Of a stretch of 52,077 nt of DNA, positions 1 to 52,077 are shown piece after piece (the stretch's first letter is position 1; each line of letters opens with the position of its first letter). Origin of the DNA: Spirochaetales bacterium (GTDB lineage: Bacteria; Spirochaetota; Spirochaetia; UBA9216); NCBI GenBank assembly GCA_003245835.1, contig QKCC01000213.1, forward strand, positions 1 through 52,077, in the 5' to 3' direction. The notes below the pieces were generated by a model. The model saw nothing but the letters and a program-made list of their open reading frames with translations, made no database searches and had not been told where the DNA came from. The position numbers were made by a program, and so were the translations under genes.

Positions 1-2
1 AT

Positions 3-611
3 CTGATTTATGCAAGATCGAGAGATAAAAAGGAATCGGCACTTGTCAAAATAGTCGAAAGAATAACATCGAGCAGTATTAAATCTACCGGACTTTCGGA
101 CGAGCTGCGTGAGATTCTGCAGAAACGTGACGGAATTATCGAAGACAGGTTTGACGGCATAATCAAGGATGCAAAAATCTTTGATCTGGAAGAAGAGATA
201 GATATGGACGGGTTATTCAGACTGCTGGCCGGAGAACTTTCCTGTCATGGAGGCTGTACAGACAGCGATATTCTGAAAATGCTGTACGAACGTGAAAACG
301 AATCAACTACTGTTATCCAGGACGGACTAGCTATACCCCATATAGTTACTGAAGGAGAACATCAGTTTGATATAGTTGTCGTTCGCGCAAAAAAAGGTGT
401 ATTATTCAGCGGTTCAAAAACGCCCGTTAACGTAGTTTTTGCTTTATCAGGAACAAAAGACGAAAGAAATTTTCATCTGAAGGCTCTTATGGCAATTGCA
501 CAGATTGTGCAGTCTCCGGATTTCCTGGCCAACTGGTTGAGAGTAAAAACTGTTGATGATCTCCGCAACCTTATTCTGCTTGCGGAACGGGCAAGAAAAG
601 GAAAGGTCTGA
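3..611 (+). CDS. C-terminal part of a transporter with a fused PTS EIIA (PtsN-like) domain, probably APC permease type; 5' end outside window
   Basis: Frame stays open from base 3 (LIYARSRDKKESALVKIVERI...) into ORF 204..611; EIIA-like sequence STTVIQDGLAIPHIVTEG with phospho-His context, then VVFALSGTKDERNFHLKALMAIAQIV. Confidence 0.7.
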   Translation: MIYARSRDKKESALVKIVERITSSSIKSTGLSDELREILQKRDGIIEDRFDGIIKDAKIFDLEEEIDMDGLFRLLAGELSCHGGCTDSDILKMLYERENESTTVIQDGLAIPHIVTEGEHQFDIVVVRAKKGVLFSGSKTPVNVVFALSGTKDERNFHLKALMAIAQIVQSPDFLANWLRVKTVDDLRNLILLAERARKGKV

Positions 612-627
612 AAACCAGTCGGTATTA

Positions 628-1995
628 ATGAGAAAAAATTATAAACCCGCAGCCCTGCTCAAGGACAGCATATACCGGAATCTTTTTAAAATTGCGGCAC
701 CGGTTGCACTGCAGAATCTTGTTATTTCATCTTTGTCCTTTGTCGATACCCTGATGATCGGACAGCTTGGAGAGGTTGAGATAGCTGCTGTAGGCATCGG
801 TAACCAGCTGTTCTTTCTCTATACACTGCTTCTGTTCGGTATCGGCAGTGCGAGCGGTGTGTTTGTGTCCCAGTTTTGGGGAAAAAAGGACTATGGCAAT
901 ATACAAAGAACTGCAGGCCTGAGCATCAGCCTCGGCTTTATAGGTGCGCTGCCGTTCGCTTTGCTGTCCTTTCTGATTCCGAGGCAGATCGTTTCAATTT
1001 TTTCGACGGATTCGGTGGTTATCGAACTAGGCGCCGAATATCTGAAATTTGTTGCGATAAGTTACCTTTTTTCATCGGTTACAATTACGATGTCACAGAT
1101 TCAGAGGAGCATCGAACGCGCCGGTGTTCCTTTTGTTGTTTCTGTCGTTTCTCTGGGTTTGAATACCCTTTTGAACTACCTGTTTATTTTCGGAAAAGCC
1201 GGTTTCCCTGCGCTGGGAGTAAAAGGGGTTGCGCTAGCGACTACAATTGCCCGGGCTGCGGAGTGTCTTCTGATAATTATTGTGGTCTTTAAAAGCGGAA
1301 CCAATCCTGCGGCCGGTAAGCTTCGTGAAATGTTCGGTTTTTCATCTGAATTTCTGAAAAAGTTTATGAAGACAGCATCGCCGGTAATTGTTAACGAACT
1401 TTTCTGGGCTTTGGGGATGACAGTATTCAAGATTGTCTACGGACGCATGGGTACTTCAGCGCTGGCCTCGGTTAATATTGCTGAAGCGGTAATGAACCTG
1501 ATGTTTGTTGCGCTGATCGGATCGGCCACAGGAACAGCAGTGCTTACCGGTAAAACGATTGGTGAAGGCGATTATTCTGCAGCGAGAAGGAACGGCATAA
1601 AATTTATCAGGCTTGCAGTGATAGAAGGTGTGGTCATTGCGGCGGCAGGTGCATTGCTGAGCGGGGTGCTTCCGGGACCATTCAATGTTTCCGACGAACT
1701 GAAGCATAGTGCTTCGCTTATTATCCTGATTTTTTCCGGATTTCTGCCTTTCAAATCCTTCAACCTGCATACGATAGTCGGTATTTTCCGCGGCGGCGGC
1801 GATACTTTGTATGCCGCACTGATTGAAATTTCAGGTGTCTGGGGTGTAGGAGTTGTTCTTGCCTTTGTAACAGGAATCTACCTTGATTTTCCAATATATT
1901 TTGTTTACGCGTTTGTCAGCCTTGAAGAAGTTTTTAAGGCAGTATTCAATACCCTCAGGGTAAAATCAGGAAAATGGGTACACGATCTGACCTGA
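628..1995 (+). CDS. MATE family efflux transporter
   Basis: ORF 553..1995; internal ATG at 628 fits family N-terminus (LLKDSIYRNLFKIAAPVALQNLVISSLSFVDTLMIGQLGEVEIAAVGIGNQLFFL). Confidence 0.88.
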   Translation: MRKNYKPAALLKDSIYRNLFKIAAPVALQNLVISSLSFVDTLMIGQLGEVEIAAVGIGNQLFFLYTLLLFGIGSASGVFVSQFWGKKDYGNIQRTAGLSISLGFIGALPFALLSFLIPRQIVSIFSTDSVVIELGAEYLKFVAISYLFSSVTITMSQIQRSIERAGVPFVVSVVSLGLNTLLNYLFIFGKAGFPALGVKGVALATTIARAAECLLIIIVVFKSGTNPAAGKLREMFGFSSEFLKKFMKTASPVIVNELFWALGMTVFKIVYGRMGTSALASVNIAEAVMNLMFVALIGSATGTAVLTGKTIGEGDYSAARRNGIKFIRLAVIEGVVIAAAGALLSGVLPGPFNVSDELKHSASLIILIFSGFLPFKSFNLHTIVGIFRGGGDTLYAALIEISGVWGVGVVLAFVTGIYLDFPIYFVYAFVSLEEVFKAVFNTLRVKSGKWVHDLT

Positions 1996-2026
1996 TTGTT
2001 ATAAGATAATTAAAATTCAGAAGTAA

Positions 2027-3286
2027 ATGGCGGAAAACATGAAATTTTCAATGTTCGGAGAGCGGTTTATAAATAATACCGGAATAAAGGACCTTGTGGA
2101 CGACCTTGGAAAATATGCCGGAATTGAAGGAACATGCATGCTCGGCGGCGGAAATCCGGCACTGATACCGGAAGTAAACGAAATATGGCGCCGCAGGATG
2201 CACGAGATCCTGAATGAAGGAAACAGGTTCGAAAGAATGTTGGGGCTGTACGGTACTTCCATCGGCAGTCTGAAATTTTTCGATGCACTTGCTGAAATGC
2301 TGCATGAAGAATACGGCTGGCCTGTCACCGGGAAGAATATTGCCGTAATCAGCGGCAGCCAGACATCCTGCTTTCTGTTGTATAATATGCTTTCGGGAGA
2401 ACTGACCGACGGCAGCAGGGGAAAGATTCTGCTGCCTCTCATGCCCGAATATATCGGCTACGCCGATCAGACGATTGATCCTGACTCTTTTGTATCATGC
2501 CGGCCTGAAATAAATCAATACGCTCCGAATATGTTTAAATACCAGGTTGATTTTGACCGCATCGATATGAAGAATGTAAACGCGATTACGGCGTCCCGGC
2601 CGACCAACCCGACCGGAAATGTTTTGACGGATGGTGAAATTGCACGGCTGTGTACTCTGGCGGAAGAACATGAAATCCCGCTTGTCCTTGATAACGCCTA
2701 CGGCCTGCCGTTTCCGGGAATAATCTTTGAGGATGTCAAACCTGTTTGGAATGAAAATGTCATACTGAGCATGAGCCTGTCGAAGATTGGACTGCCGGCA
2801 ACCAGGACAGGTATTGTGGTCGCATCCGAAAAGATTATTGAAGCCCTGTCTGCTGTAAGTGCAGTTGCAAGCCTTGCTCCTTCCGGGGTCGGCCAGGATA
2901 TTGTTCAGCCGATGCTGACAGACGGCAGTCTGCTGGACATCAGCCGGAACATAGTTATGCCTTATTACCGAAAAAAATCCCTGCAGACAATTGATTATAT
3001 TAAAAGCAGTTTCGGAGATCTTGATTACTCTATACACAAGAGCGAGGGTGCAATCTTTCTGTGGATATGGTTTAAAAACCTTGAATCCGGATCTCTTGAT
3101 CTTTACGAAAGGCTCAAGAAGCGGGGTGTAATCATTGTCCCGGGAGAGTACTTCTTTTTCGGCCTTCCGGATGAAGACAAAGACTGGAAACACAGGCACC
3201 AGTGCATAAGGGTTAATTATTCCAGAGATTTCAGCGAAGTTAAGCGCGGCCTTGATGTTATTGCCGAGGAAGCGGCAAAAGGTTAG
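2027..3286 (+). CDS. avtA: Valine-pyruvate aminotransferase-like PLP enzyme (fold type I)
   Basis: 419 aa; CMLGGGNPALIPEVNEIW, SGSQTSCFLLYNMLSG, ASRPTNPTGNVLTD, SMSLSKIGLPATRTGIVVA (PLP lysine context). Confidence 0.82.
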   Translation: MAENMKFSMFGERFINNTGIKDLVDDLGKYAGIEGTCMLGGGNPALIPEVNEIWRRRMHEILNEGNRFERMLGLYGTSIGSLKFFDALAEMLHEEYGWPVTGKNIAVISGSQTSCFLLYNMLSGELTDGSRGKILLPLMPEYIGYADQTIDPDSFVSCRPEINQYAPNMFKYQVDFDRIDMKNVNAITASRPTNPTGNVLTDGEIARLCTLAEEHEIPLVLDNAYGLPFPGIIFEDVKPVWNENVILSMSLSKIGLPATRTGIVVASEKIIEALSAVSAVASLAPSGVGQDIVQPMLTDGSLLDISRNIVMPYYRKKSLQTIDYIKSSFGDLDYSIHKSEGAIFLWIWFKNLESGSLDLYERLKKRGVIIVPGEYFFFGLPDEDKDWKHRHQCIRVNYSRDFSEVKRGLDVIAEEAAKG

Positions 3287-3328
3287 TATAAACTGCTTAT
3301 GCCGAAGGCAGAATAATAGGAGATTTGT

Positions 3329-5605
3329 ATGGCTGGAAAATTCGGGACCTTTAAGGGGGTCTTTGTTCCTTCTACCGAAGCGATTCTCGGAACTGTATTG
3401 TTTCTACTGATGCCGCTGCTAACAGCAGATGTCGGTTTTCCTGTAATGCTCGTTATTGTACTGATTGCCCATACGGTAACCCTGTCAACGACATCATCCC
3501 TGTCCGACTGTGCTACCAACCTGAACAGAATTGAAGGCGGAGGGCTCTATGCCCTGTCAAAGCAGTCGCTGGGAAGTGCGATGGGCGGGTCAATCGGAAT
3601 AATGCTATACCTTGCCCAGGCAGCGTCTATAGGGTTTTATTGTATCGGTTTTGCCGAACCTCTGCACAGCCTGTTAACACCCTGGCTTTCCGGGCACATA
3701 AGCTTTTTCGCGGAAACCTCGCCGGAAGCGGTGCTTATGCAGAAGCAGATCCTTGCCACCGTTTTTATGGCTGTTTTTTTTGTAATTGTAATGATTGGAG
3801 CGGATTTTACGCTCAAGCTTCAGATACTTATTCTGTTTGTTCTTTTAATTTCGATACTTGCAATCTTCGCCGCGCCGTTTATAAAACCGGTTTACAACGG
3901 GGTTGGGGTTTTCAGTTCATCGATCAATATTACCGGCAACAGGGCGCTGACAACCGGGATATTTTTTATGACTTTCACCCAGTTTTTTCCGGCAGTTACC
4001 GGTATCAGTTCCGGAATAGGTATGAGCGGAGATCTTGAAAATCCGAGGAAGAGTATCGTTGTTGGAACTTTCAGTGCAATTCTTATTACGATGGCGGTAT
4101 ATGTGCTGGCGACGGTTGTATTCTCGTTAATCAGCAAAGATGTTTTAATAACAGGTTACAGCAGCGGAAACCCGGTCGGTGTCATCCTTACCGAACTGTT
4201 CGGGCTTGGCCGGGCTTTTCCTTATAACCTGCCGGGGATTCTGATTCTTGCCGGGGTTCTGTTTGCGACATGCTCTTCAGCTTTGAGTGTTTTTATGACC
4301 GGGCCGCGTACGCTTCAGTTTCTGGCACGCGACGGAATTCTTCCGAAACCGCTTGCCTTTTTAAAAAAGGATTTTTTTCCCGCCGGTACCGAACCGCGCT
4401 ACGCGATAATAGTCTCGTTTTTTATTGGCCTTGTGATCATCTGGATGGGCAGCATCAATTTTGCTTCGATGGTTGTCGGAATCCTGTTCCTGGTCGTATA
4501 CGGTTGGGTTAACGGAGCTGCCTTTCTTGAGCGTATCAGTAAAAACCCTACATTCAGGCCCACTTTCAGGGGGCACTGGCTGATTTCGTTTTACGGTTTC
4601 GCAGCCTGTATTATTGCAATCTGCCTGTTCAACTGGATTGTCGGAATTATAATTTTTGTCAGCCAATTCTTTATGTTCAGGCTGATTCTGAAGTATAAAT
4701 CACAGGGTCGTCTTGAGGGTGTCTGGTGGGGCGTTGTGTTTTCTTCTATCACCGGCGGGCTTGCGCGTTTAAAGAAGATAGTTCAGGGAACAAGAAACTG
4801 GAGGCCGGTTTTAACTGCCTTTGGCTTTCCTGAAAATGAGAATGAATGCAGGGCTGTAATAGAACTTGCTGAGCAGATAGCGTCGTTTCAGGGGCTTGTA
4901 AGCTGCAACCTGCTTGTAAATCCGCAGGATGATGGAAAAGATCAGATCCTGACCGATCTTGATTCAACAGTTCCTGTGTCGTTTATAAAAACAGGCAGCA
5001 TGACTGATTCGATAATTACCCTGCTGCAAAGCTCCAATGTAACCGGAATTGCCAACAATACGATACTGCTTGCGTACAACAGTAAAATAAACAATGTAAA
5101 GGTTATTAAGTCGGTTATCGACGGACACCAGAACCTTTTAATGTACAAGCCGGGAATCACTGCAAACGGACGGATGAGGCTGGACATCTGGTGGCGCGGG
5201 GAACGCAACGGGAACCTGATGGTTCTGCTTGCATATATTATTAACCGCTATCTGCGGGACCGAAAGCTTGCGCCGTACAGCATCAGGATTATCCGTCGGC
5301 TTGATAAGGACCAGACGGAAGAGTTTGCCAGGGAAGAAATCGACAGACTTCTGAAGCTTTCAAGGCTTGAGGGAGAGATATTGATTCTGCCCTGGAATGA
5401 AACCGGGTTTCATGAAATTCTTGCCGAAACGTCGGGAGGAGCGTCGCTGATCATGCTTGGACTTCCGGGAAATTATGAAAACAAAACGAGTAATGTATTC
5501 AACCTTAACCAGTTGTTTTTCGACCGTGAAATTAAGAGCTACAAGGATCTTCCGCCGGTTCTTTTTGTAAAAAGCTATATGGTGATGAACCTGATCGAGG
5601 ACTGA
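3329..5605 (+). CDS. APC-superfamily permease, SLC12/cation-chloride cotransporter-like, with long C-terminal cytosolic domain
   Basis: 758 aa; multiple TM segments, LNRIEGGGLYALSKQSLGSAMGGSIGIMLYLAQA, FFMTFTQFFPAVTGISSGIGMSGDLENPRKSI. Confidence 0.8.
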   Translation: MAGKFGTFKGVFVPSTEAILGTVLFLLMPLLTADVGFPVMLVIVLIAHTVTLSTTSSLSDCATNLNRIEGGGLYALSKQSLGSAMGGSIGIMLYLAQAASIGFYCIGFAEPLHSLLTPWLSGHISFFAETSPEAVLMQKQILATVFMAVFFVIVMIGADFTLKLQILILFVLLISILAIFAAPFIKPVYNGVGVFSSSINITGNRALTTGIFFMTFTQFFPAVTGISSGIGMSGDLENPRKSIVVGTFSAILITMAVYVLATVVFSLISKDVLITGYSSGNPVGVILTELFGLGRAFPYNLPGILILAGVLFATCSSALSVFMTGPRTLQFLARDGILPKPLAFLKKDFFPAGTEPRYAIIVSFFIGLVIIWMGSINFASMVVGILFLVVYGWVNGAAFLERISKNPTFRPTFRGHWLISFYGFAACIIAICLFNWIVGIIIFVSQFFMFRLILKYKSQGRLEGVWWGVVFSSITGGLARLKKIVQGTRNWRPVLTAFGFPENENECRAVIELAEQIASFQGLVSCNLLVNPQDDGKDQILTDLDSTVPVSFIKTGSMTDSIITLLQSSNVTGIANNTILLAYNSKINNVKVIKSVIDGHQNLLMYKPGITANGRMRLDIWWRGERNGNLMVLLAYIINRYLRDRKLAPYSIRIIRRLDKDQTEEFAREEIDRLLKLSRLEGEILILPWNETGFHEILAETSGGASLIMLGLPGNYENKTSNVFNLNQLFFDREIKSYKDLPPVLFVKSYMVMNLIED

Positions 5606-5650
5606 TTATTTTTTTCACAGATGAGTGCAGCCTGTATTACCGGCGGTTGT

Positions 5651-6652
5651 TCACTGACCGAAATATTCCTCGAGAGTTAGTCCTTCGGCATAAATTTTAC
5701 CGGCGAGTTCTTCTCCGACCCAGCGCAGGTGCCAGGGTTCATAGGTATAGCCTGTTACTTCTTCTTTACCTTCAGGATAACGCAGAATGAAACCGAACCG
5801 GTGTGCGTTTTCTGCAACCCATTTTCCCTCGGCCGTTTTACCGAAGTCCTGGGTCAGCTGGTAATTTACGACAGGGCTGCTTATATCCATCACAAGCCCG
5901 CTCTGGTGTTCGCTTGTTCCCGGTTTTGCGCTTATCCGGCTGGCATATTCTGCCCCGTATTCGGCAACATTCTGGTCGTACAGACTGACCTGTGTTTTAT
6001 AGGATCGGTACCCGCTCCGGGCAAGAAGAGAGAAGCCCTTTTCCTTCTCAGCCGCCGCGAACATCCGGTTCAGTGCGTCTGATGCCGGTTTTCTGAGATG
6101 ATTGACTTCTTCAAACACAAGAATTGTCGGAACATCAACCCTGACCAGATCTGGCGGGATGTAGCTGCCGGGAAGCATTCGCTTTTTGTTTACAAGTACA
6201 TCATATGCCGCGGGATCCGTGACAACCCCGTCCGAATCAAGATAGTCCGCCGGATTTTTTTTGACATTGAGAGTAGTCCCCGCGGAAAGTCCTCCCCATA
6301 CGGCGGAAATCTCTGCCGAACGGCCTGATATAAGCTCATCACCGGCGCGGATGATTATGGTGCCGTTTATAACCTCATCTGAAATGTTCTGTTTAACTGA
6401 AACAATCTTGAATCCCGGATCGGAGACGGAAACAGCCGGAGCTTCAGAAAACTGCTTCTTTAAAGTCCTGCCGGGTTTTAATGGAGTCGTATCGTCCTCG
6501 AAACCTACAGTGAGTACTATCTCAGCAGTCATTCCCGGGCGTATAACGCCGTCACGATTATCAAACTGAAGGTATGGTACCTTGTCGTCTGAACAGGACA
6601 TGAATGATACGGTGAGCAGCAGGATTGACAATGCGGCTAAACGGTTTTTCAT
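5651..6652 (-). CDS. M15-family D-alanyl-D-alanine carboxypeptidase (VanY-like) lipoprotein
   Basis: Lipobox-like N-terminus (LLLTVSFMSCSDD); SGYRSYKTQVSLYD, SEHQSGLVMDIS, YEPWHLRWVG motifs. Confidence 0.85.
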   Translation of the reverse strand: MKNRLAALSILLLTVSFMSCSDDKVPYLQFDNRDGVIRPGMTAEIVLTVGFEDDTTPLKPGRTLKKQFSEAPAVSVSDPGFKIVSVKQNISDEVINGTIIIRAGDELISGRSAEISAVWGGLSAGTTLNVKKNPADYLDSDGVVTDPAAYDVLVNKKRMLPGSYIPPDLVRVDVPTILVFEEVNHLRKPASDALNRMFAAAEKEKGFSLLARSGYRSYKTQVSLYDQNVAEYGAEYASRISAKPGTSEHQSGLVMDISSPVVNYQLTQDFGKTAEGKWVAENAHRFGFILRYPEGKEEVTGYTYEPWHLRWVGEELAGKIYAEGLTLEEYFGQ

Positions 6653-6668
6653 ATCTGTAAGACTACTA

Positions 6669-7967
6669 TTAAAGAATTGCCATGTACAGTCTTGAGAGAA
6701 TAAAACCCGCGAAAAGTATAATTGCAGTCGGTTTCAGCAAGCCTTTGAGGCTTCGCGCCAGCCCGACGTTAAAATATTCATTCGATACCAGCAGGCAGAC
6801 ATGAACCGGAGACAGCAGCTGCCCGGCATGGCCGAATGCATATGCGATTACAGTTGTCGAGGCAACCATGGCTAATGAAGGATCAGGCCCAATCAGGCTC
6901 ATTACAATAGGGAATGCAGCCCCAACCGTGCCTACGGCAATACCGGTAGAAATTCCGCACAGCAGGGGGATGAGTACTATAAGCAAAGCGGCCGGAATCC
7001 CCGCTGCAGCGAGTTCGCTTTGAAGCGCACTCATAAGAAGCGTCCCGTCGGGAAGCTGTCCCTCGATAAAAGCGCCGTAGATTCTGATTAGTGCGACGAG
7101 AATTACCATATTGAGATATTTGCCGGGTTTGAGAATCTTTTTCCAGGCACCGGCTTTAAGCGGGCGGACAAGCTGAATATAAATGAGAGAGATAACAATA
7201 CCGATCGTAATCGGCAGATATTTGCTGATATTCGAAAGTGCCGGAAAAAGTGAACCTAAAATTGCATATGAGCCGATTATGATGATAATCGGGGACAACA
7301 GGAACAGTACGTGTGATAACTTCTCCGGTTTTTCCGTTTGGATTTCAGCTTTGGTGTCCTTTCCGGCTTTTCTGATAAGGAAAAACCAGCCTGCTGTAAT
7401 TGAAAACAGGGTCACCGGAAACATCAGTACCATAAATACCGGAACAGGAAGTCCGGAAATCTCGATTGCCAGCAGAACTCCCGGGTAAAGCGGCCACCAG
7501 TATTCCCATATGTGGCGGAACCAGTAGTTGATTCTTGACTTCAGAAGCGGATCAATCTTCGATTCCGGGTCGCAGCTGTCAAGAAGGGGTGCTGAAAAAA
7601 CCGCCCCCCCGGGCATGGGCAGAAGACCTATTACTGCCGGAAGAACGGCCATTGACCTGTTCCGTGAAAAGCGGCGGGTAATGCTGGTCACAAGATCATT
7701 CATAATATTCGTTTCTTTCATTTGAGACGAAAGCACAATGATAATGGTAACAACTATCAGCAGAAAAATATTATTTATATCAGAGGTTCTTTCCCATGAA
7801 ATTGATAATATGCCTGCGGCGGTATGACCGGACCAGACAGACAGGATGATGGTTCCTGCAAGTACACCAAGAATCTGGTTCGACAAAAGTTTATTTACGG
7901 TAATTATAACCGTGAGAGAAACCAGAATCTTTATTAACACCGGGACGTTTAGAAGATATTCTGCCAT
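6669..7967 (-). CDS. DUF401 family membrane protein (putative permease)
   Basis: 432 aa polytopic protein; GLLPMPGGAVFSAPLLD, RHIWEYWWPLYPGVLLAIEISGLP, HAGQLLSPVHVCLLVSNEYF. Confidence 0.7.
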   Translation of the reverse strand: MAEYLLNVPVLIKILVSLTVIITVNKLLSNQILGVLAGTIILSVWSGHTAAGILSISWERTSDINNIFLLIVVTIIIVLSSQMKETNIMNDLVTSITRRFSRNRSMAVLPAVIGLLPMPGGAVFSAPLLDSCDPESKIDPLLKSRINYWFRHIWEYWWPLYPGVLLAIEISGLPVPVFMVLMFPVTLFSITAGWFFLIRKAGKDTKAEIQTEKPEKLSHVLFLLSPIIIIIGSYAILGSLFPALSNISKYLPITIGIVISLIYIQLVRPLKAGAWKKILKPGKYLNMVILVALIRIYGAFIEGQLPDGTLLMSALQSELAAAGIPAALLIVLIPLLCGISTGIAVGTVGAAFPIVMSLIGPDPSLAMVASTTVIAYAFGHAGQLLSPVHVCLLVSNEYFNVGLARSLKGLLKPTAIILFAGFILSRLYMAIL

Positions 7968-8110
7968 AATGAACTCTATCAGGACAGACCGAATTTTTCA
8001 ATATCATTAAAAGACTATACAGTTTTTGTTAGTGTTGACTAATAATTTCCAAAATGTTAATATATATTAAGTATTAAAAATGTTATGGTTACAGGAGAAC
8101 CTTTTAGGTT

Positions 8111-8344
8111 ATGGGAGCAAAGATGAGTCTGTCGGAACTTGGAGCAGGAAAAAGTGCGATTGTCGAATCAATTGACGGAGGCAGGCATATGCGGCAGCGG
8201 CTCGTTAACCTCGGAATGTTACCGGGGTCGGAGATCGATGTCGTCCGTGCAAGCAGACTGGGACCAATGGTATTGAGTGTCCAGGGGTCTCAGATCATGA
8301 TTGGACGGGGTATGGCCAGACAGATTTATGTCAGACAAAAATAA
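8111..8344 (+). CDS. feoA: Ferrous iron transport protein A
   Basis: 77 aa FeoA/SH3-like domain (MRQRLVNLGMLPGSEIDVVRASRLGPMVLSVQGSQIMIGRGMARQIYV) overlapping feoB. Confidence 0.88.
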   Translation: MGAKMSLSELGAGKSAIVESIDGGRHMRQRLVNLGMLPGSEIDVVRASRLGPMVLSVQGSQIMIGRGMARQIYVRQK

Positions 8345-10463
8345 CAGCACAATAGCGTTTACCGGAAATCCAAACTGCGGTAAAAGTACTCTCTTCAATG
8401 CACTGACCGGGGCCCGGCAGCAGATCGGCAACTGGCCGGGTGTTACTGTTGAACTTGTGGAAGGGCAGTACCAGTATAATCAGAAAAACTATAAAATTGT
8501 CGATCTACCGGGAATATACTCACTGACGCCTAACTCGGAGGATGAAAAGGTTTCGAGGGATTATGTGCTCTCGGGAAATGCCGACCTTATTGTCAATATA
8601 ATAGATGCATCAAATCTTTCGAGAAATCTCTATCTTACAGCCCAGCTGATAGAAATGCGGGTTCCCGTAGTTGTCGTTCTGAATATGATGGATCTTGCTG
8701 AAAGCAGCGGTATTATTATCGATGTCGAACACCTTTCTGCCCATCTGAAATGTCCGGTTATCGGTGTCAGCGCAGTTAAGCAGGGCGACATCCGCAGGCT
8801 GAAGGATTTTATTGAAAACAGCGTACTTAATCCTCAAGTGTCAGATGTTAAACTGAAATATCCGAACGAAATTGAAGACCTCGTCTGTTCCTGGAAAGAA
8901 AAACTTGAGCCATTAGCCCGGCGTCTCGGATACAACCCGCGATGGACGGCACTGCGTCTGATAGAGGAAGATCCCGACATCATAAAAAAAGCGGTCGACT
9001 CGGGGATTTTTACGCTCACAGATATTGAGAGCGAACTCGGGAGAATAAAAAGCATACTTACGGAATCACCCGATATGGTCATTGCCGATTATGTTTACGG
9101 TGCGGTAAACGGTGTCTGCAGAGAGGTTGTCAGGCGGGAAAAAAAGTCGAAACCAGTAAGTGATATAATCGACACTTTTGCAATGCATCCGGTTCTCGGC
9201 GTTCCTGTATTTTTCGGCGTCATGCTTCTGGTTTTTCTGGTTACAATAGAAATAGGCAACATCTTTGTCGGCTGGTTTGATGCGGCGGCAGGCTTTATTT
9301 TTGTAGACAGCCTCGGGAATCTTCTTGATTTGATGGGTGCTCCGGAAATAATTACCTTTTTTATTGCAGAGGGAATCGGGGCCGGCGTTCAGATGGTTGT
9401 TTCTTTTATCCCGTTCGTATTTTTCATGTTTTTGATGCTTTCGCTGCTGGAGGACTCCGGCTATATGGCGAGGGCTGCATTTGTAATGGACCGGTTTATG
9501 GGAAAGATTGGTCTGCCCGGAAAAGCCTTTGTTCCGATGATTGTCGGCTTCGGCTGTACGGTTCCGGCAATCCTTGCAACAAGGACCCTGGACAACCGAC
9601 GGGACAGGATGATCACCGTTTTTATGGTACCTATGATGTCATGCGGCGCAAGGCTGCCTGTATACGCCCTTTTCGCGGCTGTTTTTTTCCCGCACAACGC
9701 CGGTCTGATTGTGTTTTCGCTGTATATGGCCGGTGTTCTGATCGCGGTCTTGTCCGGGCTACTGATAAAGCTGACGATGTTTCACGGAGAACCCTCGCAC
9801 CTGATCATGGAACTGCCCCGATATCACGTGCCGAGGGCAAAGCATATTCTGCTTCACACCTGGGCACGGGTGAAGGATTTTATAAAACGCGCCGGAAAGG
9901 TAATTATTATCGCAGTCTTTCTGCTTTCGATCTTTTCCGCATTATCATTAACCGGCGGGTTTGACCCGGAAAATGTCGCCGGCTCAATTCTTGCGCTGCT
10001 CGGCAGGACAATAACGCCTGTCTTTACCTCAATCGGAATCACAGCTGATAACTGGCCGGCAACGGTGGGACTGTTCACCGGTATTTTTGCCAAGGAATCC
10101 GTAATAGGAACAATCGGCGCGATATACAGTCAGATAGACGGAACCGCAGCAGGTGCCGGCCTCTCCGCACTCACGTCCCGGTTTACACCTGCGGCAGCCT
10201 ATGCCTACCTGCTGTTTATTCTTCTGTATATGCCCTGCATAGCTGCGGTAAGCACTGCCATGAAAGAAATTGGAAAGCTGTTCGGAGTGCTGCAGGCCTT
10301 ATATCTGACCGTTCTGGCCTGGATTGTTTCGACGCTTTTTTACCAGGCCGCCGAAGGCCGTGATCTCAGGTTTGCTGCTGTGGCTGCCGGGCTGATTGCC
10401 CTGATAATAATTGTCTGCAAGCTTATCGGCAGGGCCGGCCGCTCCGGTACGGAGTCTGTGTAA
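8328..10463 (+). CDS. feoB: Ferrous iron transport protein B
   Basis: G1 GNPNCGKSTLFNALTG, DLPGIYSL, NMMD; C-terminal Gate motifs (SGYMARAAFVMDRFMGKIGLPGKAFVPMIVGFGCTVPAI). ATG 8328 preferred to ORF start 8301. Confidence 0.95.
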   Translation: MSDKNNSTIAFTGNPNCGKSTLFNALTGARQQIGNWPGVTVELVEGQYQYNQKNYKIVDLPGIYSLTPNSEDEKVSRDYVLSGNADLIVNIIDASNLSRNLYLTAQLIEMRVPVVVVLNMMDLAESSGIIIDVEHLSAHLKCPVIGVSAVKQGDIRRLKDFIENSVLNPQVSDVKLKYPNEIEDLVCSWKEKLEPLARRLGYNPRWTALRLIEEDPDIIKKAVDSGIFTLTDIESELGRIKSILTESPDMVIADYVYGAVNGVCREVVRREKKSKPVSDIIDTFAMHPVLGVPVFFGVMLLVFLVTIEIGNIFVGWFDAAAGFIFVDSLGNLLDLMGAPEIITFFIAEGIGAGVQMVVSFIPFVFFMFLMLSLLEDSGYMARAAFVMDRFMGKIGLPGKAFVPMIVGFGCTVPAILATRTLDNRRDRMITVFMVPMMSCGARLPVYALFAAVFFPHNAGLIVFSLYMAGVLIAVLSGLLIKLTMFHGEPSHLIMELPRYHVPRAKHILLHTWARVKDFIKRAGKVIIIAVFLLSIFSALSLTGGFDPENVAGSILALLGRTITPVFTSIGITADNWPATVGLFTGIFAKESVIGTIGAIYSQIDGTAAGAGLSALTSRFTPAAAYAYLLFILLYMPCIAAVSTAMKEIGKLFGVLQALYLTVLAWIVSTLFYQAAEGRDLRFAAVAAGLIALIIIVCKLIGRAGRSGTESV

Positions 10464-10575
10464 GAAAACAGACAGAATTACTGCGGCTGCTATTTATTGG
10501 TTGTTCAGCATTGCATTTTGATTTACAATAACCCACAGTGCCTATCCGAAATCGACATTATTACAGGAGGATTCT

Positions 10576-11286
10576 ATGAGTCTACATATAGCCGCAGACA
10601 AAGGTGCAATTGCCGAAACGGTCCTTATGCCCGGAGACCCCCTGAGGGCCAGATACGCGGCGGATAAATTTCTGGAAAATGCTGTCTGTCACAATGAAGT
10701 ACGGGGAATGTACGGTTTTACCGGAACATACAAGGGAAAACGGATCTCGATTCAGGGTTCCGGAATGGGGCAGCCTTCAATAGGTATATACGCGTACGAG
10801 CTGATGTCGTTTTACGGTGCCAAAACTATAATGAGAATAGGCTCCTGCGGCGCTGTCCAGCCGCAGATAGAGCTGCGCGATATCGTTCTTGCCATGTCCG
10901 CTTCAACTAACGGCGGAAACAACAGGAACATCTTCAAGGGAATGGATTTTGCGCCCTGTGCCGACGCGGAGCTTTTTCTTACTGCCGCAAAAAAGGCGGA
11001 AGAAATGAAGCTTCGGGTACATTCCGGAAACATCCTGTCCTCCGACAATTTTTATGATGATGATCCCGAAATCTGGAAGCTCTGGGCTAAATTCGGGGTA
11101 CTCGCAATTGAAATGGAAACCTCCATGCTTTATACCCTTGCGGCGAAGATGGGAGTGAAGGCTCTTGCAATATGCACAGTCAGCGACAGCATCGTGAATG
11201 AGACCCTTCTTTCTTCCGAAGACAGGGAGCGGTCTTTTGATGAAATGATCCTTCTTGCACTTGAAACAGCTGTGGAGATTGGTTAA
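10576..11286 (+). CDS. deoD: Purine-nucleoside phosphorylase DeoD-type
   Basis: MPGDPLRARYAADKFLENAVCHNEVRGMYGFTGTYKGKRISIQGSGMGQPSIGIYAYEL; MRIGSCGAVQ; ETSMLYTLAAKMGVKALAICTVSD. Confidence 0.95.
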   Translation: MSLHIAADKGAIAETVLMPGDPLRARYAADKFLENAVCHNEVRGMYGFTGTYKGKRISIQGSGMGQPSIGIYAYELMSFYGAKTIMRIGSCGAVQPQIELRDIVLAMSASTNGGNNRNIFKGMDFAPCADAELFLTAAKKAEEMKLRVHSGNILSSDNFYDDDPEIWKLWAKFGVLAIEMETSMLYTLAAKMGVKALAICTVSDSIVNETLLSSEDRERSFDEMILLALETAVEIG

Positions 11287-11308
11287 TTTCTAAATTACAG
11301 GAAATATT

Positions 11309-11800
11309 TTGTTGAAATTAGAGAGTGAGCTGCAGAAAGCTCAGAACGTATTTAAAGAAAATAAAAAACTCATTGAACAGCTTAAGCGGTGGAAGCGGAA
11401 GGACCTGGATGCCCTTTTTTTAAAGGCCCACGAAGAGGTTTTTGCCGAGATCGACTGTAGGGAATGCGGCAACTGCTGCAGTGCGCTCGGTCCGAAGATC
11501 AATAACCGGGACATCGAAAGACTTGCAAAGCAGATTAATATGCGGCCCGGAAAAATCAGGAAAAATTACCTCGATGTCGATGAGGACAATGATTTTGTTT
11601 TTCAGTCGATGCCATGTCCGTTTCTGAAAGAAGGCAATTTCTGCAGTGTATATGAAGCACGGCCGAAGGCCTGCGAAGAGTACCCGCATACCGATTACCC
11701 TAATATGCAGAAACGGCTTCATATAACCCTGAAGAACAGTCTGATTTGTCCGGGTGTGTATCGTATGCTTAATCTTATCAGACCTGAAGTAATGGATTAG
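11309..11800 (+). CDS. YkgJ-like cysteine-cluster protein (TTG start)
   Basis: Cys motif IDCRECGNCCSALG...CPFLKEGNFCSVYEARPKACEEYP. Confidence 0.8.
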   Translation: MLKLESELQKAQNVFKENKKLIEQLKRWKRKDLDALFLKAHEEVFAEIDCRECGNCCSALGPKINNRDIERLAKQINMRPGKIRKNYLDVDEDNDFVFQSMPCPFLKEGNFCSVYEARPKACEEYPHTDYPNMQKRLHITLKNSLICPGVYRMLNLIRPEVMD

Positions 11801-11815
11801 CGGGGATGGTCCGGG

Positions 11816-12742
11816 ATGAATGATCAGGAAAGAAAATCACTGATAAAGAAGGCTTCCTGGGCCGGAATCGCCGGCAACGGCATTCTTGCGGTTCTGAAGA
11901 TCGGCTTCGGAACTCTCGGCGGCAGCGCAGCCCTTGTCGGAGCCGGGATTGATACGGCGACCGATATCGTTACATCCATGATAACCCTTGTTACGGCTAA
12001 TATTGCCGACAAACCGCCTGATCAGGAGCATCCGTACGGGCACGGCCGGGCTGAGACAATTGCGGCCAAACTTCTGTCTTTCATTATTATCACGGCAGGT
12101 ATTCAGCTGCTGATCTCTTCAGTTTCATCACTGATCCGCGGTGAAGAAAAGCTTTTGCCTGCGTTGTATGCTGTCTATATAACCATTGCAGCAATCCTCG
12201 CAAAGGTTTTCCTCTTCTTATTCAAAATCAGAATCGGGCGCAGGGTCGAGAGCCAGATGGTAATTGCCGATGCGATGAACATGAAGGCTGATATCGTACT
12301 TTCTACATCTGTACTGATAGGGCTTCTTTTAACACTGATAGCCGACCTGCCGGTTATAGATACGATCATGGCAGTAGGCGTCGGCTTGTGGATTCTGAAG
12401 AACGGAATCAGCTTGTTTATGGATTCAAATGATGAACTTATGGAAGGGCCCGGAGATCCGAGGTTATATAAAAGGGTTTTTGAGATTCTGAAGGATGTCA
12501 AGGGCATAACTAATCCGCACAGGGTAAGAATCAGAAAAATCAACAACATGTATGTTGTAGATCTCGATATCGAAGTGAACGGCCGCCTTTCCGTCAGGGA
12601 AGGCCACGCGCTTGCTGTGAAGGCTGAAGAAGCCCTCAGGGCAAATATCGAAAACCTGTATGATGTGCTGGTCCATGTGGAACCAGGCGGAAACTACGAG
12701 GGCGATGAGTGCTATGGTTTGACAGAGGAAAGCCTCGATTAG
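11816..12742 (+). CDS. Cation diffusion facilitator family transporter
   Basis: 308 aa; GAGIDTATDIVTSMITL, DQEHPYGHGRAETIAAKLLS, NMKADIVLSTSVLIGLLL. Confidence 0.9.
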   Translation: MNDQERKSLIKKASWAGIAGNGILAVLKIGFGTLGGSAALVGAGIDTATDIVTSMITLVTANIADKPPDQEHPYGHGRAETIAAKLLSFIIITAGIQLLISSVSSLIRGEEKLLPALYAVYITIAAILAKVFLFLFKIRIGRRVESQMVIADAMNMKADIVLSTSVLIGLLLTLIADLPVIDTIMAVGVGLWILKNGISLFMDSNDELMEGPGDPRLYKRVFEILKDVKGITNPHRVRIRKINNMYVVDLDIEVNGRLSVREGHALAVKAEEALRANIENLYDVLVHVEPGGNYEGDECYGLTEESLD

Positions 12743-12796
12743 TATACTGCCTTTTGGACGAATTAATCAGAGTGAATTATAGATCAGGAGATACAA

Positions 12797-14452
12797 ATGG
12801 TAGAACCGTTGAAAAAAAATTCCAAAATAGAAAAGAGAAAGGGCCCCGTTGTGCTGGTAATCATGGACGGAGTCGGCTATGGGAAATATGAAGAGGGCGA
12901 CGGCTTCAAGGCTGCCATGACAAAAAATCTCGATAAGCTTATGGCTGAGCAGCCGACTGTTAAACTCAAAGCCCATGGAAAGGCGGTTGGGCTTCCGTCT
13001 GATGACGATATGGGTAATTCAGAGGTAGGCCATAACGCAATCGGATGCGGGCGTGTATTTTCACAGGGCGCGGCCCTTGTTTCGAATTCGATTGCGACCG
13101 GTGCGATGTTTGAAGGGAAGACCTGGAAAAAACTTACAGGAAACTGTGCAGAAAAGGGGTCGACAATGCATTTTATCGGGCTTCTATCCGACGGTAATGT
13201 TCATTCACATATAGATCACCTCAGAAAAATGATCGAAAGGGCAAAGGCCGACGGTGTTAAGACAGTCAGGGTCCATGCCCTGCTCGATGGACGTGACGTA
13301 GGCGAAACCTCGGCTCTTGATTATTTTGATCCGTTTGAAGAGTTCTGCGCCGGACTCAGTACAGACGGTTTCTCAGCCCGGATCGCCAGCGGCGGCGGAC
13401 GTATGGTAATAACAATGGACCGCTACGGGGCAAACTGGCAGATGGTCAGGCTCGGCTGGGAAATTCATGTACTCGGCGAGGGCCGTATGTTTGCCGCACC
13501 GCATGAGGCTATAGAGACGCTCAGGACGGAAAGCGGTGCGATTGATCAGGACCTTCCTCCGTTCGTAATAGCCGAAAACGGAAAGCCTGTCGGAACCATA
13601 GAAGACGGCGACTCGGTTGTATTTTTTAATTTCAGGGGCGATCGGGCACTCGAGATTACCAAGGCATTTGAATCAGGCGATGATTTTACCGAATTCGACC
13701 GGAAGAGGGTTCCCAAAGTTGAATACGCAGGGATGATGGAATATGACGGCGATATGCATATTCCCGCACAGTACCTTGTATCACCGCCCGCAATCGACAG
13801 GACTATGGGCGAATACCTTGCCGCAAGCGGGGTCAAATCATTTGCAATCAGCGAAACCCAGAAATACGGTCATGTAACCTATTTCTTTAACGGCAACAAG
13901 CTCGGCAAGTTCAGTGAAAACCTGGAAACCTACGAAGAAATACTCTCGGATATCGTGCCGTTTGAACAGAGACCCTGGATGAAATGCGCGGAAATCACTG
14001 ATCGTGTTCTTGAGGTGATCAAGAGCGGCGAATACGATTTTATCAGGATGAATTATCCCAACGGCGATATGGTCGGACACACCGGCGTATTTCAGGCTGT
14101 TGTCTGTTCCATGGAAGCCCTGGACCTCTGCATAGGCAGGCTCAGAAAGGCCGTTGAAGCAGCCGGCGGGGTCTTGATTCTTTCGGCTGACCACGGAAAT
14201 TCCGACGACATGTATGAGCATGATGCTAAGACAGGCGCAGTCAAGAAGAATGCAGACGGAAGCCCGAAGGCAAAGACGGCGCACTCGCTGAACCCTGTAC
14301 CATGTATAATCTATGACCCGTCGGGGGAGGGTGAATACAGCAGTCATCTTCGTGAAGGCCTTGGAATCAGCTCGCTTGCCGCGACAATTATTGAGTTTCT
14401 TGGTTATGAGGCTCCCGAAGGATACGATCCCTCGGTTCTCGAATACAAATAA
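12797..14452 (+). CDS. gpmI: 2,3-bisphosphoglycerate-independent phosphoglycerate mutase
   Basis: VVLVIMDGVGYG, GNSEVGHNAIGCGRVFSQGAALV, GLLSDGNVHSHIDHL, FFNFRGDRALEI, ILSADHGNSD. Confidence 0.93.
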   Translation: MVEPLKKNSKIEKRKGPVVLVIMDGVGYGKYEEGDGFKAAMTKNLDKLMAEQPTVKLKAHGKAVGLPSDDDMGNSEVGHNAIGCGRVFSQGAALVSNSIATGAMFEGKTWKKLTGNCAEKGSTMHFIGLLSDGNVHSHIDHLRKMIERAKADGVKTVRVHALLDGRDVGETSALDYFDPFEEFCAGLSTDGFSARIASGGGRMVITMDRYGANWQMVRLGWEIHVLGEGRMFAAPHEAIETLRTESGAIDQDLPPFVIAENGKPVGTIEDGDSVVFFNFRGDRALEITKAFESGDDFTEFDRKRVPKVEYAGMMEYDGDMHIPAQYLVSPPAIDRTMGEYLAASGVKSFAISETQKYGHVTYFFNGNKLGKFSENLETYEEILSDIVPFEQRPWMKCAEITDRVLEVIKSGEYDFIRMNYPNGDMVGHTGVFQAVVCSMEALDLCIGRLRKAVEAAGGVLILSADHGNSDDMYEHDAKTGAVKKNADGSPKAKTAHSLNPVPCIIYDPSGEGEYSSHLREGLGISSLAATIIEFLGYEAPEGYDPSVLEYK

Positions 14453-14470
14453 ATATCAGCGGGAAATATA

Positions 14471-15958
14471 ATGGAAATAATCAACGGTCTTCAGCCGGAG
14501 ACATTCTGGACACATTTTTATAACCTTACCCGGATTCCGCACGAATCCGGTAACGAGGCCGGCGTCAGAAAATACGCGGCGGATTTTGCCGACAGGCACG
14601 GCCTTCAATATAAAATTGACGTGATTGGCAATATAGTTATAAAGCGGCCTGCATCTCCCGGAAAGGAAAACAGTCCTTCGGTGGTGATCCAGGGCCATAT
14701 GGATATGGTCTGCGAGAAAAACCGCGACAAGGTCCATGATTTTGCTGTTGATCCGATATCACTGGTTATTGAAGACGGCTGGCTCAAGGCCGACGGAACC
14801 ACACTCGGTGCCGATAACGGTGTAGCAGTTGCAGCCGGGCTTGCCGTGCTGGAATCGGATGAACAGCTGGGGCCGATCGAAGTACTGCTTACCGTCGACG
14901 AGGAAACCGGGCTGACCGGTGCTATGGAGCTGGACGAATCAATCGTTGATTCAAGGATCCTGATTAATCTTGACTCCGAGGAAGACGGCGTCATTTATGT
15001 AGGCTGTGCCGGCGGAAAGAACACTGAGGGATTTATTCCTGTCGACTTTGATGCGGTACCAGCCGGCTATAAAACTTACAGCATAGTGCTCAAGGGGCTT
15101 AAGGGCGGTCACTCAGGCGGAGAGATCCATATGGGCCGCGGAAATGCAAACATTCTGGGTGTCCGTTTCCTGCGCAAATCGGCAGAGAAATTTGATACCA
15201 GGCTTGCTTTTATTGAAGGCGGTGGCAAGCACAACGCTATTCCACGTGAATTTTTCGCGACTCTTCTGGTAAAAAATTCCGACGCTGCAGGCTTTGAAGT
15301 CTATGCCGCGGAGTATGCCGGTATAATCAAATCAGAGTTTAAGATTCCCGAACCGAACCTTGAGTTTTGGGCGAAGCCGGGTGATGAAAAAGCTGAGCAG
15401 GTTTATTCGATCGATTCTCAGAGAAGAATCTATGATCTTGTTTATTCAATTCCGCATGGAGTTATAAAGATGAGCCGGGTTCTTGAAAATCTTGTTGAAA
15501 CATCGACAAATCTCGCCAGAATAGAACTTCTGGTGAACGGCAAAGGCGTTGAGGGGGTAAACGATACGGGAGAAACCGAATTTTTCATCCTCTCATGTAA
15601 CCGGTCTTCGGTCGACACTGAATGCGACGATATTTCCGACCGTGTTGCTGCCTGCGTCAGCGCTGCCGGGGGAAGGTCGGAATTCTGCCATGAATACCCG
15701 GGATGGGACCCGAACCCGGATTCTGAAATCCTTAAAAAGGCTAAAGCCGCATATAAAAATGCAAACGGAACCGATGCAAAGATAAAAGCAATTCATGCCG
15801 GGCTGGAGTGCGGTGTAATCGGAAAGAAATTTGAAACAATGGACATGATTTCATTCGGGCCTGAACTTGCCGATGTTCACACACCAGGTGAAAAAATGAA
15901 AATCGATTCTGTAAAAAAAACGTGGAAATTCCTCATAGAATTACTTAGAATGGTGTAA
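14471..15958 (+). CDS. pepD: Aminoacyl-histidine dipeptidase (M20 family, PepD-like)
   Basis: IQGHMDMVCEKN, GTTLGADNGVAVA, LLTVDEETGLTGAMELD, LKGLKGGHSGGEIHMGRGNA. Confidence 0.93.
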   Translation: MEIINGLQPETFWTHFYNLTRIPHESGNEAGVRKYAADFADRHGLQYKIDVIGNIVIKRPASPGKENSPSVVIQGHMDMVCEKNRDKVHDFAVDPISLVIEDGWLKADGTTLGADNGVAVAAGLAVLESDEQLGPIEVLLTVDEETGLTGAMELDESIVDSRILINLDSEEDGVIYVGCAGGKNTEGFIPVDFDAVPAGYKTYSIVLKGLKGGHSGGEIHMGRGNANILGVRFLRKSAEKFDTRLAFIEGGGKHNAIPREFFATLLVKNSDAAGFEVYAAEYAGIIKSEFKIPEPNLEFWAKPGDEKAEQVYSIDSQRRIYDLVYSIPHGVIKMSRVLENLVETSTNLARIELLVNGKGVEGVNDTGETEFFILSCNRSSVDTECDDISDRVAACVSAAGGRSEFCHEYPGWDPNPDSEILKKAKAAYKNANGTDAKIKAIHAGLECGVIGKKFETMDMISFGPELADVHTPGEKMKIDSVKKTWKFLIELLRMV

Positions 15959-15978
15959 CAGGCCCGCAGGAGGTAGGC

Positions 15979-16299
15979 ATGAAGCGCACGGGTTTATTGA
16001 AGATACTGCATGATACCGCGTTTCCGGTTAACAGGATAGTTATTCATCCGAACACCGGGTTCGATCTTGGTTTCATGCAGCTCAAGTATGTATCGAATCT
16101 CTATATAAATACAGGAATTGAAGAGTTCAAGAACGGTACAGCTGAACCGTTCTGCAGCGTTGACATTATGCTACTGAATGAATGTGGACCGAACAATGTT
16201 GAAATGGCCCAGAAATTATGGGACCAGCTTGGAAGACCGGAAAAAGCGATCCTGGTCTATAATGAAGACGGAAACAGGCTGTTTCTGGCTGTAAAATAA
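15979..16299 (+). CDS. Hypothetical protein, 106 aa
   Basis: RBS-like aggagg upstream of ATG; same strand directly after pepD; followed by a terminator hairpin. Confidence 0.65.
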   Translation: MKRTGLLKILHDTAFPVNRIVIHPNTGFDLGFMQLKYVSNLYINTGIEEFKNGTAEPFCSVDIMLLNECGPNNVEMAQKLWDQLGRPEKAILVYNEDGNRLFLAVK

Positions 16300-16335
16300 A
16301 CTGAAGAATTCAGAAAACCGATTATCTGATTGATA

Positions 16336-16367
16336 AAAAAGCCGTTCGTCTAATCGAACGGCTTTTT
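16336..16367. terminator. Bidirectional intrinsic terminator between convergent genes
   Basis: aaaaaa-gccgttcg-tctaat-cgaacggc-ttttt, perfect 8-bp stem flanked by A/T tracts. Confidence 0.9.
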
Positions 16368-16390
16368 GCACATATGCTGTAAAATGAGGA

Positions 16391-17605
16391 TCAGCTTTTC
16401 TTAATTGATCTGGCAAGCGCTTTTGCCTGTTTGACTGCCCTGGCAATTGTCTCCTCGTCGGCAGCACCCTGCCATTCAACCGGTTCTATGCATTCCCATT
16501 TGAGGTTTACCGTCAGTTCCTGAAACTGCTTCTGGGCACCACCGGACCAGCCGAACGAACCGAAGCGGAAAATCTTTCTGTTCATGACATGGCTTCTGTC
16601 GAAAATATCAAGAACATAGGCCATCGGCGGAAACATTCTGTATTCGTATGTCGGCATGCCGAAAATCAGTCCTGCTGATTTCCATGCATCCGCCAGAGCG
16701 AAAGATACATGCGTCTGCGGTACCCGGTGAACATTGATTTTTACGCCTTCTTCTTCAACAGCCCTGATAATCGGTTCTACAAGCTTTTCCGTATTGCCGT
16801 ACATACTTGACCATATAAAGGTGATTTCATCTTCCTCGGGGTTTGTGTTATATGACGCCAGCCTGCGGTAGTCTTCGATGATTTTGGATGGATTTTTCCT
16901 CCACAGAATTCCGTGTGACGGGGCAATGACCTTAATATCGAGTCCGCTGACCTTGTCGATTGCCTTCAGAACGAAACTGGAGAATGTAGAGACGATATTC
17001 GCGTAATAGCGCAGGGTCTCTTTATCATAAAACTCAGCCTCCTCCGCGGTGAGCTCATCGTCAAACACATGTTCTTCAACACGGCCGAACGATCCGAAAG
17101 CGTCGCAGGAAAACAATACACCGGTAGATTTTTCATAAGTGACCATAGTTTCCGGCCAGTGAACATTCGGCGCGTCCTCGAAAATAAGAGTCTTGCCGCC
17201 TCCGATATCCAGGCTGTCGCCCGATCCGACGGGAAATACATTATCCTCGATTTTATAGAAGGCCTTAATCAGCGGTACGGATTTTTTCGAGCAGTATATT
17301 TTCAGCTCAGGGTTCTGCTTCTTCATATCGGCAAGCCAGCCTGTATGGTCGGGTTCCATATGGTTTATTATAAGGTAATCGATTCCGCCTAAGGATGTCC
17401 CGGCGTCGGCAAGCTGCCCGTTTACCTGTTCAAGAGCATTGTCCCAGTCCTTGACAAGATCGATCAGTACAGTCTTTTCTCCCTTTACCAGGTAGGAGTT
17501 TATAGAGACCCCGTCCGGTATCGGCCAGATCCCTTCAAAAAGATCCTTATCCCCGATATTGGCGGCTATTCTGAATACATTGTCTGCAATCTGTATCGCT
17601 TTCAT
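16391..17605 (-). CDS. FprA-family A-type flavoprotein (flavodiiron protein)
   Basis: MBL-like HMEPDHTG plus C-terminal flavodoxin domain (IWSSMYGNTEKLVEPI, FGSFGWSGGAQKQF). Confidence 0.9.
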   Translation of the reverse strand: MKAIQIADNVFRIAANIGDKDLFEGIWPIPDGVSINSYLVKGEKTVLIDLVKDWDNALEQVNGQLADAGTSLGGIDYLIINHMEPDHTGWLADMKKQNPELKIYCSKKSVPLIKAFYKIEDNVFPVGSGDSLDIGGGKTLIFEDAPNVHWPETMVTYEKSTGVLFSCDAFGSFGRVEEHVFDDELTAEEAEFYDKETLRYYANIVSTFSSFVLKAIDKVSGLDIKVIAPSHGILWRKNPSKIIEDYRRLASYNTNPEEDEITFIWSSMYGNTEKLVEPIIRAVEEEGVKINVHRVPQTHVSFALADAWKSAGLIFGMPTYEYRMFPPMAYVLDIFDRSHVMNRKIFRFGSFGWSGGAQKQFQELTVNLKWECIEPVEWQGAADEETIARAVKQAKALARSIKKS

Positions 17606-17626
17606 AAGTTCTCCGTTAAAAAATAT

Positions 17627-18376
17627 TTACTTGTTTCTAAAATAATCTACACCGTTCTTTATTATATCAAGTCCGAATCCGCGGTCAATATTTTTCCTCG
17701 TCCAGAGCGGGTGATTTTCCGGGTGAATAAAGGCTTCCGGATGAGGCATAAGTCCGAGGATCCTGCCGGTTTTATCGGTAATCCCGGCAATATCTTCGAC
17801 AGAGCCGTTTGGATTCCAGCCGGAGTATTTAAGGACGTCCAGGTTGTTTTCAGTAATATAGCTGAGTACATCCGGACTGTCGGTTATAAATCGGCCCTCG
17901 CCGTGGCGGATTGGAAGCTCGATTGATTCGATTCCCTTAAGCCAGACGCAGGATGAGCCGGGATTAACATCCATCTTCACCCAGTTGTCGATAAATTTTC
18001 CGCTTTCGTTATGAACAAGGGTTACTTCAGGATTCCAGTCGCCGCCGATGTTCGGAAGGACGCCCATCTTTACAAGCACCTGGAAGCCGTTGCAGATTCC
18101 TATAATCAGCTTCCCGTCGTCGACAAAGCGCTGAACCTCCGCTTTCAGGCTCTTCTTGAACATATGCGCGAAGACAAGTCCCGAACCGAGGTGATCTCCG
18201 AACGAAAAGCCTCCGGGAAAACCGAGAATATGAAAATCTTTCAGGTGTTCGGGGTTTGCTATCAGATCGTTTATATGCAGAAGTTCCGCCTCCGACCCCG
18301 ACAATCTGAATGCGTCCGCGAGGTCCTTGTCGGAATTAATGCCGAAGCCTGTTATTATACAGGTTTTTACTGTCAT
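17627..18376 (-). CDS. purQ: Phosphoribosylformylglycinamidine synthase, glutaminase subunit
   Basis: GFPGGFSFGDHLGSG, IIGICNGFQVLVKMGVLP, HGEGRF, GLMPHPEAF; start moved to ATG 18376 with gggag RBS. Confidence 0.92.
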   Translation of the reverse strand: MTVKTCIITGFGINSDKDLADAFRLSGSEAELLHINDLIANPEHLKDFHILGFPGGFSFGDHLGSGLVFAHMFKKSLKAEVQRFVDDGKLIIGICNGFQVLVKMGVLPNIGGDWNPEVTLVHNESGKFIDNWVKMDVNPGSSCVWLKGIESIELPIRHGEGRFITDSPDVLSYITENNLDVLKYSGWNPNGSVEDIAGITDKTGRILGLMPHPEAFIHPENHPLWTRKNIDRGFGLDIIKNGVDYFRNK

Positions 18377-18397
18377 TTTTTCTCCCATTCCTGACTC

Positions 18398-21300
18398 CTA
18401 TTTGAAGCTCTTCCACGCATTTTCAATGCTGTCTAGGCCGGTATCTATGCAGACTGAGCCGTTTCTGGTGAACTGAAGTCTGTTTCCGCTGTCGTTTATT
18501 TTTCCGCTGACCCTACCGGCTTTTGCCGTTGCGGTGCCCTTCATGATGCTTTCGAACCGTTCCCTGTTCTCCGCAGAAACGCTGGCTATAAACCGTGAAG
18601 GTGTTTCACAGAAGAGCATCCTCGCTGTTTCGTAGCCTTCAGAATCAGCAGGAACCGCATCAAGATTGATTTCGGCTCCGAGCCTGCCGCCGAGCGCAGA
18701 TTCTGCAGCAGCAACCGCAAGTCCTCCGTCGGAAAGGTCGTGGCATGATTCAACAAGCCCTTCCTTCATCGCCTGATGAAGTTTCCGGTAAAGCGGAAGG
18801 GCTTCAGCAGTTTTGACTGAAGGACAGTTTCCAAGGTGAAAATCTATACCTGCAGATGAACTGCCGGAGAGAATTTTTTCGAGAAAGCTTCCGCCGAGTT
18901 CTCCGCGTGTTTCACCGAGTATGTAGATAAGATCTCCGGTGTTCTTAAAATCGGACGTCACGGATTTGGTCACGTCCTCGATAATTCCCATCTGCGAGAT
19001 AAGCAGCGTCGGGCGTACCGGGATCTTCTTTCCGCCGATCTTTGATTCGTTTTTCATTGAATCCTTGCCGGAGATCAGCGGCATTCCGTATGCGACGCAG
19101 GCATCTTTCAGGCCCTTGCAGGCACGTACAAGCTGGGCCATTCTGTATTCGCCGTCGGGGTTGTCGGAGCTCTGAACCGGGTCCGGCCAGCAGAAGTTGT
19201 CGAGCGCTGAGGTATATTCCGGATCTCCGCCTATAGCAATATGGGCTCTGTAGGCCTCGTCGACGCCGCACATCGCCATATCGTAGGCGTCGGCGTCTCC
19301 CACCCTCGGACAGACGCCATGGGTTACTGTAACGCCCCGAAGAGAATTTCTAACGGGTCTTAACACGGCCCCGTCAGATGGCGCGTCATGCTTTTCACCG
19401 ATGAATGGCTTCATAACCGACTGGGCAAGGACCTCATGGTCATACTGTCTTATGAGGTCTTCCTTTGATGCAATGTTCGGTTCAGCAAGAAGTTTAAGAA
19501 GCAGTCCGGTATTGATATCGGTCCTGGCCGATGCAGCCTCGCCTTCGAGAGGAACGATGCCTGTTCTGGCCTTTTTCCATTCGGCTTTGAGGTTCATTTT
19601 CGGAAGACCGTCATGCAGGAAGGTAAGTTCTATCAGGCCGACAACTTTGTCGCCGTAGCGCAGGTCGATGTAGCCGTCGTCGGTAAACTCGCCGATCTCT
19701 ACCGCTTCAACACCGCGCGCAGCGGCAAGTTTTATAAACTCGTCGAGCGTTTCTTCCGGTACGGCAAGGCTCATCCGTTCCTGGCTCTCAGAAACGAGAA
19801 TTTCCCAGGGGGCGAGACCGGCGTACTTCAGCGGGCATTTATCAAGATCGATCCTGATTCCGTTGCTGAATTCAGCCATCTCGCCGAGGGAAGATGACAG
19901 CCCGCCGGCGCCGTTGTCTGTCAGCCCCTGATAGAGTCTGCGGTCCCTGGCCTCAATCAGAAAATCGCTGAGTTTTTTCTGGGTAATCGGGTCGCCTATC
20001 TGTACGGCGGATGTCGGTGATTCTTCATCCAGCGCAAGCGACGAGAAAGTTGCCCCGTGAATGCCGTCCTTGCCGATTCTTCCGCCGAGCATGACTGCTT
20101 TGTGGCCCGGGTTGATGTGTTTAATCCAGGAGCCTTCTCCGGCTATTTCGGCCGGCAGTATTCCGCCGGTTCCGCAGAACACAAGCGGCTTTCCGGTGTA
20201 GCTCTCGTCAAACAGAAAGCCTCCGCCGACTACTGGAATACCGGACTGGTTTCCGCCGTCGACTATTCCGCGGTGTACGCCTTCCATTATCTGCCTCGGG
20301 TGAAGCAGTCCCCCGGGAATCTGATCATCGGAGGCATTGACATCGCCGAAGCACAGGTAGTTTGTATTGAAAATCGGCTTGGCGCCCTTTCCTGTTCCCA
20401 GAATATCGCGGTTGACGCCGACAATTCCTGTAATTGCGCCGCCGTATGGGTCAAGGGCCGAGGGAGAGTTATGTGTTTCGACCTTGAAACAGATAAGGTA
20501 ATCCTCATCAAACACAATTACACCGGAGTCGTCATGGAAAACGGAGCGGAGATAATTCTTTGTTTTGGAGATTTCATCTGTTGTATCGCGGACATATTCC
20601 TTGAAAAGCGATTTGATCTGTTCGGTTGTCCCGGCATCAAGGTCCGTATATTCAACGGCGGCATTGAGAATCTTATGTTTGCAGTGTTCCGACCAGGTCT
20701 GCGCAATCATTTCAATTTCGACATCAGTTGCCTCTGCCCCGACCCCGCGGGCGATTCTCATTGCTGAGGTTTCGCTTCCTGCAAAATAGTCCTTAACCGC
20801 CGTCATTTCGGGGAGGGTAAGAGCGAGCAGCCGCCGCCTGGAAAATTGCAGGAGCTCTTCATCGCTCATTGCGGAAATATCGAAACGCTCAATTTCAATG
20901 CTGCTTTCAGCTACCACGGAAGGGTAAATTTCCGGAAACCGTTTTCCCGCTTCCCATTCACCGGCGGTGATCACTTCAGCCTGTTCAATCAGCGGGTTGT
21001 AAAGATGTTTTTTCAGACTGATCATTTCGGCATCGGACAGTTCGCCGCAGTCAATCATAAGCTGGCGTGCCGTCTGAACGATAACTTCCCTCGGAAGCGC
21101 AGTACCCGAAGCAAGGCTGATTGCGCTTCGGGCTGTTATTGCGGTCGGGTTGGTTACGCCGGTTTTATAACCGATTTCGAAGAGGTAACGCCAGCTTCCT
21201 TTTCTTTCCTCAGCTGCAGGAACTTCAAACGCGGCCTTCTGTGCGACAGGATCCGAAAAAATCTCCGCCGCGGTTTTCTGATCAAGCCCGCTGAAATCAG

Positions 21301-21424
21301 TTATGTATATATCCGCAATAGAGATATTCTCTATTGATGCGGAAACGGATGTTCTTAGACTGTCGACAATTTTGTGTGATCTGCCGTCGAGTCCGGGGTC
21401 CTTGAAAAATACTTCCATTCTCAT
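18398..21424 (-). CDS. purL: Phosphoribosylformylglycinamidine synthase, synthetase subunit with PurS-like N-terminal region
   Basis: [80 protein letters not shown]. Confidence 0.93.
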   Translation of the reverse strand: [1008 protein letters not shown]

Positions 21425-21598
21425 AATTGTGAGAATATCCTACAGAAAATACCCGATATTTTCAATGAGGCACGGGATAAGATAGAATATGTTCTCTGCG
21501 CTATAACCCTAAAGTTATGTTTAATCAATAATTAAGCGGACAGGCATATAGACTAACAGGTGAATTTTATTTAAGGTGGTATAAGTGGTTATAATGTA

Positions 21599-22063
21599 AT
21601 GCAGTATTTTCAAGACGGGTCGGTTGTCTGTGATCTGGAGGCTGTTGAAAAATATTCGGCGATCCATGAACTTCTTTCAAAAGCACCTGTGTTTAAACAG
21701 ATAGATAATCTTTCCGCCTTTGAGCAGGTTGTGATTGAACGGGAGAAGAAGCTTTCCACCGGTCTCGGTCACGGCGTAGCCTTCGCCCACGGGAAAACTG
21801 ACGCGGTAAATTCAATGTATATTGCTTTGGGAATTTCCAGACAGGGCATTGAGTATAAAGCTCTTGATAATAAACCGGTTCACCTTCTGTTTATTGTCGC
21901 AAACCCGGTGGATGGGCATATAGAGTATCTGAGCCTTATTTCCGGTTTAAGCAGGATTCTAAGAGACGATATTTTCAGGGAAAAGATACTTGCAATGACC
22001 GATGTGAAAAAAATAGAATTCGAATTCCGTCAGGCCCTTGAGAGGCTTGAAGTTAAGTGTTAG
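21599..22063 (+). CDS. Stand-alone PTS EIIA domain protein (PtsN/fructose type)
   Basis: IEREKKLSTGLGHGVAFAHGKTDAVNSMYIALGIS, conserved His context, 154 aa. Confidence 0.82.
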   Translation: MQYFQDGSVVCDLEAVEKYSAIHELLSKAPVFKQIDNLSAFEQVVIEREKKLSTGLGHGVAFAHGKTDAVNSMYIALGISRQGIEYKALDNKPVHLLFIVANPVDGHIEYLSLISGLSRILRDDIFREKILAMTDVKKIEFEFRQALERLEVKC

Positions 22064-22064
22064 C

Positions 22065-22092
22065 AAGGCCCTTTCGGGGCTCTTTTTTTTTC
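22065..22092 (+). terminator. Intrinsic terminator after the EIIA gene
   Basis: aaggccctttcggggctctttttttt directly after the stop codon; GCCC/GGGC core plus T tract. Confidence 0.75.
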
Positions 22093-22115
22093 TGCTGCTT
22101 TGATTTTTAAGCATT

Positions 22116-22151
22116 AAAAAAGGCTTTTCCCTTATCCGCGGGAAAAGCCCT
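22116..22151 (-). terminator. Intrinsic terminator of the lysA-like gene
   Basis: aaaaaaggcttttccc-ttatccgc-gggaaaagccc: 10-bp stem; T tract when read on the minus strand. Confidence 0.85.
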
Positions 22152-22173
22152 ACTGATCCGTGTTTTAAAAGTT

Positions 22174-23430
22174 TTACCTGAGGCCCGGGTAATCGAGAGT
22201 TGCGAAATAATCCGCCGGGGTTTCTGCCCGTCTAATCTGTACGACTGAGCCGTCTTCTTTCAGCAGAAGCTCGGCGCTCCTTAGTTTCCCGTTATAGTTG
22301 AAACCCATGGCATATCCATGTGCGCCGGTATCGTGAAAAACGAGCACGTCGCCTGGCTCAATTTCCGGTAAATCCCTTCCGATAGCGAATTTGTCGTTGT
22401 TTTCGCAGAGTGAACCGGTTACATCAACAGGCCGGGCCAGGGGCGCGTTCTCTTTTCCCATTACTGTTATATGATGATAGGCGCCGTAAAGTGCAGGCCG
22501 CATAAGGTTTGCCATCGAGGCATCCATACCGATGAAGGTTTTGTAGGTTTCCTTCTTGTGAAGGACCTTCGAAACCAGGTAGCCGTAGGGCCCCATAATC
22601 ATTCGTCCGGATTCCATTACAATTCTAAGGTCCGGCAGCCCTGCGCCTTTTATTTTCTCGTCATAAAGCTTTTTGATTCCCGCTGAAACCTTCTCAAGAT
22701 CAACCGGTTTTTGTTCTGGTTTGTAGGGTATGCCGATTCCGCCGCCGAGGTTTACGAAATCAAAGGTTATCCCGAGTTCTGTACTTAGTTCGGCTACCAG
22801 GCTGAAAAGGATATCGGCTGTTTCGACAAAATATTCCCAGTTGAGTTCGTTCGATGCAACCATCGTGTGCAGGCCGAAGTGTTTTACACCTTTGTCGCGC
22901 ATGCGCCGGTATCCGTCGAAAAGCTGTTCCCTGGTAAAACCGTATTTCGCATCCTCAGGTTTGCCTATAATAACATTGCCTTCTTTGAGCGGGCCCGGGT
23001 TGTACCTGAAGCAGATTCCTTCGGGTATTCCTGCATTTTTTTCCAGGTAGTCTATGTGACTGATGTCGTCAAGGTTGATTATGACATCCATCTGCTTCGC
23101 CTTGATGTATTCATCAGCCGGAGTATCGTTCGACGAAAAGAAGATCTCCTTGCCTTTCAGTCCGGTTGCTTCGGCAAGAAGCAGTTCGGGCAGCGATGAA
23201 CAATCGGCGCCCATTCCTTCTTTATTGAGGATGTCCATAATATAGGGGTTCGGGCATGCTTTTACGGCGAAGAAGTTCATAAATCCGCCGGGGACCCATT
23301 CGAACAGTTTGTACAGCTGTTTCGCGTTTTCTTTTATGGCTTTTTCGTCATATATGTGAAACGGGGTCGGGTATTTCCTGATAATCTCGTCGAGTTTCTC
23401 TTTGGTAAACGGAACTGTTTTACTGCTCAT
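22174..23430 (-). CDS. lysA: Diaminopimelate decarboxylase-like PLP enzyme (fold type III)
   Basis: FFAVKACPNPYIMDILNKEGMGADCSS (PLP Lys), NLGGGIGIPYKP, ESGRMIMGPYGYLVSKV, CENNDKFAIGRDLPEIEPGDVLVFHDTGAHGYAM; start ATG 23430. Confidence 0.78.
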   Translation of the reverse strand: MSSKTVPFTKEKLDEIIRKYPTPFHIYDEKAIKENAKQLYKLFEWVPGGFMNFFAVKACPNPYIMDILNKEGMGADCSSLPELLLAEATGLKGKEIFFSSNDTPADEYIKAKQMDVIINLDDISHIDYLEKNAGIPEGICFRYNPGPLKEGNVIIGKPEDAKYGFTREQLFDGYRRMRDKGVKHFGLHTMVASNELNWEYFVETADILFSLVAELSTELGITFDFVNLGGGIGIPYKPEQKPVDLEKVSAGIKKLYDEKIKGAGLPDLRIVMESGRMIMGPYGYLVSKVLHKKETYKTFIGMDASMANLMRPALYGAYHHITVMGKENAPLARPVDVTGSLCENNDKFAIGRDLPEIEPGDVLVFHDTGAHGYAMGFNYNGKLRSAELLLKEDGSVVQIRRAETPADYFATLDYPGLR

Positions 23431-23680
23431 TTTTTTCTCCTGTTCATTTTTGCCGATTTGGTTGCCGGCTGACAAGTGTCACTTTATTTCAGGCGCTGCT
23501 TTAGATCAAGACCCATATTCTGTTCTTTTTGGGACTTTCTGTCTACGATATTAGTTGTAAATATGTTTATTATGTTAGCCTAACCATGTCTTTTATTCAA
23601 GATGTTTTTTATAAGTTTACAAATTTTCCGGATTAATAAACCGGCTTGAAGTCATTGGTTTAATGGTTTAATCTTTGAAA

Positions 23681-24427
23681 ATGTTAGTTATTCCGGCAAT
23701 TGATTTAATAGGCGGCAGCTGTGTAAGGCTGTACAAGGGTGATTACAGCAAATCGACAGTATATAATAATGACCCGGTCGAGACGGCCAGGATGTTTGAG
23801 GCCGCAGGGGCTGAACGGATTCATATAGTTGATCTTGATGCGGCCCGCGGGGACGGCAACAATCGTCCGGTAATTAAAAAAATCCGCGAATCGGTTTCAT
23901 GTGTCGTCGAAACCGGCGGCGGCATCAGGACTACTGATGATGTAAAAGAGCTAGTGGACTGCGGAATCAACAGGATGATCGCAGGTACAGTTCTCGCGAA
24001 AGAACCCGACCTTGTGGCCGGCTGGATTGCCGCATTCGGAAGGTACTTCATTGCCGGGATCGACGCGCTTGACGGTGAGGTCAAGGTTTCGGGCTGGGAA
24101 AAAGGATCGGGCTTGAGTGATACCGAACTCGCAAAGACATGCGCTGAAATAGGAATTATCAGCATTGTATATACAAATATAGCGAAAGACGGGACTCTGA
24201 GCGGGCCGGATTTGAAGAATACAGTCCGCATTGCACAGGAATCCGGCCTTCCGGTTATCCTTTCAGGCGGAATCAGCTGTGATGAAGATTTCAGATCTGT
24301 CACACTGGATGCTGCGGACAGCGGGATTGCGGGAATAATAACCGGTAAGGCAATATATGAAGGCAGGATCAATCTGGAAAAAGTGATTTCCCTGTACCAG
24401 AAAGGCGGTCAGGAGGCGGAGTGGTAG
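23681..24427 (+). CDS. hisA: HisA phosphoribosyl isomerase
   Basis: MLVIPAIDLIGGSCVRLYKGDYSKSTVYNNDPVETA, VVETGGGIRTTDDV, IITGKAIYEGRI; ATG 23681 preferred to TTG 23675. Confidence 0.92.
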   Translation: MLVIPAIDLIGGSCVRLYKGDYSKSTVYNNDPVETARMFEAAGAERIHIVDLDAARGDGNNRPVIKKIRESVSCVVETGGGIRTTDDVKELVDCGINRMIAGTVLAKEPDLVAGWIAAFGRYFIAGIDALDGEVKVSGWEKGSGLSDTELAKTCAEIGIISIVYTNIAKDGTLSGPDLKNTVRIAQESGLPVILSGGISCDEDFRSVTLDAADSGIAGIITGKAIYEGRINLEKVISLYQKGGQEAEW

Positions 24428-25000
24428 ATGAATAGCAATGTTCTCCCCTATGCGGTGTTATCTGAAAACGGCGGCATTCTTAAGATGCTGCAGACGAATG
24501 AAAAGGGTTACAGGAAAAGTATAGAAAACAACCGGATATGGGCGGTCAATCCGGATACCGACAGGCTTCTGCCGGTGGATGATCTCGGCATCGTTAAGGG
24601 TTTCAGCGAAAAAGACGGCTGGTACGAAGTAACTGTACAGTCAGCCGCCGACCCGGCGTCGGGACTGCAGACTGCAGCGGAGAAACCGGTACCCGGTCCC
24701 GATCCGGCATCTTTAAACCCGGCCGGCAGCGGTTCGGAAATAATCGAAAGACTTTTCGGCGTAATTGAACAGCGGAAGAAAGAGATGCCGGAAGGCTCTT
24801 ATACGACACACCTTTTCAATTCCGGTATGTCGAAGATAAAAAAGAAAACAGGAGAGGAAGCGGTCGAACTGCTTCTTGCCGAGGATCGCAGTGAAATAAT
24901 CTATGAGGCCTCGGATTTAATTTATCATATGCTGGTTTTACTCTCTGCTGCCGATATTAATCCGGAAGAGCTGTTCAGAGAGCTTAAGCGCAGGGAATAA
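24428..25000 (+). CDS. hisE: Phosphoribosyl-ATP pyrophosphatase (HisE) with N-terminal degenerate HisI-like region
   Basis: C-terminus FGVIEQRKKEMPEGSYTTHLFNSGMSKIKKKTGEEAVELLLA...EASDLIYHMLVLL is HisE; N-terminal LPYAVLSENGGILKMLQTNEKGYRKSIENNRIWAVNPDTDRLLPVDD is reminiscent of HisI but has no Cys. Confidence 0.82.
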   Translation: MNSNVLPYAVLSENGGILKMLQTNEKGYRKSIENNRIWAVNPDTDRLLPVDDLGIVKGFSEKDGWYEVTVQSAADPASGLQTAAEKPVPGPDPASLNPAGSGSEIIERLFGVIEQRKKEMPEGSYTTHLFNSGMSKIKKKTGEEAVELLLAEDRSEIIYEASDLIYHMLVLLSAADINPEELFRELKRRE

Positions 25001-25075
25001 GGTTATTACCAACAAATTTGCTAATGGTTTGTTAAATCTGTTATAATATATTTATCATATCCTTGGAGGAATATT

Positions 25076-25528
25076 ATGAGTAGTAAGGTTAAAATCACCC
25101 TTCAGGAAATTACCGAGGATACACTTTCGGATATTATTTCACTGGAAGTAGCTGAGGATCAGCGTCATCTGGTTACCGATAATGCAAAATCGATAGCGCA
25201 GGCTCACTTTTCCAGGTACTCATGGATGAGGGCTATTTACGCCGATAAAACTCCAGTCGGCTATGTTCTTCTTTACCTTGATCCGGACAAACCGCATTAC
25301 GAGATCTGGAGAGTAATGGTAGACAAGGATTTCCAGGGCCGCGGATACGGAAAAGAGGCCATGGAGATGGTTATAGAATTTCTTAACAATCTTCCGGACT
25401 GCGTGGAAATTTACCTGTGTTATGTTCCTGAGAAAGGCAATGCATCGGTATTTTTTAAAAGTCTCGGTTTTGTTGATACCGGGGAATTTCACGGAAATGA
25501 AAAAGAAATGAAACTGGAGCTGCTTTAG
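25076..25528 (+). CDS. GNAT family N-acetyltransferase (polyamine acetyltransferase-like)
   Basis: EIWRVMVDKDFQGRGYGKEAMEMVIEFL acetyl-CoA motif; EDQRHLVTDNAKSIAQAHF N-terminus. Confidence 0.88.
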   Translation: MSSKVKITLQEITEDTLSDIISLEVAEDQRHLVTDNAKSIAQAHFSRYSWMRAIYADKTPVGYVLLYLDPDKPHYEIWRVMVDKDFQGRGYGKEAMEMVIEFLNNLPDCVEIYLCYVPEKGNASVFFKSLGFVDTGEFHGNEKEMKLELL

Positions 25529-26011
25529 ATGAAGTATCTCACCCTTGTGAGACATGCTTCCGCGGTGCATGATTCATCATACCGTGATATTGAACGTCCG
25601 TTGCGGGAGAAGGGCCTCGGCAAGGTGAAATTTATTGCCGAACAATGTAATGAAAGAGGATACCGGCCCGACCTTCTGGTTTCCAGCCCCGCGGCCAGGG
25701 CATTTGAAACAGCTGCGCTATACGCCGAGGAATCCGGCTGCGGAATTACCCGGGATTCAATTCTTCTGGACGAAAACCTGTACATGCCATCACCCGGCGA
25801 CATCCTCGACTGTGCGAGGGGCCTGGACAATGCATTCTCGGATGTTTTTATTTTCTCACATAATAACGGAATCAGCTGGGCCGCCCAGGAATTCTGCGGC
25901 GACAGGAGCATTCTGATGCCCACGGGATCGGTTGTCAGGATTCAGTTTAATATAGACTTATGGAGAGACGTAATCTTCGGACAGGGCCGAAAGGTCGACT
26001 TCCTCCCCTGA
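25529..26011 (+). CDS. Histidine phosphatase family protein (SixA-like)
   Basis: LTLVRHASAVHDSSYRDIERPLREKG (RHG motif variant), LLVSSPAARAFETA, SHNNG. Confidence 0.88.
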   Translation: MKYLTLVRHASAVHDSSYRDIERPLREKGLGKVKFIAEQCNERGYRPDLLVSSPAARAFETAALYAEESGCGITRDSILLDENLYMPSPGDILDCARGLDNAFSDVFIFSHNNGISWAAQEFCGDRSILMPTGSVVRIQFNIDLWRDVIFGQGRKVDFLP

Positions 26012-26046
26012 CCTGACTGCGGCAGGCAAAAACAATCCCTAAATTA

Positions 26047-26958
26047 TCAGCATTCCTCGGTAACGCCTTCCCGTGCAAGGTCGATCTGCAGGTCCGGCCA
26101 TTCAGCGGCAGCGTCAACCCGGTATTTTTCAAGCAGCGCCTCAAGCTGATCGTCGCTCCTTTCCATCGCGTGGTGAAAAAGCAGAAGCTTTCCTATATTG
26201 TTCTCGCCGGCCAGCTTAATTGTCCATTCGAATGAAGAATGCCCCCAGCCCCGGTAGTTTTTCTTCAGCTCTTCATCGGTATACTGGCTGTCGTGAACAA
26301 GGATGTCGCTTCCAGAAAGAAAGCGTATAATATCTTCATTGGCTTCGGCGGCCGCATTTTTTCCCTCTTCCGCGGCAAATTCATCGTAAGCGGGATCCTC
26401 CGGGTCTTCCGGAAAAAGGTTGAAAAAGGGTTCGGTATCATAGGCTGTAGATATTGTTTTGCCGCCGTACTCGAAACGGTACCCGAGCGTCAGGATCGGA
26501 TGGTTCAGGTAGTGGGTCGAAATTTTCAGATCGCCGAAATTCAATTGGGTCTGCTGAAGATGGTGATAGCGGATGTCCGCACTGAGTTCTGAATGCTTTA
26601 CCGGAAAATACCTGTATGAGAACTGGTCCGAGATGATCTTTTCAAGCCCCTCCTCCTCATAGGTTACCGGGCCGTAGATATCAATCGAATAACCCGGAAT
26701 ATAGATTGGGGTGAAGTACGGCAGTCCGATTATATGGTCTGAATGTGTGTGGGTAAGAAAGATTTTAATATTTTTCGGACAGCTCTTTGTCTTCATCAGG
26801 TGGTTCCCGAGCAGCCTCAGCCCCGAACCAGCGTCGATTATAATCAGCTCGTCGTCACCGTACCGGAGTTCGATGCAGGCGGTGTTGCCTCCTGTCCTGA
26901 CAGTGTCCGGGCCCGGACAGGGCGTTGAGCCCCTTACTCCCCAGAATTTCACCTTCAT
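26047..26958 (-). CDS. MBL-fold metallo-hydrolase
   Basis: MKVKFWGVRGSTPCPGPDTVRTGGNTACIEL, FLTHTHSDHIIGLPYF, RGWGHSSFEW; start ATG 26958 with ggagg RBS. Confidence 0.88.
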   Translation of the reverse strand: MKVKFWGVRGSTPCPGPDTVRTGGNTACIELRYGDDELIIIDAGSGLRLLGNHLMKTKSCPKNIKIFLTHTHSDHIIGLPYFTPIYIPGYSIDIYGPVTYEEEGLEKIISDQFSYRYFPVKHSELSADIRYHHLQQTQLNFGDLKISTHYLNHPILTLGYRFEYGGKTISTAYDTEPFFNLFPEDPEDPAYDEFAAEEGKNAAAEANEDIIRFLSGSDILVHDSQYTDEELKKNYRGWGHSSFEWTIKLAGENNIGKLLLFHHAMERSDDQLEALLEKYRVDAAAEWPDLQIDLAREGVTEEC

Positions 26959-26980
26959 TGATCGCCTCCGAAAAATTTTT

Positions 26981-27835
26981 TTATTGGGATATTTTGAGAA
27001 AAATCCGCGCCCGTTCGATTTCTTTTTTGATTTCTTCACTCATCGATTCAAGAGCGCCGAAGCTTGTACCTAACAAACTGTAAACAGATTCGTCCGGTTC
27101 TTCCGGGTAGCGGTTTCCGGCGAATCCGCGGCCGAGGTACAAAGACACATAGTTGGCAACAGCTACGGCACAGACAAGGCTGAGATTCTCGCCGTCGTAT
27201 TCAGCCGGTTTATGATGAAATGCGATTGCCTCCCTGATAGAGCCCTCAATCTTCCAGTATTCTGATATGAGTATGCCGGTATCCTGGTGATCGAACTGGA
27301 ATATTTCCTGTTCGATATTATGCAGCGAGGTCCGGTCACTGTCGGATTTTGAAACAGCAGCAAGGTATTCCTGCGGAAAACAGTTTGCGAGCGGAATCTT
27401 GCCGATGTCGTGCAGAAGCCCTGCGATGAAAAACTCTTCATGGCGCTTCGAATCTATTTTGGTTTGAACTGCTATTTTTTTTGCGATTACCCCGGTGCAG
27501 AGCGAGTGCTCCCAGAATCCGTCCATGTTCAGTACGTGATCGCCCGGACCGGTAAGGTTTCCGAGGATAGCGGTACTCAGTGCGAGGTTTTTTACGGTGT
27601 TGAGTCCAAGAAGAATAATTGCCCTGACTAGAGAGGTTATCTTGTTCGGTCTTCCGTAGTAAGCCGAATTGATCAGCTGCATAACCTTGCCCATAAGTAC
27701 CGGGTCGAGCCCGACTACGCGGTTTAGATCAGCCGGTGATGTTGCCGGGTTATTACAGATCTCCATCACCCTGGTGACTGTTGTGGGAAGGCTCGGCATC
27801 TTCTCGATATATCGTTCAATCGCCTTTATCATCAT
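26981..27835 (-). CDS. HDOD domain protein
   Basis: MPSLPTTVTRVMEICNNPATSPADLNRVVGLDPVLMGKVMQLINSAYYG, HDIGK, AIAFHHKP. Confidence 0.88.
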   Translation of the reverse strand: MMIKAIERYIEKMPSLPTTVTRVMEICNNPATSPADLNRVVGLDPVLMGKVMQLINSAYYGRPNKITSLVRAIILLGLNTVKNLALSTAILGNLTGPGDHVLNMDGFWEHSLCTGVIAKKIAVQTKIDSKRHEEFFIAGLLHDIGKIPLANCFPQEYLAAVSKSDSDRTSLHNIEQEIFQFDHQDTGILISEYWKIEGSIREAIAFHHKPAEYDGENLSLVCAVAVANYVSLYLGRGFAGNRYPEEPDESVYSLLGTSFGALESMSEEIKKEIERARIFLKISQ

Positions 27836-30164
27836 TAGGGCTGTCCTTTTCTGATTCAAGTCTGCTGAGAATGCTCTTCAGTTTTCCGCCGAGAGACTCT
27901 GCTATTTTAGAGTCCGGCAGTGCTGCGGCAAGATCCGTCATAAAATTCAGAGTATTACCGATCTTTGATTTTGTCAATTTTACTGTTCCGGGATCGGAGC
28001 CGCCTCCGGTCTTTTCCCGCTCAGAATTGATTTTGAATATCAGACCCGGATCTCCGGCCATTTTTGCTTTTAAGGCTGCAAGTTTGAGCCTGATGTCGCT
28101 GTTGACATACTCGCGGCGTTTGTCCGCCGGAAGAAAACGTGTGAGTTTGTCGAGGTATCCGAAGATGTTGTCCGGAATATCCGGTTTTCCGGGTTCCGGC
28201 AGCGGGATGAACTCTTCCTCTTCGACGGGCGGTTGTTTCGGTTCGTCCTTCGGAGCCGGTTCAGGCTGCGGAGGTTCCTGCCTTATTATAAAGGGCTGAG
28301 CTTCAAGTTTGATCGTCAGCGGGGTTTCGAAGTTTATCGGCGGTGCGGGCCGGGGTGCAGACTGCGTGACATTCGATGTGATCTCTTCGTGCTTCTCGAC
28401 TATGTCGGGTTCGGAGTCCTTTTCGTCATCATCCGGCGGGGGAATATACTCATCCTCGTCAGTCAGGGTCAGGTATTCCTCTTCCTCATCGAAAACAATT
28501 ACCGGATCGATTCCGCCGACGTCCAGAATCGGTACAAATTCTCCGGCTATATCCTGAAGGCCTTCCAGTATGAAACTTTCTTCTTCGATATCTTTCGGCG
28601 CATACTCCATAATTCCGGCAAGGGCCTTGAGGTTTTTATTCCAGCGGTTACCGTACTCAAGAGCGTATTTCTCGGCCATATCATCATAAAAATCGAGATT
28701 CTGGTTTAGCTTATCAATGTCTATTTCGGTGTCGTCATCTCCGTGCTTCAATCCTGTGAGTTTTTCCGCAGCCTGGAGGGCTTTCTCGGGGTTGCCGGCT
28801 TTCTGAGCGGTTTCCGCGTACATCTGCAGGAGGTTATAATCATCAGGGGATGTCTCGATAAGTTTTTCAAGTATTGCAGCGGCCTTTTTATAGTTCTTCC
28901 TAACCAGATAAAGCTCTGCAAGCAGCAGGGCCGGTGCAAAATCTTCAGGCTTTCTGCTGTATATATATTCACATTCCGATACCGCGGCATCGATTTTATT
29001 CAGGCTTTTCAGTATAAGCGCAAGCTGAAGGCGTGCTTCATGGGAATCGGGGGCTATACTCAGCCCCTTGCGGTAGGTATTTAGCGCGCGATCTTTTTTT
29101 CCGCTCAGGCTGTATTGTCTTGCCATTGAAAACCATGCACGGCTTTCTTCGGGGTTTCTGTCAAGAACGAAGCGAATACTCGAAAAGGCTTCATTATATT
29201 TACCCCTTTCAAGCAGAATGTTCCCAAGCAGAAGTTTCAGTTCGAGGTTTTCAGGTTCTTTGTCCTGGTATTCCCTCAGAAGCTTTTCTGCCTCCGCCAG
29301 CTTCTTTTCAGAAAAAAAGACCGCTGCAAGATTGATTGCTGCCGGAGTGTACTGGGGTGTGTCCGTAAGAATTTTAGTGAAGATGACTTCCGCCTCAACA
29401 AACCTGCCCCGGTCAAACTCAATCTCGCCAAGCCGGCATTTTGCCTCCGGGGAATCGGGGGAGAGATCCATCGCCTTTTTAAAAATTCTCCGTGCTTCCT
29501 CAGGGTTTTCCTTCTTCAGCAGGCTGCCCAGGTGAAGCAGGCACTCCTCCCAGCCCGGATTTATTTTCAATGCTGTTCTGTATTCCTTTTCAGCTGCCGA
29601 CGGTTTGCCTGCGCTGATGTACAGGTTTGCGAGGTTGAAATGCAGCCCGGGGTTATTTTCGTCAATAGAAAGCCCCTGTTTCAGGATCTGTTCCGATTCC
29701 TGCTTTTTGCCGGCGCTGGACATAAGAAGCGCGAGGTTGTTATATGATGCGATGAATTCCGGTTGTTTCTCTATGGCCAGCCTGTACAGCTGTTCAGCCT
29801 TGGTGAGTTCACCGAGTTTTCTGTATATATTACCGATATTAAAGATTATGTCGGCACGATCTTCGGCCAGTTTGTACGCACTCTGGGCTGCGTTCAGGGC
29901 GGTCTTAAGCCTGCCGCGTTTTCGGTTTACCAGAGCGAGGTTGATCCATGCATCGGCGTTGTCCGGTTCCAGTTCAATCAGGGTCTCGAATATTTTCTGT
30001 GCGCTCTGAAGTTTTCCCTCTTTAATATATATGCTGCCGAGCAGCAGCAGCCCCTCACTGTGCTCCGGGCTTCGTTCTATAAGCTTGCGGCAGAGTGTTT
30101 CCGCCTGGGAAAGGTCTCCTGTAAGAAGCGCATAGCGGGATCGGCTAAGCAGGTCTTCGGTCAT
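27816..30164 (-). CDS. Large TPR-repeat protein with acidic/proline-rich C-terminal region
   Basis: 782 aa; about a dozen TPR-like units (e.g. PDNADAWINLALVNRKRGRLKTALNAAQSAYKL) then PAPPINFETP...QPEPAPKDEPKQPP. Confidence 0.88.
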   Translation of the reverse strand: MTEDLLSRSRYALLTGDLSQAETLCRKLIERSPEHSEGLLLLGSIYIKEGKLQSAQKIFETLIELEPDNADAWINLALVNRKRGRLKTALNAAQSAYKLAEDRADIIFNIGNIYRKLGELTKAEQLYRLAIEKQPEFIASYNNLALLMSSAGKKQESEQILKQGLSIDENNPGLHFNLANLYISAGKPSAAEKEYRTALKINPGWEECLLHLGSLLKKENPEEARRIFKKAMDLSPDSPEAKCRLGEIEFDRGRFVEAEVIFTKILTDTPQYTPAAINLAAVFFSEKKLAEAEKLLREYQDKEPENLELKLLLGNILLERGKYNEAFSSIRFVLDRNPEESRAWFSMARQYSLSGKKDRALNTYRKGLSIAPDSHEARLQLALILKSLNKIDAAVSECEYIYSRKPEDFAPALLLAELYLVRKNYKKAAAILEKLIETSPDDYNLLQMYAETAQKAGNPEKALQAAEKLTGLKHGDDDTEIDIDKLNQNLDFYDDMAEKYALEYGNRWNKNLKALAGIMEYAPKDIEEESFILEGLQDIAGEFVPILDVGGIDPVIVFDEEEEYLTLTDEDEYIPPPDDDEKDSEPDIVEKHEEITSNVTQSAPRPAPPINFETPLTIKLEAQPFIIRQEPPQPEPAPKDEPKQPPVEEEEFIPLPEPGKPDIPDNIFGYLDKLTRFLPADKRREYVNSDIRLKLAALKAKMAGDPGLIFKINSEREKTGGGSDPGTVKLTKSKIGNTLNFMTDLAAALPDSKIAESLGGKLKSILSRLESEKDSPNDDKGD

Positions 30165-31657
30165 TAATCTTCCTTGAGAATTGCTGAGGGCCGGATGCTG
30201 ATTTCTCTCGAAAATGTACTTTCATGAGGAATTTCGGCATTATCATACGATGTTACGGCAAAATAGTATAACTTGCCGTTTTTCAAACCGTCAATCACAA
30301 AAGTAACAACATTTCCGGCGTCTACGGGAGAGCTTCCCGCAATTGAGTCGACTCCGAAATAGTATCCTGGTTTGTCTCCGTAATATATTCTGTAACCTGC
30401 AATATCCTGATCAGTTACCGGCTGCCATGACAGCACCGCTTTTCCGTTTCCAGCCTTCCCTGTAAGATAATTAGGCGGCATCGGGGGCAGATTTTTTATA
30501 TAGTCAAGTTTAATGCTTTTAAGGACCGGCGTATTCACTCCTGTGCCGTCCGGGAACAGTTCCGTCATTATCTGGAGGTATCTGCCCTTCGTTTCGGGCG
30601 GAAGCATTTCACCGGGGGCAATCTGGTTCCATTTCGGATATGCAGCTGCCGGGCTGAAGTACTTGTTTGATATCCTGTAGTAATAATATATCTGTGTTCT
30701 GCCGGCAGTACTGTATTCCGCGGAAAGCTGGGTAAATCTGGTATCCGAATACTCCAGATCCAGGACCTCGGATGCTGCTGTGCCGCTTTCCATGCTGTAT
30801 TTGTTAAGCAGCGGAGATTCGAAGGAATTTGAAATTCTCAGCTCATCGAGGTAACCTGTGTAGCCTCTGCCTACAAGGATGACTGCTGCTTTCGCCGAAC
30901 CTATGAACGGGTAATATATCTCGCTGCTTTCTTCTCCGCTGCTGTTTGTATACACTGAATCCTCGGGAATTCCGTCGATAAGATATTCCAGCAGACCTGT
31001 CGAACTGTCATAACGGATCAGGTGATGGTGCCAGCGTTTGGGAATTAATGAGCGGGATGATTTTAGTATGAAACTTGTCTGCGACATATCAGGGGGTAGA
31101 AAGAAGTTTGTGAATTCCCAGAACAGATTTCTGCCTGAAATACCGCACAGTAGATCCTGTCTTGTTGTATTGCTGCCTGTTTCAACAGCTCCCGACCAAT
31201 GCAGGACAGCCTCTCCCTCTGAGAGACGGGCAGGGTTCAGCCAGAATTCTATTGTAAAATCATTCAGTCTTCCGCTGCCGGCGGCGAAGGACGCCGTCTC
31301 GGCAGGAATCAGTTCAAGAAAATTCTGATTGCCTGAAAAAACAGCCGCACCCGCACCTTTTTCTGCAACTGAGCCGGAGATTTCAACGCCCCGGTTGTTT
31401 TTAACTGTGTAGGTTCCGGCGGAATCATAAATACCGTTGTTGAACTGAATCAGCAGTTCGGTACTCTGATCAGGAATGTATTCATTGTCTGCGAGCTGCA
31501 TGGTCGCCATTCCGTTGGGACCGTCTGCAAGCCGCGTTTCCATACTGAAAATTTTGCCCCATCCCTGGTCACCGCCGATGACAAGCTGCTCTGAATAGAG
31601 CCGAAACACTGCAGAGATGGTGAGTATTAATACCAGAACTGTCTTTCTTACGTACAT
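30164..31657 (-). CDS. Exported LamG/concanavalin-like plus fibronectin type III domain protein
   Basis: Signal peptide; FTIEFWLNPARLSEGEAVLHWSG...WHHHLIRYDSSTGLLEYLIDG and AVLSWQPVTDQDIAGYRIYYGD...GLKNGKLYYFAVTSYD. Confidence 0.75.
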   Translation of the reverse strand: MYVRKTVLVLILTISAVFRLYSEQLVIGGDQGWGKIFSMETRLADGPNGMATMQLADNEYIPDQSTELLIQFNNGIYDSAGTYTVKNNRGVEISGSVAEKGAGAAVFSGNQNFLELIPAETASFAAGSGRLNDFTIEFWLNPARLSEGEAVLHWSGAVETGSNTTRQDLLCGISGRNLFWEFTNFFLPPDMSQTSFILKSSRSLIPKRWHHHLIRYDSSTGLLEYLIDGIPEDSVYTNSSGEESSEIYYPFIGSAKAAVILVGRGYTGYLDELRISNSFESPLLNKYSMESGTAASEVLDLEYSDTRFTQLSAEYSTAGRTQIYYYYRISNKYFSPAAAYPKWNQIAPGEMLPPETKGRYLQIMTELFPDGTGVNTPVLKSIKLDYIKNLPPMPPNYLTGKAGNGKAVLSWQPVTDQDIAGYRIYYGDKPGYYFGVDSIAGSSPVDAGNVVTFVIDGLKNGKLYYFAVTSYDNAEIPHESTFSREISIRPSAILKED

Positions 31658-31732
31658 AGCTTCTTTTTATTAATCGGTAATATTGCCGCTATTCATAATA
31701 GTAATTATGTTATAATTGAAAGAGGCACAACA

Positions 31733-33526
31733 ATGGAAAGGCTGAAAGCTGCTGTTTCGGAGTTTCCCGATTCACCGGGTGTTTACCTGATGAAGGACAA
31801 GAACGGCAAAATAATATATATCGGCAAGGCTTTAAATCTTAAAAAAAGGGTCAGCTCTTATTTTCTTAAAAACCGTGATCCGAAGACTACAGTACTTGTC
31901 ACGAAAATCCATGAAATCGAAACTATCCTGACTGAATCAGAATATGAGGCCCTGCTGCTTGAAAATATTCTGATTAAAAAATGGAACCCCAGATACAATA
32001 TCCGTTTGAAGGACGGAAAAAGCTACCCGGTGGTACGTATCACGAACGAGGAGTTTCCGAGGATTTTTAAAACCAGGAGAGTCATCCGTGACGGATCCAG
32101 GTATTATGGACCGTTTCCGTCTGCGGGACTTCTGAATATCTACATGGAAACCATAGAGAAAATTTTTCCGCTCAGGAAGTGCCGCGGAGAGCTTAAAAAG
32201 CGCGAATATCCTTGTCTTTATTACCATATCGGCCGGTGTTCAGCGCCGTGCGCAGGCAAGATCTCGGCAGAGGACTACGGCAAAATCGTTGAAAAGGTGG
32301 AAGAACTTCTTTCCGGCGACAACGAAAATCTGCTCGAGTGGCTGAAAACAAGAATGATCGAAGCCTCTGCTTCACAGGAATATGAAAAAGCCGCGGAATT
32401 TCGTGATGCGTTTCAGGCTGCGGAGGGTCTGATAGCGGAGTTTGATCAGAAAATTGTAGATTTCAATGATATGCAGAGGGACTTCATAGCGTTCTCTTCG
32501 TTTGAGAATCTATATACATTTGCGGTATTCCAGATGCGGGACGGCAAGCTGACGGGAAGAGATCTGTACAGAACGGAATTCGCCTCGGCTGACGAAGAGG
32601 CCCTGGAACAGTTCATCATCCAGTATTATTCGGAACAGGCTGAGATTCCGAATGAGATCTACTTTTCTAAACCGATCGACCTCACCCTGATAATCGATTT
32701 TTTCAAAAACGAGAAGAAATGCCGGCCTGAACTTCTCTACCCTGAGAAGGGCCAGAACCGGTCCATTCTGAAGATGGCCGAGGAGAACGCCTGGCAGGAT
32801 ATAGCGAAGCGTAAAAGACAAGTCAAAAACGAGGAAGGCCTTTCAATGCTGAAGGATGTTCTCGGTCTTCCGAGACTGCCGCGCAGGATTGAAGGTTTTG
32901 ACATCGCCCAGCTGCACGGAAAATATCCGGCGGCGTCCCTGATTACCTTCCGGGACGGGGTCCCGGACAGAAGCAATTACCGGCATTTCCATCTTAAAAC
33001 GTTGGGCGGAAAGATCGACGATTTTGCCGCTGTACGCGAGGCTGTTTCACGAAGGTACACAAGGCTCTTGAATGAAAATATACCGATGCCTGACCTGATA
33101 CTTATCGACGGCGGTGCGGGACAGGTAAGCGCTGCGCAGGGAGTTCTTGCCGCTCTTGGGCTGGAGTACATACCGCTTGCCGGGCTTGCAAAGCGAAACG
33201 AAGAGATTTATCTGAGCGGCAAAAGTAAACCGATTGTTCTTCCGGCCGGCGATCCTGCACTCAGGGTTCTACAGTATGTCAGGGATGAAACCCATCGTTT
33301 TGCCACTGCGTTCAACAAGAAAATGAGGCAGAAAGACGGCCGGTTTTCCGTGCTTGAAAGCGTACCCGGGATCGGTCCGTCAAAAAGCCGGAAACTGATT
33401 CAGACCTTCGGCTCGCTCGATGATATTCTGAAGCAAAGCGATGAAGCCCTCAGAACTGCCGCCGGATTAAACGCCGCGACCGTAGATGCTCTCAGGGCCG
33501 CAATAAACGGGACTGAAAAAAACTAA
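31733..33526 (+). CDS. uvrC: Excinuclease ABC subunit C
   Basis: PDSPGVYLMKDKNGKIIYIGKALNLKKRVSSYF; YHIGRCSAPCAGKIS; DLILIDGGAGQVSAAQGVL; C-terminal HhH GIGPSKSRKLIQTFGSLDDI. Confidence 0.96.
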   Translation: MERLKAAVSEFPDSPGVYLMKDKNGKIIYIGKALNLKKRVSSYFLKNRDPKTTVLVTKIHEIETILTESEYEALLLENILIKKWNPRYNIRLKDGKSYPVVRITNEEFPRIFKTRRVIRDGSRYYGPFPSAGLLNIYMETIEKIFPLRKCRGELKKREYPCLYYHIGRCSAPCAGKISAEDYGKIVEKVEELLSGDNENLLEWLKTRMIEASASQEYEKAAEFRDAFQAAEGLIAEFDQKIVDFNDMQRDFIAFSSFENLYTFAVFQMRDGKLTGRDLYRTEFASADEEALEQFIIQYYSEQAEIPNEIYFSKPIDLTLIIDFFKNEKKCRPELLYPEKGQNRSILKMAEENAWQDIAKRKRQVKNEEGLSMLKDVLGLPRLPRRIEGFDIAQLHGKYPAASLITFRDGVPDRSNYRHFHLKTLGGKIDDFAAVREAVSRRYTRLLNENIPMPDLILIDGGAGQVSAAQGVLAALGLEYIPLAGLAKRNEEIYLSGKSKPIVLPAGDPALRVLQYVRDETHRFATAFNKKMRQKDGRFSVLESVPGIGPSKSRKLIQTFGSLDDILKQSDEALRTAAGLNAATVDALRAAINGTEKN

Positions 33527-33545
33527 TAATATTTTAACAAAAAAA

Positions 33546-33574
33546 TTGACATTCGGTATAAGTTGTAATAAATT
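33546..33574 (+). promoter_or_regulatory. Sigma70-like promoter for the ncRNA candidate
   Basis: TTGACA (33546-33551), 17-nt spacer, TAAATT (33569-33574). Confidence 0.5.
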
Positions 33575-33579
33575 TATAC

Positions 33580-33812
33580 ATAGAAGAGGTAAAACAAGCG
33601 GCAACATAGGTCCTGGACCTCTGGAATGTCTGCTTCGAAACTTGCTTGGAGGAGGAGAGTATGACTCCACCTGAAGGATGTCGCCGGTGCTGAACCGGCG
33701 GTTAGGATTCAAATTTTAGGGGCTTATCCCTTATTATTAAGTGAGGATTCAGTTGCCGTATTGTGACGTCACTGAATTTTCTAAAGCCGGTAATCAGTCC
33801 GGCTTTTTTTTT
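33580..33812 (+). ncRNA. Candidate structured noncoding RNA, family not identified
   Basis: Promoter-like sequence upstream, no convincing ORF, several hairpins (AGGT/ACCT; CGCCGG-N7-CCGGCG at 33682-33700; AGGG/CCCT; TTCAGT/ACTGAA), intrinsic terminator at the 3' end. Confidence 0.6.
33784..33812 (+). terminator. Intrinsic terminator of the ncRNA candidate
   Basis: aagccgg-taatcagt-ccggctt followed by a T tract. Confidence 0.88.
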
Positions 33813-33887
33813 GCCGTAAAACCTACAATTTATAAAAAAATATGATTCTTCCTGCTTTCCGATCTATAATGTTTTTCAGGAAATAAT

Positions 33888-34928
33888 ATGAAAAAAATAT
33901 CGAAGATTTTTGTTTTTCAATTCGTATTTTACATGGTTATTCTTACGGCAGCATCTGCTGAAGAACTGACGCTGGCGACGGTTGATACCTGGCCTGCAAT
34001 CAGTGCGGGCGGGTTTATCTCATGTGAAGAATATGAACCGGCCAATGATCGAAGCTTCAGAATGGAATTATTGACCTCCGGTCTGAAGGCGCTGGATGCC
34101 GATGTAATAGTACTGAACGGGATCAATCCTGCCGGCGAAACGGCAGAAATGATAGCAGCCGAGCTTGGAATGAATCAGGAGTCCTGGGTTTCAAAGGCCG
34201 GTGTTCGAGTAGGTCCTGTAAGCCTTCCTCTGAATCTTCAAACCGGCGATGCAATTCTTACTTCAGAACGTCTGACCTCCGAACCGGTTGGCCGGATGCA
34301 TCTTGACGGACTGCTGTCAACGGGTAAAATAACGCTGCTTTCAAAAAAGGGTGTTCAGATCTTCGGCCGGAAGATAATTTCCGGAGAAACAGGGTTTTAC
34401 CTGTTTTCTGTTGTCTGGACCGAATCGCTTTTTGATGATGAACGAAGCCTGAATGGTCTCATGAAGGCATACCTGGCAGAAGAAATCTCCGCGAAGGAAT
34501 ATACCGCTTATTTAGGCAACGCCGTAGAAGGCTCTGTCCTTCGCGCCGGACAGGCGGCTGAAACGCTGTCTTTTATTAACAGTATTGCCGGAGAATCTCC
34601 CGTCGTTATAATGGGCAGCCTTAACGCGCTGCCGGAAAGCCGAGAGCTGCAGCTGCTGAAAAATGCGGGGTTTAAAGATGTATTTGAAACAGCCGGCAAG
34701 GGTACCGGCTGTACTGTCGACGTTTCCGGCAATACAAACTTCGATAAAATTCCTGAGGACGGTATTTCCGGCGCACAAAAGCTGCTGTCCGGGTGTTACC
34801 GAGCTGACTATATTCTGATCAGGGGAAATGAGCTGAAAGCGGTCGCCGCAGATGTAGTACTTAATAAGCCTGTTTACGGTGTATACCCTTCACTGCACTA
34901 CGGGGTTAGGGCGGTAATCAGGTTTTAG
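33888..34928 (+). CDS. Exported EEP-fold (endonuclease/exonuclease/phosphatase-like) protein with degenerate catalytic motifs
   Basis: Signal peptide; LKALDADVIVLNGINP, VVIMGSLNALPESRELQLL, ADYILIRGNEL, PSLHYGVRAVI follow EEP motif order but lack acidic residues. Confidence 0.55.
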   Translation: MKKISKIFVFQFVFYMVILTAASAEELTLATVDTWPAISAGGFISCEEYEPANDRSFRMELLTSGLKALDADVIVLNGINPAGETAEMIAAELGMNQESWVSKAGVRVGPVSLPLNLQTGDAILTSERLTSEPVGRMHLDGLLSTGKITLLSKKGVQIFGRKIISGETGFYLFSVVWTESLFDDERSLNGLMKAYLAEEISAKEYTAYLGNAVEGSVLRAGQAAETLSFINSIAGESPVVIMGSLNALPESRELQLLKNAGFKDVFETAGKGTGCTVDVSGNTNFDKIPEDGISGAQKLLSGCYRADYILIRGNELKAVAADVVLNKPVYGVYPSLHYGVRAVIRF

Positions 34929-34959
34929 TATAATGAGCTGCCGCTGAAAAGCTGCGGCT

Positions 34960-35940
34960 TCAGGAGGCTGCCCTGGTGCCTTTTCGCTCAATGAGTGTGT
35001 AAAGGTACAGCTGGGCGGTTATTTCCCGGTGTTCCTGCCGCGCGGTCCGCAATCGTATGTCGTAATCAGCGGTCAGTGAAATAATATCCCGGATATTCTG
35101 TTCGCTGTAGTGTTTCAGCGCTTCGGAGTAGACGGCCTGAGCCTTCTTTCCCCTGATGTTGTTTTTATAACATGCGGACTGGAAGGATTCTCCGCTGCTG
35201 AGTTCCGCCGCTATTCCCTGAAGGTTTCTTAACTGCCACAAAAGACCTCCAAGCAGCTGAACGGTATTTGTATCGTTTCCGAGCATTATCTTCTGAAGTA
35301 TTTCGAGCGAACCCGGCAGGTCTGCATCTGCTATTTTATTGAACAGTGAGAAGACATTTTCTTCCTTTCCATGGTAGAAAAAGTTTTCAATGTCGGGTTT
35401 TGAGATAAGCGCGCCTTCACCGAAAAAGAGTGCGAGCTTTTCACATTCCTTTTTCATATCGGTCGTATTGTTTTCAATCAGGGTAAGCAGCAGCTCTATG
35501 GCCTCCGGTTCGATCTCTATCTTGCGGTTTCTGAAGAATCCCGACAGCCATCCCTTCTTCTGGCCTTCAAACATCTCCCAGAAAATCTTCTGGTTCTGCT
35601 TGGGTATTATCTTTCCCAGCCCGTTTTTCAGCGAGGTTTCATCCGAAAGAAAAACGATTACTGCATCTTTGGCCGGTGATGAAAAATAGGCTTTGAACTC
35701 ATCAATGTCGGTTTTTTTGAGCAGGTCAGCCTGACCGACGATAATAAGCTTCCATGCCGAAAAGAGTGATCCGTTTTTTACCAGCGAAAGAATATCCGAG
35801 ACTGTACTTTCGAACGGATAAAATCTGTGCTGCTCGGGTTCTTCGCCGAAACTTTCAGAAAGCCTGTTTTTAAGCTGTTTGAGGAAGATATTGCGTTCGC
35901 CGGTTTCGGGGCCGGAAAGCAGCCAGGCCGCCTCAGTCAT
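34960..35940 (-). CDS. holA: DNA polymerase III subunit delta
   Basis: 326 aa HolA-like: FLKQLKNRL, LFSAWKLIIVGQADLLKKTDIDEFKAYFSSPAKDAVIVFLSDE, MLGNDTNTVQLLGGLLWQLRNL. Confidence 0.8.
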   Translation of the reverse strand: MTEAAWLLSGPETGERNIFLKQLKNRLSESFGEEPEQHRFYPFESTVSDILSLVKNGSLFSAWKLIIVGQADLLKKTDIDEFKAYFSSPAKDAVIVFLSDETSLKNGLGKIIPKQNQKIFWEMFEGQKKGWLSGFFRNRKIEIEPEAIELLLTLIENNTTDMKKECEKLALFFGEGALISKPDIENFFYHGKEENVFSLFNKIADADLPGSLEILQKIMLGNDTNTVQLLGGLLWQLRNLQGIAAELSSGESFQSACYKNNIRGKKAQAVYSEALKHYSEQNIRDIISLTADYDIRLRTARQEHREITAQLYLYTLIERKGTRAAS

Positions 35941-36541
35941 AATCCCTGACTATACATTTAAGTTTTCCGAGAACCTTTACGTTCTGAGTGTATATCGGCG
36001 GGTAAACCGGGTTTTCCGCTTTCAGCTTGATCCGGTTTTTTTCCCGGTAGAATCGCTTCAAAGTGTATGCCTCATCATTTATCATCGCTACAACAATGTC
36101 TCCGTTCTCGGCGCTGTTTTTCTGGGTGAAAATCGCGACATCCCCGTCAAGAATTCCGACGTCCTGCATACTGTCGCCCGCAACGTGGAGCGCGAAAAAT
36201 TTTCCGCTTCCGAGGCGTGTCGACGGCATATTCAGCATTCCGTCGTAATTTTCTTCCGCAAAAAGCGGTTTGCCTGCCGCTACCTTGCCCAGAATCGGTA
36301 TCTGTATCGTTTCGGGTTCGTCGGTCTTCTTTTTATCAAGAATTTCAATAGTCCGTGAGCGGTTGCCGTCGCATTTTATCCTGCCCTTCTTTTCAAGCGC
36401 CTTTATGTGATCGTAGGCGCCTTTGACCGAAATGTTGAATGACGCGGCCATTTCACGGATTGTAGGCGGATAATTATGCTTGTCGATAAACGCTCTGATA
36501 TATTCCAGAGTCTCTTCCTGGCGTTTAGTCAGTTCCTTCAT
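35933..36541 (-). CDS. lexA: LexA repressor
   Basis: LTKRQEETLEYIRAFIDKHNYPPTIREMAASFNISVKGAYDHIKALEKKG; cleavage-site context VAAGKPLFAEEN; GDSMQDVGILDGDVAIF. Confidence 0.95.
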   Translation of the reverse strand: MKELTKRQEETLEYIRAFIDKHNYPPTIREMAASFNISVKGAYDHIKALEKKGRIKCDGNRSRTIEILDKKKTDEPETIQIPILGKVAAGKPLFAEENYDGMLNMPSTRLGSGKFFALHVAGDSMQDVGILDGDVAIFTQKNSAENGDIVVAMINDEAYTLKRFYREKNRIKLKAENPVYPPIYTQNVKVLGKLKCIVRDYD

Positions 36542-37911
36542 TTTTTTATCTCAATATCGAATTTCTTGATCTTGCCGTGCAGGTTACTCGGGTAAATTCC
36601 AAGACTTTGTGCCGCTTTTGTAATATTATACTCATTTTCTTCAAGTTTATGAAGCAGAAGCATTCGTTCAAATTCATCTCTTGCTTCAGAGAGTTTCATA
36701 TTACTGAATTTCTCAATAAGCGGGTTGCTGATTTTCTCAGGCTTGTCATCGGCCGGGCCCAGGAATTTCTCGGCAGTTTCCCTGCTGATTATATCTTCTT
36801 CAGACATAATTGTAACACGTTCGATATAATTTTTCAGCTCTCTGACGTTTCCCGGCCAGCTGTATTCAAGTAAAAAAGCCATTGCCCCGTCCGAGAACTT
36901 TGAAGCGGTGATATTTCCATTATTTTTCATCTGGTCGATGAAATGTTCGATCAGCATTGGAATGTCCTCACTGCGTTCGGCAAGCGGAGGGACATGGATA
37001 GGTACGACATTCAGCCGGAAATACAGGTCTTCCCTGAATTTACCCGCCGAGATTTCACGCTGAATATCCTTGTTTGTCGCTGCGATAACCCGCACATCAA
37101 CAGAGCGGGTTTCTTCGCTGCCGACACGTTCAAAGCGCATCTCCTGAATAACGCGCAGGACTTTGGCCTGGGCTGACAGCGACATATCGGCGACCTCATC
37201 GAGGAACAGGGTCCCGCCGTCGGCGCTTTCGAATTTACCCTTCCGCGTCGCAAGCGCACCTGTAAATGCTCCCTTTTCATGGCCGAAGAGTTCGCTTTCT
37301 ATCAGCGTGTCCGGTATTGCCGCGCAGTTTACCTCGATGAACGGCTGCGAGCTGCGCCTGGATTTTCTGTGGATTGCCCTGGCTACGAGCTCCTTTCCTG
37401 TACCGTTGTCTCCGGTTATCAGGATCTTGGCGTCCGACGCGGCTGATTGGTCTATTGTCTGCTTGATCTGCCTGATAGCTTCCGAATCGCCGATCATTTT
37501 TTCTTCGGAAATATATGATGACTTCAGCTGTTTATTTTCGGTTTTAAGCGCGTTCATCGCTATAGCGTTACGGGCAAGAGTCAGGATCTTGTCGAGAGAA
37601 AGCGGCTTTTCAAGGAAATCAAATGCGCCGAATTTTACGGCTTTTACAGCGAGATCTATATTTGCATGGCCGGAAATGATAATAACTTCGATTTCGGGGT
37701 ATTCTTCCTTGATCTTCTTAAGGACATCGATGCCTCCGATGTTGGGCAGCCAGACATCCAGAACGACAAGGTGAATGACCTCGGATTTCAGCATATCAAG
37801 GCCTTGAATTCCGTCTCCGGCGTCGAATACCGTGTAGGATTCGTCCTCAAAGATGTCGCGTAATACAGTCCTGATTCCGGGTTCATCGTCGATGACGAGA
37901 ATGTTAGCCAA
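36538..37911 (-). CDS. Sigma54-dependent NtrX/NtrC-type response regulator
   Basis: Receiver domain; ITGDNGTGKELVARAIH, GAFTGALATRKGKFESADGGTLFLDEVADM, FRLNVVPIHVPPLAERSEDIP; C-terminal Fis-type HTH. Confidence 0.93.
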   Translation of the reverse strand: MANILVIDDEPGIRTVLRDIFEDESYTVFDAGDGIQGLDMLKSEVIHLVVLDVWLPNIGGIDVLKKIKEEYPEIEVIIISGHANIDLAVKAVKFGAFDFLEKPLSLDKILTLARNAIAMNALKTENKQLKSSYISEEKMIGDSEAIRQIKQTIDQSAASDAKILITGDNGTGKELVARAIHRKSRRSSQPFIEVNCAAIPDTLIESELFGHEKGAFTGALATRKGKFESADGGTLFLDEVADMSLSAQAKVLRVIQEMRFERVGSEETRSVDVRVIAATNKDIQREISAGKFREDLYFRLNVVPIHVPPLAERSEDIPMLIEHFIDQMKNNGNITASKFSDGAMAFLLEYSWPGNVRELKNYIERVTIMSEEDIISRETAEKFLGPADDKPEKISNPLIEKFSNMKLSEARDEFERMLLLHKLEENEYNITKAAQSLGIYPSNLHGKIKKFDIEIKK

Positions 37912-39679
37912 TTTTTTTCTCCATAGGAAGATCTATAAAAAAGGTTGTACCGTGACCTTTATCCGATTCAAACCAGATTTGACCCCTATGATCGAAGATT
38001 ATTCGTTCGACAATCGGCAGGCCCAGCCCGGTTCCTTCACTTTTTGTAGTAAAATAGGGGTTAAATACCTGGTCCTGTTCTTCCGGGGCAATGCCGGCGC
38101 CTGTATCCTGAACCCTTATCCTACAGTAACTTGAATTCCCCTTTCTGACAAGATCGGTTTGTACCGAAATTCGTCCGTGTTCCGGTCCAATCGCTTCACA
38201 GCTGTTCTTCAGAAGGTTAAGAAATACCTGCTTCATCTGCTTTGGATCAACTTCAATCTCGATGGCTTCGTCTGCTGTCAGTGAAAATTCTATACCCGGG
38301 TAAGGCGTCCGGTATGCATCGACAGATTCCTTTATAAGGCGGCATATGTTCTGAACAGACGGCGAAGGCGCCGGCAGCCTCGAGAAATCCCTGAATTCCC
38401 TGAGCAGATTGTCAAGGCTGTTGACTTCCTGAATTATTCCGGTCATTGCCGATTCGAAAATACCTTTGATGCTGTCGGGGTTTTCCCTGAATTTACGAAG
38501 CAGACGCTCCGAAGAGAGCTTGATCGGTGTAAGAGGGTTTCTGAGCTCATGGGCAAGCTGCCTTGCTATCTCCTGCCATGCGGTTATTTTTTCAGTCTGC
38601 AGAATCTTTTTTCGCGAGTTTTCGAGTTCTCCCATCATCTGGTTGAACGACTTTATTAGATTGAAAAGTTCGTCACCTGACCTGGTCAGGATCCTGTAGG
38701 AATAATCACCGTCTGCGACACGGTGTGTTGCAGCCTCAAGGCTTACGATCGGCCTGATGACCTCGTCGCTGAGCAGGAATGAAATCAGTATTGAAATCAG
38801 GATAAGCGGAATTGTAAAAAAGGTATAAAAAAGGTAGAGAAGGGCGGTAAAATCATTCTGATTTTTCTGGTAGTTGATAAATACTTCGCGGGCTGCTGTC
38901 AGGCTTCTTGCTGTGCTGTCGAGGTTCTGGGGAAGCATTGAGCTTATCACGACGGAATAGCTGTCTGCACCTGTTTCATAAACCTGCAGATACCGCAGCA
39001 GGCTGGTCTCCGAACGATCCTCTCTTGGTAAAAGTCCGTCCGCCCCGTCGAGCGAGGGCATCTGCTGAAGCTCCGATTCAGCCGCACCGCTGAAAAATAC
39101 TGATTTACCCGAGCTGTCGAAGATCTGGATAGAGTCGATGCCGGGATTGGCATTGTGAATGTTATTCCACATCCTTAACGGTGACCGCTCGATATCAGAA
39201 AGTGACCTGCTGAATACCGGTCCCTGGGCAAAACTGACAAGGGTTTCAATTTTATCGTTGTAATAGGCAAGCGACAGGTCGAGTCCGCCGGTAATTGCCT
39301 TTCCAATTTCCGGTGAAAACCAGGTGTTGATCGCGGTGGTAACAAATCTCATCGAAACAATAGTCTGGGGAATGGAAGAAAGCAGTACGATCAGTGAAAA
39401 GAAGAGAATAAGATGAGTCTTGAACCTTGCCCCCGGGCTGCCGCTTTTGATGTCCTGGGTCAGCTTTCTGACGTTCACCAGAACATAGATAAGCAGTGCG
39501 AGCGGAAGAATGAAAGCCGCAGGAAGAATCAGAAAATTTGCGACATTGCTGCCGGATGGAATTCCCCGCAGAACTTCGCCCGTCAGGTAGTAAATCAGAG
39601 CGACAAGGATGACGTAAATAAGAAAAACGGAAATAATTCCGGACCTCGAAGCACCTGCTTTCTTGCTGTTAATTGCCAA
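37904..39679 (-). CDS. NtrY-like membrane sensor histidine kinase
   Basis: N-terminal TMs; HAMP-like EAATHRVADGDYSYRI; ARQLAHELRNPLTPIKLSSERLL; VFLNLLKNSCEAI; TKSEGTGLGLPIVERII. Confidence 0.9.
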   Translation of the reverse strand: MAINSKKAGASRSGIISVFLIYVILVALIYYLTGEVLRGIPSGSNVANFLILPAAFILPLALLIYVLVNVRKLTQDIKSGSPGARFKTHLILFFSLIVLLSSIPQTIVSMRFVTTAINTWFSPEIGKAITGGLDLSLAYYNDKIETLVSFAQGPVFSRSLSDIERSPLRMWNNIHNANPGIDSIQIFDSSGKSVFFSGAAESELQQMPSLDGADGLLPREDRSETSLLRYLQVYETGADSYSVVISSMLPQNLDSTARSLTAAREVFINYQKNQNDFTALLYLFYTFFTIPLILISILISFLLSDEVIRPIVSLEAATHRVADGDYSYRILTRSGDELFNLIKSFNQMMGELENSRKKILQTEKITAWQEIARQLAHELRNPLTPIKLSSERLLRKFRENPDSIKGIFESAMTGIIQEVNSLDNLLREFRDFSRLPAPSPSVQNICRLIKESVDAYRTPYPGIEFSLTADEAIEIEVDPKQMKQVFLNLLKNSCEAIGPEHGRISVQTDLVRKGNSSYCRIRVQDTGAGIAPEEQDQVFNPYFTTKSEGTGLGLPIVERIIFDHRGQIWFESDKGHGTTFFIDLPMEKKIG

Positions 39680-40193
39680 GGCGTGTCCATCCTGTTACGG
39701 TTAATTCCGATGTGAAGAACGGGTCAAGCAGCGACAGCGGCTGCGGCCTGCGGATAGTATCGGCTGAAATCCGGGCTTCCAGTCTGTACAGATCATCGCT
39801 GAAGTAATCAGCGGGGATCTCTGTTCTGCATGTGAAAAATGACTCCAGAAATTTCTGTTTGCTGCTGAAGGCTTCTTCCCGGTTCTCTGAAGAGATTATG
39901 TACATGCCGGTCAGGAATTCTTTAAAGGCCTTCGATTTAACCTGCCAGCTTTGTCTGCCTGCAGGACTGAAGGACTCCGGGAATTTTGTGATCGTCATAC
40001 GGACAGAATAAACGATTTCGGAACTGAACCCGTCGTCGAGCGCTTCAAGGAAGGCGTCGTCATCGATGTCAATAATTTTAATTACCAGTTCAGGCGGATC
40101 CGAAGCCTGATCGACCGTTAGCCGGATTTCAGCTCCGAAAACCAGGGGTGAAATGAGTAAGAATAGAACTACCGCGACGAGAGTTCTTCCCGT
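39669..40193 (-). CDS. DUF4390-like exported protein; real start upstream of ATG 39998 and apparently non-canonical
   Basis: Open frame upstream of ATG 39998 encodes (T)GRTLVAVVLFLLISPLVFGAEIRLTVDQASDPPELVIKIIDIDDDAFLEALDDGFSSEIVYSVR-MTITKFPESFSP; directly upstream of the NtrY-like gene. Confidence 0.6.
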   Translation of the reverse strand, partial: TGRTLVAVVLFLLISPLVFGAEIRLTVDQASDPPELVIKIIDIDDDAFLEALDDGFSSEIVYSVRMTITKFPESFSPAGRQSWQVKSKAFKEFLTGMYIISSENREEAFSSKQKFLESFFTCRTEIPADYFSDDLYRLEARISADTIRRPQPLSLLDPFFTSELTVTGWTRLGN

Positions 40194-40195
40194 AC

Positions 40196-40462
40196 TTATT
40201 CCTCCTCAAATCTGTTCTCGAAAAGCTGAACGACTGCCTGAAGTGCGTCATTTTCATCCGGGCCGTCGGTTTTCACAGTGACTATCGAATTATAGCCTGC
40301 TCCGAGGGTGATTATTCCCATTATTGATTTGGCATTAATACTGTTATTATCTTTTTCAAGAAAGACTTCGCAGTCAAATTCGTTTGCTGTCTGAACAATT
40401 AAAGCGGCGGGTCGGGCGTGTATTCCCGCTCTGTTTTTAATGGTTACGTCCTGTGTCTGCAT
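40196..40462 (-). CDS. ptsH: Phosphocarrier protein HPr
   Basis: NRAGIHARPAALIVQTA (His15) and INAKSIMGIITLGA (Ser46) motifs. Confidence 0.95.
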   Translation of the reverse strand: MQTQDVTIKNRAGIHARPAALIVQTANEFDCEVFLEKDNNSINAKSIMGIITLGAGYNSIVTVKTDGPDENDALQAVVQLFENRFEEE

Positions 40463-40485
40463 TTTATCCTCAAAATTTCTTATAT

Positions 40486-41475
40486 TTACCGTAGTTTGTT
40501 TTTATCATAATAGGCTGCGCGGGCGTTTTGACCCTCGAGCCATTTTAATACATTCTGATTAAATTCGCGAGCTGAAAAATAACCAAGTTTTTTTAGGCGC
40601 TCATTCATTGCCGCGGTTTCAATGATAATCGGGATATTTCGTCCCGGTTTTATCGGCAGTGTCACGACCGGTATTCCGACGCCGAGATAGTCGATGTTCG
40701 TGGTATTTGATCCGAGCCTGTCGTATACCTTCGCCGAATCCCACTCTTCAAGCTCGACTACAAGCTGGACCTGTTTGCTGTCTCTGATGGCACCGACCCC
40801 GAAAATGTGGCTTATATTTATAATTCCGAGGCCCCTGATTTCCATATGGTGGCCGGCAATGTCATTCACGCCCCGGCCGATTATAAGCGTTCCGTTAACA
40901 CAGCTGAGTTCAACCGCGTCGTCCGCAATCAGCCTGTGGCCGCGTTCAATCAGCTCGAGGGCCGTTTCGCTTTTTCCGATGCCGCTTGCCCCTTTCAGCA
41001 GTATGCCAATTCCGAAAACCTCGACAAGTGTTGCGTGTACAACCTGCTTTTCGGCGAATATCGTATTCAGTGCCCTGATAAGCCGCCTGGAAAATTCACT
41101 GGAACTCAGGTCGGTTATGAGTATCGGGATTCCCGCTTCTTCTGCAAGGTCGAGAAACTTCTGTTCTGGCATAAGGTTCGTGGTGAACGCGCAGCATGGA
41201 ATTTTGTACTCAAAAAACTTTTTTATTATATCAAGCTTGTTTTCTGTAACAAGCTTTTTAAGGTAAAGGGTTTCACCGTTTCCGAAAACCTGGATACGGC
41301 TGTACTGAAACCCTTCAAAAAAACCGGACAGGGTCAGACCGGGACGGTTTAGATCCTGCTCCTTTATCGGAGAAGACAGTCCCGATCTGCCGCAAAGGCA
41401 TTTGAGATTTAATTCGTTATGTTCTCTAAGGTCCAAATCAAGAAGATCCAGCACCGTAAAAACATTCTCTGCCAT
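40486..41475 (-). CDS. hprK: HPr kinase/phosphorylase
   Basis: GASGIGKSETALELIERGHRLIADDAVEL P-loop; GHHMEIRGLGIINISHIFG signature. Confidence 0.95.
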   Translation of the reverse strand: MAENVFTVLDLLDLDLREHNELNLKCLCGRSGLSSPIKEQDLNRPGLTLSGFFEGFQYSRIQVFGNGETLYLKKLVTENKLDIIKKFFEYKIPCCAFTTNLMPEQKFLDLAEEAGIPILITDLSSSEFSRRLIRALNTIFAEKQVVHATLVEVFGIGILLKGASGIGKSETALELIERGHRLIADDAVELSCVNGTLIIGRGVNDIAGHHMEIRGLGIINISHIFGVGAIRDSKQVQLVVELEEWDSAKVYDRLGSNTTNIDYLGVGIPVVTLPIKPGRNIPIIIETAAMNERLKKLGYFSAREFNQNVLKWLEGQNARAAYYDKNKLR

Positions 41476-41478
41476 ATT

Positions 41479-41769
41479 TTAATGTCCCTGTATTTTTTCC
41501 TTTTCTTTCGCGATTTTATTATCGAGTTTATTGAAAAGATTGTCTATACCCTTAAACAGATCGAAGGTGTCGACTTTGATGTGCGCCGAGTTACCCCATT
41601 TAAAGTTAACAGTAGCTTCAATAACGTAACCGTTCTTATCGTGTGCAATAGTCAAAAGCAGATCTACAATCAGCTCCTCCGCATAGCCAAGCCTTTTAAG
41701 CTTTTTCTCCACATGATCTTTTGTGTTGTCGCTAACGTCGTAATGTACGCCTCTAATGTCTACGTTCAT
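41479..41769 (-). CDS. hpf: Ribosome hibernation promoting factor, short form
   Basis: 96 aa; HVEKKLKRLGYAEELIVDLLLTIAHDKNGYVIEATVNFKWG; between rpoN and hprK. Confidence 0.85.
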   Translation of the reverse strand: MNVDIRGVHYDVSDNTKDHVEKKLKRLGYAEELIVDLLLTIAHDKNGYVIEATVNFKWGNSAHIKVDTFDLFKGIDNLFNKLDNKIAKEKEKIQGH

Positions 41770-41822
41770 AGAAACCTCCGTATAATATATAAAGCGGCAT
41801 CCTTTTGGATTTAATGCCGTTT

Positions 41823-43211
41823 TTACCTTGTATATGAGGAATCGATATTAAGCTCCTTTCTGTATTTTGCTACAGTTCGTCTGGCAATATTGATTCCCTT
41901 CTGTTTCAGCAGATCAGAAATCTTCTGATCAGACAATTTCTTTTCGCCCTGGTATTCTTCGATAATCTCCTTCATAATTTCTTTCACTCCTCCCTTGGAG
42001 AAGTTGGTGCCGTCGACACCTGAGCCGGAAACGGAATTGGAGAAAAAATACTTTAACGGTAAAATTCCCCATTCCGTCTGTATATATTTTGCATTGGAAA
42101 TTCTGGAAACAGTTGTTTCATGGACTGAAACGGTTTCAGCGATGTCTTTCAAAGTAAGCGGCGCAAGAAACTTCGGCCCCTTCAGGAAAAAATTGCGCTG
42201 AAAGTCGACGATAGCGGAAGATATTTTCAGCAGGGTCTCATTCCGCTGATGTACGCTTCTGATAAACCACCGTGCTTCCTGAATATTGGCGCGTACAAAC
42301 TGGTTTGCATCCTTGTGTTCGCTGCTTTTATCTCTGCTGAGTTCCTGAAAATAGCTGTTCAGCCCGAGTACCGGAATCTCTTCGTCATTCAGAATAATTA
42401 CGAATTCCCCGTCCTTCTGCTGAACCATAAGGTCAGGAATTACATATTTGACCTCGTCGGATGAAAATTCCCTTCCCGGAAACGGGTTGAAATGCTTCAG
42501 GTATGATACCAGGCCCTCAAGTTCTACTTCATCGATTTTCATCGCTTTACAGATTTCTTTTATCCTGTTTTTCTCAAGATTATCCATATGACCGGAGACC
42601 AGTTCTGAGAGCTTCTCAGGGGCATCCGGATCAAGGGCTATCTGTACAAGAAGAGATTCCGTATATCCTTTGGTGCAGGTTCCCACCGGGTCGAGCAGCT
42701 GAATAAGATTTATCATCTTTTTCAGGGTGTCGTTTTCCCCCGGATTGATTAATTTTTCAGGGGCTTCAATATGAAAACCGTTTTTGTCCAGGTTCTGAAT
42801 CAGCAGTTCGCCGATCTCGCGTTCCCTGTCGGAAATACGCTGTACCGCCAGCTGCCAGAGCAGGTTGTCCTGAAGTGATTCCGGTCTGCTTAGCGTGCCT
42901 TCAATGAATTTCTGCTTTGAATCGGAAGCCTCGGTATCAACTCTTCCGGATGTTACCGAAAAACCCGGATCCGAGCTGTTTTCAAAGTATTCAAATTCAT
43001 CATTTTTGGTTATTTGTGCGCCTTCAGCCTCTTCGAGCGATACTGTAGGTTTTTCTGATACGATTTCAAGCGCCGGGTTCTTTTCCAGTTCCTCCTGGAT
43101 TCTCGTATTCAGTTCAGTAATGGGTAAGGCCATCAACTGTATCGACTGATACATCTGCGGGCTTAATTTTAATCTCTGCTCCTGTATTATTACAGGCTTT
43201 TGATACTGCAA
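41823..43211 (-). CDS. rpoN: RNA polymerase sigma54 factor
   Basis: N-terminal QRLKLSPQMYQSIQLMALPITELNTRIQEELEKNPALE; VSVHETTVSRISNAKYIQTEWGILPLKYFFS; RpoN box variant IARRTVAKYRKEL. Confidence 0.95.
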   Translation of the reverse strand: MQYQKPVIIQEQRLKLSPQMYQSIQLMALPITELNTRIQEELEKNPALEIVSEKPTVSLEEAEGAQITKNDEFEYFENSSDPGFSVTSGRVDTEASDSKQKFIEGTLSRPESLQDNLLWQLAVQRISDREREIGELLIQNLDKNGFHIEAPEKLINPGENDTLKKMINLIQLLDPVGTCTKGYTESLLVQIALDPDAPEKLSELVSGHMDNLEKNRIKEICKAMKIDEVELEGLVSYLKHFNPFPGREFSSDEVKYVIPDLMVQQKDGEFVIILNDEEIPVLGLNSYFQELSRDKSSEHKDANQFVRANIQEARWFIRSVHQRNETLLKISSAIVDFQRNFFLKGPKFLAPLTLKDIAETVSVHETTVSRISNAKYIQTEWGILPLKYFFSNSVSGSGVDGTNFSKGGVKEIMKEIIEEYQGEKKLSDQKISDLLKQKGINIARRTVAKYRKELNIDSSYTR

Positions 43212-43403
43212 CCGAACCTCCGAAGTTGTAAAAAACTAGTAAGCATCTACTATTAATATGGTTTAGCGGGCTTCATTTGTCAAGGAAGATCGAAAGATAA
43301 GGGGAGGTGGGCTGAGAGCGGGGAGAAGCTGCATAGAATATTTTTATATAGAAAAAAGGTATCAGCCTTACCGATTGACACCGGGTTTCTCAGCGCTGCA
43401 GTC

Positions 43404-44162
43404 CTACATCCGGAAGTCTTCGCCGAGGTAGATCTTCCTGGCGGTTTCATTATTAAGCAGCTCGTCATGGCTGCCCGAAACAAGGATCTCTCCGAGGTTG
43501 ATTATGTTTGCACGATGGGTAATTTCGAGGGTGTCGCGGACGTTGTGGTCGGTTATCAGTATGCCGATTCCCATATCGGACAGATTTCTGATTATTCGTT
43601 TTATTTCATATACGGCAATCGGGTCAATACCGGCAAATGGTTCGTCAAGAAGCAGGAATCCGGGTTCAATTGCAAGGGCCCTGGCAATTTCAGTACGTCT
43701 GCGTTCGCCGCCTGAAAGGGTAAAGGCTTTCTGCTTTCGAATGTGTCCGATGCCGAGCTGGTCGATCAGCATATCAAGCCGTTCCCGCTTTTCGGTTTTG
43801 CTTATATCATTCCTGGTTTCAAGGATCGACCATATGTTGTCTTCGACCGAAAGTTTTCTGAAAACAGACGCTTCCTGGGGCAGGTAGGAGATTCCTATCC
43901 GCGCCCTCTTGTACATCGGAAAGTGAGTAATATCGTGTTCATCGAGGAGTATCTTGCCCGAGGTGGCCTTGATAAAGCCGACAACCATATAAAAAACAGT
44001 TGTTTTTCCGGCGCCGTTCGGCCCAAGGAGTCCGACAATCTCGCCTTTTTTCATCGAAAAGCTTACATCAAGAACGGCTGTTTTTTTGCCGAATGTCTTT
44101 TTAAGCCCCTCTACCCGCAGGGTAGATTCATTCTTTTTCTGATGTGATTGATCCGCTGACAT
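43404..44162 (-). CDS. lptB: LPS export ABC transporter ATP-binding protein
   Basis: [68 protein letters not shown]. Confidence 0.93.
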
Positions 44163-44799
44163 TTCCTTCCAGTTTTATTTCATCGGTGTCGAGATTGATT
44201 ATAATTCTTGAAGCCTCATAATTATCTCCCTTCCAGTATACACGCGGCAGGCCGGTGAGCTCAAGGGTATTGTTTTTTCGGTCGTAACCCGCGTATTCGG
44301 ATCTGCAGGACATGATTTCTTCATCTGAGACCTTCAGAATTCTGACGCCTATCTGCAGAACCGTGTACTGGTCATCGCTCTTTTCTTCGATAAAACCGCT
44401 CTTTGCAATCAGCTCGTTTTTACGGTCTTCAAGTTCCGAATAACCTTCGACAATAATCACCTCAGTGACCCGGTTGTAGCGAAGGTTTTCGCAGGTCAGA
44501 GTTGTATCGTTTTCCGAATCTATAACAGTAATATTTCCGGAACAGACCGCTATATCAAAATCCTTTCCATATATATCGATCCGATCAGCCCTTATCTCAC
44601 GATTGTCGGTGATGATAACGGCATTGCCCTCAAGAACGGTATGTTCCTTTCCTTTTGCAAGTACCGCTTCTGTTCTGTTTGCTGAAAATGAAAATGACTT
44701 GCTGTCTTTTTTTTCCTGCTGCTGCACTTCCTGAGAAAAAAGCAGGTTTGCCGTGAAAAAAAGTAATATTGAAAATATCAGTAAGCCGGGTTTATTCAT
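44128..44799 (-). CDS. lptA: LptA/OstA-like periplasmic LPS transport protein
   Basis: Signal peptide [23 protein letters not shown]; OstA-like repeats ([23 protein letters not shown]...[25 protein letters not shown]); overlaps lptB. Confidence 0.8.
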
Positions 44800-45352
44800 T
44801 CTGCCACTTTCCGGAAACCTGGCTTTCGAAGCGGATTGATTTGGTAGTACTGTCGGCGGAAAATCCCTTTCCGGATATTTTTGAACCGTCCTTCTCGACA
44901 ATTCTGACTGTATCGTCGGGTTTGCCGGTCAGCGTTGATTCCTCGTTGTTCCAGAACAGGTATTCACCGGTCAGGGATGCTTCTTCACGGTCCGAATAGA
45001 AATCAAGGTTTCCCCATAGCTCAACGCTCTCGGTTTCATTGAACATTTTTGCGTTGTCTGCCTTTCCGTCCGTTACGACATGGCCTTCCTTATCGTATTC
45101 CTGAAAATGTACGGTTTTAAAAACAGTCTCTTTCCTTTTTCCGTACGACATCGATTCTTCAGCCTCAATAAAAAAGGTCGGAACTGTGTCTTTTACCATT
45201 ACCTGCGAAAAATTCCGGAGAATCGTTTCGGGAACTTCTTCATCCAAATCTTCGGCTATCATAGAGGCTTCATAGTCAAAACGGCAGCCCGACAGGGAGG
45301 CAATCGCCAGCACAAATGCTGTTGCTGTAAGAATGTAAATGATTCTGCGCAT
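44792..45352 (-). CDS. lptC: LptC-like protein
   Basis: Single N-terminal TM/lipobox (LTATAFVLAIASLSGC); VHFQEYDKEGHVVTDGKADNAKMFNETESVELWGNLDFYSDRE; position upstream of lptA. Confidence 0.72.
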   Translation of the reverse strand: MRRIIYILTATAFVLAIASLSGCRFDYEASMIAEDLDEEVPETILRNFSQVMVKDTVPTFFIEAEESMSYGKRKETVFKTVHFQEYDKEGHVVTDGKADNAKMFNETESVELWGNLDFYSDREEASLTGEYLFWNNEESTLTGKPDDTVRIVEKDGSKISGKGFSADSTTKSIRFESQVSGKWQNE

Positions 45353-45458
45353 TACTTTTATTATCGAAGAAATGTAAGAAAAAATCAATGATCCTAAAAT
45401 AAGTTGACAAGGATATCGCACAACACTAAACTTAATATACAAACGAAAAGGGAACGCA

Positions 45459-46280
45459 ATGACGCGCTTTTTAAACGAAAAAGATTTCAACGATTTTAAG
45501 ACAATGATATATGATGCCAGCGGAATCTATTTTTCGGATTCCAATGCGACAATTCTTGAAAGCAGGCTGAAAGACCGGCTCCGCAAGATGAATCTCGACT
45601 CGCCGGCGGAATATTACAGATATATAAAGCAGAATGAGGGGGAACTCAAGGTCCTTCTTGATTCTGTAACTACAAATTTGACCAGATTTTTCAGGAATAC
45701 TGCTCATTTTCAGACCTTTGAAAACCATGTAATTCCTGATCTTGTTGATTATAAGCGCAAAAAAGGCAATAGAACAATTAAGCTCTGGAGTGCCGGCTGT
45801 TCAACCGGCGAGGAACCCTATTCTCTCGCGATGGTTATGAAGGATCTTCTTCCTGCCGACATCAAATGTGAGATTACCGCCTCCGATCTGAGCCTGCAGT
45901 CGCTGATGACGGCGAAAGAAGGTTTCTATGCCGACAGCAGAATGAACGGGGTCCCTGAAAAATACCTGAGCAGGTACTTTGAAAAAAAAGACGGCGGCTA
46001 CAGGGTTATTGACGAAATCCGCAACAGCGTAAAATTTGACTATCATAACCTTAAGTACGACAGCGGGCAGAGCAACCTTGATATTGTGTTCTGCCGGAAT
46101 GTAATAATTTATTTTGACGAGGCAGCTCAGCAGGCTGTAATTGATAAATTCTGGAAATCCATGAATAATCATTCATTCCTTTTTATAGGACATTCCGAGT
46201 CGCTGTTCGGAATGAAAACAGAGTTTGAGTTTCTGAAAACAGACTGGGCCTGTCTTTACCGTAAATTCAGGGATTTTTAA
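45459..46280 (+). CDS. cheR: CheR protein-glutamate O-methyltransferase
   Basis: LKVLLDSVTTNLTRFFRNTAHFQTFENHVIP; IKLWSAGCSTGEEPYSLAMVM; DIVFCRNVIIYFD; FLFIGHSESL. Confidence 0.95.
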   Translation: MTRFLNEKDFNDFKTMIYDASGIYFSDSNATILESRLKDRLRKMNLDSPAEYYRYIKQNEGELKVLLDSVTTNLTRFFRNTAHFQTFENHVIPDLVDYKRKKGNRTIKLWSAGCSTGEEPYSLAMVMKDLLPADIKCEITASDLSLQSLMTAKEGFYADSRMNGVPEKYLSRYFEKKDGGYRVIDEIRNSVKFDYHNLKYDSGQSNLDIVFCRNVIIYFDEAAQQAVIDKFWKSMNNHSFLFIGHSESLFGMKTEFEFLKTDWACLYRKFRDF

Positions 46281-46305
46281 CACCTGCTGAAAACTGGAGG
46301 AATGT

Positions 46306-47448
46306 TTGGCCGGGAACGATATATCTGTACTTATATGTGACGACTCAGCCCTGATGAGAAACCTCATCGGGCGTATTATAGAGAATGCCGAGGGGCTGAC
46401 TCTTGCGGGTAAAGCCATGAACGGCAGGTTTGCCCTTGAGAAGCTGCCGAAGCTTAACCCGGACATAATGCTTCTTGATCTTGAAATGCCTGAAATGAAC
46501 GGGATTGAGTTCCTGAAAGAGCGGAAAAAGCGCGGAATTGAAATTCCGGTTGTGATCCTCTCTTCGGTTGCAAAGAAGGGCGCAGAAGTGACGATGGAGG
46601 CCCTGTCTCTCGGCGCTTCCGACTTTATTATGAAGCCTTCCGACACAAACACGCTCGACCTCGATGAAATTGCCGATTCAATCGTTAAAACACTGCTCGC
46701 ATACGGTAAAAAGCACAAGGGCCTGGAATGGAAGCCCGCAACAAACTTTCTCGAACCTCCGGTCCGAAAGGAAGTACCTGCCCGGAATACGGCATCAGTC
46801 CAGCCGGTTTTTGTCAGTGTCAAGAAGCCTGAATTCGCGGCACCGCTGAAGTCCCGGACAGAGACCGGCAAGGTTGAAATTGTTGTTATAGGCATATCAA
46901 CCGGCGGACCCAACGCGCTCCGCGAAGTATTCAAGGACATTGACGCCAATCTGAAGGTCCCCGTTCTTGTTGTGCAGCATATGCCGGCGGGCTTCACCGA
47001 GGAATTCGCCCGCAGTCTCGACCGGATCTGTCCGCTTGAGGTAAAAGAAGCCGCTGAAGGAGATCTGCTCAAGCCGGGCAGAATCCTGATAGCCCCGGGA
47101 AGTGCGCACCTGAAGGTTGAACGGAAACGCCTTGCGGTTATCGCGCGGCTCGAAGAGTCCGAACTGATGAACGGACACCGCCCATCGGCTGATGTTCTGT
47201 TCGCCTCGACCGCCGAAGCATACGGAGGCAACGCGCTTGCTGTAATTATGACCGGAATGGGCCGTGACGGCGCACGCGAAATCGGTACCCTGTATAACAA
47301 GGGCGCGGTAACTATCGGACAGGACGAGCCCAGCTGTATTGTCTACGGTATGCCGAAGGTTGCATACGACGCCGGCTACGTACAGTACCAGCTGCCGCTT
47401 AAAGACATTGCCGGAAAGATATCTTCGATCGTAAGGGAAAAAGCCTAA
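46306..47448 (+). CDS. cheB: CheB protein-glutamate methylesterase (TTG start)
   Basis: Receiver LICDDSALMRNLIGRI...MLLDLEMPEMNGIEFL; GISTGGPNALREVF; VQHMPAGFTEEFARSLD; GMGRDGAREI. Confidence 0.95.
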   Translation: MAGNDISVLICDDSALMRNLIGRIIENAEGLTLAGKAMNGRFALEKLPKLNPDIMLLDLEMPEMNGIEFLKERKKRGIEIPVVILSSVAKKGAEVTMEALSLGASDFIMKPSDTNTLDLDEIADSIVKTLLAYGKKHKGLEWKPATNFLEPPVRKEVPARNTASVQPVFVSVKKPEFAAPLKSRTETGKVEIVVIGISTGGPNALREVFKDIDANLKVPVLVVQHMPAGFTEEFARSLDRICPLEVKEAAEGDLLKPGRILIAPGSAHLKVERKRLAVIARLEESELMNGHRPSADVLFASTAEAYGGNALAVIMTGMGRDGAREIGTLYNKGAVTIGQDEPSCIVYGMPKVAYDAGYVQYQLPLKDIAGKISSIVREKA

Positions 47449-47459
47449 CAGGCCTACAA

Positions 47460-47639
47460 TTCTCAATTTGACAATAATAGATAAAATTCTCAGCTTACAG
47501 GAACCGACACCATTTAAAATTGGTCGGAAGACTGCGAAGCAGCCTCGGCTGAGCCGGAGGCGAGGTGCAGAGACAACAAAAATTTTAAACGGCCCCGGCT
47601 CATACAAGCTGAACTTTACTAATGCAGTCAAATTGAGAA
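47460..47639. repeat. 180-bp imperfect palindromic element with 13-bp perfect outer arms
   Basis: TTCTCAATTTGAC (47460-47472) and its reverse complement GTCAAATTGAGAA (47627-47639); extensive internal complementarity (TCAGCTT.../...AAGCTGA, TTTAAAATT, CCTCGGCTgaGCCGGAGG). Confidence 0.75.
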
Positions 47640-47734
47640 CAGCAGATCTTATGGAAGCGGTATTTAGATTAAATAAAAATGTGGCAAAGAGTATTCCTTA
47701 AAAAATCGGGGTTGTAATCTCTTTACAATCGTTT

Positions 47735-48145
47735 TCAGGAAATTTTATTTATTATCTCAGGCAGCTTTTTTCTGTCCGTTTTTCTGTTCAGAAGAAAATT
47801 AATCCCGAAACCGGCTGCAATTCCCGCGAGCCCGAAAACTACCTGGATACCTTCCGCCGGGGCGGTCAGCACAAATCCGGCCGCAAAATAGAAAACAAAA
47901 AACAGAAGCAGCGGAAAGATCATCACCATAAAGGCTGATGCAATCGTCTTGCCGGTCGGCAGCAGAACCTCAACCCTGCTGCCGGGCTCGAGGTCGAGGT
48001 TTTGGGAATTCCAGGCTTCGAAGGTCTTGTCTTTTACTCCGCCGCAGACTCCGCTTGCAGCACAGTTCTGACAGCCCGCGCTGTCGCCGCAGGCAAGTGT
48101 TATGATATCTTTATCAATCTTGATCACCAGTGCTTTCTCCAGCAT
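47735..48145 (-). CDS. RseC/SoxR-reducing system family membrane protein
   Basis: ACGDSAGCQNCAASGVCGG cysteines, EVLLPTGKTIASAFMVMIFPLLLFFVFYF; start ATG 48145. Confidence 0.8.
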   Translation of the reverse strand: MLEKALVIKIDKDIITLACGDSAGCQNCAASGVCGGVKDKTFEAWNSQNLDLEPGSRVEVLLPTGKTIASAFMVMIFPLLLFFVFYFAAGFVLTAPAEGIQVVFGLAGIAAGFGINFLLNRKTDRKKLPEIINKIS

Positions 48146-48956
48146 CAGGGACCTCCTCGCATTCTTTTCGGATCCGGCGAATCGAGACGGCCCTGCCGTC
48201 CTCGCCGAACTCAATGATTACACCCTGCAGTTCGGGTTTTTTCCACGCATCGCGTGAGCGTTCCGGAACCTGGGTCAAAAATTTTTCTATCTCTATCTCG
48301 GGGTCAAGTCCGCCGACTGATTCCATGCTGCCTGTTCTGCCCGTGTCGCATATTACCGCCGTTCCACCCGGAAGAATTTGTTCATCGGCCGAAATAGCCT
48401 TTGTGTGGCTTCCAACAACTGCCGAAACGTGCCCGTCCATCAGTCTGAACATCGTATATTTTTCCGCGGTAGTCGCGGCATGAAAATCCATAATTACAAT
48501 ATCAGCATCGGCCTTCAGTTTTTCAGCGATGTCCGGTGCATAGGTGAAGGGGTTGCTCAGGTGAGTTCTTGGAAAACCTGACTGTCCAAGCATTGTGAAT
48601 ACGCCGATCTTTTTTTCACCGCATTCATAAACTCTCCACCCCCGGCCCGGGTTCCCCGGCGGGTAGTTTGCCGGACGCAGAAGATATGGAGCCTTTACAA
48701 TATGGTCGACAATATCTTTTTTATAGTAGCCTTTTTCACCAAGTGTCTGGCAGTCGATGCCGAGTTTGCGCATATAAACCGAGTGGTTTTTTCCGAGGCC
48801 GAAGCCGCCGGTTACACCCTCGGTGTTGGCGATTACAAAATCGATCTTTTCTTCCTCTTTGATTACCGGAAGAAGCTTTTTAATACAGTATACGCCGGTC
48901 TTTCCGACGACCTCTCCAATGCACAGCACCCTTGTGCCTGCTGCTGATGTACTCAT
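48114..48956 (-). CDS. ymdB: YmdB-like metallophosphoesterase (TIGR00282-type)
   Basis: VLCIGEVVGKTGVYCIKKLLP, FVIANTEGVTGGFGLG, DIVIMDFHAATTAEKYTMFRLMDGHVSAVVGSHTK. Confidence 0.9.
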   Translation of the reverse strand: MSTSAAGTRVLCIGEVVGKTGVYCIKKLLPVIKEEEKIDFVIANTEGVTGGFGLGKNHSVYMRKLGIDCQTLGEKGYYKKDIVDHIVKAPYLLRPANYPPGNPGRGWRVYECGEKKIGVFTMLGQSGFPRTHLSNPFTYAPDIAEKLKADADIVIMDFHAATTAEKYTMFRLMDGHVSAVVGSHTKAISADEQILPGGTAVICDTGRTGSMESVGGLDPEIEIEKFLTQVPERSRDAWKKPELQGVIIEFGEDGRAVSIRRIRKECEEVPDAGESTGDQD

Positions 48957-49016
48957 ACCCATAAGATACAGTAAACACCGCGAAAAGAAAAGCGCAGACA
49001 CCTGTCCTCAAGTCTT

Positions 49017-49195
49017 TTTAGGGCGTCTCCGCCGGAACCTCCGGCCCCGGCGGCCGGACTTTGCGGGGGTTCCGCAGCAATATAGTTAGCATGCTAACTA
49101 TATTGCTGCCGTTAACCGGCTTTTGCCGGTTCCGCCCCTCCAATTCCTGACGCGGGCGCCCTGCCGGGCGTTTGAAGTTCTGCTTCGCAAAACAT
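49017..49195. repeat. Cluster of GC-rich hairpin-forming sequences
   Basis: CCGCCGG...CGGCGG, the 36-bp palindrome, AACCGGC-ttt-tGCCGGTT, GAAG-ttctg-CTTC in a row, no ORF of note. Confidence 0.55.
49074..49109. repeat. Perfect 36-bp palindrome
   Basis: gcagcaatatagttagca|tgctaactatattgctgc, read base by base. Confidence 0.95.
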
Positions 49196-49253
49196 TATTA
49201 AGGACAATAATTCCGGCCCCAAATTCATATTGCAGCCGTATAAATTTTTCATA

Positions 49254-49282
49254 TTGACAAGCGGCGATCACTTGGGTAATAT
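49254..49282 (+). promoter_or_regulatory. Sigma70-like promoter for tRNA-Leu
   Basis: TTGACA (49254-49259), 17-nt spacer, TAATAT (49277-49282). Confidence 0.7.
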
Positions 49283-49294
49283 AAGCCCCACAGT

Positions 49295-49378
49295 GCCCAG
49301 GTGGTGAAATTGGTAGACACGCTAGGTTCAGGGTCTAGTGTCCGTGCGGATGTGCTGGTTCGAGTCCAGTTCTGGGCA
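49295..49378 (+). tRNA. tRNA-Leu, anticodon CAG, 3' CCA not encoded
   Basis: Acceptor GCCCAGG/TCTGGGC, anticodon arm CTAGG-TTCAGGG-TCTAG, long variable arm, T arm CTGGTTCGAGTCCAG. Confidence 0.95.
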
Positions 49379-49381
49379 AAT

Positions 49382-49412
49382 AAGACGATTTCTAAGGAAG
49401 TCGTCTTTTTTT
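49382..49412 (+). terminator. Intrinsic terminator after tRNA-Leu
   Basis: aagacga...tcgtctt followed by a T tract. Confidence 0.8.
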
Positions 49413-49628
49413 ATTTTGGCTACTTTGGGGTACTGACGCCAGTATTGACGCCAATTGAAATGTGATTGCTTGTTTAGAATGTGGAAAAGTTGCATCATTA
49501 CAGTGCTCTTATATTAGGTAATCTTTAATTCGGTTATAAAGGATTTCGCCATTGCCGCTTCCTTCATCATGGGTAGATAGGCATAAGAAGTTGATTCTAT
49601 CATCTTTAAGTTTTTGAAAAACGATCCC

Positions 49629-49742
49629 GTGCTATGGCTTTTTACACTTTCAGGCGCTTGAACGGTAATAATGGTGATGCAAGCCCGTGGTATAGTTTTT
49701 TCAACTTTCAGGCACTACTTCGGTAATATGAATGATGCAATC
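49629..49742. repeat. Tandem degenerate ~58-bp direct repeat (duplicated transposase 3' end)
   Basis: cccgtgctatggctttttacactttcaggcgcttgaacggtaataatggtgatgcaa followed by cccgtggtatagttttttcaactttcaggcactacttcggtaatatgaatgatgcaa. Confidence 0.75.
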
Positions 49743-50255
49743 CTCCTAAAACCGGTTTTTTCTTAATTTTTCCATAACCCAATTGCAGTTGGGGATCGGG
49801 AATATTCCCGAGTCCCTGATGGGGACGCTGATGATTATGATCATCCTAATAGAAATCGATTATTTGCTGTTTGACAAACTCCCTGCCTGGATATTCTGTG
49901 AGACTCCATTTAGCAATTTTCCTTGATTTGAGATCAAGAATGATAAAAAGATAGAATCGTCTGCCTAAAAGTGTATCTATATTGATTTTCCTAAGTTCAT
50001 TAGAAATCTTTTTACAGCCCCAGAGATAGTTTTCATTCTTCATTTCAATAATCAGGGCTTTAATGTCTTTAGCAACAGTCTTCCTTCCGGGATATTTGTG
50101 ATTGTAACACCAGAAATTCTTGATTAACCTCCGTTGCCAGCTCAGAAGTGTATCAGGCTTCACTATCGTTAGATGATTAATTGCTCTTGCTGACAGAGCT
50201 TTTATCATTGCAAGAGTAAATTTATCTTTCTTCCCGAAATGCAGTTTCTTGTTCT
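49730..50255 (-). pseudogene. Decayed rve-type (integrase core) transposase remnant
   Basis: ORF 49846..50208: DTLLSWQRRLIKNFW, apparent internal deletion, then RRFYLFIILDLKSRKIAKWSLTEYPGREFVKQQIIDFY; in-frame TAG, then DDHNHQRPHQGLGNIPDPQLQ...PVLGGLHHSYYR. Confidence 0.82.
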
Positions 50256-50507
50256 TTAGATTGAGGTGTCGTCTATAAACTTCGTTCTCTTACATAAGCA
50301 GCAATATTGTAAAAATGGCATCCTTCCTCTTATGGAATATTATTTTGAATGTGGATGGAAGCAGAGAACAAAGGAAGTTGAACATATTTATATTATCGGC
50401 TGTTTTTTAATACGGAAGATTTTCCATACTAAAATAGAGAGCGTCACCCGGAAGGAAAAAACAGTAGCTCTTGATCTTTTTTTGATGATATATCTATTCT
50501 ATTGCCA

Positions 50508-51416
50508 ATGAACAAACACCTGATTAGAAATGATTTTCTTTTATTACTGGCTGCTTCTATCTGGGGATTCGCCTTTGTCGCTCAGAGGGTGGGTATGGTT
50601 TACGTTGGTCCTTTTACATACAATGGAATAAGGTTTATCATCGGGCCGATATCGCTTCTTCCGCTAATCCTATACCGGAGGAAAACTCTTTCCGGATACA
50701 ATACTCCGCTGCGACTCAATATAATCGGAGGGCTTATTGCAGGAATCTGTCTTTTTATCGCATCGAGCCTGCAGCAGATAGGTTTAATCTATACAACTGC
50801 CGGGAATGCCGGTTTTATTACCGGATTCTATGTAATATTTGTTCAGATATTCGGCATATTCCTGGGAAAAAGAGTCGGCTGGCTCAGATGGCTTGCGGCG
50901 GCTACTGCTCTTGCGGGGCTTTTCATGCTTTCGGTAAAGAGTGATTTCTCTATGGGAAGAGGCGACATGCTTGTATTAGCCTGTGCCGTCTTCTATGCTC
51001 TGCATATCATGGTTGTTGCTCATTTTGTAACGAGGATTGATTCCATTGTTTTCTCGTTTATTCAGTTTCTTATCTGCGGAATACTCAGTCTTGCCGCTGC
51101 TTTCATTTTTGAAGAACCTTCAATTACTTCAGTCGGTGAGGCCTGGATCCCGATTCTCTACGGCGGGATTATGTCTGTCGGAGTCGCTTATACTCTTCAG
51201 GTCGTTGCGCAAAAGGATGTTCCGGCCGGCCATGCTGTAATCATCCTTGCCCTGGAGGGAGCCTTTGCCGCTCTGGGCGGCGGATTGATCCTTCATGAGA
51301 TATTAAGTTCCAGAGAGCTGATCGGATGTATTTTCCTTTTTGCAGGGATGCTGCTGTCGCAGGTTTCAAGGAAAAAAGAGACAGTTAAAGTTGCAGTTTC
51401 CCGGAAAACAGAATAG
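50508..51416 (+). CDS. EamA-family (DMT superfamily) transporter
   Basis: Ten-TM pattern; LLLAASIWGFAFVAQRVGMVYVGPFTYNGIRFIIG, GFITGFYVIFVQIFGIFLGKRVGWLRWLAAATALAGLFML. Confidence 0.88.
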   Translation: MNKHLIRNDFLLLLAASIWGFAFVAQRVGMVYVGPFTYNGIRFIIGPISLLPLILYRRKTLSGYNTPLRLNIIGGLIAGICLFIASSLQQIGLIYTTAGNAGFITGFYVIFVQIFGIFLGKRVGWLRWLAAATALAGLFMLSVKSDFSMGRGDMLVLACAVFYALHIMVVAHFVTRIDSIVFSFIQFLICGILSLAAAFIFEEPSITSVGEAWIPILYGGIMSVGVAYTLQVVAQKDVPAGHAVIILALEGAFAALGGGLILHEILSSRELIGCIFLFAGMLLSQVSRKKETVKVAVSRKTE

Positions 51417-51500
51417 TTCTGACACATACGTTTTATTGGAACGTATCAAAGGATATTCAACTATGAGAGGGATATATTAAGGGAATATTTTCCACATTAG

Positions 51501-51656
51501 TCAATAAAAGCCATAGGGCGTTTTGTTTTCCGAGACCATCCATTTTAGATCTTCATAATCTTCACGAATCCCGGCCATATTGGTCTGCGTGATCATACTT
51601 CCATTACGAGCAGCCATCGTAAGATTATCAAAATCTTTCTCACCAAAAACCTGTAA
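51501..51656 (-). pseudogene. Short C-terminal ORF remnant of unknown family
   Basis: Frame LQVFGEKDFDNLTMAARNGSMITQTNMAGIREDYEDLKWMVSENKTPYGFY* preceded by an in-frame stop, not in the ORF track. Confidence 0.3.
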
Positions 51657-51676
51657 TTATACTGTATGTAATCTTA

Positions 51677-52042
51677 TTACCGATTAGTTCTTTGCTGAAA
51701 TATCACTTTCCAGTTGTCATTTTTCCTTTTCCAAATTGAACTGCAATTTATCATTGTCCGGGTGTTTTTTTTGACTTTTACAGCGCCGTAAATTAATAAT
51801 TTACAGTTTGCAGAAAGATCAATTAATTGTGATTCGTCATTAGTGATGTATATAACTCCATCTATTTTTTCAAACGTCTGGCCGGGCTGAAATCGATTTT
51901 GGACACCTGTCTCGTTGATCTCGATATAATTAATTTCTATAAGATCCTTCAGGACTTCAGCGTTTTCTCTAAAATCATTATTTAACAGTTTTTCTTCGTT
52001 GTATAGAATTTCTTCTTTCATTCTTTTTTCACTCAATTCCAT
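51677..52042 (-). CDS. SnoaL/NTF2-like (DUF4440-type) small protein
   Basis: ELSEKRMKEEILYNEEKLLNNDFRENAEVLKDLIEINYIEINETG...TRTMINCSSIWKRKNDNWKVIFQQRT. Confidence 0.6.
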   Translation of the reverse strand: MELSEKRMKEEILYNEEKLLNNDFRENAEVLKDLIEINYIEINETGVQNRFQPGQTFEKIDGVIYITNDESQLIDLSANCKLLIYGAVKVKKNTRTMINCSSIWKRKNDNWKVIFQQRTNR

Positions 52043-52077
52043 ATTATGCCCCTTGTATTTATACAATGTAAATTAAT

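Follow-up and report, generated by a model that had tools for sequence, protein, structure and literature searches.

Introduction

Small RNAs that also carry a short ORF are known as dual-function RNAs; SgrS/SgrT, RNAIII/hld and Spot 42/SpfP are examples. Short ORFs that stall the ribosome are familiar as leaders controlling the gene behind them, and the regulatory leader or ribosome arrest peptides include TnaC, SecM, MgtL and SpeFL. Two consecutive prolines cause a milder pause than three. Frameshift-stimulating stem-loops, such as those of dnaX and HIV, put a hairpin close to where mRNA enters a ribosome held at a defined codon (PMC7282821).

The RNA described here is encoded in a stretch of 52,077 nt (contig QKCC01000213.1 of a Spirochaetales bacterium, assembly GCA_003245835.1), referred to as the window. 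It belongs to a previously undescribed family, which, judged by sequence comparison, is very probably real and translated. By its sequence it resembles the dual-function RNAs in being an independent, stand-alone transcript of ~150-280 nt with its own promoter, a short ORF, hairpins and its own terminator; translation of the ORF is supported by comparison. Unlike in those RNAs, the peptide is unconserved save for an in-frame Pro-Pro at a fixed distance from a hairpin, and the micro-ORF looks like a ribosome-positioning device. With TnaC, SecM, MgtL and SpeFL the RNA shares a tiny ORF and a stall motif beside RNA hairpins, but it is not followed by a conserved regulated gene, is closed by a terminator of its own and carries the stall motif within the first five residues. 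Like 6S RNA (RF00013) and the raiA motif, it is housekeeping-like, present in single copy and equipped with its own promoter.

Sequence searches

A DNA search covered 60 relatives. Covariance model R1 was applied to 198 genomes of the class, and 395 genomes were scanned with a frame-blind pattern (GAGG, CCNCC, 11 bases, GCCGG, loop, CCGGY). The resulting member set comprised 60 RNAs, one per genome, from 29 genera and 16 families of Spirochaetia, and included some frame-blind pattern matches picked by eye. Genomes, loci and families are designated by G, L and f numbers.

Locus and features

The RNA locus is flanked by uvrC (PF08459, GIY-YIG) and an EEP-family gene (PF03372), and its features are collected in Table 1. 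Transcription is predicted from the promoter position to start near 33581. The fold of the window RNA beats 200 of 200 shuffled sequences (z = -2.8). A sequence-only reading of the window had pointed to a promoter, an intrinsic terminator and a CGCCGG-N7-CCGGCG hairpin; all three were recovered, the hairpin exactly where it had been placed, and the complementary segments AGGGG...CCCT and TTCAGT...ACTGAA were found as well. Among the stems proposed in that reading, the CCGG hairpin, H4 (TTCAGT/ACTGAA) and the terminator proved to be conserved, whereas CAAGC/GCTTG and AGGT/ACCT are limited to this genome or, at most, genus.

In related genomes (L005, L007-L010), different transcripts end in almost the same terminator sequence as the window RNA, including its 8-nt loop (GCCGGUAAUCAGUCCGGC). 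Beyond the EEP gene, holA-like and lexA genes lie on the minus strand (34960-36541).

Table 1. Predicted features of the RNA locus, numbered from the first base of the window
Feature	Position	Strand	Remarks
Sigma-70 type promoter, TTGACA-N17-TAAATT	33546..33574	+	10/12 consensus matches
RNA, ~232 nt, predicted ends	33581..33812	+	promoter, terminator, fold
Shine-Dalgarno sequence AGGAGG	33650..33655	+	5 nt upstream of start codon
Micro-ORF MTPPEGCRRC*, 10 codons + TGA	33661..33693	+	in-frame counterpart in 60/60 members; 33650-33693 reads AGGAGG-5-ATG ACT CCA CCT GAA GGA TGT CGC CGG TGC TGA
Pro-Pro codons CCA CCT	33667..33672	+	invariant CC[A/G]CCN; proposed ribosome pause site
Hairpin H2 (CGCCGGT/ACCGGCG)	33682..33700	+	core GCCGG 10 nt past second Pro codon
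Hairpin H3 (AGGG/CCCT)	33718..33731	+	position kept, sequence variable
Purine motif AGUGAG	33740..33745	+	immediately 5' of H4; recurs in many members
Hairpin H4 (GGATTCAG/CTGAATTTTC)	33745..33781	+	7/7 pairs covary
Intrinsic terminator AAAGCCGG-TAATCAGT-CCGGCTTT-T(n)	33783..33812	+	8-nt loop

Distribution

The DNA search returned clear homologues within the genus, which keep the order uvrC-RNA-EEP, and more distant homologues as well. When eight homologues were compared, the best conserved part was AGGAGGAG-n-ATG-ACT-CCA-CCT rather than a noncoding stem. As judged from these searches, the RNA is conserved among many free-living spirochaetes. It is seemingly present in single copy, the covariance-model search giving as a rule one match per genome.

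The class-wide searches gave no convincing member in families f24, f20, f9 and f12, the first two of which we take to be Treponema- and Borrelia-like. Weak matches in f12 and f24 were inspected and rejected, and the three weak matches of model R1 in other classes of the phylum were unconvincing on inspection. No match was obtained by blastn against phages, plasmids and E. coli. In a scan of a named genome collection, 79 of the 80 loci listed were chance matches, mostly in GC-rich DNA; among the matches listed, only L250 was genuine (JAIPFV010000115.1, Spirochaetia bacterium Tobar18m-G11, identical to G066).

The sequence-only reading had been unable to assign a family, and Rfam 15 agreed with it: no model exceeded its gathering threshold over the window RNA or over the same RNA in 20 relatives. 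Its suggestion of 6S RNA failed, as this genome encodes 6S RNA on a different contig (G000:C316). At relaxed thresholds, weak matches to rseX, BjrC1505 and TtnuCD1 were obtained; these include the shared terminator shape or AT-rich sequence and were discarded. No description of the RNA was found in the open-access literature searched.

EarP (EF-P rhamnosyltransferase, PF10093) was found in 12 of 119 genomes of the class (G012, G037, G061, G075, G081, G087, G090, G100, G110, G119, G136 and G143) and in none of the 60 RNA carriers, a weak pattern that may reflect phylogeny only.

Micro-ORF and its peptide

The RNA had been taken for noncoding, ~230 nt without a convincing ORF. This has to be revised: the Shine-Dalgarno sequence and the micro-ORF are its best-conserved part, and the micro-ORF has the form M-x(0-3)-Pro-Pro. 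A start codon at Shine-Dalgarno distance lies in frame with two Pro codons in 60 of 60 members, which share ancestry and hence are not independent observations. All 29 members found by frame-blind searches (DNA or covariance model) show the same frame, so choice by eye does not account for the pattern. For comparison, a similar pattern, also blind to frame, gave 79 listed chance matches in other phyla; a start codon was present in eight, one of them in frame. Start codons are ATG in 54 members and TTG and GTG in three each.

Between start codon and Pro-Pro there are 0, 1, 2 or 3 codons in 6, 24, 26 and 4 members, respectively, and the distance is never out of frame. The distance class switches inside families f23, f26, f28 and f41, with the frame kept at each switch. 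Unless the prolines are decoded, it would be difficult to account for several separate length changes that all preserve the frame.

Both prolines are invariant. The first codon is CCA in 45 and CCG in 15 of the 60 members, never CCU or CCC, and CCC/U-C is reportedly frame-shifting; this codon choice fits pausing and avoidance of the shift-prone CCC/U-C. In E. coli, CCA can strengthen Pro-Pro pausing, and CCC/U in proline pairs is negatively selected (PMC8129111). The remaining codons drift nearly neutrally: within genera, the single-base differences in the spacer codons comprised 12 synonymous ones (7.9 expected in the absence of selection) and 28 non-synonymous ones (32.1 expected). The peptides are 7 to 33 residues long. 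About half of the members have their stop codon in or close to the H2 loop; in the window RNA it is inside the loop.

These data bear on whether the peptide itself is the product, the locus being a microprotein gene whose hairpins serve only mRNA stability and termination. Support for translation throughout the member set would suit such a gene, as would an Arg at fixed distance after Pro-Pro in 56 of 60 members. The seemingly conserved [GRCS]-Arg, however, is by its sequence the stem GCCGG read in frame. In L006 the stem is GCCAA/TTGGT (CCGG to CCAA), with pairing retained and Arg replaced by Gln; in L156 it contains CTGG, pairing is again retained, and Arg is replaced by Trp. As stem changes keep the pairing while Arg is lost, it is Pro-Pro, frame and hairpin that are kept, and not the peptide. 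With such variable length, near-neutral spacer codons, nothing but Pro-Pro and the stem-encoded residues retained, and one member stopping two codons after Pro-Pro, a microprotein gene is unlikely.

Hairpins and covariation

The proposal of a structured RNA was borne out. In an alignment of 51 members that was fitted to a model of helix 1 (see below), H2, H4 and the terminator, and therefore leans towards structure, standard pairs occupied 91.3% of pair cells, and 18 of 26 pairs showed changes on both sides. In the same alignment, the covariation score was 0.232, as compared to 0.102 for shuffled alignments (0 of 500 reached 0.232) and 0.021-0.064 with slid partners. Covarying pairs were 5/6 in H2, 7/7 in H4 and 5/8 in the terminator.

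Helix 1, the hairpin between the Shine-Dalgarno sequence and the Pro-Pro codons, is predicted by folding in many members, but only one of its five pairs covaries. Two explanations involve this helix. The RNA might be a C-rich trans-acting small RNA that directs an anti-Shine-Dalgarno seed, CC(A/G)CCU, at target ribosome-binding sites, with the ORF exposing or masking the seed. The invariance of CC(A/G)CC and the predicted pairing with the RNA's own Shine-Dalgarno sequence (median probability 0.54) agree with this; a seed, however, has no need to be in frame with a start codon, and the perfect anti-Shine-Dalgarno sequence CCUCC, which also encodes Pro-Pro, is never used. Together with the scant covariation of helix 1, this renders a seed improbable. 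It is very improbable that the self-hairpin is a sensor, e.g. a thermometer, setting initiation at the micro-ORF: the predicted pairing does leave the start codon in the loop, but it follows automatically from GGAGG and CCNCC, each conserved for other reasons, and covariation lends it no support.

In nearly all members, 10 nt separate the second Pro codon from the start of H2, and in the rest 9-12 nt; the in-frame stall motif is thus at a constrained position. When the second Pro codon occupies the P site, H2 begins 13 nt downstream of the first base of this codon. Published stem-loops keep tRNA out of the A site from a distance of 11-12 nt (PMC7282821), and pausing is strongest with stems of about 11-12 bp (PMC8861025). 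As H2 has a short core of 5-8 bp and lies one nucleotide beyond 11-12 nt, it would by itself probably be a weak roadblock; we infer that H2 is an element whose folding depends on ribosome position. The RNA likewise differs from the dnaX and HIV stem-loops, in which this distance is 11-12 nt and the stem longer, by lacking a slippery sequence and a conserved, extended second frame. No sign of a frameshift element was thus seen in the 60 members, in which the stops of the other two frames are scattered.

The 3' part aligned poorly when taken alone. Its hairpins and the AGUGAG motif are candidates for base-pairing to target mRNAs. Longer members (L151 and L152 of f6, L128-L131 of f26) carry, between H2 and the terminator, an inserted segment containing GGAGRCGCCUAU, in which a purine run resembling a further Shine-Dalgarno sequence is combined with a near-palindrome. 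A promoter, an H3-like hairpin, GUGAG, an H4-like hairpin and a CUAAA(A)GCCGG terminator occur without a micro-ORF in G165 (L092), G067 (L157) and G041 (L094); these may be ORF-less relatives, or may share only a common terminator.

Promoters and neighbouring genes

TTGAC-N17-TAnnnT is present upstream of the micro-ORF in nearly all members; the exceptions are a few members of f26 and f28 and a single f1 member. The upstream gene is uvrC in f1, f2, f23 and f25 and serC in f31, f40, f43 and f44. On the other side the neighbouring gene is variable, and in most cases it is convergent. In family f28, a Flavo-1 RNA (RF01705, 47.1 bits, cutoff 42) was found at L147 256-336, ~400 nt upstream of the RNA. 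Adjacency of holA to the RNA recurs in f1, f23 and f25.

An inconstant and often convergent downstream gene, together with an own promoter, indicates that the RNA is not a leader, and the sequence-only reading was right in regarding it as independent. It is very unlikely to be an attenuating leader that controls the gene behind it through the terminator as a switch, the Pro-Pro micro-ORF encoding the leader peptide. In favour of a leader, such peptides with stall sites are well known, and a co-directional EEP-family gene does come next in the window and in most relatives of its genus. In most of the other families, however, a different gene follows or the neighbour is convergent (holA, pyrH-like, transporter genes), and the RNA remains in G006, a genome of the window's own family that lacks the EEP gene and in which the RNA runs into convergent holA. 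Nor is a co-directional regulated gene conserved downstream. Across members, changes in H2 are not matched by changes in the terminator stem, as they would be with an alternative pairing, and no antiterminator is evident. A conserved alternative pairing that a paused ribosome could switch was looked for, and none was found.

Discussion

The RNA looks like a small RNA under the control of a paused ribosome or physically attached to one. For the explanation preferred here, a stand-alone RNA in which a ribosome-pausing cassette is coupled to a 3' RNA part, the chances are put at about even on the strength of the sequence comparisons. The 5' part, with its strong Shine-Dalgarno sequence and the micro-ORF, would bring a ribosome to Pro-Pro within the first two to five codons, where it is presumed to pause. 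A ribosome held there would abut folded H2, 10 nt beyond, its trailing side would cover the Shine-Dalgarno sequence, and one further translocation would start to open H2. The 3' part would comprise two or more further hairpins, the AGUGAG motif and the terminator. Occupancy or release of the ribosome might then set the folding, stability or activity of this part, making the RNA a translation-state-gated small RNA.

A more specific form of the pausing cassette is proposed tentatively, with the balance somewhat against it: being held by a ribosome would be what the RNA is conserved for, the micro-ORF would serve only to stop one ribosome at Pro-Pro before the hairpin, and the RNA would either read the capacity for Pro-Pro/EF-P translation or anchor its 3' domain to the ribosome, acting in trans and not on a gene downstream.

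In this RNA a stalling device of the kind known from leaders is found on a stand-alone transcript across many spirochaete families, with nothing constant downstream. A candidate 'noncoding' RNA can thus conceal a micro-ORF that falls under every annotation cutoff. If ribosomes do pause on it, the RNA would be a trans-acting sensor or anchor of the translation state in bacteria with little known regulatory RNA.
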